Shown here piece after piece: positions 1 through 40,952 of a stretch of DNA of 40,952 nt. Origin of the DNA: a virus; the IMG/VR virus record IMGVR_UViG_3300033141_003738, positions 1 through 40,952 of that record, one strand, 5' to 3'. Below the pieces are notes generated by a model. That model was given only the letters and a program-made list of their open reading frames with translations, searched no databases and had not been told where the DNA came from. How positions within the stretch are numbered: position 1 is the first letter of the stretch; each line of letters starts with the position of its first letter. A program made the translations under genes and the position numbers.

Positions 1-9
1 ACGTCGAAA
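1..9. repeat. Left copy of 9-base terminal direct repeat
   Basis: ACGTCGAAA opens the window and is found again as its last nine bases (40944-40952). A chance match of nine exact bases at both ends is unlikely. It fits the filled-in cohesive ends of a cos phage or the overlap of a circular assembly. The terminase small-subunit gene and GC-rich repeats lie just inside the other end, where a cos site is expected. Confidence 0.55.
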
Positions 10-64
10 TCAACCACTGGTATTTTCTCAAATCTGGCACAGTACCTATTGTTTTTTTAAGCAC

Positions 65-370
65 TTACCTTGTTATTTTTTTTATATGTAATTCTAAAAT
101 CGCTTTTGCTGTAGCAATCGCTGCTGATTCTTGGATTGATAGATCATTCTCAACGCAATAAACATCTGTTGTTTTTAGACCGTCAAACCATATTAAGTGA
201 TAGTCTTCAATATCATGCCTGCAAATGTTTATAAATATTTGCTTGCTTAGTTTTTCCCAAACTGGGATTAGTTTGCCTAAAGATTTATCAAAACTATAAT
301 ATCCAACGCTGTGTGGGTCATTGTAATTCATAAACTTTATAATTATCTTATTGGCTTCTTTTGGTTTCAT
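65..370 (-). CDS. Hypothetical protein, 101 aa
   Basis: I do not recognise this protein. It is a soluble mixed alpha/beta sequence of 101 residues, basic at both ends. Its C-terminal part reads as an amphipathic helix (SIQESAAIATAKAILEL). The unrelated-looking 136-aa protein at 2836-3246 has a similar helix after a similar D-x-SIQ motif (DISIQSAFIMAIATRI), so the two may be distant paralogues. The ATG follows AAGGTAAGTAA, a usable ribosome site. It is the last gene before the window edge on the minus strand. Its transcript probably starts at the promoter at 535-563 and passes a terminator-like hairpin (385-453) just before the ATG, so expression may be attenuated. It is orphaned from the early block and lies downstream of the adhesin gene. 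Confidence 0.7.
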   Translation of the reverse strand: MKPKEANKIIIKFMNYNDPHSVGYYSFDKSLGKLIPVWEKLSKQIFINICRHDIEDYHLIWFDGLKTTDVYCVENDLSIQESAAIATAKAILELHIKKITR

Positions 371-447
371 TTACTTACCTTATTAAAAAAAGGGGTGCCG
401 ACCACGAAAAAAACAATTATCGGTTTTTTGTTAATAAAAAAATACAC
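367..447 (-). CDS. Possible 26-aa hydrophobic leader peptide
   Basis: A GTG-started frame of 26 codons runs through the hairpin in front of the 101-aa gene and ends with a TGA that overlaps that gene's ATG (ATGA). The peptide is hydrophobic (IIVFFVVG core) and ends in basic residues. AAGG lies ten bases before the GTG, so a ribosome site is possible but not strong. If translated, it would couple the downstream start to translation across the terminator hairpin. This is inference from layout only; the frame could be chance in an AT-rich leader. Confidence 0.25.
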   Translation of the reverse strand: MYFFINKKPIIVFFVVGTPFFNKVSK

Positions 448-453
448 CCCTTT
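385..453 (-). terminator. Terminator-like hairpin ahead of the 101-aa gene
   Basis: On the minus strand AAAGGGGTG (453-445) pairs exactly with CACCCCTTT (397-389), and the transcript continues into a run of seven U (391-385). The 47-base interior can form a further small stem (CCGA/TCGG). The T-run ends 15 bases before the ATG at 370. The position fits an attenuator in the leader of the 101-aa gene rather than an end-of-operon terminator. Confidence 0.5.
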
Positions 454-479
454 CGCTACCTTAATATATTTTATTTTTT

Positions 480-488
480 TTATTTCAT
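480..488 (-). other. Two-codon mini-ORF (Met-Lys-stop) behind a G-run
   Basis: On the minus strand AGGGGGGACT is followed by ATG AAA TAA. The G-run at 497-492 can pair with the anti-Shine-Dalgarno sequence with one G-U pair, so ribosomes may initiate here. It lies in the leader of the 101-aa gene, downstream of the promoter at 535-563. Two-codon minigenes are known from the lambda bar loci, but function here is not shown. Confidence 0.3.
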
Positions 489-531
489 AGTCCCCCCTAT
501 TTTTTTTAAACAATACTTTATTATAAGATAT

Positions 532-588
532 TTTATATTATTAGTGTTTTCTGAAAATAGCAAATGCTAAGATAAAAAAAAACCCTTT
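532..588. repeat. Direct repeat copy 1 (promoter-bearing)
   Basis: About 57 bases here recur at 2505-2559 with only a few differences, in the same orientation. Each copy contains a sigma-70-like promoter on the minus strand and an A-run followed by CCCTTT. The repeat is not coding. It probably arose by duplication of a promoter cassette in front of two late or moron-type genes. Confidence 0.85.
535..563 (-). promoter_or_regulatory. Sigma-70-type promoter for the 101-aa gene
   Basis: Minus strand: TTGCTA (563-558), 17-base spacer, TAATAT (540-535). The spacing is ideal and five of six bases match in the -10 element. The spacer contains AGAAAACACTAA, shared with the promoter at 2508-2536. Conservation of the whole element in two places supports function. 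Confidence 0.65.
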
Positions 589-627
589 CTATGCTGCAAT
601 CATTTTACTGAAGAATGAAGTTAAATA

Positions 628-2463
628 TTATATTTCTAAATCTTCTAAATCTTCAAATCGTGACTTGGCTTGATTGGGAATTATTTTATTTTCAATTGTA
701 TCTGTTTTATCATTTCCATTATCGCCAATATATTTAATATCAAAATATATTCCCTTGGTAAGGGTGCTTTTAATTGATTCCGTTTCAATAATTGGTAATT
801 GCCATTTACCTGTTGAATCTGCTGTTGTCTCTACATCTATAGTAATCCAATTATTATTATGTATAAATGGGGTTGGACTATATGCTCTGATTTTTGCGTC
901 AACTGGCATTTCGTCAACGCTTTTAACGCATCCATAAACAATACAGTTAAGTATATCATGGCAATTAAATACAAATCCATATGAAGCAATCAATTCATCT
1001 AGAACAGGTGTTGATTGACCTGTTTCAGAATAAAAAATAGCTTTAAATGATAAATTTTTCCCACCGGTAAGCGGTAATGTGGTTTTATTGGCTAAAATTG
1101 TTATCACATCATTACTTTGGGCAAAACTACTATTAGATATTTCCCATGCTAGTCCGGCCCACCAATAATCAACCCCGCTTATATTTAAAATTAGTTTTAT
1201 ATCATCATTTCCAGTTTTTGTATAAGTTAACAATATATCAACTAATTCATCTGTTAATACTGGGCTTGCATTCATAACCCATGAATTATTTTGTGAGTAT
1301 TTTTGTCCCGTATATTCCATTGTTAATTCATCAATACTTGAAAGCGTATTAGCATTAGTGAACACAGCAATAATATCTAAATCATTGTCTTCATCTAATG
1401 TGTCTAAATTAGTATTTATTTCAGCTAAGGTATTGGCTTGGGCATAACTACCATCAGAAGCCAACCAATCAGCACCATCAAAATATTGACCATTGCTAAT
1501 ATATTTTACATTGCCAATAGATGCATCATTCAAGTTATCAAACGATTGAACATTGCCCACACCCAAATAAGAAAATTCCGGTAACCCAACACTAGCTTCA
1601 ATATATTCTATTTCCGGTAATGAATAATCAGCACTATGATTACTTGTATGTTGAACCGTGTTAAAAATAACCAAATCTTCTAAATAAAAATTTGAAATCA
1701 TTGAGTCAGTTGTATCATTTCCTATTTTGATAGTATCTGCTAAATTAATAGATTCTACTATTCCGGTAGTAACTCCTTTCTGTACACCATCAATAAATAG
1801 TCTTACTTCTCCCGAAATTAAATCTATATTAAGTTCAAAGATATAAGCAGTTCCAGCAGTGGGATTCCAATTTCCAAGGTTGGCGTTGACAATAAATACT
1901 CCATTTGATTTCCTTATTGCAATTGCAATTCTACCATCTAATGATAGGTTCGTGATTTGGATAAGGTCAAGATTAGTAGCTGAATCATATGAAAAATAAA
2001 AACTTTGATCTATTGCAGGTGTACCAGAATAATTAGGGGTAACCTTAGCCCTAATAGTTCCAACGGTTGTTATATTTGAATTATTAACACCGCTATAAGT
2101 AATACTTCTATTGTCACTATGAGCTAAATCTAACCTATTATTTAATACTGAAGCACCGCCAATCGCTGCACCAATTAATAATCCGTTACCCCAGCTACCA
2201 TTTATATTGTTTGTGTAAGTTGCTCCAAAAGTTGCGTTAATTGGCCTTTGGTTTTTTTGCTTAACAGATCCATCTGCAAATTCCAACTTATCAGGATCAT
2301 AGGTAAACCCATCATCATTAGTAAAAAGTTGATTAAAATAAAGTTCTGGATTATCAATTAATGCAAGTTTAACCTTACTAGTTTCTGACCAATCAAAATC
2401 TTCTGGTATAAATCTTTGGTAATTATTTTCATCATCATACGGTAATATTATCGTTAAACTCAT
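628..2463 (-). CDS. Adhesin-like virion protein with lectin-type domain, 611 aa
   Basis: This is probably a surface-exposed head or tail decoration that binds cell-surface glycans. Residues about 75-280 look like a concanavalin A/LamG-type beta sandwich (ELNIDLISGEVRLFIDGVQ is the typical strand pair). Two similar modules follow at roughly 330-400 and 435-510, each opening with an aromatic-rich motif (YFDGADWLASDGSYAQAN and WWAGLAWEISNSSFAQSN). The last 100 residues resemble a carboxypeptidase-regulatory/Ig-like fold. There is no signal peptide, as expected for a virion protein. It has its own promoter (2508-2536) and AAGG before the ATG, and it lies away from the tail module. The domain reading comes from sequence pattern only; a tail fibre or a capsid fibre are both possible. 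Confidence 0.75.
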   Translation of the reverse strand: MSLTIILPYDDENNYQRFIPEDFDWSETSKVKLALIDNPELYFNQLFTNDDGFTYDPDKLEFADGSVKQKNQRPINATFGATYTNNINGSWGNGLLIGAAIGGASVLNNRLDLAHSDNRSITYSGVNNSNITTVGTIRAKVTPNYSGTPAIDQSFYFSYDSATNLDLIQITNLSLDGRIAIAIRKSNGVFIVNANLGNWNPTAGTAYIFELNIDLISGEVRLFIDGVQKGVTTGIVESINLADTIKIGNDTTDSMISNFYLEDLVIFNTVQHTSNHSADYSLPEIEYIEASVGLPEFSYLGVGNVQSFDNLNDASIGNVKYISNGQYFDGADWLASDGSYAQANTLAEINTNLDTLDEDNDLDIIAVFTNANTLSSIDELTMEYTGQKYSQNNSWVMNASPVLTDELVDILLTYTKTGNDDIKLILNISGVDYWWAGLAWEISNSSFAQSNDVITILANKTTLPLTGGKNLSFKAIFYSETGQSTPVLDELIASYGFVFNCHDILNCIVYGCVKSVDEMPVDAKIRAYSPTPFIHNNNWITIDVETTADSTGKWQLPIIETESIKSTLTKGIYFDIKYIGDNGNDKTDTIENKIIPNQAKSRFEDLEDLEI

Positions 2464-2504
2464 ATATTGCCTTTTTTTTAAATAATATTATTTTTACATA
2501 ATAA

Positions 2505-2559
2505 TTTATATTATTAGTGTTTTCTAAAAATGGCAAATGGTAAGATAAAAAAACCCTTT
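2505..2559. repeat. Direct repeat copy 2 (promoter-bearing)
   Basis: This is the second copy of the element at 532-588. The shared part includes the -35, spacer and -10 sequences and the A-run followed by CCCTTT. It lies directly upstream of the 611-aa gene on the minus strand. Confidence 0.85.
2508..2536 (-). promoter_or_regulatory. Sigma-70-type promoter for the 611-aa adhesin gene
   Basis: Minus strand: TTGCCA (2536-2531), 17-base spacer, TAATAT (2513-2508), 45 bases before the ATG at 2463. It is nearly identical to the promoter at 535-563. Confidence 0.7.
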
Positions 2560-2835
2560 TTCGTTAAATAGTTGTTGTGCTAAAAAAGATAAGGGGCTTT
2601 GGTTATCAATAATGGTTGAATATTATTGATATTTTATAAGCTTCGCACTTATTTGGGGATCATGTTTAGACGCTGTTAGTATTACCACACTGTATTAAAA
2701 CTCTATGCCTATGCGAATCAAGGGTAATATGGTTAGCAACTTACCTATTACGAGCAAAGTATTTTACAACCAATTGGTTAATATCCGCTTGCTTCATTCG
2801 ATATTTTAAAATCATCTCAGCTAAAAAGATGTTAA
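2537..2835. other. Gene-poor stretch with hairpins
   Basis: I see no convincing gene in these 300 bases. There is a perfect 9-bp inverted repeat (ATCAATAAT 2605-2613, ATTATTGAT 2622-2630) and a smaller one (ATAAG/CTTAT, 2636-2652). Neither has a T-run behind it on the minus strand. A 24-codon minus-strand frame (2741-2815) lacks a good ribosome site. No tRNA fold was found on either strand. Confidence 0.5.
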
Positions 2836-3246
2836 TTAAGTTGCTTTGTTTTTGCAAGTATTTTTTTCATAAAAACTCATTTCTTTTATTCTTGTTGCTA
2901 TGGCCATTATAAAGGCACTTTGTATTGAAATATCGTATGTAAAAATCATAGTTTTTGCATATTTTAAAATAATTTCCATGATATATGCTACACTTGTGGG
3001 TTTTTTTGATTTACAGTCTTTTTCTGAAATTATTTCAATTAAGTCCATTATAGAATCAAATGAGTTAGGATAAAAAACATCATATTGATCCAAGAAATGC
3101 GAATCAATATTATCTGGTAACATCTTACCTGTATATTTTATAATTATTTCTATAGATTCATCTAGTGAAGGGGTAATCCATGTCATGGCTTCTTGTTGTA
3201 GTATTTTTGTTGGTTTCATTGATATGTTTATTATTTTTTCATTCAT
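2836..3246 (-). CDS. Hypothetical protein, 136 aa
   Basis: I do not recognise a family. The protein is soluble and mostly helical, with a helix near the C-terminus after DISIQ that resembles one in the 101-aa protein at 65-370. It follows the 48-aa zinc-ribbon gene with one base between them, and an AGGA lies just before its ATG, so the two form an operon. This leftward operon diverges from the primase operon across the putative origin, so early expression is likely. A role in host takeover or origin control is only a guess from position. Confidence 0.75.
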   Translation of the reverse strand: MNEKIINISMKPTKILQQEAMTWITPSLDESIEIIIKYTGKMLPDNIDSHFLDQYDVFYPNSFDSIMDLIEIISEKDCKSKKPTSVAYIMEIILKYAKTMIFTYDISIQSAFIMAIATRIKEMSFYEKNTCKNKAT

Positions 3247-3247
3247 A

Positions 3248-3394
3248 TTAATCCTGCCATTTGTACTTATTAAATATAATCCAATTTATCCATTTTTGCT
3301 TACACTTCTTACATATACTATGAGTGATCGAAAAATTAAAAAGAGGTAATCTTATTCCTAAAACTTTTTTACAATCACAGCATTTATTTATCAT
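3248..3394 (-). CDS. Small zinc-ribbon-like protein, 48 aa
   Basis: This short gene has an excellent ribosome site (AGGAG, 8 bases before the ATG). The peptide has a CCxC pair near the start (residues 5-8) and CKKC at 28-31, a four-cysteine pattern that could hold one zinc ion. The C-terminus is aromatic and basic (KWINWII). It is the first gene of the leftward operon, directly beside the iteron block, so a DNA- or RNA-polymerase-binding role is plausible but unproven. It is too short to assign to a family by eye. Confidence 0.7.
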   Translation of the reverse strand: MINKCCDCKKVLGIRLPLFNFSITHSICKKCKQKWINWIIFNKYKWQD

Positions 3395-3418
3395 AAAAAA
3401 CTCCTGTTTATTTTATTT

Positions 3419-3427
3419 ATTATAACA
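3419..3427 (-). promoter_or_regulatory. Extended -10 promoter of the leftward operon
   Basis: Minus strand TGTTATAAT, a perfect extended -10 element, lies 25 bases before the ATG at 3394. The expected -35 position holds TGTATC, a poor match, and overlaps an ATACAC box of the iteron block. This suggests that a protein bound to the boxes could repress or activate the promoter. Confidence 0.5.
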
Positions 3428-3442
3428 CAATAAGTTATAATG

Positions 3443-3866
3443 ATACACCACATTGTGTACGTTTTAGTGTATTTTTAGCCATGCGTTAAGTTAATGAATT
3501 AATTGATTAATACACTGCATAGTGTATTTTGCCGTGTATGGTCGTAAATCGTTGAAACCCTTTGCTGGATTGCCTTTAGCCTATTTAGTGTATAAAGTGT
3601 ATGTTTTTTTCAACTTCTTTTTTATATATGCGGTTCTTTTTTTTCGTTTTTTTTGATTTTTTATAAAAAAACTAATTTCCATTATGAATCTCAATAGAAA
3701 AAAAGTATACACTTTATACACTAAATCACCATATTTCAATCATACTCGGCTTGTCGGCTATTTATAACTATACACGGCAAAATACACTGTGCAGGGCATG
3801 AAGATAATAATTTCATAGACTTGACGCGACTTCGGAAAATACACTAATTTATACATTTTATACACT
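3443..3866. repeat. Iteron block and nested palindrome, candidate replication origin
   Basis: The 7-mer ATACACT or its complement occurs ten times: 3466, 3510, 3521, 3587, 3596, 3707, 3716, 3782, 3839 and 3860. There are further near matches at 3443, 3533 and 3770. The boxes sit in mirror order. A perfect 20-base arm pair (3583-3602 with 3707-3726) and a 24-base pair with one mismatch (3515-3538 with 3771-3794) share the same centre. Between the inner arms lie 104 bases dominated by T- and A-runs, as in a duplex-unwinding element. The primase-helicase gene is the first gene to the right. The arrangement fits an iteron-type origin or a large operator array. Confidence 0.6.
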
Positions 3867-4107
3867 GTGCATAGCAAAAAAAATAAAATTAGTTTAAAAT
3901 CAGTTGGATTTTCTAAGAAAAATTTATACGTAATGTATAAATTAATTATAAAATAATATATGTTTAAGGATTTTTAAAAATACAACATTTTGCGCAAAAA
4001 ATGTTTTTTTATTTGCATTATCGTTATTTTTATTTAAAAATTAATTATCAAATTTTGGATGTGACAAATCAAAATACAAAATTTACCGGTCTTTGACCGT
4101 TAAAATA
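3867..4107. other. AT-rich leader between iterons and primase
   Basis: No gene is visible here. Inverted repeats are: AATTTATAC 3921-3929 with GTATAAATT 3935-3943; the palindrome TTTTGCGCAAAA at 3988-3999, inside a larger AACATTTT/AAAATGTT hairpin; and CGGTC 4087-4091 with GACCG 4095-4099. A weak promoter (TTGCAT at 4013-4018 and TAAAAA at 4035-4040) could serve the primase or a short RNA. Confidence 0.4.
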
Positions 4108-4160
4108 GACTGGCCTTGCAAACCTATGTCACATTCTTTTGTAGGGCCAGTCGTTTTTTT
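4108..4160 (+). terminator. Strong intrinsic terminator just before the primase gene
   Basis: GACTGGCCTTGCAAA (4108-4122) pairs along its full length with TTTGTAGGGCCAGTC (4138-4152), counting two G-U pairs. The loop is 15 bases, and GTTTTTTT follows directly. The T-run ends ten bases before the primase ATG (4170). It therefore acts either as an attenuator for the primase operon or as the end of a short RNA made from the origin region. Confidence 0.7.
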
Positions 4161-4169
4161 GGATAGTGA

Positions 4170-6572
4170 ATGGATCTATTTGAACAAGCTAGGCAAAAAA
4201 TAAACCAAGGATTGATACAATCAATATATCCTAATGGAAAATCCGAACTTGATGAATATTATATTTTATCACCACTTAGGAATGATAAAAATATTGGTTC
4301 ATTTCACATTAATTTAAATTCTGGGTACTGGGTTGACCACGCCACAAGTGAGGGTGGAGACTTTATTGATTTAATAAGTAAGGATAAAAAGATTTCAAAA
4401 AAAGAGGCTGCCGAACTTATTATTGATGATAAAACAATAAATAAACCAATTCAACCAAGAAAAAAAATAAAGGAGAAGCCAAATCATCAAGCAATGGTTA
4501 TTGAACAAACAGAAGAAAGGAAAAAGCAATTAATTAATTTTGTTAGTTCTGATTTCTTTAAGGAAAAATTTGGAAAAGTTGCCGACATTTGGGATTATAT
4601 TAATTCTAGAAACGAATGGAAATTTAGCACAGTTAAATTTTCAAAAAAAGATGGATCAAAAGACATAATTCCCTTTTATTTAAACGAATATAATAAATGG
4701 AAATCAGCAGGCGCTGTAAATGCAATTGGAGTACCCGAACCCTTTAATATAAATAAAGTTGAGAAAGGCGATAAAATATTAATAGTCGAGGGAGAAAAAT
4801 GCGCTAGCTGTAAAGTTGAGGGGTATACACTTGTTAGTTGGTGGGGTGGGACACAAAGAGTTGATAAAACAGACTGGTCTGGCCTTGAAAAAATAAAAGA
4901 TATTATAATTTGGCCTGATCATGATAAACAAAGAGATAAAGTAAATAACAATCTTTTCCCTAAAAGAAAACAACCAGGCTTTAAGGCCGCTCTTCAAATA
5001 CAAAACATACTCCCGCAAGCAAAAATATTAAATATATATCGCTGGGGAATAGATGAAACCATTAAGAATGGTTGGGATATAGCAGATCACATTGAAGAGG
5101 GAAAAGACCCATTAGATTTTATAAAAGAGTATAAACCCAGAGATTTTATATCACCAAAGATAATTAAAGAAATGTTTATAGATGATTTTTATTGCGGTGG
5201 ACTGAAGCAATTCAATGGCTTTTTTTGGGAATATATTAGTAAGAAAAAATATTGGAAAGGTATAAGCCTAAAAGACCTATACTGTAATCTACAGTATTGG
5301 CTTGATGATACTGGATTACAAGAGGATATAGAACGAGATACTTGCGGCAAAGATAATAAATTTATTTCAAATGTTGAAGCTTACTTAAAAAGGCATAGGA
5401 GAAAAATAGAGGATAACCCATTTTTAAAAGCGGCCATAAATCCATTCATAAATATGAGAAATGGTGTAATTGAAATAATTCACGACAAGTTTAAATGGCA
5501 TCCGGTAAAGGAAAAAGATGAGTTATTTTTTAAAGACCTTCATATGGTTAATGTACTTGATTTTGATTTTGATTTTAAAAACAGAGACAAAGTTTCACCA
5601 GAAAAAGATTGCCCTGTTTTTTATAAATTTATAAAAGATGCAATTCCCAAAGAATATCTTATTGATAATGATCCAAACGAAGCATATAAAGAGTGTCTGG
5701 ACTTTGTTACTCAAATATTAGCATACACTGTTAGTCCAATAAAAAAGAGGCCATTATTTTTTGGCATAATTGGGGAGCAAGAAACAGGTAAAACCTTTCT
5801 AGTGAAAATAGTAAAAGAGTTCATTGGTAAAGAATTTACTGTTGATGTACCCATGAAAGAATGGTCAAACAGATTTTTTGCTCATTCACTATTGGGAGCT
5901 AAAGCTATAGTCGAACCAGACATGAAGCAAAGTGAAAAAATACCTGAAAATATAATAAAAATGTATAGCGGTGATGTAACAGTATCTATTGAAGGTAAAA
6001 ATAGAGACAGCGAACATGGTGTAGATATGTCTTTAGCAATATTTATAGTATCTAATTACAGCTTTAGGACAAGTGCCCTAGAGGGATTAGAAAGAAGATT
6101 AGTATTATTTCCATTTAAAAACAAATTATCTAAAGAAGATACCGACGATTTTATGTTAGAAAGAATGGTAGGTAAACATGTTAATTATAGCGGTATAACA
6201 AAAGATGAAAGGCCCGCAATAATGGCGCTAGTATTAAGAGCATGGATTAAGCTTTGTTCAAACAAATTCCATATTGATTCGCCTGAATGGTCTAAATGTG
6301 AAAAGAAAAAATGGGTACTTGAATCAAATACTGTTAAAAACTTTATTAACGATAGATATACAAAAATGGCAACAGAAGAAATAATTAATAAAAAAGACTT
6401 TTATAATACTTATAATCTTTGGTGCATAGAAGAGGGCCACGATTTTCCGTTTAAGAAAAATAGATTTTTTGAAGAAGTCTTTAGAGATAGAAGATTTGTA
6501 TTAAAAAGAAACTCAATAACTAATAATATTCATATTGAACCAGATAAAACAAATGAAGATATTCCATTTTAA
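4170..6572 (+). CDS. Primase-helicase (TOPRIM plus D5/DUF5906-type helicase), 800 aa
   Basis: This protein probably primes and unwinds DNA at the phage origin. Residues 1-90 resemble the primase zinc-binding-like N-domain (SFHINLNSGYWVDHAT) but without the cysteines, so metal binding may be lost. A TOPRIM domain follows, with VEGEK at 206-210 and WPDHD at 248-252, the two acidic motifs of that fold. The C-terminal half is a superfamily 3-type ATPase: Walker A GEQETGKT near 535, a VSNYS sensor segment and an ERR arginine pair near 640. Length and order fit phage and plasmid primase-helicases with DUF5906. The start is the first ATG. Only GGA lies before it, a weak ribosome site, which fits low or regulated output after the upstream terminator. 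Confidence 0.9.
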   Translation: MDLFEQARQKINQGLIQSIYPNGKSELDEYYILSPLRNDKNIGSFHINLNSGYWVDHATSEGGDFIDLISKDKKISKKEAAELIIDDKTINKPIQPRKKIKEKPNHQAMVIEQTEERKKQLINFVSSDFFKEKFGKVADIWDYINSRNEWKFSTVKFSKKDGSKDIIPFYLNEYNKWKSAGAVNAIGVPEPFNINKVEKGDKILIVEGEKCASCKVEGYTLVSWWGGTQRVDKTDWSGLEKIKDIIIWPDHDKQRDKVNNNLFPKRKQPGFKAALQIQNILPQAKILNIYRWGIDETIKNGWDIADHIEEGKDPLDFIKEYKPRDFISPKIIKEMFIDDFYCGGLKQFNGFFWEYISKKKYWKGISLKDLYCNLQYWLDDTGLQEDIERDTCGKDNKFISNVEAYLKRHRRKIEDNPFLKAAINPFINMRNGVIEIIHDKFKWHPVKEKDELFFKDLHMVNVLDFDFDFKNRDKVSPEKDCPVFYKFIKDAIPKEYLIDNDPNEAYKECLDFVTQILAYTVSPIKKRPLFFGIIGEQETGKTFLVKIVKEFIGKEFTVDVPMKEWSNRFFAHSLLGAKAIVEPDMKQSEKIPENIIKMYSGDVTVSIEGKNRDSEHGVDMSLAIFIVSNYSFRTSALEGLERRLVLFPFKNKLSKEDTDDFMLERMVGKHVNYSGITKDERPAIMALVLRAWIKLCSNKFHIDSPEWSKCEKKKWVLESNTVKNFINDRYTKMATEEIINKKDFYNTYNLWCIEEGHDFPFKKNRFFEEVFRDRRFVLKRNSITNNIHIEPDKTNEDIPF

Positions 6573-6587
6573 AACAAAGGAGCTATC

Positions 6588-6695
6588 ATGGCAGGACTAT
6601 TAACATGGGCAATAACATATTTAATTGTTAAAAAACTTGATAAAATGACAGAGTATAAAATACCAAAAGGCAAACACAAAAGAAGATACTTATAG
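6588..6695 (+). CDS. Small protein with hydrophobic N-terminus, 35 aa
   Basis: A good ribosome site (AAGGAG) precedes the ATG, 15 bases after the primase stop. The peptide begins with a hydrophobic stretch of about 13 residues (LLTWAITYLIV) and ends in a very basic tail (KGKHKRRYL). This could be a short membrane anchor with a cytoplasmic positive tail. It has no recognisable family. The spacing and ribosome site support real translation within the primase operon. Confidence 0.55.
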   Translation: MAGLLTWAITYLIVKKLDKMTEYKIPKGKHKRRYL

Positions 6696-6714
6696 CAACA
6701 AACACGGAGGAACT

Positions 6715-6789
6715 ATGTACGACTGTAGTTGTGAACAGGCAATTTATTTTTATAACGAGGCTTGGGAAATTATTAAGGATGGTGAGTGA
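6715..6789 (+). CDS. Very small acidic protein, 24 aa
   Basis: GGAGG lies four bases before the ATG, and the stop overlaps the next gene's start (TGATG). The peptide has two cysteines near its start (CSC) and is acidic. It may be a functional micropeptide or simply a coupling frame that delivers ribosomes to the coiled-coil gene behind it. Confidence 0.5.
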   Translation: MYDCSCEQAIYFYNEAWEIIKDGE

Positions 6790-7637
6790 TGAGTAAAGAA
6801 AAATTTGGAGTGCTGCTTGCAAAAATTTGTATAGAAAGGAAAAAGATTGAAAAATTAACAATAGCAAATGTGTCCAATGATGTTTACTGGTATCAACAAC
6901 AAAGAATAGAAACCCTAGAAGAAAAACTAAAGCTAGAAATAAGCAAAGTATCACAATCAGGCAGAGAAAAAGTTTTGAGTGATAGGGTTAAAGAACTTGA
7001 AAGTTTCTATAAAGAATTAAAAGCCACTCATTATGTTAATTTAGACAAGATCAAACTACTTGAAAAACCCAATAAAGATTTCCAAGAACAAAACATCATA
7101 TTAGTTGATAGGCATGTTGATGATTTGAGGGTTATTGCTGAACTTGAAAAAGAAGAACATGAGTTGATTGCTAAGTATGAAAATCTTGTTACTGAGTTTA
7201 AAATTAGTAATGATACATTTGAAAAAGAGAATAAGAAGTTAGTGGAAAAACATAAACTTGAGCAGGAACTTTGCGAAGAAGTAAAAATTTCATATGATGG
7301 GGAATTTACAAAAGTACAAATACTTACAGAAAAAAATAATAATCTAAAAGAAGAATGCGACATTATTTTTGATCTTAACAAGAAGCTTGAAAAAGAAAAT
7401 AATTGTTTAGAAAAAGAAGCAGATCACTTTATTAAATCATGCAAAGAACTCCAAAAAGAAAACAAACCACTAGATAGATTCATGGATAATGTTGATGCTG
7501 TAAAACTAGGTGAAATAACCTATAACGCTGACATGGAACTTTGTGGCGACTTTATTGACAAAGGCCTTATACTGAGAAGAATGCTAGAAGAAAAAGGCTT
7601 TGTATTAATTAAAAAAGATAAGGAGATTAAGAAATAA
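6789..7637 (+). CDS. Long coiled-coil protein, 282 aa
   Basis: Almost the whole protein is charged heptad repeat, rich in Glu, Lys and Leu with few prolines. It is predicted to be an elongated coiled coil, possibly a dimer. The last 60 residues (from about FMDNVDAVKLGEI) look more globular. I chose the ATG at 6789, which overlaps the stop of the 24-aa gene; a GTG one codon earlier is possible. Two shorter coiled-coil genes follow (7855, 8198) with the same Glu-Lys-Glu-Asn-Lys-Lys-Leu heptad, so the three may be related or interact. No enzymatic motif is visible and the function is unknown. Confidence 0.75.
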   Translation: MSKEKFGVLLAKICIERKKIEKLTIANVSNDVYWYQQQRIETLEEKLKLEISKVSQSGREKVLSDRVKELESFYKELKATHYVNLDKIKLLEKPNKDFQEQNIILVDRHVDDLRVIAELEKEEHELIAKYENLVTEFKISNDTFEKENKKLVEKHKLEQELCEEVKISYDGEFTKVQILTEKNNNLKEECDIIFDLNKKLEKENNCLEKEADHFIKSCKELQKENKPLDRFMDNVDAVKLGEITYNADMELCGDFIDKGLILRRMLEEKGFVLIKKDKEIKK

Positions 7638-7639
7638 CA

Positions 7640-7858
7640 ATGGATAGATTAATCGGAATGTTTATTAAAACAAGAAGAAATAAGTATAAACTAACTAAAG
7701 TTGAATTAGGTAGCATGGTGAATATTTCGCGAACATCAATAGCAAATATAGAAAGTGGTAAACATAAGGTAGCTTTTGAAACAATGTTAAGTCTTTCAAG
7801 GGCACTGAATTTCAATATTAATGAGATTACAAGACTATACAAGGGGGTTAAGAAATGA
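7640..7858 (+). CDS. XRE-family helix-turn-helix regulator, 72 aa
   Basis: This is a single Cro/C1-type DNA-binding domain. Residues 14-52 carry the classic layout: LTKVELGSMVNISRTSIANI forms the helix-turn-helix, followed by ESGKHKV and a helix with ALNFNI. At 72 residues it is almost only the domain, as in Cro proteins and small transcriptional switches. It sits in the early operon, two bases after the coiled-coil gene, and its stop overlaps the next start (ATGA). It could bind early operators such as the ATACACT boxes, but no target is shown. No CI-like partner with a protease or dimer domain is present. Confidence 0.85.
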   Translation: MDRLIGMFIKTRRNKYKLTKVELGSMVNISRTSIANIESGKHKVAFETMLSLSRALNFNINEITRLYKGVKK

Positions 7859-8196
7859 AATCATTTAAACAATTTATGAAACAAAATGCACCAGAATACG
7901 ATATACAGGTAGGCTCGGCATTTGAAGCTAAGTTGTATTTAGCATATGAGGAAATGTCTCAAATTTTCAAGAGTGAGAAATGGGTATTAGATCAAAAAAT
8001 AGATCAGTTAGAAAAAGAAAATAAGAAATTAAAAGATTGTATTGTAGCTATATTTAAAAATGAATCAAATCAACTTGTTTGTGAAATATGTCCCCAGTGT
8101 GACTACTGCGATACACGTAATCCGAATAAGACCATGGGAATGTCGTGTAGTTTAGTTATAGCAAAACAATGCTTAAAAGAATTGGAGGAATTATAA
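7855..8196 (+). CDS. Coiled-coil protein with cysteine cluster, 113 aa
   Basis: The N-terminal half is helical, with a heptad LEKENKKLKD. The C-terminal half holds a cysteine-rich patch (CEICPQCDYC, then a Cys some 15 residues later) that could bind zinc. The start overlaps the XRE gene stop (ATGA), which implies translational coupling. A related coiled-coil gene follows after one base (8198). I do not recognise the family. A zinc-stabilised dimer is a reasonable structural guess. Confidence 0.7.
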   Translation: MKSFKQFMKQNAPEYDIQVGSAFEAKLYLAYEEMSQIFKSEKWVLDQKIDQLEKENKKLKDCIVAIFKNESNQLVCEICPQCDYCDTRNPNKTMGMSCSLVIAKQCLKELEEL

Positions 8197-8197
8197 A

Positions 8198-8548
8198 ATG
8201 GAAGGATTTGAAATAGTAGCAAGATTAAAAAGACAGCTCATTAAGATAAATGATTTGGAAAAAGAAAACAAAAAACTAAAAGAAGCAATTGATATAGCAC
8301 CTTGTGAATACAAACATGCTTGCCTTGAGGGTGCCGAAGAATGGGAAATTTCAGCAAAGAAACTTAAGAAAGAAAATTCAAAATTAAAAATGAGATATAT
8401 AGGAGTATTGGGCTTGCTGTGTGAAGCGTCTGTTTCTGTGCCAGAGGAAATTAGAGAGTCAATTGAGTGCGCTCTTGAGCATGCATGCGAGGATAAAACT
8501 ATAACATATAAAAGAGTATTAAACCGTTTTGAAATAATATTTCAATAA
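8198..8548 (+). CDS. Coiled-coil protein, 116 aa
   Basis: The protein shares the LEKENKKLKE heptad with its upstream neighbour and repeats a variant (LKKENSKLKM) about 40 residues later. Several cysteines are spread through it but without a clear zinc pattern. GGAGG precedes the start. It is probably a diverged duplicate of the 113-aa gene or a partner in one coiled-coil complex. No known domain is visible. Confidence 0.7.
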   Translation: MEGFEIVARLKRQLIKINDLEKENKKLKEAIDIAPCEYKHACLEGAEEWEISAKKLKKENSKLKMRYIGVLGLLCEASVSVPEEIRESIECALEHACEDKTITYKRVLNRFEIIFQ

Positions 8549-8566
8549 ATACAAGGAGATTAAGAA

Positions 8567-8971
8567 ATGAAAATAATAAAAGGTAAAGAATATGTAGTTA
8601 CAAATGATGAGGAATATTATTCTTGTGATATTTTAAAATCATTAGAAGAAGTTAAAGAATGGGTAATTGGTGAGCTAGGCATTGAAGATGATGATGAATC
8701 TTTCTTTATAGGAACACCAGATCATATTAATTTAAGCATAGATACAGATGATTTTTATGAAGCACTATTGGGTGGATATGAGGATCAAAGAGGTGAGTGG
8801 TCAGAATCATGGGAAGATGGTTTGTTTGATAAAGAAAGTAAACCCTCACTAGAGATTCAAAGTAAATTAGATGAAATATGTGCATTGATACATAAAGAGC
8901 ATCCTGTAAATTTTTGGACTGTTTCTAATGCTCAATTAATAACGCTGGATCAACTAGAGGAAGATAAATGA
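8567..8971 (+). CDS. Acidic hypothetical protein, 134 aa
   Basis: The protein is strongly acidic (many Asp and Glu, for example IEDDDES) with aromatic residues, as seen in DNA-mimic and other inhibitor proteins of phages, though composition alone proves nothing. AAGGAG precedes the ATG. The stop overlaps the ATG of a 15-codon frame (8968-9015). It has no recognised family, membrane segment or catalytic motif. Confidence 0.7.
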   Translation: MKIIKGKEYVVTNDEEYYSCDILKSLEEVKEWVIGELGIEDDDESFFIGTPDHINLSIDTDDFYEALLGGYEDQRGEWSESWEDGLFDKESKPSLEIQSKLDEICALIHKEHPVNFWTVSNAQLITLDQLEEDK

Positions 8972-9015
8972 AAGTAAATATAATTTCTCTATTACCAAAA
9001 AAGGATAGAATGTGA
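8968..9015 (+). CDS. 15-codon coupling frame
   Basis: This frame starts inside the stop of the acidic-protein gene (ATGA). It ends ATG TGA, so that its last codons overlap the GTG start of the next gene at 9012. The peptide is basic and hydrophobic (VNIISLLPKKDR). Its likely role is to pass ribosomes between the two genes; it may have no function as a peptide. Confidence 0.3.
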   Translation: MKVNIISLLPKKDRM

Positions 9016-9434
9016 ATATTAAAATAACAAAAGAAGAAATAATTAAAAGACTAAATCAAGTTAGGACTAAGAAATGCCAAGAAGTCAGTATTACTTTCAA
9101 GGCATTTGACGCATATAATTCAATTGATATTAATGGCGATAGTTTTTGTTATTTTGAGGATTTTGAAAAAATCTACTATCAGTTGTATATTGAAAAAATC
9201 GAAGAGGCTAACAATGAACTAATGAATAGGCGCAACAATGTTGATCACAATAAGACAATTCAAATACCAGACAATAACTGTATGGAATGTATTTTTTGTT
9301 TAAACATGATGTTTAATTCTGGTCACTGTGATTATTACAAAAAAGAGGTTGATATATATAGAGGAAATGAAGCAAATGCTAAAAAACCAGATTGGTGTAA
9401 ACTTCATCATGTAGATGTTTGGAGGACAACATGA
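9012..9434 (+). CDS. Cysteine-containing hypothetical protein, 140 aa
   Basis: The N-terminal 75 residues are a helical, charged domain. The C-terminal half has a cysteine/histidine series (C-x2-C-x2-C near CMECIFC, then GHCDYY and WCKLHH) suited to zinc or iron-sulfur binding. The start is a GTG after AAGGAT, overlapping the 15-codon frame. The stop overlaps the next ATG (ATGA). No family is recognised. Confidence 0.7.
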   Translation: MNIKITKEEIIKRLNQVRTKKCQEVSITFKAFDAYNSIDINGDSFCYFEDFEKIYYQLYIEKIEEANNELMNRRNNVDHNKTIQIPDNNCMECIFCLNMMFNSGHCDYYKKEVDIYRGNEANAKKPDWCKLHHVDVWRTT

Positions 9435-9604
9435 AAATACAAATTTACAAAGACAAAAAAGGTGAATGGCGATTTAGATTTAAGGCCAGGAATGGTAGAA
9501 TTCTATGTTGTAGTGAAGAAAGTTATAAAAATAAAAAAACTATGATTAAAACAATTGAAAGAATCGCTTACAATTTTTCAATTAGCGATATTGTAGAAAT
9601 ATAA
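9431..9604 (+). CDS. YegP-like protein (DUF1508), 57 aa
   Basis: The sequence has the compact beta-beta-alpha signature of the YegP/DUF1508 family: IYKDKKGEWRFRFKARNGRI, then a Ser-Glu-x-Tyr segment, and a helix with TIERI. Family members usually hold one or two copies of this roughly 50-residue unit; here there is one. Their biochemical role is not known. I chose the ATG at 9431 with GGAGGACA before it, overlapping the previous stop. It is unusual in a phage early operon. Confidence 0.8.
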   Translation: MKIQIYKDKKGEWRFRFKARNGRILCCSEESYKNKKTMIKTIERIAYNFSISDIVEI

Positions 9605-9765
9605 TGAGCGCAAGTGAAATTTTCAAATCAAGCGTTAAATCAATATGCCATAAATGTAGCATAACAACTTCTAAAACATGTGGTACTGACAGAAAAATAA
9701 AATGTGCTTACGTTATGAATTGTTCGCATTTTAACAATAAAACCAATAATCCAAAAGGAGGATGA
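9604..9765 (+). CDS. Cysteine-rich small protein, 53 aa
   Basis: The start overlaps the YegP-like stop (TAATG) and the stop abuts the next ATG. The peptide holds five cysteines and two histidines (CHKC at 15-18, then Cys 26, 34 and 40 and a CSH), typical of a small treble-clef or zinc-ribbon fold. Its own C-terminal codons supply the GGAGG ribosome site of the next gene. The function is unknown. Confidence 0.65.
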   Translation: MSASEIFKSSVKSICHKCSITTSKTCGTDRKIKCAYVMNCSHFNNKTNNPKGG

Positions 9766-10095
9766 ATGAAGCAAGCAAAATTTAAACATGAACATGTGAT
9801 TGAAACAAAGGATGGATTTTTTACCGTCAATGCAATTGTAATCTATCCAGAAGCTATTGATTACACAGTTATTAAAAATGGCCAGAAGAAAAATATTCCA
9901 GAAGATCAAGTAATTGCTGCCTATGAAGAAATCAAGGGTAGTAAAAAGAGGATAGGTAATAAAAAAACGAAAAAACCTAACAAAAAGAGTAGCAAAAAAA
10001 TTACTAAGAAAAATCCTAATAATAATAATAACAATTCTTTGAACGATACAGGAAGTATAAGTGCTAAAGGTGATAAAACAAATCTTGAGAACTAG
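9766..10095 (+). CDS. Protein with lysine-rich low-complexity tail, 109 aa
   Basis: Residues 1-64 form a small beta-rich domain (HVIETKDGFFTVNAIVI). The rest is a disordered basic tail with repeated Lys pairs and an Asn run, probably binding nucleic acid without specificity. An AAGGAGGA ribosome site lies directly ahead. The gene ends 21 bases before the hairpin at 10116-10143. No family is recognised. Confidence 0.75.
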   Translation: MKQAKFKHEHVIETKDGFFTVNAIVIYPEAIDYTVIKNGQKKNIPEDQVIAAYEEIKGSKKRIGNKKTKKPNKKSSKKITKKNPNNNNNNSLNDTGSISAKGDKTNLEN

Positions 10096-10115
10096 TAAAT
10101 AGCAATTTTTGAATA

Positions 10116-10143
10116 AGCTACTTGTCATAGTTGGCAAGTAGCT
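10116..10143 (+). promoter_or_regulatory. Stem-loop in the leader of the 82-aa gene
   Basis: AGCTACTTGTC (10116-10126) and GGCAAGTAGCT (10133-10143) form an 11-bp stem with one G-U pair and a 6-base loop. No T-run follows, so it is unlikely to terminate transcription. It lies 20 bases before the next ATG and 8 bases before its GGAGG, where it could act as a 5' stabiliser, processing site or protein-binding element. Confidence 0.5.
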
Positions 10144-10163
10144 ACCCATATTTGGAGGAAAGT

Positions 10164-10412
10164 ATGCAAGTAAAAATATTGGCCATAAAAACTATATTCT
10201 TAAATAAAGAAAATAGGGAGGTTTTACAATTAGAAGAAAAAATTGGTTCTCTAGACAATCCTAAAGAATTTTACTACGAGAAATTACAAGAACTTAAAAA
10301 TTTTGCTTATATGTCCAATAAAGTAAGATCAATAACAAGTCTTTATAAAAAAATAGAATCAGCAACTACTAAAGTGATCACAACTTCGGGAAACTTTTAC
10401 TTTTGGTATTAA
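10164..10412 (+). CDS. Hypothetical protein, 82 aa
   Basis: The ATG at 10164 follows GGAGGAAAGT and is much better supported than the upstream in-frame TTG at 10131, which lies inside the stem-loop. The protein is a short helical, basic protein with a C-terminal beta segment rich in aromatic residues (NFYFWY). No family is recognised. It stands alone between the lysine-tail gene and the 99-aa gene. Confidence 0.65.
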   Translation: MQVKILAIKTIFLNKENREVLQLEEKIGSLDNPKEFYYEKLQELKNFAYMSNKVRSITSLYKKIESATTKVITTSGNFYFWY

Positions 10413-10446
10413 TTGTTTATAATATTCATATCTACCAAGGATGGGT

Positions 10447-10743
10447 ATGGATGCTAAAAAGATAAATGAAACTATAGGTAAATTCGTAGATTACGAACCA
10501 TCACCAAGATTTAAACTTAGAAATAATGAACTAGGATTAGAGGAAATGGTTTTTAGTAATTATCCATTTTATACTGAAGACTTAAACCTTATCTTTCCTA
10601 TAATTAGAAAACTAACCTCAAAGCAAAAAAATGGATATTTGTTAAAAAAACTTTTAAAAACAATATTAGTTAAAAACAAAACAAATAAACAGATCAAATT
10701 TAAAATAGCTCTAGAGATTGCGCACTACATAAAAAATAATTAA
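10447..10743 (+). CDS. Hypothetical protein, 98 aa
   Basis: Two ATG codons are in frame, at 10441 and 10447. AAGG ends directly before the first, so the second has the better ribosome-site spacing. The protein is helical, with a C-terminal half of Lys/Leu-rich helices, and has no transmembrane segment. No family is recognised. A promoter-like sequence follows the gene (10787-10815), so this may be the last gene of its transcript. Confidence 0.65.
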   Translation: MDAKKINETIGKFVDYEPSPRFKLRNNELGLEEMVFSNYPFYTEDLNLIFPIIRKLTSKQKNGYLLKKLLKTILVKNKTNKQIKFKIALEIAHYIKNN

Positions 10744-10786
10744 TCTAAGTAATCATAATTATTGAAACAATAATTTATTTTTTCAT

Positions 10787-10815
10787 TTGCATTTTAATAT
10801 ATTTTTTAATATAAA
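10787..10815 (+). promoter_or_regulatory. Sigma-70-type promoter placing +1 at the RHH start codon
   Basis: TTGCAT (10787-10792), 17-base spacer, TATAAA (10810-10815). Only six bases separate the -10 from the ATG at 10822, so transcription would begin at or beside the start codon. No Shine-Dalgarno sequence precedes the ATG. The pair of facts points to a leaderless mRNA. Confidence 0.55.
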
Positions 10816-10821
10816 GTTCCT

Positions 10822-11013
10822 ATGAAAAAAATCATTAATAAAATACTTAATAAAAAATCCAGCAAAGATAAGATTCAAAGCAATATGTATTTAAATAAAG
10901 ATTTGGAAAAAGATTTTGTTGATAAATTAAAAAGATTAAAGCTTAAAAGAAATGATGTATTATCTAGTCTTATTGAAGTTTTTATTGAAATAGAGGATAA
11001 GGAATTTAAATGA
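10822..11013 (+). CDS. Ribbon-helix-helix-like DNA-binding protein, 63 aa
   Basis: After a basic N-terminus, residues about 18-60 read as a beta strand (QSNMYLN) followed by two helices (LEKDFVDKLKRL and RNDVLSSLIEVFIE), the layout of Arc/CopG/MetJ-type repressors. These bind DNA as dimers through the strand. It appears to be made from a leaderless transcript, as lambda cI is from its maintenance promoter. The stop overlaps the next start (ATGATG), so the DUF2511 gene is co-translated. It is a candidate regulator of early genes or of the origin; the target is unknown. Confidence 0.6.
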   Translation: MKKIINKILNKKSSKDKIQSNMYLNKDLEKDFVDKLKRLKLKRNDVLSSLIEVFIEIEDKEFK

Positions 11014-11291
11014 TGGGGAAATCTAAGACTAATTCAAAAAATGAAGCAATCTTACACAAAAATGAATTTCCGTATTGGCCCTTTACCGTTAATGAAGTAA
11101 GAATTAAATTAACCCTCCATGGATTTATAATAATTACGTTAGACAATCAAGAATATGCATTAGCTGGGTCAACAATTAATTACTATAAAAACATTAATGA
11201 AATATGGCTAGATAGGTCAGACCTCAAAGGTGCTAAGCGAAGCCTGACCACCATAATTGATTGGGGCTTAAATAATTTAGAACATAAATAA
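11010..11291 (+). CDS. DUF2511-like protein, 93 aa
   Basis: The motif YWPFTVNEVRIKL followed by a short strand and EYALAGSTI matches the family that includes E. coli YebY (DUF2511): Phe-Thr-Val, then a hydrophobic strand, then Tyr-Ala-Leu-x-Gly. Family proteins are small and often exported, but this one has no signal peptide. The start overlaps the RHH gene stop; a second ATG at 11013 is equally possible. Its role in phages is not established. Confidence 0.65.
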   Translation: MMGKSKTNSKNEAILHKNEFPYWPFTVNEVRIKLTLHGFIIITLDNQEYALAGSTINYYKNINEIWLDRSDLKGAKRSLTTIIDWGLNNLEHK

Positions 11292-11294
11292 TAC

Positions 11295-11375
11295 CTTAGT
11301 ATCTGCGATAAACCCTGCATTTACTAAGTGTAATAACAGCGGGCTGCCTATTATCCCTTAGAATTTAATAGGCAG
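11295..11375 (+). ncRNA. Paired hairpins between DUF2511 and the next gene
   Basis: Two inverted repeats stand in tandem in an 87-base gap: CTTAGTA 11295-11301 with TACTAAG 11322-11328, and a perfect 10-bp stem CTGCCTATTA 11344-11353 with TAATAGGCAG 11366-11375. The second is followed by TCTTTG, only a weak T-run. The stretch is richer in GC than its surroundings. It may be a weak terminator or a structured leader of the gene starting at 11397. Confidence 0.4.
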
Positions 11376-11396
11376 TCTTTGTTGAAAGGTTTTTTC

Positions 11397-11675
11397 ATGG
11401 ACAAGATATTAATAGATTTATTAAATAAAAAGGCAAAAGAAAAAAAGATTAGACCAAACTATAGCAACTCCACTCTAGACTTATTGCGAGAGGTTTATAA
11501 ATTAGCACAAGAAAATTATAAATGCCCATTATGTAAATGTTCTAAGTTGGGCAAGGATGGGAACAATAAAATTATAAAAAGGATTACCAAAAGAACATCA
11601 GATAAATTAATCAAAGTGTTTCAGAATAAGATAAACATTAATCAGGGCTTGCCAGATAATTTATTTAACTTATAG
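11397..11675 (+). CDS. Hypothetical protein with CxxC pair, 92 aa
   Basis: I chose the ATG at 11397, eight bases after GAAAGG; an in-frame TTG at 11379 has no ribosome site. The protein is basic and helical, with CPLCKC at about residues 43-48 as its only notable motif. That could form half of a zinc site in a dimer. The hairpins at 11295-11375 lie in its leader. No family is recognised. Confidence 0.65.
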   Translation: MDKILIDLLNKKAKEKKIRPNYSNSTLDLLREVYKLAQENYKCPLCKCSKLGKDGNNKIIKRITKRTSDKLIKVFQNKININQGLPDNLFNL

Positions 11676-11684
11676 GAGAAGAAA

Positions 11685-12167
11685 ATGAAAGTTAAACTTA
11701 AAACAAAAGAACAGTTGATAAAAATAGGATGGAAAGAAAACTTAAAATCAATTTATGCTAGACTATCAATTGATAGTATTAAATCAAAACCACATTGGGA
11801 CAAGCGTAAAAATAGACTTGGAACGCTAACTTCTAGTCAGGTAGATAATTGTCTTGGTCAAAAAGGTGAAGTTGTTGATTTAAAAATAAGCAATGATGGA
11901 TCATTACAGTTTTTAGAAATTAAGGTGACTGATTGTGGAACTACTTACTACCTAGCAATTCCAATAGAATGTGTCATTGGATTTGATAAGAAAAAATGGG
12001 ATGAAATGCACTCAATTTGGCAATTCAGAATTAACCATAAGAGCTGGAAATATAGCCCATTTAAAAAAATATTCACATGTAGCTATCAAGACATTGCTAG
12101 CATGAAAAAAGCAATAAGATATGTTGAGAACAAGACCAAAAAGCTTAAAATAAAAAATAATAAGTAA
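11685..12167 (+). CDS. Hypothetical basic protein, 160 aa
   Basis: GGAGAAG lies before the ATG. The central part has alternating strands and the segment GEVVDLKISNDGSLQFLEIK, which looks like a small beta barrel. The C-terminus is a Lys-rich helix. Tryptophans are frequent (WKEN, HWDK, WKYS). There is no known catalytic pattern and no family is recognised. It is one of a run of early-type genes of unknown function. Confidence 0.7.
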   Translation: MKVKLKTKEQLIKIGWKENLKSIYARLSIDSIKSKPHWDKRKNRLGTLTSSQVDNCLGQKGEVVDLKISNDGSLQFLEIKVTDCGTTYYLAIPIECVIGFDKKKWDEMHSIWQFRINHKSWKYSPFKKIFTCSYQDIASMKKAIRYVENKTKKLKIKNNK

Positions 12168-12207
12168 ACCATTGCATTATTAGAAAATATTAAAAAAAGG
12201 ACTTAAT

Positions 12208-12582
12208 ATGAATCTTGGAAAATTGATAACATTTCTTGAAAAACAAAATCCTAACTTCCCAGTATTTATTAAGATAGGCAAGCAGGATGTAAAAATTCCA
12301 AACTTTTTTCATTCATATAGAGGATATTATCATCAACTTGCATTAAGCAAAATGGATATTGAAATAGGAAATAATTCAATTAATGTTTATGATTTTTTAA
12401 ATAAATGTAATGAATGTCTTGAAAAAACATTCATTGGCTATAAAGGTGGGGAATATATAATGTTCTGTCACACCCCAATATGGATATCTGATTATGGTCT
12501 TTCTGAAAACTGGCTAGTAGATAGATGCGAAAATATAAACAACGAAATTATAATTTTTGCAATAGAAGAAGATGATGAATAG
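12208..12582 (+). CDS. Hypothetical protein, 124 aa
   Basis: AAGGA precedes the ATG by eight bases. The protein is soluble, with a mixed fold, and its C-terminal end is acidic (EEDDE). A Cys pair (CNEC) at about residue 70 is the only visible motif. No family is recognised. It precedes a gap of 58 bases that leads to the 12-codon frame at 12641. Confidence 0.65.
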   Translation: MNLGKLITFLEKQNPNFPVFIKIGKQDVKIPNFFHSYRGYYHQLALSKMDIEIGNNSINVYDFLNKCNECLEKTFIGYKGGEYIMFCHTPIWISDYGLSENWLVDRCENINNEIIIFAIEEDDE

Positions 12583-12640
12583 AAATATATCATTGAAATA
12601 ATAGCAACTAATATCAGGTTTGTTTAAAAAGAGGACTATT

Positions 12641-12679
12641 ATGTTAATATTATTATGGGATGAGGTCAATAATGGATAA
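12641..12679 (+). CDS. 12-codon leader frame
   Basis: A GAGG site stands eight bases before this ATG. The frame overlaps the beginning of the 229-aa gene, and its own codons provide the GAGGT ribosome site of that gene's ATG (12672). This layout suggests translational coupling. The peptide is hydrophobic (LILLW) and may have no role of its own. Confidence 0.3.
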   Translation: MLILLWDEVNNG

Positions 12680-13361
12680 TGAAAATACTGATAAAAAGTT
12701 TAAAATATTCATAGCAAATCTTTTAGGAATTTATATCAATGATATTATAAAAATGTTTTTACATGAGACATATAGCGTTGATGTTAGATCAAAAAAGCCT
12801 GGAATTTTTGCTCATGCTATAATGTTTTGGTGCTGGTTAATTAGGCCCAGATTATGGTTTAAATCTTGGAAAACAAGGCACCATCATTGTGCCGGTGTTG
12901 AGATTTGGGAAATCATGTTTTTTGAAGAAGGTTATTTTTTAAGCAAGAAAAAAACTATCAAAATAGCTATTTCTTACGATGCCCAACTCAAATATGAAAG
13001 AAATGTTTTTAAAAAATGGATTGCAAATTATAATATTATTAATATATCAAATACAACTAAAACATTGAATATTTATTCAGAGAAAAAAAGATTAATGGTT
13101 CATAATGAGCATGAATCATTAGTTGGCGCTAATTATGGCAAAAACAGCATTCTTGGTATTATAATACATGATACAACCAAAGCTATATTGATTGGGATTG
13201 ATGGAAAAGAAAAGGTCATATGTAGTGAGAGCGAAATGTGGGCACATCAACATTTTTTACCAATCAAGCCAGATGAACCTTTTGATTTAATAGATGTCAT
13301 TGAAAGGGGTTACTATATTCCAATGAAAAAATATAATAACGAATTAAACCAATTTATGTAA
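12672..13361 (+). CDS. Hypothetical protein, 229 aa
   Basis: I chose the ATG at 12672, five bases after GAGGT; the ATG at 12660 has no ribosome site. Residues about 44-60 form a hydrophobic, tryptophan-rich stretch (AHAIMFWCWLIRPRLW) that may sit in or on the membrane, followed by a His cluster (RHHHC). The rest is a mixed alpha/beta domain. There is no signal peptide. It is the largest unknown in the early block, and no family is recognised. Confidence 0.65.
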   Translation: MDNENTDKKFKIFIANLLGIYINDIIKMFLHETYSVDVRSKKPGIFAHAIMFWCWLIRPRLWFKSWKTRHHHCAGVEIWEIMFFEEGYFLSKKKTIKIAISYDAQLKYERNVFKKWIANYNIINISNTTKTLNIYSEKKRLMVHNEHESLVGANYGKNSILGIIIHDTTKAILIGIDGKEKVICSESEMWAHQHFLPIKPDEPFDLIDVIERGYYIPMKKYNNELNQFM

Positions 13362-13381
13362 ATTAAAAAAAGGGATAAATT

Positions 13382-13573
13382 ATGGACAAAGAAATAGAAA
13401 TAGAAATAGTTAAAATGGGCCTAAAACTAATGGAAATCGAATATAATAACTTTAACGCTTGCTTAGAACATTGCAAGCTCATAAGACATGACAGGCAATC
13501 ACTGCGCCACTATACAAACAAAGTCAAAGAAGAAATTTATAATCTAAAAAAAGTTAATCATTTGACCCAATAA
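13382..13573 (+). CDS. Hypothetical helical protein, 63 aa
   Basis: AGGGAT precedes the ATG. The protein is a short charged helical hairpin (EIEIEIVKMGLKLMEIE, then a His/Arg-rich helix). It is the last gene of the rightward block, immediately before the bidirectional terminator. No family is recognised. Confidence 0.65.
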   Translation: MDKEIEIEIVKMGLKLMEIEYNNFNACLEHCKLIRHDRQSLRHYTNKVKEEIYNLKKVNHLTQ

Positions 13574-13592
13574 GACAATATTTATTAACAAT

Positions 13593-13618
13593 AAAAGCCT
13601 GAAATTAATCAGGCTTTT
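13593..13618. terminator. Bidirectional intrinsic terminator
   Basis: AAAAGCCTGA (13593-13602) and TCAGGCTTTT (13609-13618) form a perfect 10-bp stem with a 6-base loop, with A-run before and T-run after. It lies between convergent genes (ending at 13573 and 13629) and should stop both the rightward early transcript and the leftward lysis transcript. Confidence 0.85.
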
Positions 13619-13628
13619 TTATGTTAAT

Positions 13629-14102
13629 TTAAATTTTTCTTGCAAAATTTGGATAAATTATTCTACTCATACAAGCAATTTTTACGGAAAGTAAAAACTC
13701 TAGATCATCCCTAATAGATAAAAAATCCTCTTTGTATTTAATACAAATTTTCTTTTTTAAAAATCTTCTTTTCCATTCAAGACAATCTAATGTCTTGTGA
13801 CAAAAACCAGCACGATCCTTACATATATGAAATGCTTTTTTGCCAACCCTACAAACAAACAATGATGCCCTAAGGCTTTTTCTAGTTATCTTATTATTTA
13901 AATCATGTTTAACAATTACTTTGCCAGTTCTATTTGTTAAAAGACTTCCGTAATCTTTCCTTAGGCCTAATCTTTGATAAGACAAAATAGGAATTTCATT
14001 TGTTAATTTTGATTCATAATTTTGATCATTGCTAGAACAACTAGGAATCAATAGAACGCTGCTGGCTATCAGCAAGATCCATATATATATTGATTTTTGC
14101 AT
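13629..14102 (-). CDS. Lipoprotein, candidate outer-membrane spanin, 157 aa
   Basis: The N-terminus is a lipoprotein signal: a Lys, a hydrophobic core (IYIWILLIASSVLL) and the lipobox IPSC with Cys at residue 21. I chose the ATG at 14102, seven bases after AAGGTG; the ATG at 14117 touches its AAGG directly. The gene starts inside the 3' end of the 93-aa gene in another frame, as o-spanin genes do. The mature part is basic and longer than a typical Rz1 and lacks the usual proline-rich region, with several cysteines. In Gram-negative hosts o-spanins help fuse inner and outer membranes at lysis. A different lipoprotein, such as a superinfection-exclusion factor, is the alternative. Confidence 0.6.
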   Translation of the reverse strand: MQKSIYIWILLIASSVLLIPSCSSNDQNYESKLTNEIPILSYQRLGLRKDYGSLLTNRTGKVIVKHDLNNKITRKSLRASLFVCRVGKKAFHICKDRAGFCHKTLDCLEWKRRFLKKKICIKYKEDFLSIRDDLEFLLSVKIACMSRIIYPNFARKI

Positions 14103-14322
14103 GTAAATCACCTTCATCCTTATAAAGTTTTTGAATTAATTTGTCATGTGGATCTTCTTTAGATTCTTCTTCTTCAATTATCCTATTAATATCAATTAAT
14201 TCTAATTTTAATTCCCCAAGTCTTTTCGCTTCACCTGGTGTTTTTCTTTTTAAAATTGTTTCTGCTAGATTTATTCCACTAGTAATTAAGGCCATTCCAC
14301 CAGCTATTAATGGGTTTGCCAT
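14041..14322 (-). CDS. Candidate inner-membrane spanin, 93 aa
   Basis: The first 23 residues are moderately hydrophobic (PLIAGGMALITSGINLA) and could be a membrane anchor. The rest is a charged coiled coil (LGELKLELIDINRIIEEEES onward). AAGGAGGC precedes the ATG. The 3' end overlaps the lipoprotein gene by 62 bases, which is the usual Rz/Rz1 arrangement. It is shorter than most i-spanins and the membrane segment is weak, so the call rests mainly on context. Confidence 0.5.
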   Translation of the reverse strand: MANPLIAGGMALITSGINLAETILKRKTPGEAKRLGELKLELIDINRIIEEEESKEDPHDKLIQKLYKDEGDLHAKINIYMDLADSQQRSIDS

Positions 14323-14390
14323 AAATGCCTCCTTGTAATGGCAGCCGAATGCCTCCGAGGTAAGAAGGACTTATATCGACTGCTTTAAAA

Positions 14391-14804
14391 TTATTTCTTT
14401 TTAAACAATGCCCTGAATGCGCCATAGATTGCAATTGCACCACCGGATGTAAATAACGCTGCCATTGATGCGTCAGGAAAAGACATTCCTGCAATAAGTG
14501 ATGTAACTATCGTGATTATTACACCAATGGTAGTTGTTATTGCAAAAACTACAAGTCTGTTTTTTTCTATGATTGGCTTAAGTATTTTTAATTTTAATGT
14601 TTGAAGAAGAAGGGCAAGAACTGCTGAAGCGATAACTAACCCACTAGCTGCTCCACCTTTAATTAATTTGAATAAAGCCATTAATTGTTCGGCCCATGTT
14701 CCAAGATCAACCTCAGGTACTGGCAATGGTACAACATCTTGTCCAAATAAAACCATCGGATAACACAAAACAATAAGCAAGGTAATAGTTAGTAACTTAA
14801 TCAT
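14391..14804 (-). CDS. Holin-like membrane protein, 137 aa
   Basis: The N-terminus is a signal-peptide-like segment (residues 3-20, then FGQD). Three more hydrophobic stretches follow at about 52-70, 82-103 and 110-130, and the protein ends in KKK. Small size, several membrane segments, a basic C-terminus and a place between the lysin and spanin candidates all fit a holin, which forms lesions in the inner membrane at lysis time. GGAGG precedes the start. The family cannot be named by eye. Confidence 0.65.
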   Translation of the reverse strand: MIKLLTITLLIVLCYPMVLFGQDVVPLPVPEVDLGTWAEQLMALFKLIKGGAASGLVIASAVLALLLQTLKLKILKPIIEKNRLVVFAITTTIGVIITIVTSLIAGMSFPDASMAALFTSGGAIAIYGAFRALFKKK

Positions 14805-14821
14805 AAAGCCTCCTTTTTATG

Positions 14822-14841
14822 AGATAAATTAATTTTTATCT
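14822..14841. repeat. Inverted repeat upstream of the holin gene
   Basis: AGATAAA (14822-14828) and TTTATCT (14835-14841) are a perfect 7-bp inverted repeat with a 6-base loop. It lies 18 bases before the holin ATG. It may be an operator or a small hairpin in the lysis leader. The remainder of the gap up to 14900 shows nothing else. Confidence 0.35.
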
Positions 14842-14900
14842 ACAGCATGATGAAAAAATTTCTTTTTCTTTTGTAATAAGCGTAAGTAAAACCACGCTAT

Positions 14901-15338
14901 TTAGCAAGTGCAATTAGCGTTAGATTGCGTAGCATAACAAACATCTTTTATATTAAGCTTGAATGAATCAATTTCTTTTATTTTCATTCCTTTTAAAAAT
15001 CTTTTAAAAGTAGCACCACTATTTAAAACCGCTCTACTCCCTCTCAATTTACCAAAATATTGGCCCAAAAGAATACATCCCATTGTGTGGTCTTCAGTAT
15101 TTCCAGAATGTATTAAGATATGATTTCTATTAGGTACATTTTTCACCTCAAAAGTATTGCCATATTTAGGTGAATTAACCCTTTCACATATATAGCTACC
15201 TTCAGGTATACATGAAATATTTTCTTGATTATTTAAATCTTCTGGTTCTAGTGTTGCGCAGAAGGCTATTTTATCAATTAATAAAACCCCTATTGTCCCT
15301 TGATCTGTTTTTTCAATTCTAAGTAAATCTAATTTCAT
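14901..15338 (-). CDS. DUF5675 protein, candidate lysin, 145 aa
   Basis: The sequence follows the DUF5675 pattern: an early strand region, ISCIPEGSYICER, then NHILIHSGNTEDHTMGCILL at 72-91. The cluster His77, His84 and Cys88 resembles the His...His-Gly-Cys active site of YkuD-type L,D-transpeptidases, so it may act on peptidoglycan. DUF5675 genes are often found beside holins in phages, and no other endolysin is visible in this genome. It has no signal peptide, so it would need the holin for export. GGAGG precedes the ATG. Enzymatic activity is inferred, not shown. Confidence 0.65.
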   Translation of the reverse strand: MKLDLLRIEKTDQGTIGVLLIDKIAFCATLEPEDLNNQENISCIPEGSYICERVNSPKYGNTFEVKNVPNRNHILIHSGNTEDHTMGCILLGQYFGKLRGSRAVLNSGATFKRFLKGMKIKEIDSFKLNIKDVCYATQSNANCTC

Positions 15339-15351
15339 TTATCCTCCTTTT

Positions 15352-15405
15352 TTAATCAAGGATATTGCGACTAATTGAGTTATTTTTTGTATTTTCTTCA
15401 ATCAT
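15352..15405 (-). CDS. 17-codon leader frame ahead of the lysin gene
   Basis: AGGA stands before this ATG with normal spacing. The frame ends just before the GGAGG of the DUF5675 gene. The peptide is polar (IEENTKNNS) and has no known counterpart. It may be a coupling or regulatory frame in the lysis leader, or chance. Confidence 0.2.
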   Translation of the reverse strand: MIEENTKNNSISRNILD

Positions 15406-15420
15406 GTAATATCCTATAAT
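15359..15420. promoter_or_regulatory. Divergent promoter region between lysis and inverted tail genes
   Basis: The 124-base gap separates divergent genes. For the rightward genes TATAAT (15415-15420) is a perfect -10, with only TTTTCT at the -35 position. An 8-bp inverted repeat (AGGATATT 15359-15366, AATATCCT 15408-15415) spans the gap and touches the -10, so it may be an operator. A leftward promoter (TTGACT on the minus strand near 15445) is weaker. Confidence 0.4.
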
Positions 15421-15462
15421 AAATAATATGTTTTATAATAACCTAGTCAACCAAGGCGAACA

Positions 15463-15729
15463 ATGACAAAAGAACTTAAACTTAATTTTAGAGAAAAACT
15501 TATCATTAGAACTATTTCAGGAACTATTTCAGGCATAGTTATACTAGGAGTTGTTGCAATTTTCTCTGGTTATTCAAAAAACTTTGCCAGTGCAGATACG
15601 ACAAGGGGAATGAATAAGGAAACCAATGAAAAAATTGAAAAAGTAGATAAACGTGTTATTGTCCTTGAAACTAATTATATAAATATATTAAAAGAACTTA
15701 AAACTATAAACGAAAAAGTGTCGAAATAA
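15463..15729 (+). CDS. Membrane-anchored coiled-coil protein, 88 aa
   Basis: A basic N-terminus of about 20 residues is followed by one membrane segment (IVILGVVAIFSGY, about 25-38) and a coiled coil (MNKETNEKIEKVDKRVIVLE) to the end. This shape is shared by XhlA-type lysis accessories and by i-spanins. The gene opens the inverted plus-strand island and stops one base before the next ATG. It could be a second spanin or holin partner, placed opposite the lysis cassette. The family is not certain. Confidence 0.6.
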   Translation: MTKELKLNFREKLIIRTISGTISGIVILGVVAIFSGYSKNFASADTTRGMNKETNEKIEKVDKRVIVLETNYINILKELKTINEKVSK

Positions 15730-15730
15730 A

Positions 15731-16555
15731 ATGGCAACAAAAGTAACCAAGGTAAATATCAAAGACGTAGAGGATTTATTTAAAAGAAAATTTCCTAATT
15801 ACGTTAGATTCGCTGTAGCTAATACATTAACTAGCTCAGTTTATAATGGTATGCAATATTCAGAAAAATGGCTTAAAAAAAATTGGATAACTAGAAATAG
15901 ATTTTTGCTTGGTGGTGGGCCGGGTAAAGGTGCTATTAAATTTAATAAAGCAATACCAAGTCATGATATCACTAGAATTTGGGCGGCATGGGGTTCTCCA
16001 GAAAGCGTTGGAAGCAAGGATTTTAGATTCATGGAGGATCAAGAAGAAGGATTTAAAAGTAAGGGTTCTACACCAGCAAAGAAAGCTAGAATTGGAAAAA
16101 ATTATCGAAAAAGAATTCCAAAGAAAAATAGAAGAATTAAACAAAATATTAGAAACCTTAGTCTGGTTAGAGTTAAGCTTGGAAAAACTTGGAAACCAGG
16201 ATTAATGGAAATCAGAGCTTTGAGAAAACTTCATCAAGAAAGGTTTGCATTTCCCGGAAGTAATCAATTCTTTTTTATGGCCGATAATCAATTTTTAAAT
16301 TTTGGTGGTGGATTATATCAATTTGCAAAAAAATCAATTCCTAATAAATTAAGTAAGTCTGGCCATAAACTGCAATTTCCTAATCTTAAAAAAGTTTATA
16401 CTGCTGGTGATGATAACAATAGAAACAGAAAGGGTACTAACTGGATGAAAAAAAGTAGTTTGCAATTAAAGCAAGAAGAGATAAATAAAATATTTGATAA
16501 AGCAGCCGATCAAGCATTTACTGGTCAGTTGAAACTATATAAAAATTGGCGTTAA
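15731..16555 (+). CDS. Basic virion protein, possibly tail completion, 274 aa
   Basis: The protein is very basic, with Arg/Lys-rich stretches around residues 115-145 (KNYRKRIPKKNRRIKQ). The N-terminal region (VRFAVANTLTSSVYNGMQYS) recalls the start of minor tail protein Z-type completion proteins, in which an Ala-rich helix precedes a basic region, but the match is weak. It lies directly before the gp44-like gene, one base away, in the same operon, so a tail or head-tail joining role is likely. No catalytic motif is visible. Confidence 0.55.
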   Translation: MATKVTKVNIKDVEDLFKRKFPNYVRFAVANTLTSSVYNGMQYSEKWLKKNWITRNRFLLGGGPGKGAIKFNKAIPSHDITRIWAAWGSPESVGSKDFRFMEDQEEGFKSKGSTPAKKARIGKNYRKRIPKKNRRIKQNIRNLSLVRVKLGKTWKPGLMEIRALRKLHQERFAFPGSNQFFFMADNQFLNFGGGLYQFAKKSIPNKLSKSGHKLQFPNLKKVYTAGDDNNRNRKGTNWMKKSSLQLKQEEINKIFDKAADQAFTGQLKLYKNWR

Positions 16556-16556
16556 T

Positions 16557-17846
16557 ATGAGTATTAAAAAACTTCACACAGTTAAAACAGGCGACAATGT
16601 TTCTTTGTTGGCATCAAATTACCAAGTATCAGTTACTGATATAGTTGATGCAAATCCAAATATATTTACCCCTACAAGAATAGAAAAATCTAATGAAGCT
16701 ATTGCTAATGGTGACTTAGTTCCAGGAGGTTTGTTAATTTACCCTGGTGAAGTTCTTAAAATACCCACCGGACAAATTGACGATATTGCTCAGAAGCAAG
16801 CGGTTAAGGCCGACAATACCGATGATTTAGCAATTTTCATCAATGATCAAAGATGTCCAAATCCAAATAGTTTTGTATTTACTGAATATTTTGATACTTG
16901 CTCAGATTCTTTTCAAATAGAATATCCATATGATAGTGGTAAAAGACTTTACGATATAGATATTAATAATTTTAAAAAGATTGGACTACCTAATATTAAA
17001 ATTTATATAGGTGAAGATCCGGCCCTTACTGGTGAAATTGAAAAAATAGGACAATCATTTACCACAAGTAGTTCAATACAAAGCTTAGGTGGTAGAACTA
17101 AAACAAGATTACTTGAAAAATCTGAAGCTTTGCCCAATGTTCAAGTTGATTTCCTTAACTTAAAACTTAATGAAATTGCAGAAATTTTTTGTAAATCACA
17201 CGGACTTCAACTTTCATTAGAATCTGGAATTGATGTTGGGCCAGTATTTGAAAAAGCAACTAGATCAGATTCAGAAATTCCATTTGTTTTTATTTCAAAA
17301 CTAGCAAGGGAAAGAAGATTAATTGTAAGTAATACACCTGAAGGTAATTGCTTAATAAGAAAGGCCATTGATAAAGATCCTGTAGCAAGGTTTAATGTAA
17401 ATTCAAAATTCATAGATTTTCTAGGAGTGCCAGAACTTCAATTTGAATTTGACACAACTGTTATTTTTGGAAACTATATTGGAAAAACTCAAACTGATGA
17501 TGATGATAATGCCACTGCTACAGCGACTAGTAAAACAATGATTGAAAGATCAGTAAAAAGAATAAGCTTTAAAGATTCTACAAGTGATCAATTGCAAGGA
17601 TTGATTGAAAAAGAAGAGGAAAAATCTACTAGAAATTTTTATAAAAACTCAATACCATATCCAAGTTGGATCATTCCAAAACTTGGCAGGAGGTGGAAAA
17701 CAGGTGACGTTGTAACATTGATTTCTCCTGAAAATGGAATCACTGAAGAAAAAAAATTAATTATTAAGCAAATTGATTTCCAACAAGACAGTAGTGATAA
17801 AAGAACTGCTATTTTAAAACTTATACCAATAGAGACATATATATAA
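16557..17846 (+). CDS. Mu gp44-like baseplate hub with N-terminal LysM, 429 aa
   Basis: Residues 6-72 are a LysM-type domain (HTVKTGDNVSLLASNYQVS ... VLKIP), which binds peptidoglycan-like glycans. The remainder matches the phage late control D/Mu gp44 family: LAIFINDQ, the SDSFQIEYP core, and the SKLARERRLIVSNTPEG segment that normally reads Q-x-x-x-x-LAR-x-x-G. This protein forms the central hub between tail tube and spike. A LysM fused to the hub could touch the cell wall during injection. The gene is on the strand opposite to most tail genes. The ATG abuts the previous stop. Confidence 0.85.
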   Translation: MSIKKLHTVKTGDNVSLLASNYQVSVTDIVDANPNIFTPTRIEKSNEAIANGDLVPGGLLIYPGEVLKIPTGQIDDIAQKQAVKADNTDDLAIFINDQRCPNPNSFVFTEYFDTCSDSFQIEYPYDSGKRLYDIDINNFKKIGLPNIKIYIGEDPALTGEIEKIGQSFTTSSSIQSLGGRTKTRLLEKSEALPNVQVDFLNLKLNEIAEIFCKSHGLQLSLESGIDVGPVFEKATRSDSEIPFVFISKLARERRLIVSNTPEGNCLIRKAIDKDPVARFNVNSKFIDFLGVPELQFEFDTTVIFGNYIGKTQTDDDDNATATATSKTMIERSVKRISFKDSTSDQLQGLIEKEEEKSTRNFYKNSIPYPSWIIPKLGRRWKTGDVVTLISPENGITEEKKLIIKQIDFQQDSSDKRTAILKLIPIETYI

Positions 17847-17859
17847 CACAAGGATTAGT

Positions 17860-19191
17860 ATGATAGAATATAACCCCTTAGCATATACATCACCAGAAAC
17901 TAAAACTAAAGTTGAATTTATTTATGATGGATCATTGCAGGATGAAATGGCGCACAGTTTAGGCCAATTTAGCTTCGCTGGTGTTGATGGAGAACATTAT
18001 CAAGATAGATCACGCAATACTGGTAGCTATACTTTTTTAATAAAATTAAAAGATGAAGATAGTTTAAGATTAGCAAGATTATTGTTTAATGAAAAAACGA
18101 GTTCTTCATCAACTGGAATTTTGGATCATCCAGATCCAACGCTTGGAAGTTTTCCTGTGGTTGTTTCATCTTTTAAGGTCAGCCAAAATTCAGTTAAAGG
18201 TCAAGGTGTTATCAATGTAGAAGTTTCATTTTTTAAAACAATTCCTGACTTGTTGGCAGGTGATTCATTTGCTCAGGAAAATCCAGCATCCGCACAATCT
18301 ATATTGGCTGCAATTGCTGCATTAAATGAATCACAAGCAAATGATTTAAATAATTCTGTAGATTTAAGTACTGGCGCTGGATTTGCTGCATTTATTCAAT
18401 CAACTATTAGTATTGTTAATAGTGGAAAAGATAGTCTTGAAAATATTGCTAATAAATTAGATGAAATATCAATTGCATTTACTGACACCTATCTTGATAT
18501 TATAAATAATGTAGAAACATATGCTACAACTCCATTTGAATTAGCTAGAAAAATTCAAAACTTTTTACAATTACCAATGTTAGCAACTCAATCAGTTGAA
18601 GATAGAAGTGCTGCATACAATACCTTTTTAAATGGAAATGAAACTTTTTCAATTGAAACAATATCAGAAATTAATTCTGGTAGTCCATCAGGTAAAACTA
18701 TTTTGTCTAATAGATCACTGGCCAGTTTAGCTGCAATTTCAGCTTTAAATTATACTTCCGTGAGTGGAGAATCAGTGTCAATTGATCGAGTAAAAGCTGG
18801 TGAATTTTTTGAAGATACTGGATACTTATCTAGACAAGAAATAATTGACCAGATTAATTTTATCCAATCTAGGGCACTTATCACAACCCAGCTTTACAGT
18901 CTTTTGGCCAAAAACTTTGGCGCAAACATCTTTTTCAGCCAATATTTTGATTATTCTATATTGAATAAGGCTTTGGTATCAATAGCCGTTAAAAACTTAA
19001 ACAACAGGATATTTTCAACTATTGCAGAGCAATCTATTGAACTATCAAAAGATACAACCCCAATTGTTTTATGCTCAGAGTTATATCAAAGTGTTGAACT
19101 TAGTACAATTCAATTTTTATTAGATTCAAATAATCTCCGTGGAGATAATATCTTTTTAATTCCTAAAGGTACTGAAATAAAATATTATTAA
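17860..19191 (+). CDS. Mu gp43-like DNA circulation/tail hub protein, 443 aa
   Basis: The N-terminal 130 residues fit the DNA-circulation N family of Mu gp43-type proteins: an opening Tyr-x-Ser-Pro segment, EMAHSLGQFSFAGVDGEHYQ, and repeated strands ending in VEVSFFKTIP. The remainder is helical and of lower similarity. In Mu this gene lies between the tape measure and gp44 and is thought to help join tube and baseplate; here it follows the gp44-like gene and is inverted. AAGGATTAGT precedes the ATG. The stop overlaps the stop of the convergent spike gene by three bases (19188-19191), with no terminator between. Confidence 0.75.
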   Translation: MIEYNPLAYTSPETKTKVEFIYDGSLQDEMAHSLGQFSFAGVDGEHYQDRSRNTGSYTFLIKLKDEDSLRLARLLFNEKTSSSSTGILDHPDPTLGSFPVVVSSFKVSQNSVKGQGVINVEVSFFKTIPDLLAGDSFAQENPASAQSILAAIAALNESQANDLNNSVDLSTGAGFAAFIQSTISIVNSGKDSLENIANKLDEISIAFTDTYLDIINNVETYATTPFELARKIQNFLQLPMLATQSVEDRSAAYNTFLNGNETFSIETISEINSGSPSGKTILSNRSLASLAAISALNYTSVSGESVSIDRVKAGEFFEDTGYLSRQEIIDQINFIQSRALITTQLYSLLAKNFGANIFFSQYFDYSILNKALVSIAVKNLNNRIFSTIAEQSIELSKDTTPIVLCSELYQSVELSTIQFLLDSNNLRGDNIFLIPKGTEIKYY

Positions 19192-19742
19192 TTATTTGGT
19201 AGAGTTACTTTATCAGACTTGGTATTGGTTATATCAGCATCTGATAGCGAGCTAGTGGTTAATGTGACACTTGTTGTTGACGGGCCTACTGGAGTATCTT
19301 GGTAAGGATGTGTATGACTATTAAAAGTACTAATATGAGCATTAAATTTATCATTTAATTTATTAAATTCTTCTAGTAATTCATTGTATAGAACAGCAAA
19401 ATTATTATTGCCATTAAGCTCTAGGATGCCGTTATTCTTTAATTTTGTATATGCCGATAGGTTTCCATTGCTATTTACAGAAAAAAATCTTCTTTCCCCC
19501 GGATTAGTATCTGGACTAACATTATCAGATACTCCACCAATATTTACTAAATAAGAATCACTGTTATCAATTTTAGTGATAATTATTCTTTCACCAACGG
19601 CTGGATTAATTTCAATACCAGGACCAAAAGCATTTTTTGATTGATATTCATTATTCAATGCTTTAGTTTTGACAATAATTGAATTTTTAGATCCTCCACG
19701 AAACTTTCCAATAAGTGATTTAAATGTTTTTGCAAAAATCAT
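19188..19742 (-). CDS. Baseplate spike protein (gpV/Mu gp45-like), 184 aa
   Basis: The protein has the features of the central membrane-piercing spike: an N-terminal OB-fold-like part (residues 40-75, VGERIIITKIDNSDSYLVNI), a beta-helix region with repeating Asn/Gly turns, then a coiled helix (LYNELLEEFNKLNDKF) and an apex with HTHPYQDTPVGPSTTS. The His-x-His pair is the site that holds iron at the tip in P2 gpV and Mu gp45. It acts as a trimer under the hub. It is the last gene of the leftward late operon and converges with the gp43-like gene. Confidence 0.85.
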   Translation of the reverse strand: MIFAKTFKSLIGKFRGGSKNSIIVKTKALNNEYQSKNAFGPGIEINPAVGERIIITKIDNSDSYLVNIGGVSDNVSPDTNPGERRFFSVNSNGNLSAYTKLKNNGILELNGNNNFAVLYNELLEEFNKLNDKFNAHISTFNSHTHPYQDTPVGPSTTSVTLTTSSLSDADITNTKSDKVTLPNN

Positions 19743-19752
19743 TATAATAACC

Positions 19753-20067
19753 TTAAATTAAAGATATTAATTTTTTAAGTAATTCTTTTATTTGTGATAA
19801 ATCCATTAAATCAATATCAGCATTTTTTATTTTTCTAATTAATTTCCTATTCTTATCTTTTAATTGGTCTTTTTCTTTTTCAATATTTAATTCTATTTCA
19901 ATTTCTCCAGATACTGATTCTAATTGTTCCTGCGTTGGCATAGGTCTTGAATCTCTCCATAGTCCTTTTTTTCTTGCTTCTTCTTCTGTAAATCTAAAGC
20001 AAGCTGGATTAAAACTAACGCTATTATCATAAATTTTACTTACTGCATGAAGTTTATCTATTTTCAT
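19753..20067 (-). CDS. Small protein beside the tail fibre, possible chaperone, 104 aa
   Basis: This 104-residue protein is charged, with a long C-terminal helix (EKEKDQLKDKNRKLIRKI). The N-terminal part has a FNPACFRFTEEEARKKGLW segment. It follows the 600-aa tail protein four bases downstream, the usual place for fibre-assembly chaperones, but I cannot match it to a family. It may also be a small structural protein. Confidence 0.55.
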   Translation of the reverse strand: MKIDKLHAVSKIYDNSVSFNPACFRFTEEEARKKGLWRDSRPMPTQEQLESVSGEIEIELNIEKEKDQLKDKNRKLIRKIKNADIDLMDLSQIKELLKKLISLI

Positions 20068-20071
20068 AATA

Positions 20072-21874
20072 TTATCCTATTTTTTTTGTTTTTAAAGTTG
20101 CATATCTTTCTATATCACTATTAGTGCAAGGCAATCCAAAACCATCGACACTTCTGGTAGTATCACCATAATGCTGTAATTCTATTTTTATTGTTTTTTG
20201 AATCCTGAAATTTCCATCTACTCTTGACATACCACCATTAGTAGCACCGCTTGCAGAGCTTTCACACATACCAAGTAATAAATCAATAGAATTATCAACA
20301 TTATATATTTTTGTTTGATGGTCATTTACTTCTTGCCCTCTTGCAATTCCTTCTATTTCATATAGGCCTGGCAGTAAATATACTTGAAAAGAATCTAATA
20401 CCGACATATTATAATCATCTATTATAGTAGAAAGTTCTCTAATTCTCCATCCACCACCTGTAAATGTTCCACCGGCTACTCCATTTGCCTCGTCGTGATA
20501 AAAATATGCAGTAGTAGTTTTAATTGTAGAACTAAATGGTATGGCTGATACCATAACTAGATTACCACTAGCATCATTAAACGCAACCCCTACACACCTC
20601 CATGACTCGTATGGATGATAATAACCAACTAAATCATCTCTTCTGTATGGTCGATAACTTGTAATTATTACTTCTTTTTTATCACTTAAGTAAAAATAAT
20701 AATCTGTATTAATTGATTCTGTTATACTACTTTCTAAATCGTTAGTAATATCCCAATTAATTTTTGTTAAATCTATTTTTAAATCAGATCCATAGACATT
20801 TATTTTTGAATTTGTATTTTTTGACTCAACTACTTCTGTTGAAAGTATGGATAATTCAATATTATTAGTTTCTGCAAATTGTTTTGATAAATCGTTTGAT
20901 CTTGCTGCAATAGTATCTGTGCTATCAGAAACAATTTCACCAATTAGAGCAACGTTTGCAAGATCCCATGTTGCACCATTACCTTCATACCATTCCTTGC
21001 TTGTTTCATTAAAATAATAATCACCACTTGGTGCAGATCCGGGCGCTGTTGAAGAATAAATAGGTGTAGTATAAGAAATATCAATAGTTGTCCCATCGTT
21101 TTCGGCAAAAACGAAACCAATATTCATTAATGTTAATACATTTGTATCTGATAATATTTGCCTAACTATTGGATCATTTGAACCGTCAAAATACCATCCT
21201 CGATAAGCATTGACCAAGGTGGTTGCATCTTTAATAAACGCTCTTAAAATTTCACCAGTTGGTGTTTTGAATGCAGCAATCTGGCCAATCCTAGAGGTTA
21301 TTTCAGATCCAACGGCACTTATTGCTATTTCATTTACTAAAGCATCAATTTCACCTGCATAAAGATCATTTAAAATATTTGAATCATTAACTGTTGTAGT
21401 ATTGTTGGTTGATGGAGCTGCCGTTATTCCTGATTTAACTATATCCGTATCAATGATCACTGGAAATTTATTAATTAATAATTCTAAGTTAGTCGTTAAA
21501 CCAAGTACTGTAAATTCTAGCGCAGACCCATCTGCTTTTAAAAAATACGGCAATGAAGAATTTGGTCTAATTGCACTTGAAACAATCCTTGGTACTTCAG
21601 GTGAAATTCCTAATGCATTAAAAATCATATTTTTAGTATTAATTATATATGCATCCCATTGTTGATTATCTGTAATATTATCCGTTAAATCATTAAGAGT
21701 TATTCCTGCTTCGCTTATAGATCGTAAGGCATAATAATGATAGCAATTCATGAATTGCTGAAAAACTGGTGTTGGTAAGACACCAGCAGCTTCGTTTTTA
21801 TATGAAGCATCTGGAAAATCTGATGTTACAGGGCCAAGTCTTTCAGGTATTATTTCAGTTACTAAACTTCTCAT
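20072..21874 (-). CDS. Tail fibre/receptor-binding protein, 600 aa
   Basis: The protein is Ser/Thr/Asn/Asp-rich with few cysteines, typical of fibrous virion proteins. Residues about 280-310 form a motif seen in many tail proteins (SGDYYFNETSKEWYEGN), in which a trimeric beta strand precedes a Trp. From about 400 the segment SDKKEVIITSYRPYRRDDLV and GYYHPYESWRCVG resembles the C-terminal parts of phage tail tip proteins. It comes between the 384-aa and 104-aa genes of the leftward baseplate operon. Host specificity is probably set here together with the 611-aa adhesin. Confidence 0.7.
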   Translation of the reverse strand: MRSLVTEIIPERLGPVTSDFPDASYKNEAAGVLPTPVFQQFMNCYHYYALRSISEAGITLNDLTDNITDNQQWDAYIINTKNMIFNALGISPEVPRIVSSAIRPNSSLPYFLKADGSALEFTVLGLTTNLELLINKFPVIIDTDIVKSGITAAPSTNNTTTVNDSNILNDLYAGEIDALVNEIAISAVGSEITSRIGQIAAFKTPTGEILRAFIKDATTLVNAYRGWYFDGSNDPIVRQILSDTNVLTLMNIGFVFAENDGTTIDISYTTPIYSSTAPGSAPSGDYYFNETSKEWYEGNGATWDLANVALIGEIVSDSTDTIAARSNDLSKQFAETNNIELSILSTEVVESKNTNSKINVYGSDLKIDLTKINWDITNDLESSITESINTDYYFYLSDKKEVIITSYRPYRRDDLVGYYHPYESWRCVGVAFNDASGNLVMVSAIPFSSTIKTTTAYFYHDEANGVAGGTFTGGGWRIRELSTIIDDYNMSVLDSFQVYLLPGLYEIEGIARGQEVNDHQTKIYNVDNSIDLLLGMCESSASGATNGGMSRVDGNFRIQKTIKIELQHYGDTTRSVDGFGLPCTNSDIERYATLKTKKIG

Positions 21875-21885
21875 ATTTTTTCCTT

Positions 21886-23040
21886 TTAATTTTTATTGAT
21901 ATGTTCATACCACTCACCACAAAAACCAATATCATTTGATACCGCTAGGCTTGTAATACGAAATAGATACACTGTATTTTGTTTTAATATATTCTCATTT
22001 TCTCTCATGGTAAATCCAGCCGTTCTGTCCCCACCTGCAATATGACCATCTAATCTAATCCCATCATTCCCTATAGATGTTGGATTTTTAATAATAGTTA
22101 TATTGGAAACGTTTGCACTGTTATGATCATTATTTAATGGAACAACGATAGTTCCCCCAACTATTGTTGTTGGGTTTTTGTAAACTTCAAGCGTTGCACC
22201 TTCAGAACCAGAAAAAGAAAAAGTCATATGTGGCCATTTTGTCGTATCTGGTATATTTAAAATAAATTCAATTACGGCATCAGAAGCTTGGTTTAAAGCA
22301 TAGTCACAGATGTGATAATGATTTCCTGAATGTATTTCATGATGTTCATATGAAATTTGCTGAAGGGTTTCCGTAATTTTATCAATTCCAGAATTGCCTG
22401 GTAAATAATCAATACCTATTATTTTTTGGCCCTCATTTCCATTAGAATCAAATGTTGTTGTTTTTAACTGTGAATTATTATTTACAGAAATTAAGTTTTC
22501 AAATTCTTCTAATGATATTTTAAAATTTCCATCATTAGTTGCTTGAAATTCTACAAAATTATTATCTGGTTTCTGACCCTGTATTCTTACTACACCTGTT
22601 AATGCCCTTGGAACATATAAATTACTTAAAGAAACAGTGTCTACTGTGAAAAATTGAATTTTAATCGCATTAAGTCCAACAGTAGGTGTAAATATTGTTA
22701 ATGTAGTTTTTTTTGTATTATTTGCGCTATCATCAAAAAGAACGACTTCTACATTACCACTTGTTACTCCTATTAACTTTACATTTGAAAAATTACCAGT
22801 AAAAGCTCCAAGGCCTATGGCCAATAATGGTGTAGTTCTTTTAAGATGTACAAGTATCGTTTTTGGATTATCAGTTGTTGAGTTAGTAATAACTGTATAC
22901 AAGTTATTCATTAAATCAGATACATTTCCATCATCCCAATTTGTCGAATCAGATTCTTCTAGCCATATATCTTTTTCATAAATTGAATCTTTTAAATTAT
23001 CATTTAAATTAGATTTTCCGGGGCCTATCTTCTTTGCCAT
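21886..23040 (-). CDS. Tail/baseplate-associated beta-rich protein, 384 aa
   Basis: I chose the ATG at 23040, which follows GAGGTG in the end of the upstream gene; an in-frame TTG at 23052 is less likely. The protein is Thr/Asn/Ser-rich and predicted to be mostly beta, with repeated strands such as TVGLNAIKIQFFTVDTVSLS. His/Tyr-rich segments (SYEHHEIHSGNHYHICDY) could bind metal or be part of a trimer interface. It is in the fibre section of the operon, so it is likely a fibre or fibre adaptor. No family is recognised. Confidence 0.65.
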   Translation of the reverse strand: MAKKIGPGKSNLNDNLKDSIYEKDIWLEESDSTNWDDGNVSDLMNNLYTVITNSTTDNPKTILVHLKRTTPLLAIGLGAFTGNFSNVKLIGVTSGNVEVVLFDDSANNTKKTTLTIFTPTVGLNAIKIQFFTVDTVSLSNLYVPRALTGVVRIQGQKPDNNFVEFQATNDGNFKISLEEFENLISVNNNSQLKTTTFDSNGNEGQKIIGIDYLPGNSGIDKITETLQQISYEHHEIHSGNHYHICDYALNQASDAVIEFILNIPDTTKWPHMTFSFSGSEGATLEVYKNPTTIVGGTIVVPLNNDHNSANVSNITIIKNPTSIGNDGIRLDGHIAGGDRTAGFTMRENENILKQNTVYLFRITSLAVSNDIGFCGEWYEHINKN

Positions 23041-23041
23041 T

Positions 23042-23332
23042 TTACACCTCAATAGTTATTTTAGCATCTTTATCAACAGCATATAAATATAAATCACGCG
23101 CAGTTAAACTATCTTCAAATTCTAAATCATTTGATGGCATTTTCCATTTAGGAATATTTAGATCAACTGGTTCATCACTGCCTACTTTGATATATGTTAT
23201 CCAGACTAATTGTGTTTTTTGAAATTTGCTAGTAATTTTTGCTGCATTTACATCATTAGCTATTAATGTCCAGATGTCTTTTGTAATTGTAATAGTCTCT
23301 GGATTACTACCTACTGTTTTTGGAAGTGCCAT
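23042..23332 (-). CDS. Small beta-rich tail adaptor, 96 aa
   Basis: The protein is about one beta-sandwich domain, with strands TITITKDIWTLIAND, TQLVWITYIKVGSDEPVD and LYLYAVDKDAKITIEV. This resembles small adaptor or decoration proteins next to phage fibre genes. The stop lies just upstream of the next ATG (two bases between), and its GAG-GTG codons serve as the ribosome site of that gene. The function is inferred from context. Confidence 0.6.
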   Translation of the reverse strand: MALPKTVGSNPETITITKDIWTLIANDVNAAKITSKFQKTQLVWITYIKVGSDEPVDLNIPKWKMPSNDLEFEDSLTARDLYLYAVDKDAKITIEV

Positions 23333-23340
23333 AATTACTC

Positions 23341-23748
23341 CTAAATATTAGGCGAATAATAATATTTTTCACCATTGCTTAAAATTAATTCTGCTATCCA
23401 TTCAATCTTATCTGCTGATGGATTTGAAGAAGTAACGGTTATTGATTTAACTGCTTTACTTATAATTAGCGGGTTTAATAGTTCTTTTATTTTTGCATTA
23501 TGTCTTCTTAAAAAAGAATTATTGATTGCTATTCCATTAAGATCCTCAAGACCACCAACTACTTTACTTTTTTCTGGTTCTATTAAATTTCCCCAATAGT
23601 TTTTATTAGTCCCGATGAGTATTTCAATTGCGTTGTCTAATCCATAATTCCTTTTATAATCACCAACATCTTTTATTAAATCACCATTAAATAATGCTGG
23701 TTCACCTATATAGTTTGGATTATATTTTTTTTCAATATCACTAGACAT
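23341..23748 (-). CDS. Mu gp46-like baseplate protein, 135 aa
   Basis: The sequence follows the GP46 family: a first strand, NGDLIKDVGDYKRNYGLDNA, a central hydrophobic helix (EILIGTN), the YWGN segment, and a C-terminal strand pair (IEWIAELILSNGEKYYY). Family members are wedge-type baseplate proteins related to gp25/gpW of other phages. I chose the ATG at 23748, seven bases after AGGG and overlapping the stop of the gp48-like gene; the in-frame TTG two codons earlier is less likely. Gene order is gp47-gp48-gp46 here, unlike Mu (46-47-48). Confidence 0.8.
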   Translation of the reverse strand: MSSDIEKKYNPNYIGEPALFNGDLIKDVGDYKRNYGLDNAIEILIGTNKNYWGNLIEPEKSKVVGGLEDLNGIAINNSFLRRHNAKIKELLNPLIISKAVKSITVTSSNPSADKIEWIAELILSNGEKYYYSPNI

Positions 23749-24427
23749 AATCAACCCTACTAATTCCCCACATAAAAAGAGGTTTATTTTTCCACGTTAA
23801 AAATTCATAAGCTTGTTTTAATTCTCCAGGTATTTGCGCTTTACCACCGCCTTCATCTTCTAATACAAATATTAAAGGCCAGTAACGATTATCATCGGGT
23901 ATCGTTACTGATTTTGGTACTTCAACAGTCCCTTCAAAAGTACCGCAAAATGAACTTTCTTCAATGTCCCCGCAATGCATAATCCCACAAGCGCCAATAT
24001 AATTAAGAAATAGTTCTCCCATACTACCATTTACAAAAATTTGATCATAATCAGTTATAAGTCTTGGGTCTTCTGTTTCTTCTAATGGTCTAGCAATAAC
24101 TGGAATTCCAGACCTGGCATAATCTTTATTTATTAATGAGTAACTTGCTACCGCTTCCTTATTCCATGCTGCAACTAGCCTAGCTCTTCTTTGTTCGTCT
24201 GTTAATTCACTATTGAATGGTAGAGCAAAAGCATATTCCCATTCTACTAATAAATTTGTATCAATTGGAAAAAAATCATTAAGTATATTTTTACCGTCCT
24301 GTCTATCCCTTTTCATTTGGACTGCCATTCCCGCAATTTGTTCTTTTATTAAACCAGTATCCTTACCTTCCCATGTTGGGCCATCCGGCATTAAGTTTTT
24401 TAAGGCATTGTTTGTTATATCAGACAT
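23741..24427 (-). CDS. Mu gp48-like baseplate protein (DUF2313), 228 aa
   Basis: The N-terminal half fits the YmfQ/DUF2313 family: LKNLMPDGPTWEGKDTG, a helix, then FFPIDTNLLVEWEYAFALPF and TDEQRRARLVAAWN, the WE-x-x-x-x-LP and RR-x-x-L core. The C-terminal part is a separate insertion rich in Gly and Cys (GACGIMHCGDIEESSFCGTF) not usual in the family. These proteins connect the wedge to the fibre. The start follows the gp47-like gene by seven bases. Confidence 0.8.
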   Translation of the reverse strand: MSDITNNALKNLMPDGPTWEGKDTGLIKEQIAGMAVQMKRDRQDGKNILNDFFPIDTNLLVEWEYAFALPFNSELTDEQRRARLVAAWNKEAVASYSLINKDYARSGIPVIARPLEETEDPRLITDYDQIFVNGSMGELFLNYIGACGIMHCGDIEESSFCGTFEGTVEVPKSVTIPDDNRYWPLIFVLEDEGGGKAQIPGELKQAYEFLTWKNKPLFMWGISRVDYV

Positions 24428-24434
24428 AAAAATC

Positions 24435-25592
24435 CTAAGTATAGGTGATGGTAGCCTTTGCTCTTCTACCCTCTTCTAAGATATAAATATCTTCTGGAGA
24501 ACTACCATCCTTTACAATATCAATATCTGCAAATCTACCAGTATCTGTTGGCTGCGCCTCAATAACATTCTGTGAAACTGTTATGACTGCAACTTTTTCC
24601 ACTGCACCAAAGTCTTCTAAGCTTAAACCTCTAATATATGGCGACCTAGTTAAGAAATAATTATCAATTGCTGCTTCAATTTTTGTTTTTAAATCTTCAC
24701 TTAAAGATGGTGATCCATCGGTTATAACCACACTATAATTATCAACTGGACTTGCAAACGCCTCAATTCTTTTTTGACTATTTGGTAATATACCATTGGC
24801 CCACATAACATCGTTGGGAGCATCCGTAAATAAGTCTTCAATGGCAGCGAGTTGGGCTGGTGTTGGTTCACCACCTACATTTGCATCGGCTGCCACAAAA
24901 ATTTCTACCCTACCAGGAAAGTCAATATCACTATATGGAAAAACTCTAGTTATGCCATCAACAGTACTTGATTGAGTAAAAAACCAACTTGATGTCCCAA
25001 TGTTTGGTGGGTAGGCCGTGATTTGAATAATTGCAAGTCGCCAACTATCAACCGATTCCTGCTCTTCTCCTGCAATTGATATAGATTGAACTTCCGCAGT
25101 ATCATCAATACCAATACTTGTTTCAATTAAAGATACCGTTGCGCCAACAGAAAGTGTTCCTTGCTCGCCCGCTTTCCTTGCTTTAATAGTAATATCAACA
25201 AATCCACCTGAAATAGTTCCACCAACTGAAACATCATAAAGATTTCCATCATCACCTTTCCAAACTGGCCCTTGTCCAAAAGTACCAATCACAGTTCCAT
25301 TTGTACCGATTGCCCTAATAATCATTTGTGCAGATACCGCTAAATTTCTTGGTCTATTTGTTAGTTCGGCCCAAAGTGGAAGCCCTACTTTTTCTGATGC
25401 TGTTTGAGGAAAACATTCTTTCCTCTGATCAACATTATGTAATTTATTAAGAAGCGCCATTGCTGAAAGTGCATTAGATACTAGCCTATTCCATGCAATA
25501 TCAACAGGCGGAGTATCTTGATTAGTTTTTGTTTCAATATCAATTAAAATTTGATCACGATAATCTACTAAGCTTTGTATATCTACTGGCAT
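24435..25592 (-). CDS. Baseplate J-like protein (Mu gp47), 385 aa
   Basis: The protein has the baseplate J signature: helical N-terminus with WAELTNRPRNLAVSAQ, a central beta domain (GGFVDITIKARKAGEQG, the A-G-x-x-G-N-type strand turn), and the EEQESVDSWRLAIIQ segment near residue 180. The C-terminal SLEDFGAVEKVAVITVS strand is also typical. Mu gp47 forms the wedge around the hub and drives sheath contraction. The ATG overlaps the stop of the tape measure gene (TAATG). Confidence 0.85.
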   Translation of the reverse strand: MPVDIQSLVDYRDQILIDIETKTNQDTPPVDIAWNRLVSNALSAMALLNKLHNVDQRKECFPQTASEKVGLPLWAELTNRPRNLAVSAQMIIRAIGTNGTVIGTFGQGPVWKGDDGNLYDVSVGGTISGGFVDITIKARKAGEQGTLSVGATVSLIETSIGIDDTAEVQSISIAGEEQESVDSWRLAIIQITAYPPNIGTSSWFFTQSSTVDGITRVFPYSDIDFPGRVEIFVAADANVGGEPTPAQLAAIEDLFTDAPNDVMWANGILPNSQKRIEAFASPVDNYSVVITDGSPSLSEDLKTKIEAAIDNYFLTRSPYIRGLSLEDFGAVEKVAVITVSQNVIEAQPTDTGRFADIDIVKDGSSPEDIYILEEGRRAKATITYT

Positions 25593-27349
25593 TAAAATGA
25601 CTCCGTTGGTGTAATTCCTACATTAATACCTTTCGATAATCCCTTAGGCATAATGCTAACATCTTCTGGTTTATTGTTAAAGTTAATATCTAATAGTCCT
25701 GACAATGGATCAGATGATGGTGGTAATTCCGCACCATTTAAATTATTTGATCCGCCACTTTTTTGTGTTGGATCGAGTAATGATACTGGAGAATTATCAA
25801 ATCGTCTTTCTTTTCCAATATCAGTATCGACACCTACTAGCCTTAATATTCCACCCAGTGCTGATGATCCAATTTTTTTAATCCATCCGGCTGCTGTTTT
25901 AATCGCCTCGGTAACATTATCCCAATTTGTCGCTAATAAAACTAATCCAGCAGCTAATACTGCAACTATCCCAATGACCCATCCAATTGGTGTAGCCGCT
26001 AAGGTTATACCAAAAATCGTGGCTGCAATGTTTATAATTCCAAGTGCAATTGATACGGCCTTTATTGCGGCTGCAATACTTAATAATATTTTCCAATTTC
26101 CTGCCAAAAATTTAAAAAAGGAAATAGTAATATTTAATAAATCAATAATCGGGCCTACGTCAAAATTCTTTACCCACTCGGTTAATTTCTTTATTGCACC
26201 ACCACCTTGCTTTTCAAAAACTTCAACTATTTGGAAACCTTTTTCAGATAAAGTAGATCCTAAAATATTTAATTGATTTTGAAGACCAGCTCTAATTGCT
26301 GTTGCCATTTTATTTGCAGCACCTCCAGAATCAATTAAGTCTGCTCGATATTTTCTTAACTTTTTACTTCCTTCTCCAAGAAGTAAGCTTATTCCAGTTA
26401 TCGTTTTAGCACCAAAAATGGTTGCAAGGGCAGCGGTTTTTTGTTGAGTACCCATTCCTTTTAACCCATTTTCCATATCAGCTATAATATCTATAGCATC
26501 CCTAAAGTTTCCTTCACCATCTGCTGTTACAACTCCAAGCTTTTTTAATAGTTTTGAGGCTTTGCCAACTGGATTAGCTAATCTAAGCATTACATTTCTT
26601 AATGCTGTTCCCGCTTCACCGCCTTTTATACCAGAATTAGCCATTACACCGGTGAACGCTGCAAATGTTTCCATTCTTTGTCCAGCATCTGTAAATGCTG
26701 GTGCGCCTTTTTGTACCGACTCAAACATTTGCTGCAAACTTGTATTCGATGTTGTAGTAGTTTTTGCCATCACATCAGAAATTCTATTAAGATTTTTTTG
26801 TGCTTGGGCACTATCATCTGTCATTAATTTAAAAGCACCCATTGAATCAGTTACAATATCTACAGCAGTTGTTAAATCAGTTGATGCTGCCGTTGCAAGA
26901 TCAGTTGTTCCTGCTAATAATGACATTGAAAGTTTACTAGTTAATCCGGCCATTGCCATTTTATCTAGCGCACCAGCAGTATCAGTTGCCATAAATTCAG
27001 AAGTACTTGCAACTTCTCTTGCTTTTTTCTGAATATCATCTAATGATTGTTGATAAGTTACAGATGTTGTATCAAGATCCTTAAACTTAGCGCCTGCTCC
27101 CCTAACTGAATTATCTAATGCAATAAACTGCCTAGTTGCTAGAGCTAAACCAGTTCCAAGTCCAGCTATACCAACCATTATCCCACGATTTATAGAACGA
27201 TTGGCGCGAGTCAAACCTTTATTTAGCATATGATTGCTATCGGTAAGGTTTGCTGCAAATCTACCAACCCCTCGATTCATTCTATTCATTTTTGAAGAGA
27301 CTAAATCCTGTGCAGTAAATTTTGTTTCAACTAAAAAACTTCTGGCCAT
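25592..27349 (-). CDS. Tail tape measure protein, 585 aa
   Basis: Residues 60-340 match the TP901-type tape measure core: the repeated DKMAMAGLTSKLSMSLL, EAGTALRNVMLRLANP and TVADGEG-like stretch, with Thr/Ala/Gly-rich helices. Two hydrophobic helices (about 405-480, LSIAAAIKAVSIALGI) form the membrane part that enters the cell. The C-terminus is disordered. At about 1.5 angstrom per residue it implies a tail near 88 nm, a usual rule rather than a measurement. It follows the frameshifted chaperone pair by three bases, as in most tailed phages. Confidence 0.85.
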   Translation of the reverse strand: MARSFLVETKFTAQDLVSSKMNRMNRGVGRFAANLTDSNHMLNKGLTRANRSINRGIMVGIAGLGTGLALATRQFIALDNSVRGAGAKFKDLDTTSVTYQQSLDDIQKKAREVASTSEFMATDTAGALDKMAMAGLTSKLSMSLLAGTTDLATAASTDLTTAVDIVTDSMGAFKLMTDDSAQAQKNLNRISDVMAKTTTTSNTSLQQMFESVQKGAPAFTDAGQRMETFAAFTGVMANSGIKGGEAGTALRNVMLRLANPVGKASKLLKKLGVVTADGEGNFRDAIDIIADMENGLKGMGTQQKTAALATIFGAKTITGISLLLGEGSKKLRKYRADLIDSGGAANKMATAIRAGLQNQLNILGSTLSEKGFQIVEVFEKQGGGAIKKLTEWVKNFDVGPIIDLLNITISFFKFLAGNWKILLSIAAAIKAVSIALGIINIAATIFGITLAATPIGWVIGIVAVLAAGLVLLATNWDNVTEAIKTAAGWIKKIGSSALGGILRLVGVDTDIGKERRFDNSPVSLLDPTQKSGGSNNLNGAELPPSSDPLSGLLDINFNNKPEDVSIMPKGLSKGINVGITPTESF

Positions 27350-27352
27350 CTA

Positions 27353-27984
27353 TTACCCTTTTTTGTTTTTTATTTTTTCAATCTCTTCTTTTTCTCTATC
27401 ATTCATCCACTTTGCAAGTTTATAGTCTAAAAAAAGTTCTCCCCAATCATGGTTTTTTAAATAATCGCTTGGATATCCCCCGAATCTCGCTACAACAGTA
27501 GTCACATATCCGAGGGTTAGCTGAAAAAATAACCAGCTATTGTCCAAAGATCATTAAAAATTGTTGGACTTAATTTTTTAAATATTTTTTCATCACTTTG
27601 CCCGGTCATTGACATTAAGACTGTTTCCCTTTGGGTTGTTGTCATATTACCAACATTGCATTCTCTAATATCAATTTTTGCTTGCTCTAATTGTCCCATG
27701 GTAAATTCACCAAACCTAAGACTAGATATATTTTCTTCATTAACCATTATTGGTTTACGAAAGTTATAAATTATTTTTTCGTCTTTTTCGTCAAATTCAA
27801 TTTTTCCTTCTCGAATTTTTTGAATCATAACCGCTGCTTGGTCAATATCTTGTTGCAGGCTTAAGGTCATTCCACCGCTAACGGTTTCAATTTTTTGAGT
27901 TTTAGCTTCTTCTGGTACATAAAAACCAAAGTGTTCTACGATTTTGTTAAATTCAATTGTTGCATTTTCTTTTGTAATTTTCAT
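27353..27984 (-). CDS. Tail assembly chaperone, frameshifted long form (about 210 aa)
   Basis: This is the -1 frameshift product of the chaperone gene. The first 154 residues are shared with the short form; translation then slips on TTTTTTC and continues as QLTLGYVTTVVARFGGYP and a further charged helical part to 27353. The downstream frame has no good start of its own (TTG only), which supports frameshifting. The G/GT-type pair before the tape measure gene is conserved in phages, and the two forms coat the tape measure during tail assembly. The precise slip efficiency cannot be seen. Confidence 0.75.
27517..27984 (-). CDS. Tail assembly chaperone, short form, 155 aa
   Basis: The gene directly precedes the tape measure, as lambda G, Mu gp41 and P2 E do. 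The protein is acidic and helical (FDEKDEKIIYNFRKPIMVNE is the core). The start follows GAGG. It ends with TTT TTC AGC TAA, so the slippery site sits two codons before the stop. The protein is thought to keep the tape measure soluble until the tube polymerises. Confidence 0.8.
   Translation of the reverse strand: MKITKENATIEFNKIVEHFGFYVPEEAKTQKIETVSGGMTLSLQQDIDQAAVMIQKIREGKIEFDEKDEKIIYNFRKPIMVNEENISSLRFGEFTMGQLEQAKIDIRECNVGNMTTTQRETVLMSMTGQSDEKIFKKLSPTIFNDLWTIAGYFFS
27523..27529 (-). promoter_or_regulatory. -1 slippery site TTTTTTC
   Basis: Minus strand, 0-frame TAT TTT TTC, read as T TTT TTC, fits the X XXY YYZ heptamer. A -1 slip gives TTT TTT CAG and enters the frame that runs to 27353. 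It sits two codons before the 0-frame stop at 27517, in the overlap of the two frames. Confidence 0.75.
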
Positions 27985-28003
27985 ATTTTTTTACCTCGTT
28001 TAT

Positions 28004-28030
28004 AAAAGCAAGGGCCACAATGACCCTTGC
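28004..28030 (-). terminator. Intrinsic terminator between tail tube and chaperone genes
   Basis: Minus strand GCAAGGG (28030-28024) pairs with CCCTTGC (28014-28008) with one additional T-G pair, then TTTT follows (28007-28004). The plus strand also ends in a T-run, so it may work both ways. It lies after the tube gene and would lower expression of the chaperone, tape measure and baseplate genes relative to sheath and tube. Confidence 0.65.
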
Positions 28031-28044
28031 AGTGTTTTTTTTAT

Positions 28045-28452
28045 TTAAGCCTTTGCCCATTCACCTTTTGTCGGATGAATATCAACAGAAAGTTTTCCTT
28101 CTCTAGTTGTTACCATCCCATCACCAGCTCCTGAAACTACAATTCTAGCACCACCTTTAGCACTAAATGAAACTCCATTTGCCATTTTAACTAAGCAAGA
28201 AACAGGTCTTTCTGTACTTTTTTGTAATATCCTATCAATATTATCAAATTCAACAGAACCAGGAACAGCCCTAAGTTCTGCACCCTTTAATGAACCAGAA
28301 ATTTTATCTACTAAAAAAAATGGATCACTTGTTGTTTCCTGTGCTTCAGTTACGTAATCACCACCTTTAGTAAAATTAGCATCATTGTCACTAGACAATG
28401 GAAAATTAAGGCCGTCGATAATAAGTTTTTTAATTGCTCCACCAGTTGCCAT
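28045..28452 (-). CDS. Tail tube protein (Mu gpM-like), 135 aa
   Basis: The protein is 135 residues and mostly beta, with ATGGAIKKLIIDGLNFPLSS at the start and PGSVEFDNIDRILQKSTERP in the middle, the layout of Mu-type tail tube proteins. It polymerises into hexameric rings around the tape measure and inside the sheath. It follows the sheath gene by two bases, and a good GGAGG lies before the ATG. A terminator stands downstream (28004-28030), so many copies of this transcript end here. Confidence 0.85.
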   Translation of the reverse strand: MATGGAIKKLIIDGLNFPLSSDNDANFTKGGDYVTEAQETTSDPFFLVDKISGSLKGAELRAVPGSVEFDNIDRILQKSTERPVSCLVKMANGVSFSAKGGARIVVSGAGDGMVTTREGKLSVDIHPTKGEWAKA

Positions 28453-28454
28453 AA

Positions 28455-30041
28455 TTAACCTCCAATTACTATGGTTATACCCACAAGATTAATGTTTCTA
28501 TCAACCTGGACTTCACCATCGCCTACTCTATAGTTACCACTAATTATAGATGGTATTGTGGCTTTGATTCTATCAGGATTAGATCCATCAATTACAACTT
28601 GTGTGTTATTGATTGTAAAGTCAGCATCATAAATAAGTGCATCACTTTCAGCATTCCCCGCTACTTCAGCTATTCCTGCCTTGATTGTGTCAGTGTCAAT
28701 TGCTTCTGCGCTTTGCAATGTTGCAGCTACATTATTTACAATTGGTCTATTGTTTAGGTCAGCACTATCTAAGAAGTTTTCATAATTAAGTTGAAGATTC
28801 CAAATTTTAGTTTGATTACAAATGTACTTAAACGGTGCATTTTGATTATCATCTGGATGCCAAAAACTTGTTACATCACCAAGTGTTGCTACATTATTTT
28901 TGTAAACAATTGGAGTAATGCCTGCAATGGCAGCATTATTTAAATTCTGGTAAGGTTTAACATCTGGATCACCAGTATTAATTGTCCAGTCATTCGCTGG
29001 GTCTAGTGGGCCAAAAAGATCAGGAAGTGATAATCCTTCATATGATTTAGCAGGATTAATCATTCTTTCTAATGCAATCTTTCCAGAAACATATGCAGAA
29101 ATTTCAAATGTTTGTTCTGGATAAGTTGGGGCAGCCACACGACAACCAATTGGGTCAATGTTTTTTCTACTATCACCTAATGCAATTGCAGCAGTAAGTG
29201 CTGATTGACCACCATCTACATCACCAGTGTATGAATTAAATGGTCTATAATCTAGTGGATCATAATTTCCATTTTGATCATTTGGATTTCCACCAGCAAC
29301 TAATGCACCATCAAGTGCAGTGATTCCCGCATATGGTGTTATAACATTAGTGTTCCATCCAGATTCAGTACCAGAAACATAAGTCCAAAGATTTGTAAGA
29401 ACTGATTCGCCAACCCCAGTAACATCATCAGCTATAACTGTTGTCATACCACTAGGAATAAGTTCAATCTCATCTTCTTTTTGATTTAATGTTACTTTTA
29501 AAGCTTCACTTGTTACATCGAGAGTTTTTGCAGTAAGTGTTAAAACACCTGTCACTGCTGCCGCTGTAAAAGGTAGGCTTGTTTTCGCATTAATCAAAGC
29601 TTCGTATGCCGCTGCAACTGAATCTGGCGTTGCACTAACTGCCACAGCAAATTTCATTTCATCACCAGTTAAATAACTTCCAGCACGTAAAACAAAAGTT
29701 CCTGCGCTAGTTGCATTTACTGCAAAGGTAATTGTTTTTGTCGCAGCTGCACCACCGGCCGCCGCTGCTAAAGGAAATGCTATTACAGGAACAGATCCTT
29801 GTGAAAGTTTATAAAAATAAATTGCCTCTCTATGTAACTGACTACCATTCCCAAACAAAGTAGCTGCTTGAGTAGCACTAGTAATAACATAGGGAGTATT
29901 AGCAGCAATTCCAGTTTTTGCTGGATCATAACCACCTGCTAAAATCGCTTTAGATGATAACACAGAAGAAAGTGCGACAAATTGCTTTTCAATAGTCCCG
30001 ACCACTTTCTTACTTGCTATCGAATTTAATGTTAATGGCAT
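28455..30041 (-). CDS. Contractile tail sheath protein, 528 aa
   Basis: Size and layout are those of Mu gpL-type sheaths. The N-terminal strand and KTGIAANTPYVITSATQAAT open the conserved part, an inserted beta domain at about 95-200 (ATKTITFAVNATSAGTFVLR onward) follows, and the C-terminal third is conserved (NNVATLGDVTSFWHPDDNQN, NYENFLDSADLNNRPIV). This is the outer layer that contracts to drive the tube through the envelope. GGAGGC precedes the ATG. Confidence 0.9.
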   Translation of the reverse strand: MPLTLNSIASKKVVGTIEKQFVALSSVLSSKAILAGGYDPAKTGIAANTPYVITSATQAATLFGNGSQLHREAIYFYKLSQGSVPVIAFPLAAAAGGAAATKTITFAVNATSAGTFVLRAGSYLTGDEMKFAVAVSATPDSVAAAYEALINAKTSLPFTAAAVTGVLTLTAKTLDVTSEALKVTLNQKEDEIELIPSGMTTVIADDVTGVGESVLTNLWTYVSGTESGWNTNVITPYAGITALDGALVAGGNPNDQNGNYDPLDYRPFNSYTGDVDGGQSALTAAIALGDSRKNIDPIGCRVAAPTYPEQTFEISAYVSGKIALERMINPAKSYEGLSLPDLFGPLDPANDWTINTGDPDVKPYQNLNNAAIAGITPIVYKNNVATLGDVTSFWHPDDNQNAPFKYICNQTKIWNLQLNYENFLDSADLNNRPIVNNVAATLQSAEAIDTDTIKAGIAEVAGNAESDALIYDADFTINNTQVVIDGSNPDRIKATIPSIISGNYRVGDGEVQVDRNINLVGITIVIGG

Positions 30042-30055
30042 ATATGCCTCCTGAT

Positions 30056-30664
30056 TTAAGGGTTCGTTGTTTCTTGCTCGGCACTACCGCCTACATAAGC
30101 AGGCCCTAGGACTTCACTTGGTACATCTTCACCTAGCTTTAAATTAAATATTGACCTATAAAAAGAAATTGCCCTACATGAAACTTCAGATCCAATAGAT
30201 GCAACTTTTTCTGTATTTGTAAATACTTTTTCAGCTATGTTAATGCCTGTGCCAAAAGATTCCCCCAGCTCGGTTTGATCCATTAACCCTTTATATGAAA
30301 GCGTAACTAATAGTTGCGCTCTTTTTTGGGCCGACTCAATAGACTTTGATTCGCTACCACCATCGGTAAAAACATCACCAAAACTATAACAATCTATTGT
30401 TATTCTGTTGTCGGTTTCTTGCTCACCTGTTTGGCTACTAGAATTAGTTCCACTTAAATTACTTGCATAAACAGCAATCACACCATCTAAATTATAACCA
30501 CTATCATTTTTAAAATCAGGATAGGCTAAAATTTCATTTTGTGTTGGTTCATAATCAAGAAATTTAATTCTTTTACTAGTATTTGGAATCGTTGGATCAA
30601 CTAAGGTTTCTACCTTGTTTTTAATTGCTAAAGAAATAGGTTCCTGAAGGTCAAATATTTTCAT
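30056..30664 (-). CDS. Tail terminator/connector protein (Mu gp37-like), 202 aa
   Basis: I chose the ATG at 30664, which overlaps the stop of the upstream gene (ATGA); the ATG at 30682 lies inside that gene. The protein has an initial helix (EPISLAIKNKVETLV) and a mixed core (NRITIDCYSFGDVF, EKVASIGSEVSCRAISFY), similar in size and position to Mu gp37-type tail terminators (DUF1834), which cap the tube and sheath. The match is by context and pattern, so moderate. Confidence 0.65.
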   Translation of the reverse strand: MKIFDLQEPISLAIKNKVETLVDPTIPNTSKRIKFLDYEPTQNEILAYPDFKNDSGYNLDGVIAVYASNLSGTNSSSQTGEQETDNRITIDCYSFGDVFTDGGSESKSIESAQKRAQLLVTLSYKGLMDQTELGESFGTGINIAEKVFTNTEKVASIGSEVSCRAISFYRSIFNLKLGEDVPSEVLGPAYVGGSAEQETTNP

Positions 30665-31050
30665 ACTTGTACATTCTCCCATTCGACTGCGTTAGGGTCA
30701 ATAAGTGTTAAAAATAAAATTACTCCAGGTAGGTAGGAATCTTCTTTAGGTATTTCTGCAAGATAGATTTCTTCATCTTTGTATTTTCCTTTCTTGCCTA
30801 CTACTTTCCATTTATCACTAGTTATAGTGATCCCTTTTGATTCCAGTTCCTTTCTTTGTATGTAAACATTTGTCTTTTCGCCCATTGGATCACCATCAAC
30901 GTTATCCAAATTAAGGCCATGGTCGACACCATTAAAAATACATTTCACATTAGGAAATTCATTTCCATCTTTATCAATTAATTTAACGCTATGACCATTT
31001 AAATTAATTAATTGTTCTATTGCATTTTCATGTATGTCGACCAATGACAT
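30661..31050 (-). CDS. Head-tail connector (gpFII/neck-like), 129 aa
   Basis: The protein has the order of neck connectors: IFNGVDHGLNLDNVDGDP, then KTNVYIQRKELESKGI, then DKWKVVGKKGKYKDEE, and a final strand. The same order (conserved Asp/Gly turn, strand, basic KVVGK) occurs in lambda gpFII-type and SPP1 gp16-type stopper proteins. It comes just before the tail terminator gene. AGTAGG precedes the ATG. Confidence 0.65.
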   Translation of the reverse strand: MSLVDIHENAIEQLINLNGHSVKLIDKDGNEFPNVKCIFNGVDHGLNLDNVDGDPMGEKTNVYIQRKELESKGITITSDKWKVVGKKGKYKDEEIYLAEIPKEDSYLPGVILFLTLIDPNAVEWENVQV

Positions 31051-31057
31051 TTTTTAC

Positions 31058-31270
31058 CTACTTCTCTATTGGTTTTCTACTTACTGGTTTTTTATCTTTG
31101 CTCTCAACAAGTTCAACTTTGCCAACATCCATAAGATAAGGAAGATTTTTTTCAAGAACTTTAACATGTTCTGGTTTAAGTTCTAGGTCTTCTTTTTTTG
31201 CATCAACTTTACCGTTGGGAAGGCCTTTTTTACCAATGATATTGCCTTTTTTTAAAATGTACTTCTTCAA
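31058..31270 (-). CDS. Small basic protein, 70 aa, TTG start
   Basis: This short protein begins with TTG, seven bases after GAGGAG; there is no in-frame ATG near it. It is Lys/Glu-rich (KKGNIIGKKGLPNGKVDAKK) with no recognised family. Position between the major capsid gene and the neck gene suggests a head-completion role, as for small genes in the lambda head cluster. Confidence 0.6.
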   Translation of the reverse strand: MKKYILKKGNIIGKKGLPNGKVDAKKEDLELKPEHVKVLEKNLPYLMDVGKVELVESKDKKPVSRKPIEK

Positions 31271-31281
31271 AATATACTCCT

Positions 31282-32475
31282 CTATGAAGTTGTAGTTGTA
31301 TCAAGTGTTGCTACAGCATTAACTTGCATACGGGCAAAAATAGGTGATGTTTGGATTTGACCGCCAACACCTTGGTTTTTACCTAGTGGATAAAGATTTG
31401 GTAAGAAAACTTCTGCTGGATAACCCGAATTGCCCATTTCTGTGGCAGCATTAATATCCATTTCACCAGAAATATCACCAAATGTTTTATTATAAAAACT
31501 TTCATCTTGTGACATAAAAGTTCCTGCACCAAAAAATGATTTAAAATAACTTGGATCGTTTACACAAAGTGCAATCGTGTTACCAGTTAAATAATCAACT
31601 GTACTTGAACCATCATCATACATTCCACTTGTAGTAAAAATATGAACAGGATTTTGTCCCCATTCTGTTTTTACCCAACCAACATATGTTGCGCCATTAG
31701 CAATTAAAAATCTTAATCCTTCTGGAACTTGCGCGCGAGTAAAATCGTACTCATAAAAAAGTTCTGATTCTACATCAGCACCTTTCTGTGAGCGATAAAT
31801 CGCTTTAAGATTTTCAATAACAGTATATGACATCATACTGAAAACATTTTGATCGTTTCCCTTAACCTGTCCTAAATCACCAACTGCACGAAGTGCATCA
31901 CCAAGGTCTTTCCATGGTGTAGCGGAGGCTGCTGTGGCCCAAGAAACTGCAACTGTTCTATTTTTAAGAGTTGAAGAAACTGGAAAAATAAGTTTTGTAT
32001 CACCTTGAAAAACATCACCAATGTTTTGTTCACCATCAAAAAATGATTGATAAGCTAAAAGTTCACATCTTCTTAAAACTCTTTTGATTGCATCTTGTGA
32101 TAGCTGGGCCATCCAAAATAACAAACGTTCTTCTTTTGTAAGAGTATCAAAAGGCTTTTCACCTGGAACTCTTTTATTTAGTTCCGTGGCAGTTAAAGCA
32201 ATTTCTTGTTGAACAAGAGCGTAAAGATAATCATTTACTCCTGCTTTCCCTGGTCTGATGATGTCTTCACTTTGGTCAAATTGACCTCTCCTTGAAACCA
32301 AAGGAGCTACAAGTCTATTGCCTTTATAGAGTTCGATTGTCACTTGCTCAGAAGCAAGGTCAATCAGCGGTTCTTGTTGTAAAAAAATAGAGCTGAATAC
32401 CGTTGGTACGCCAAGTTCTATTCCGTTATTCTTTGCTTGAAAAATTCTCGAAACATTGTCTACTACAGAAGTCAT
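31282..32475 (-). CDS. Major capsid protein (lambda gpE family), 397 aa
   Basis: The protein is a HK97-fold capsid of the lambda gpE type: N-terminal ELGVPTVFSSIFLQQEPLID, long central helix with DAIKRVLRRCELLAYQ, and FSMMSYTVIENLKAIYRSQK. Position, length and order after the decoration protein and protease match lambda E. It builds the icosahedral shell and would be processed or matured by the S49 protease. An AAGGAGGAA site precedes the ATG, strong as for a highly made protein. Confidence 0.9.
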   Translation of the reverse strand: MTSVVDNVSRIFQAKNNGIELGVPTVFSSIFLQQEPLIDLASEQVTIELYKGNRLVAPLVSRRGQFDQSEDIIRPGKAGVNDYLYALVQQEIALTATELNKRVPGEKPFDTLTKEERLLFWMAQLSQDAIKRVLRRCELLAYQSFFDGEQNIGDVFQGDTKLIFPVSSTLKNRTVAVSWATAASATPWKDLGDALRAVGDLGQVKGNDQNVFSMMSYTVIENLKAIYRSQKGADVESELFYEYDFTRAQVPEGLRFLIANGATYVGWVKTEWGQNPVHIFTTSGMYDDGSSTVDYLTGNTIALCVNDPSYFKSFFGAGTFMSQDESFYNKTFGDISGEMDINAATEMGNSGYPAEVFLPNLYPLGKNQGVGGQIQTSPIFARMQVNAVATLDTTTTS

Positions 32476-32484
32476 GTTTCCTCC

Positions 32485-32877
32485 TTATACGTTAGTAATG
32501 CTGCTAGAGCTTTTGTTAACAAAAATATTGTTCATTTGGAAAATAGTCCTAACAATGTCATTAATTGCTGTTGTCTCACTTCCACCAAAAACAATATCAC
32601 TTTCATCAATTCCACCTGATGTCATAACGTCCGTTACCACATCACCACCGCTTGTGTCAGTGTCATTTAATAAAATAACCCAACCTCTTTCGTCGGTATT
32701 GGCTGGCGTAGCATTTGTGTCTGCTTTGATATATTTACCAGTAGCAAGTTCAAGTTGTAGCGCCGTATTTGCTAAAATTGTTCCCTGACCAGTTTTTACC
32801 GTAACACTTCTGGTTAAAAGTGGAGCGGCTTTGTCAGCATAAACTTTTGAGTTGTAAGTATTAATTGTTTGGGCCAT
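32485..32877 (-). CDS. Capsid decoration protein (lambda gpD family), 130 aa
   Basis: The sequence has the gpD pattern: a variable N-terminus, SVTVKTGQGTILANTALQLE, then TPANTDERGWVILLNDTDTS and a final helix. gpD trimers fix the expanded shell. The ATG overlaps the stop of the protease gene (TAATG), and GGAGGATG supplies its ribosome site. The protein directly precedes the major capsid protein, as in lambda. Confidence 0.85.
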   Translation of the reverse strand: MAQTINTYNSKVYADKAAPLLTRSVTVKTGQGTILANTALQLELATGKYIKADTNATPANTDERGWVILLNDTDTSGGDVVTDVMTSGGIDESDIVFGGSETTAINDIVRTIFQMNNIFVNKSSSSITNV

Positions 32878-33284
32878 TACATCCTCCCTTTAACACAAAC
32901 CTGTGCAATTGCATTAGCTTTAGATTTTTCGTTGTTACTTGGACTATTTTCAACAGATGGAGCAATGTCTTTACTATTATCATTTGTCTCTTCTGCTGTT
33001 TTTGATCTAGTCTGCTCGGCTTCAGAAACTTTTAAAGCAAAATCTGCTGTTGCAGAATTACCTTTTTCCATTTCTGATTTAATCATTTCCTTTTGATTAG
33101 GAAAACTGGCAAGCAGGCTATTAAAGCCCGATACTCTTTGGTTTTCTGCTTTTTCAGAAGCTAACTTTTTTTCGTTTTCAGATGCATCTTGTTTACGTGC
33201 TTCTTCAACGGCTTTTGTAGCGGCTTTTGAAATAGCGGAATCTAATTGTTCTTGAGTCATAGTGATATTTTCTTTTTCACTCAT
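32877..33284 (-). CDS. Nested in-frame scaffolding protein, 135 aa
   Basis: Inside the protease gene a second start at 33284 (residue 291 of the long protein) has a perfect GGAGG eight bases upstream. Its product is the last 135 residues (MSEKENITMTQEQLDSAIS onward): mostly charged helix (KAVEEARKQDASENEKKLAS) and an Asn/Ser-rich end. This is the same arrangement as lambda C/Nu3, in which the nested protein is the scaffold of the prohead. Separate synthesis is inferred from the ribosome site. Confidence 0.75.
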   Translation of the reverse strand: MSEKENITMTQEQLDSAISKAATKAVEEARKQDASENEKKLASEKAENQRVSGFNSLLASFPNQKEMIKSEMEKGNSATADFALKVSEAEQTRSKTAEETNDNSKDIAPSVENSPSNNEKSKANAIAQVCVKGRM

Positions 33285-34154
33285 TGAATCAACCTCCGTT
33301 TTATTGTTAATATTTTTGTTTTGGATTGGCGTTTCCTTTGTTTGAATAGATTCGATGGTATCTATCATACCAACTTTAATTGCATCTCTGGCTATGAGAA
33401 TGCCACCTTGTCCAAAGTTTTCTTTCACATCTTCTATCGTGGTATGGCGACCACTTGCAACGTATCCAAAAAAAACTGTTTCCAGGTCTGTTAATCTTTT
33501 AATTATTTGATCTTCACCCTCTCTGGTAAATGGATCAGCATTTTTTAATGGTGCATTTGCCGATCTAAATGCTTTTACTTCAATACCGCTTTTTTTATAA
33601 GCTTCGGTATAGTCAGCGCACTCACAATAAACACCAATTGAACCAACTTCTACTCCTGAATGTTCGGCAATTATTTTATCAGTTTGACTTGCAAGTTCAT
33701 ATGCTGCGCTCGCTGCCATGTCAGTAACTAATGCAGTGGTTGGTTTAGATACGTTTTTAATTCTTTCTGCAGCTCTATTTAATCCAATAACATTTCCACC
33801 TGGGGAATTTATTTCAAAAATTATTTCTTTAATTGCATTATTGTTTTCGGCAAGATTTATACTGTTGATAATATCACTATACGTGGTCATATCAATATCA
33901 AAAAGAGCTGCGCAAATATCTCTTTTTGGTTCTAGTGGACCAGTCACAGATATTATTGCTTTATCATCTTCAACTCTATAGTTTCTTGGTAATTTAGCAG
34001 AGTTTATTTCTTTTATTTGTGATTTTATTTCTGATTTAATTTTTTCAATCTTTTCAGATGATAAAAGTTTTGAACCTGCCTGAATATCATTTTTATGATT
34101 TATATAGGTCTTTAGATGATCAGGTGACATTGCATAATAAATATTTCTTGGCAT
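32877..34154 (-). CDS. S49 capsid maturation protease with scaffold tail (lambda gpC-like), 425 aa
   Basis: The protein has an SppA/S49 protease fold in its first 290 residues: the EINSPGGNVIG strand-turn at about 114-124, MAASAAYELA with the nucleophile Ser149, and GSIGVYCECADY. The Lys partner of the dyad lies in the following strand but cannot be fixed by eye. The last 135 residues are a scaffold (see nested gene). The enzyme degrades scaffold and trims portal or capsid in the prohead. The ATG overlaps the stop of the 44-aa gene (TAATG). Confidence 0.85.
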   Translation of the reverse strand: MPRNIYYAMSPDHLKTYINHKNDIQAGSKLLSSEKIEKIKSEIKSQIKEINSAKLPRNYRVEDDKAIISVTGPLEPKRDICAALFDIDMTTYSDIINSINLAENNNAIKEIIFEINSPGGNVIGLNRAAERIKNVSKPTTALVTDMAASAAYELASQTDKIIAEHSGVEVGSIGVYCECADYTEAYKKSGIEVKAFRSANAPLKNADPFTREGEDQIIKRLTDLETVFFGYVASGRHTTIEDVKENFGQGGILIARDAIKVGMIDTIESIQTKETPIQNKNINNKTEVDSMSEKENITMTQEQLDSAISKAATKAVEEARKQDASENEKKLASEKAENQRVSGFNSLLASFPNQKEMIKSEMEKGNSATADFALKVSEAEQTRSKTAEETNDNSKDIAPSVENSPSNNEKSKANAIAQVCVKGRM

Positions 34155-34288
34155 TATCTATTCCTTTTCCTTGCTAATTTTGCTTTTTTATTTTTCTTTC
34201 GATCCCTGTTTGGTTTAACAACACAACTTTGATTATATTTTTTAATAACTCTATTATATGGATTTTCCATTCCAAAATAACTAGGCAT
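34154..34288 (-). CDS. Small basic protein between portal and protease, 44 aa
   Basis: The ATG overlaps the last codons of the portal gene (frame shift by 8 bases), with AGGA before it, and the TAA shares bases with the protease ATG. The protein has 18 Lys/Arg among 44 residues (DRKKNKKAKLARKRNR at the end). Tight overlap with both neighbours argues for real translation. It could bind DNA or RNA in the prohead, or be a coupling frame. No family is recognised. Confidence 0.6.
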   Translation of the reverse strand: MPSYFGMENPYNRVIKKYNQSCVVKPNRDRKKNKKAKLARKRNR

Positions 34289-36020
34289 TACTATCCTCTT
34301 CTTTTAAAACATCATTTGCAGTTTTTAACATTTCGTTTTCATGTGTAAGTCTTTCTGCATTTTCTTCTGCGCTTGTACCAGTCAATTGCTGACTTTCAAG
34401 CTCTCTATTGCTAAATCCTTGATCTACTTTTATTGTCGATGCCCTTGCTTCTTGCAATGGATTTAACGACGGCTTTGGTGGAGTAATAATGTTCATTGAT
34501 TGCCAAGCAGCTCTAAGATATGAATCTTGATATCCTATTGCTACAATTTGCCCTTTTGCAACTTTTGATGTTAACCAAGCTTTGTAATTAGGTATATGCC
34601 AATCACTTGAAAATTGTTTTAAATGATATTCGACTCCGTTTTTCCATGAATTGTCTATAGCACCTTTTGATGCATTATAGCTACCATCATAACGACTTCT
34701 AGTTACCACAAGACTTAATCCATATGCAGATGGATAGATATATTCTAATTCTTTTTCAATAAAAATCGCATTATTTACATTCGGTCTTCTCGTATCATTC
34801 GCCTGATATTTATATCCAGGAGTAAAATTTTGAACAATAAAACCACCTTGATCTACTTTTCTAACTGAATAATGTGGATCTATTGCCGTGTCTTTGGTTT
34901 CATCTGTAGATTCTTCTTCTGATAAAGGGTTTCCCCATCCTATTCCAACATCGCCCATTGGTGTTTTGCCATTTGGCTGGGCATTACTATCAGACGTAAC
35001 TGTTCCTGCGATTGTCGCGTTTATTTTTGCTGATTCAAGTTCAAACATTTGAAGGTCACGAATATCCATAAATTCGTGATATGCCATTGCACTTTCTGGC
35101 ATTCCTCTTTTTTGTCCTGATTGTTGTTGAATAAAACCATGGAGAACTTGTTGAAAACCATTGCTATTTATTACTGGTATCCTTGTCCAACCATCAGAGT
35201 ATTTTGCTGGTGAGACATAAATTGCAACTTCTTTATCCTTGGAATTATATTCTATTCCACAATTTATGTAATTACCTTTTTTTAATCCAGATGATAAAAA
35301 TTGAATTCCAGATACACTTATAATTTTATCAGAACAATCATAATAATTGATTCTTGATCTAAATGAAAAATACGGACTAGAAACTTGAAATGGACTAATT
35401 AATTGAATTGAATATCCTGATGGAAGATTTACATCTGATCTTCTTATCGCAAAAAATTCACCAATACTTAATTTTTCCAAAAGAGCTATATCTGATAATT
35501 GGCTATAGTCATTTTGCTCAGTGTAGTCCCAACTTTTTTCCTTTTTATCTGTTCGCCATTCGGCTTCAACTTTAGCGGCCCATTCTTGTGAATCTTCTGT
35601 GGTTATTCCTAGCCTTCTTCTGTTTGGACTAGCTGCAAGCCTTGCATCAAAAAGAGTTCTTTGCAGAAATTTTATTGGCGCTCTTAAATGACTAGAGCTA
35701 AAAAATAATTCAGCACTTTTTTTCTGCACTCTTTTATAATCAGCAAGATTTAATGGAATGTTTCTAGTCGAATGAAGTGCCTGGTTTGAATTAAATGATT
35801 TTTTTGTACGATAATATCCAGCATTATTCTTACGCATTGTTAGGCTTGCTTTGTTAACTGCCTTAAGTTCTTTTTTTGTTAACTTTGCTGTATCCCCGAC
35901 AACTCCACTTGAAATACTAAAACCAAGGCCATGCTTTGCAAATATATTTACCGCATTGTTGGCCTGCTTTTGTGATCGCTGCCATTTAAGACGAGCAAAA
36001 AAACCTTTTTTATTTACCAC
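34281..36020 (-). CDS. Portal protein (lambda gpB family), 579 aa
   Basis: The protein forms the dodecameric ring through which DNA enters and leaves the head. Family features include HGLGFSISSGVVGD-type N-terminus, the RSRINYYDCSDKIISVSG and HGFIQQQSGQKRGMPESAMA segments, and a helical C-terminus rich in Glu (NAERLTHENEMLKTAND). I chose the GTG at 36020 with AAAGGA seven bases upstream; an upstream TTG (36056) would give 12 extra residues with no ribosome site. It overlaps the gpW-like gene by 11 bases and lies after the terminase as in lambda (A-W-B). Confidence 0.85.
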   Translation of the reverse strand: MVNKKGFFARLKWQRSQKQANNAVNIFAKHGLGFSISSGVVGDTAKLTKKELKAVNKASLTMRKNNAGYYRTKKSFNSNQALHSTRNIPLNLADYKRVQKKSAELFFSSSHLRAPIKFLQRTLFDARLAASPNRRRLGITTEDSQEWAAKVEAEWRTDKKEKSWDYTEQNDYSQLSDIALLEKLSIGEFFAIRRSDVNLPSGYSIQLISPFQVSSPYFSFRSRINYYDCSDKIISVSGIQFLSSGLKKGNYINCGIEYNSKDKEVAIYVSPAKYSDGWTRIPVINSNGFQQVLHGFIQQQSGQKRGMPESAMAYHEFMDIRDLQMFELESAKINATIAGTVTSDSNAQPNGKTPMGDVGIGWGNPLSEEESTDETKDTAIDPHYSVRKVDQGGFIVQNFTPGYKYQANDTRRPNVNNAIFIEKELEYIYPSAYGLSLVVTRSRYDGSYNASKGAIDNSWKNGVEYHLKQFSSDWHIPNYKAWLTSKVAKGQIVAIGYQDSYLRAAWQSMNIITPPKPSLNPLQEARASTIKVDQGFSNRELESQQLTGTSAEENAERLTHENEMLKTANDVLKEEDSNA

Positions 36021-36258
36021 AATATTTTCCTTTAAAAGCAATCGCAGAAGGACCAAATATACTGTTATACAAAGCTCTGTTTTGGGCTTGAAGCATAGAT
36101 TCGTAACGCTCTCTTTGTTCCCTTAAGCTTCTCACTGAAATACTAACACTATTTTTTGTTTGACTAGTATCAATTTCGGTTTTTGAGATAGCACTTTCTA
36201 ATTGTAAATCTATTGCTTTGATTTTTTCAACTAATTCATTATCAGTATAAAGACCCAT
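36010..36258 (-). CDS. gpW-like head-tail joining protein, 82 aa
   Basis: The protein is helical, with a coiled segment (YTDNELVEKIKAIDLQLESA) and a long helix with SVRSLREQRERYESML, close in size and layout to lambda gpW. It sits between terminase and portal genes in the exact position of W. gpW joins head and tail after packaging. AGAGAAG precedes the ATG. A 92-base AT-rich gap precedes the gene. Confidence 0.7.
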   Translation of the reverse strand: MGLYTDNELVEKIKAIDLQLESAISKTEIDTSQTKNSVSISVRSLREQRERYESMLQAQNRALYNSIFGPSAIAFKGKYCGK

Positions 36259-36350
36259 ATTTTTTTCTTCTCTTTTTTTTGAATTACTACAACCAACTTA
36301 TAAATTTTCAGTATTTGTTTAAGACTAACAATGTTTTTTAAAATTGCAAC

Positions 36351-38279
36351 CTAAATTTCTCCAAAATTGTTTTCGGCCCATTCCCAAAATTGTTTTTCAT
36401 TTACAGATTCTTCTCCTGCCGCAATGCACATATTATGTATAAAAACTTCTTTTGCTAATTCTGCATAGATGAAACAGTCCATTGCCTCGTTTGCCCTACC
36501 ACCAGCGTCAAATATTATTCTCATTCTACCATTAACATTTTTAGTTATCGGTCTTTCTGCTGTTAGTTGATCAAAAAACTTTTGTTCCATATCAATTGGA
36601 AACATCAAGTAACCAGTAGGATATTGTCCGGTTATATTATCGCGACGTAAAGCAAGTTTATTGTACAGTCTTCTTTTAATAATATTGGTAGATAATTCAT
36701 ACATTTTAAGTGGTCTCATATATGCGTCTGAAAATCCCACTATTTCTACTTCTTTAAAATATCTTGATCCCTCATTTTTAGAAATATAATTATGTCCCAT
36801 TATTGGGAAAACATTTTTAGCGCCATTGCAGAATTTATTTACTTCATCTGTTTGATGTCGACTATCTATAAATATTATAACCGGCATTATTGGAAAATCT
36901 TTTTTCATTATTTTTTCTTTTAATTCTGCAAAAGCTCCACTAGTATAGTCATTCGTTTCACCTTCTATTATGTAATGAGCAATTAACCAAGTTCTATTAT
37001 TTGCGCCATGGCCATAAAGACTAGCTTCAATCCTTGGCTTTTTGATCCACTCACCAGCTCGTTTATTTCCTGCCTGGACATCACATCCAAGAGTTGTAAA
37101 TAATGGTTTACCGTCATTTTTATCTGGTAAATTATCTTGATAATATTTTCCTTTAAGCGAGTGAAGTAATTCAGCGGCTGGTCTATCTGCATAGTCCTCA
37201 AATGGTTCACCAAGTTCAAGATTAATAAAAGTTTGTAGTTTCTCTGGATCACCCTGGGCATTAACCCATTTTTGCGCAAGTTCAAACCATGATCCAAATT
37301 CAGGTCTTAAAATTAATGCAGAAAAATGATAGCTTTTGGTTTTTGGCTTAGCATTTTTTGTATTCTCTGGAATCCATTTACATTTACCACCTTTAGATTC
37401 ATCTACAAGCATTTCGCTTCTTTCGTGTTCCTTTATTTTATATTTACAATGCTTACATTCATAATAAACACTACTTTTAATAACTTTTTTATTTTCATCT
37501 GTCTCATATTTTAAATTTGAAAGAATTAATTTCTGTAATCCACCACATTTTAAACAAGGAACATTATAATATCTTTGGTCACCTTCTTTAAAGGCTGGGC
37601 TTATTACAGATGTTTGCTTAATTAGTGGGGTGGATATTCTTAAAATTTTTCTTCTACCACTATATGCCCTACTTCTTGCCCTAGCAACTTCAACAAATTT
37701 ACCTTGCTTGACACCCCTTTTAACTGCATTTGCTGCCTCTTCTTCTTCTTCTAATATAACGCCCTGATAACTTATTTGCCTAATCTGTGAAATTTTACCA
37801 TAGGTTTTTATATCTAACCTACCACCCGGCCATGTTTTTAATTTTGCCTTGTTGCCTTTGCCGCCGTGTTGTGATGCTTTTTGAATTTTGCTTGATAGTT
37901 TTTTTATAGCTCCAGATGCTTCTAGCATTGGATCAAGCCTTTCATCATTCCAAGTTTCAACAAGTTCATCTGTTGCAGTTACGGCTAAGATTGGCCCCGG
38001 GTCTTCTAATATTTTAAATAGAATATATGGTTCAGTTGCTCCCGCTGTTCCACCACCTTGTGAACATTTCATAACAACTATTTCTTCAGTATCACTTGAA
38101 GGTGAAAGTTCCATTGCTATTTCAATCATGTGTGGTGTTCTTGAATATTTTTGCAATCCTGGAAAGGGTGATCCTTTAGGAAATATCCTTCTTTTCTCGG
38201 CAAGTTCAACAATGTTAGACTGTTTTTTCTCACTGGGAAGAGTTTTTATTTTATTTATAACATATTCTATTTCATTCAT
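36351..38279 (-). CDS. Terminase large subunit (lambda gpA family), 642 aa
   Basis: The protein cuts concatemers and drives DNA packaging. The N-terminal ATPase carries MKCSQGGGTAGA at 70-81 as a Walker A-like loop and GVILEEEEEA at 173-182 as Walker B, where Glu takes the place of the usual first Asp. A zinc pair (CLKCGG and CKHCK at about 243-280) follows. The nuclease domain includes LGCDVQAG and IFIDSRHQTDEV. The match is to the gpA family of cos phages. The ATG overlaps the stop of the methyltransferase gene. Confidence 0.9.
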   Translation of the reverse strand: MNEIEYVINKIKTLPSEKKQSNIVELAEKRRIFPKGSPFPGLQKYSRTPHMIEIAMELSPSSDTEEIVVMKCSQGGGTAGATEPYILFKILEDPGPILAVTATDELVETWNDERLDPMLEASGAIKKLSSKIQKASQHGGKGNKAKLKTWPGGRLDIKTYGKISQIRQISYQGVILEEEEEAANAVKRGVKQGKFVEVARARSRAYSGRRKILRISTPLIKQTSVISPAFKEGDQRYYNVPCLKCGGLQKLILSNLKYETDENKKVIKSSVYYECKHCKYKIKEHERSEMLVDESKGGKCKWIPENTKNAKPKTKSYHFSALILRPEFGSWFELAQKWVNAQGDPEKLQTFINLELGEPFEDYADRPAAELLHSLKGKYYQDNLPDKNDGKPLFTTLGCDVQAGNKRAGEWIKKPRIEASLYGHGANNRTWLIAHYIIEGETNDYTSGAFAELKEKIMKKDFPIMPVIIFIDSRHQTDEVNKFCNGAKNVFPIMGHNYISKNEGSRYFKEVEIVGFSDAYMRPLKMYELSTNIIKRRLYNKLALRRDNITGQYPTGYLMFPIDMEQKFFDQLTAERPITKNVNGRMRIIFDAGGRANEAMDCFIYAELAKEVFIHNMCIAAGEESVNEKQFWEWAENNFGEI

Positions 38280-39312
38280 ATTCTACTTTAAACCACTGCT
38301 TTGCAATTTCTTTCGATATTTTATACATCATTAGTGGTGGTACAGACATTCCCATTTGGTAAATAGGTTGTTTAATATCACAAAAATTATAATCAGTTGG
38401 GTAAGAGCTCCCCAACATATGTTCCTCGTTATATAATTTTCTTGGTTCATGTGGATGAAATAAACCAACACTTGCGCGATATCCCGAAGCTGTTATAGTT
38501 GGTAGCGGAAGTTCTGGGTTTATTCTTACAGCATTAAACCAAGACCCATTTGCTACTGTGGAAAAAGATTTTCCAATTTCACAATTCTCCCAATAATTTC
38601 TAGACTTTTCAGTCAGTTCCCTGCTTATTGTGCCATTTTTTAATAATATTTCTTTTGCAGGAATTGTTTTTTCGTTAAAATCTAGATTTATTTTTTTTAA
38701 ACAAAGATCAGCTCTTCTACAAATAAAAAAAACCCTTTCCCTTTTTTGAGGTAAGCCCATGGTTGCGCCATTAAGCAAAAAAACTTGAATATCATAGTCA
38801 ATCTCTTTAAATTTTTTTATGATTTCCTTGGTATATCCCTTGGCTTTTCCAAGAATTATACCTTTAACGTTTTCAGCTATGACAATTTTTGGTTTTAGCT
38901 TTTTTGCCAGGTCGATATAGTGAAAAAATAAATCATCTAATATTTGATCCGATTGACCTTCTCTGAATTTATTTTTTTTACCCCATTTCTTTTCCCTGGA
39001 ACCTGACATGGAAAAGCTTGAACAAGGTGGTGATCCGTCGAGTATATCTAGATTATATAGTTCTTCTGGTAAATCTTCTCTTAACTTGAATTCCTGTATG
39101 CCTTCTAGATAATGGTATTTAGGGTTATGATTTTTTATATAAACGCTCATCATTTTAGGGTCAATTTCATTGCAACCCAAAACATTAAAACCTGACATTT
39201 TGTATCCCATGGTTGATCCACCGCCGCATGAGAAGCATGAGAAAACATTAAGCTTGTTTTTTGTAACATTTTCTAGGTCGGTTAATTTCCATTTATATGT
39301 AAAGTTATTCAT
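38272..39312 (-). CDS. DNA (cytosine-5) methyltransferase, 346 aa
   Basis: All key motifs of C5-methyltransferases are present: FSCFSCGGG (24-32, SAM binding), GSPPCSSF with the catalytic Cys97, ENV (147-149), and QKRER (189-193). The C-terminal motif QMGMSVPP is also present. I chose the ATG at 39312, which overlaps the stop of the ParB-like gene; the ATG at 39342 has no ribosome site. It probably protects phage DNA from host restriction. There is no restriction enzyme nearby. The target sequence cannot be told. Confidence 0.9.
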   Translation of the reverse strand: MNNFTYKWKLTDLENVTKNKLNVFSCFSCGGGSTMGYKMSGFNVLGCNEIDPKMMSVYIKNHNPKYHYLEGIQEFKLREDLPEELYNLDILDGSPPCSSFSMSGSREKKWGKKNKFREGQSDQILDDLFFHYIDLAKKLKPKIVIAENVKGIILGKAKGYTKEIIKKFKEIDYDIQVFLLNGATMGLPQKRERVFFICRRADLCLKKINLDFNEKTIPAKEILLKNGTISRELTEKSRNYWENCEIGKSFSTVANGSWFNAVRINPELPLPTITASGYRASVGLFHPHEPRKLYNEEHMLGSSYPTDYNFCDIKQPIYQMGMSVPPLMMYKISKEIAKQWFKVEYE

Positions 39313-39940
39313 TATATTCAAATCCACATCTAGGGCATTCATTTTTTAAATCATTGCCAAACGTTTCAGTATCAATTTCTTTGTTTTGATTATTGCTATT
39401 CTGCGAACTTTCTACTTGATTATTTTCTTCATTATCTTTATCTGGTTTCGGATTTTTTTTACTAACTATGGTTTCTTCTATTCCATTAACCATTTTATTT
39501 AGTTCATCAATGTTAATTTTGCCCAATTGGACAAAGTTTAAGCAACCCAAAATAGAAGTATTTATTTCTTCATGTTTTAAAAAATCAGTAAGACCTTCTT
39601 TCCTTATCCTTCTCCCGTAATCCTGCTCTTTTTTTAAAAGCTTTGTTTTTGCATCTGCTCTATTTCTTGCAATAATATAAACTACCGGTAAATCTGGTAT
39701 TCCATACCCCTCTTTTTCTAGTTCTTTATATATTTCTTGCCTGCCGTGACCATCCCAGATATATTTTTTATTTTCATTTTTCCAAATAAATGTTGGATAA
39801 ATTATTCCCATTGATTTTATTGATTCCTTTAAATCTCTTCTTCTGCTTTCATATTCAAAGTTTTTTAAATTACCTTGAAATGGAATTAAATCAGTAAATT
39901 TTTCAGTATATCCAGTTTGCACGTTAATTTCAATATCCAT
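39305..39940 (-). CDS. ParB-like nuclease-domain protein, 211 aa
   Basis: The protein has a ParB/Srx-type N-domain: DLIPFQGNLKNF, ESRRRDLKESIKSMGIIYPT and IWDGHGRQEIY (61-71), where GHGR is the conserved box. The middle is helical, the last third Asn/Asp/Glu-rich, and the final CPRCGFEYNE is half a zinc ribbon. ParB-like genes often sit before phage methyltransferases, as here, with overlap. The protein may steer or control modification of phage DNA. It is not a plasmid partition ParB by length or layout. Confidence 0.8.
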   Translation of the reverse strand: MDIEINVQTGYTEKFTDLIPFQGNLKNFEYESRRRDLKESIKSMGIIYPTFIWKNENKKYIWDGHGRQEIYKELEKEGYGIPDLPVVYIIARNRADAKTKLLKKEQDYGRRIRKEGLTDFLKHEEINTSILGCLNFVQLGKINIDELNKMVNGIEETIVSKKNPKPDKDNEENNQVESSQNSNNQNKEIDTETFGNDLKNECPRCGFEYNE

Positions 39941-39976
39941 TATTTTCCTTGTTTTGTTTTGCTAATCTATCAAATC

Positions 39977-40174
39977 TTACATTTTTATTTCATGGCAATT
40001 CATTTTTTCATATGCATCAACATATCTACTTTTTCTTTTACAAAATAAATTCCTATTCATGTCTTTGTCGATTGAATTGTTGCAATTTTTGCATATTTTC
40101 CCAAACTTTACTATATAGATTAAAACAATAGCTAATAAAAAAAATAGTATCATCAAAATAATTAATATCTTCAT
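39977..40174 (-). CDS. Membrane-anchored small Cys protein, 65 aa
   Basis: A hydrophobic N-terminal helix (ILIILMILFFLLAIVLIYIV) is followed by a short cytoplasmic or periplasmic part with ICKNCNN and two more cysteines, fit for one zinc. It lies after the terminase small subunit and before the ParB-like gene. AGGA precedes the ATG. This type of small protein could be a lysis or exclusion factor, but nothing shows it. Confidence 0.65.
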   Translation of the reverse strand: MKILIILMILFFLLAIVLIYIVKFGKICKNCNNSIDKDMNRNLFCKRKSRYVDAYEKMNCHEIKM

Positions 40175-40182
40175 ACTTAGTC

Positions 40183-40737
40183 CTAGTTATTATTTCCGGT
40201 TGATTCTTTAAGTTTTTTTTCAACTTGTGAAATCGTTAATTCAATTGCTTCTGTTATTGGTTTGGTTAATATTTTTATTTTTTCTGATCTTGGTAATTCA
40301 TTTAAAATTGCACTTTCCATTTCATCGACAAAGCCTTGTGGTGAATCAAGCATGTTGATATTTAAAGCAGATAAATAGTCAAAACATGTTGAGGCAATTA
40401 ATTCCCTGTCAATCAAAGACCCTTCTAATTCTTGAACCTCTAATTCAAGTTTTTTATATTTTAAAACATCTTGGCCTCTTTTTGCATTAATAGAACTTTG
40501 AACTAGTGGATCTTGCTCTATTTCTGGAACACTATAATTTTTTCTTTTTTCTTCAGCTATTGACTCAATGTTTTTATCTAATTCAATATCTGCAATAAAT
40601 GCTGCATTAAGCTGATCATTAATATCCATTTTCCCATTAGGCAATGCATTAAGTGTTCCTCGCTTAATTCTTTGGTTTATAGCTCCCCTGGTTCTACTAG
40701 TTTTTTCCGCAAATTTTGATTGAGAAATAATTGACAT
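40183..40737 (-). CDS. Terminase small subunit (Nu1-like), 184 aa
   Basis: The first 30 residues form a helix-turn-helix (SQSKFAEKTSRTRGAINQRI), followed by long charged helices (DVLKYKKLELEVQELEGSLI). This is the layout of small terminases that recognise the packaging site. It is the first gene of the late operon and the nearest gene to the window end, as Nu1 is to lambda cos. AAGGATG precedes the ATG. The GC-rich repeats at 40886-40912 are candidate binding sites for it. Confidence 0.75.
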   Translation of the reverse strand: MSIISQSKFAEKTSRTRGAINQRIKRGTLNALPNGKMDINDQLNAAFIADIELDKNIESIAEEKRKNYSVPEIEQDPLVQSSINAKRGQDVLKYKKLELEVQELEGSLIDRELIASTCFDYLSALNINMLDSPQGFVDEMESAILNELPRSEKIKILTKPITEAIELTISQVEKKLKESTGNNN

Positions 40738-40761
40738 TTTAAAAATCCATCCTTGTGATTA

Positions 40762-40791
40762 ATTTTATTGTTATGTATAGCCTATTGTCAA
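40762..40791 (-). promoter_or_regulatory. Consensus promoter of the late operon
   Basis: Minus strand: TTGACA (40791-40786), 18-base spacer, TAAAAT (40767-40762), 25 bases before the terminase ATG. The -35 is a perfect consensus. This is the best promoter seen in the window and should drive the leftward structural operon. Confidence 0.7.
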
Positions 40792-40801
40792 TGTATAGGC
40801 T
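40779..40801. repeat. Inverted repeat over the -35 of the late promoter
   Basis: AGCCTAT (40779-40785) and ATAGGCT (40795-40801) are a perfect 7-bp inverted repeat whose 9-base centre contains the -35 hexamer. The arrangement is that of a repressor operator. Nearby TATACTGTATA is another short palindrome. Confidence 0.55.
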
Positions 40802-40885
40802 CTAAGTTCTAGCTATACAGTATACTTATCTAACCATTAAAATGCTTTCAAATAACTTCTACTTGCAAAATATTGATATATCTCT

Positions 40886-40912
40886 GGAGAGGCCGGAGAG
40901 GCCGGATAGGCC
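40886..40912. repeat. Three tandem 9-bp GC-rich repeats
   Basis: GGAGAGGCC occurs twice in tandem, then GGATAGGCC (one change), at 40886, 40895 and 40904. They are very GC-rich against an AT-rich genome and lie 30 bases from the terminal repeat and beside the terminase gene. They fit binding sites for the small terminase, like the R sites of lambda cosB. Confidence 0.6.
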
Positions 40913-40943
40913 CAAAAATAAAACGCAGAATCAGAAAACCGCT

Positions 40944-40952
40944 ACGTCGAAA
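40944..40952. repeat. Right copy of 9-base terminal direct repeat
   Basis: This is the second copy of ACGTCGAAA, identical to 1-9. Together they mark the physical or assembly ends of the genome. Confidence 0.55.

Follow-up and report, generated by a model that had tools for sequence, protein, structure and literature searches.

A nested, mirrored iteron array upstream of a primase-helicase gene as a probable replication origin in a contractile-tailed phage

Described iteron origins and the array under study

The Streptococcus phage Sfi21 (NC_000872) carries a segment annotated as "302 bp non-coding region, origin of replication" and as a phage inhibitory sequence, in which short boxes paired 8 bp apart form a mirrored pair around an AT-rich core of about 80 bp. 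Origins of PICI satellites "always" consist of two iteron sets around an AT-rich region, in the words of PMC6092414, and the account of SaPI Rep in PMC7581432 assigns recognition of the iterons to the C-terminal domain of the protein. The α protein of P4 unites a primase, an SF3 helicase and a C-terminal winged-helix domain in one polypeptide, its origin-binding domain being the winged helix (PMC10516667), and the annotated P4 ori and crr contain 8-bp iterons, many of them 9-11 bp apart and in both orientations. Finally, the D5-type helicase Cch2 of SCCmec needs AAGTG iterons and binds specifically via its C-terminal domain (PMC7581432).

The DNA analyzed here, which we call the window, is the whole 40,952-bp IMG/VR virus record IMGVR_UViG_3300033141_003738. 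It encodes a GpA-type terminase, a portal, a head protease, a tail sheath and a tape measure protein, and it therefore belongs to a contractile-tailed phage. At 3443-3866 it contains an iteron array that is a candidate replication origin. The array is wholly intergenic, inside the gap 3395-4169, and gene direction diverges there, with a leftward block on one side and a primase-helicase gene on the other. The initial annotation of this locus knew of no named phage origin with such a plan; this was mistaken, as the annotated origin of Sfi21 shows it. Like the window array, the Sfi21 origin adjoins the gene for a D5-type primase-helicase (hhalign 99.9%) and has paired, mirrored boxes and an AT-rich core. 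It differs in that its box is GTAACTAA, the array lies downstream of the helicase gene, a second exact shell was not found in it, and a separate polymerase/primase gene precedes the helicase gene.

As described in PMC6092414 and PMC7581432, PICI and SaPI origins share with the window two iteron sets with an AT-rich melting region between them, and a self-loading helicase recognizes their iterons through its C-terminal domain. Their box sequence is different from that of the window, and SaPI primases are of the AEP type (PMC7581432), whereas the window encodes a TOPRIM primase. Moreover, PICIs are satellites with the ori downstream of rep, while the window represents an entire phage that has genes for terminase, portal and tail. 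Classification as a PICI (satellite) origin proper was rejected, given an array upstream of the helicase gene and the presence of terminase, portal, sheath and tape measure genes. The P4 system is unlike the window in that ori and crr are separate and no single mirrored two-shell array exists. The SCCmec origin resembles it in its D5-type helicase and in a box with an AGTG core, but only three direct iterons, and no mirrored set, are described in PMC7581432. By analogy with these systems, we regard the window array as belonging with origins of the Sfi21, PICI and P4 type, as a new example rather than a new kind of system.

No close relatives of the phage were found in viral and genome contigs when its primase was used as the query, and the best matches to its terminase were only 25-30% identical. 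BLASTN of 3395-4169 against phages and plasmids, a check suggested at the outset, gave no match, and Rfam no hit. The leftward block had been described as an early operon, a label not borne out by its four proteins, for which no confident family matches were obtained; by eye, the protein of 611 aa (628-2463, leftward) contains a LamG/concanavalin-like stretch and looks fibre-like. The block may thus hold a fibre gene rather than early functions. Elsewhere in the window we noted a DUF1508 protein of 61 aa (9419-9604), a DUF5675 protein of 145 aa (14901-15338) and, at 38272-39940 between the terminase subunit genes, a DNA methyltransferase together with a small protein that weakly matches a DNA-methyltransferase PHROG. 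A 9-bp direct terminal repeat, ACGTCGAAA, occupies both window ends (1-9 and 40944-40952), and the terminase small-subunit gene (40183-40737) adjoins the window end; the arrangement looks like a complete genome with cohesive (cos) ends.

Boxes, mirror symmetry and AT-rich core

The box ATACACT, or AGTGTAT when read in the opposite direction, occurs exactly ten times within 3466-3866, with starts at 3466(-), 3510(+), 3521(-), 3587(-), 3596(-), 3707(+), 3716(+), 3782(+), 3839(+) and 3860(+). The whole window has 15 copies where 5.0 +/- 2.2 are expected, and every other 7-mer stays at six or fewer copies per 401 bp genome-wide. When 5000 intergenic regions were simulated with matching dinucleotide make-up, none had more than two copies of ATACACT; when any other 7-mer was considered, low-complexity words included, ten copies were reached in 5 of 2000 simulated regions.

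The boxes are arranged as nested shells. Innermost are two AGTGTAT boxes 9 bp apart on the minus strand (3587-3602) and two ATACACT boxes 9 bp apart on the plus strand (3707-3722). Outside them, the left shell (3510-3539) consists of ATACACT and AGTGTAT as an inverted pair separated by 4 bp, plus the near-copy CGTGTAT at 3533, and the right shell (3770-3794) of the near-copy ATACACG at 3770 plus ATACACT at 3782. At the periphery are a minus-strand box on the left (3466-3472), with a near-copy ATACACC at 3443, and two plus-strand boxes on the right (3839 and 3860, together 3839-3866), with a near-copy ATACATT at 3851.

Much of the geometry described in the initial annotation, including the count of ten exact copies in about 400 bases, was confirmed, with some refinements. 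The 20-base arms enclosing the inner pairs (3583-3602 and 3707-3726) are indeed perfect, pairing at 20/20 positions. The 24-base arms are mirrored as claimed but imperfect, with 23/24 positions paired and a mismatch at 3520; over 3515-3539 and its mirror 3770-3794, 24/25 positions pair. The two 43-bp stretches between the shells are equal in length on both sides, and 20/43 of their positions are mirrored (chance about 24%). The proposed common centre at 3654.5 is the best dyad in the 41-kb record, with 93/150 matched bases against 69 for the next best and a genome-wide mean of 41.7 (sd 6.0). Mirror order is exact for the inner pairs and the outer shell, in which the near-copies at 3533 and 3770 are partners, but the remaining boxes follow it partly or not at all: those at 3466 and 3839 are mirrored to within 2 bp only, the partner of the one at 3510 is a degenerate word, and the one at 3860 has no mirrored partner. 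Likewise, the stated spacings of 9 and 11 bp hold for two pairs and for one inverted pair, respectively, but spacings of 12 bp (near-copies) and 21 bp also occur. The exact two-shell mirror symmetry and a site upstream of the presumed initiator gene are the distinctive traits of the array.

Between the inner pairs is a core of 104 bp (3603-3706) that is 81% A+T, in agreement with the AT-rich core originally noted, and has T-tracts on the plus strand. Its duplex stability is in about the lowest 5% among 100-bp stretches, making it a candidate melting site. An alternative candidate is the AT-rich flank to the right of the array (3876-3980), which is among the genome's two least stable 100-bp stretches (rank fraction 0.0005). 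Cumulative GC skew, which had been proposed as a check and was calculated for a circular molecule, reaches its lowest point at 3787, within the array. Because gene direction switches at the same point, this minimum is not independent evidence, and we take it as consistent with an origin rather than as proof of one. Further to the right, on the plus strand, a hairpin with a 15-bp stem (4108-4152) precedes a run of seven T, the whole spanning about 4108-4160 (z = -3.5, 0/200 shuffles); located before the primase ATG at 4170, it resembles a terminator, an attenuator or a leader element.

The adjacent primase-helicase and recurrence of the plan

The gene to the right of the array, correctly recognized at the outset as encoding a primase-helicase, specifies a protein of 800 aa (4170-6572, plus strand) in which a TOPRIM primase is joined to a D5/DUF5906 SF3 helicase and which is the likely initiator. 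The protein matches PHROG 1156 (E=1e-29) and DUF5906 (E=2e-7), while Pox_D5, at 0.005, fell below the cut-off. The TOPRIM motifs E-G-E and D-x-D are visible in the product, and the Walker A, sensor and arginine-finger columns are conserved in the family alignment. BLASTP of the window helicase against P4 α gave E=2e-7 over the helicase part. With family profiles, which contain other phage proteins besides that of the window, P4 α was aligned through the C-terminus (hhalign 99.5%), and the best match among solved structures was 7ola/7om0 (E=1.5e-51), entitled "DNA primase", which we take to be the SaPI5 primase-Rep. A single-sequence search with the window protein alone found nothing significant among solved structures.

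The segment encoded by 6201-6554 (plus strand) is predicted to form a C-terminal winged-helix domain that may bind the boxes, based on an AlphaFold model, the P4 α alignment and a weak match of the family profile to RFX winged helices. The helicase core of the model has low confidence (mean pLDDT 54.5), and its C-terminal ~115 residues (model residues about 253-370) have block pLDDT values of 57-85, mostly about 70. They form helices, ending in three helices and a two-stranded wing, and D5-family helicases rank first in a Foldseek search of the model. The tail of a D5-type helicase has previously been likened to the P4 α origin-binding domain and to RFX1 (PMC10516667). The primase-helicase gene adjoining the array thus appears to encode a putative origin-binding domain at its C-terminus.

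How widely such arrays accompany D5-type helicases was surveyed at loci around helicase relatives in phage records and IMG/VR, 16 groups including the window, by comparing the most clustered 7- or 8-mer in 450 bp with shuffles from a second-order Markov model. The iterons annotated in P4 are recovered in this way. In about 13 of the 16 groups, a tally made by hand from scans whose window and word lengths were chosen by eye, the strongest cluster exceeded all shuffles, and in 12 of these it adjoins the helicase gene; none of nine control pieces taken at a distance from replication genes contained more than four copies. No convincing array was seen in the few kb scanned around the D5-type genes of JCL1032, L046/L047 and LincolnB. 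Box sequences vary by group, several arrays are mirrored, pairing at ~9 bp is frequent, and the AT-rich core measures roughly 65-130 bp. Mirrored boxes surround such a core in L037 (three plus-strand boxes, 82 bp of 79% AT, three minus-strand boxes), L039/L041 (two minus-strand boxes, 75-79 bp, two plus-strand boxes), L043/L044, phiSP119-3, DSP2 and Sfi21. In most relatives the array lies downstream of the helicase gene, whereas that of the window lies upstream, and this difference counts against the origin reading.

The boxes AAGTGTCC, AAGTGTAA and AGTGTTAC have an AGTGT core in common, comparable to the AAGTG of SCCmec, but we do not claim it as a rule because the boxes of other groups (TTGGAAGA, TCCCCTAA and GGTTTCCA) lack it. 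Two IMG/VR loci, L030 and L034, have AAGTGTAA / AGTGTTAC arrays and very similar helicases, with iterons that differ in sequence; they are possibly a natural case of initiator-iteron co-variation.

A pattern built from the window boxes only, (box-2-box)-90..120-(box-2-box), was also run against IMG/VR and 257 Gb of genomes, and it matched three records. Two of them, L003 and L004, are near-identical, agreeing at 99.9% in the part that they share. A DNA primase gene (phrog_3022) follows the L004 array at a distance of 1.3 kb, and L003 has the same array in an examined stretch that stops short of this gene. The third, L049, is an archaeal MAG contig whose mirrored AGTGTAT array (4141-4436) falls within a primase/helicase-like gene (phrog_19930). 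When the boxes were scrambled at constant composition, neither of two such patterns had a match in IMG/VR, the database that these controls cover. The original boxes with a 60-89 bp core gave no match. All three records resemble the window in their mirrored AGTGTAT pairs 9 bp apart around a core of about 80-105 bp. The helicases of L004 and L049 are not alignable with that of the window, which counts against the origin reading; box and spacing thus recur although no homology of the initiators is visible. In L003 (1008-1252) and L004 (3450-3694), AGTGTAT is combined with ten TGAATACA boxes, the extra ones clustering at one side, and near the L049 array a minus-strand gene (5477-6244) encodes a protein with a CAP12/Pycsar TIR effector domain. 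It is conceivable, though we consider it rather unlikely, that mirrored AGTGTAT pairs 9 bp apart around a ~100-bp core are an origin code common to unrelated primase-helicases of phages and an archaeal element. If so, the PICI-type origin would be a general solution for self-loading helicases in bacterial and archaeal mobile elements, and the winged helices of those helicases would read related AGTGT-like boxes.

Interpretation of the array and its implications

The array could instead be a large operator through which a repressor or activator, such as the XRE-family protein encoded at 7640-7858 or the primase-helicase itself, controls the leftward block and the primase gene with no origin function. 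Its position in a divergent intergenic region speaks for such a reading, an attenuator-like hairpin precedes the primase gene, and an XRE-type regulator, a DNA-binding protein whose presence weighs against an origin, is encoded nearby. Nevertheless, two mirrored sets at fixed spacing around an AT-rich core of ~100 bp exceed the needs of a single promoter, the number of promoter-like sites (7) is below that of shuffles (12.7), and the plan tracks D5-type helicase genes across unrelated phages. We therefore judge a purely regulatory role to be improbable. Autoregulation by initiators is common, and it could coexist with origin function.

Still less probable, in our estimation, is a partition centromere of the parS/parC kind, with iterons round a promoter, in a plasmid-like prophage. 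The parC site of plasmid R1 has two iteron sets flanking a central region, a layout shared with the array, but the neighboring gene encodes a probable replication initiator and no motor protein, and no ParA, ParM, TubZ or ParR-like protein was detected among the proteins scanned, a set that covers the small ORFs in part. An equally poor prospect is that the DNA acts as a folded strand, whether a cruciform, a protelomerase target or a single-strand origin hairpin. In favor of this, 3510-3800 as one strand folds far better than shuffles do (-53.6 kcal/mol against -20.3 kcal/mol, z = -10), but this strength follows from the inverted orientation of the boxes. The stretches between the shells are poorly mirrored in sequence and exactly equal in length, a combination more in keeping with the spacing of proteins than with strand pairing, and the centre is a non-palindromic core of 104 bases, unlike a protelomerase site such as N15 telRL.

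We thus favor the symmetric iteron origin already suggested in the initial annotation as the best-supported reading: 3443-3866 is very probably a bidirectional origin on both box sets of which the primase-helicase would assemble to melt the DNA between them. Pointing to it are the observed boxes, their symmetry and core, the family and domain order of the adjacent helicase-primase of self-loading type, the skew minimum, the matches of the window-derived pattern beside or inside primase-helicase genes, and the reappearance of the plan next to helicases of this family, annotated origins included. According to the model that we envision, whose principle has precedents in SaPI Rep and SCCmec Cch2 (PMC7581432) and in PICI origins (PMC6092414), the product of 4170-6572 would use the winged helix at its C-terminus to bind the AGTGTAT boxes. 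Since the box sets oppose each other in mirrored order and at set distances, a helicase assembly may form on either side of the 104-bp core, the two being opposite in orientation. As a double hexamer, these would then melt the core or the weaker flank at 3876-3980, and each ring would load onto its strand by itself, with no separate loader. Each ring would presumably move outward and prime, so that bidirectional theta replication starts.

Iteron arrays of this sort adjoin D5-type helicases in the window, in Sfi21 and in about ten IMG/VR or phage groups. Since they recur beside phage D5-type helicases, the plan may guide the prediction of origins in many phages that lack annotation. The unusually exact two-shell symmetry of the window array makes it, in addition, well suited to testing how two opposed rings may be built by a self-loading helicase.
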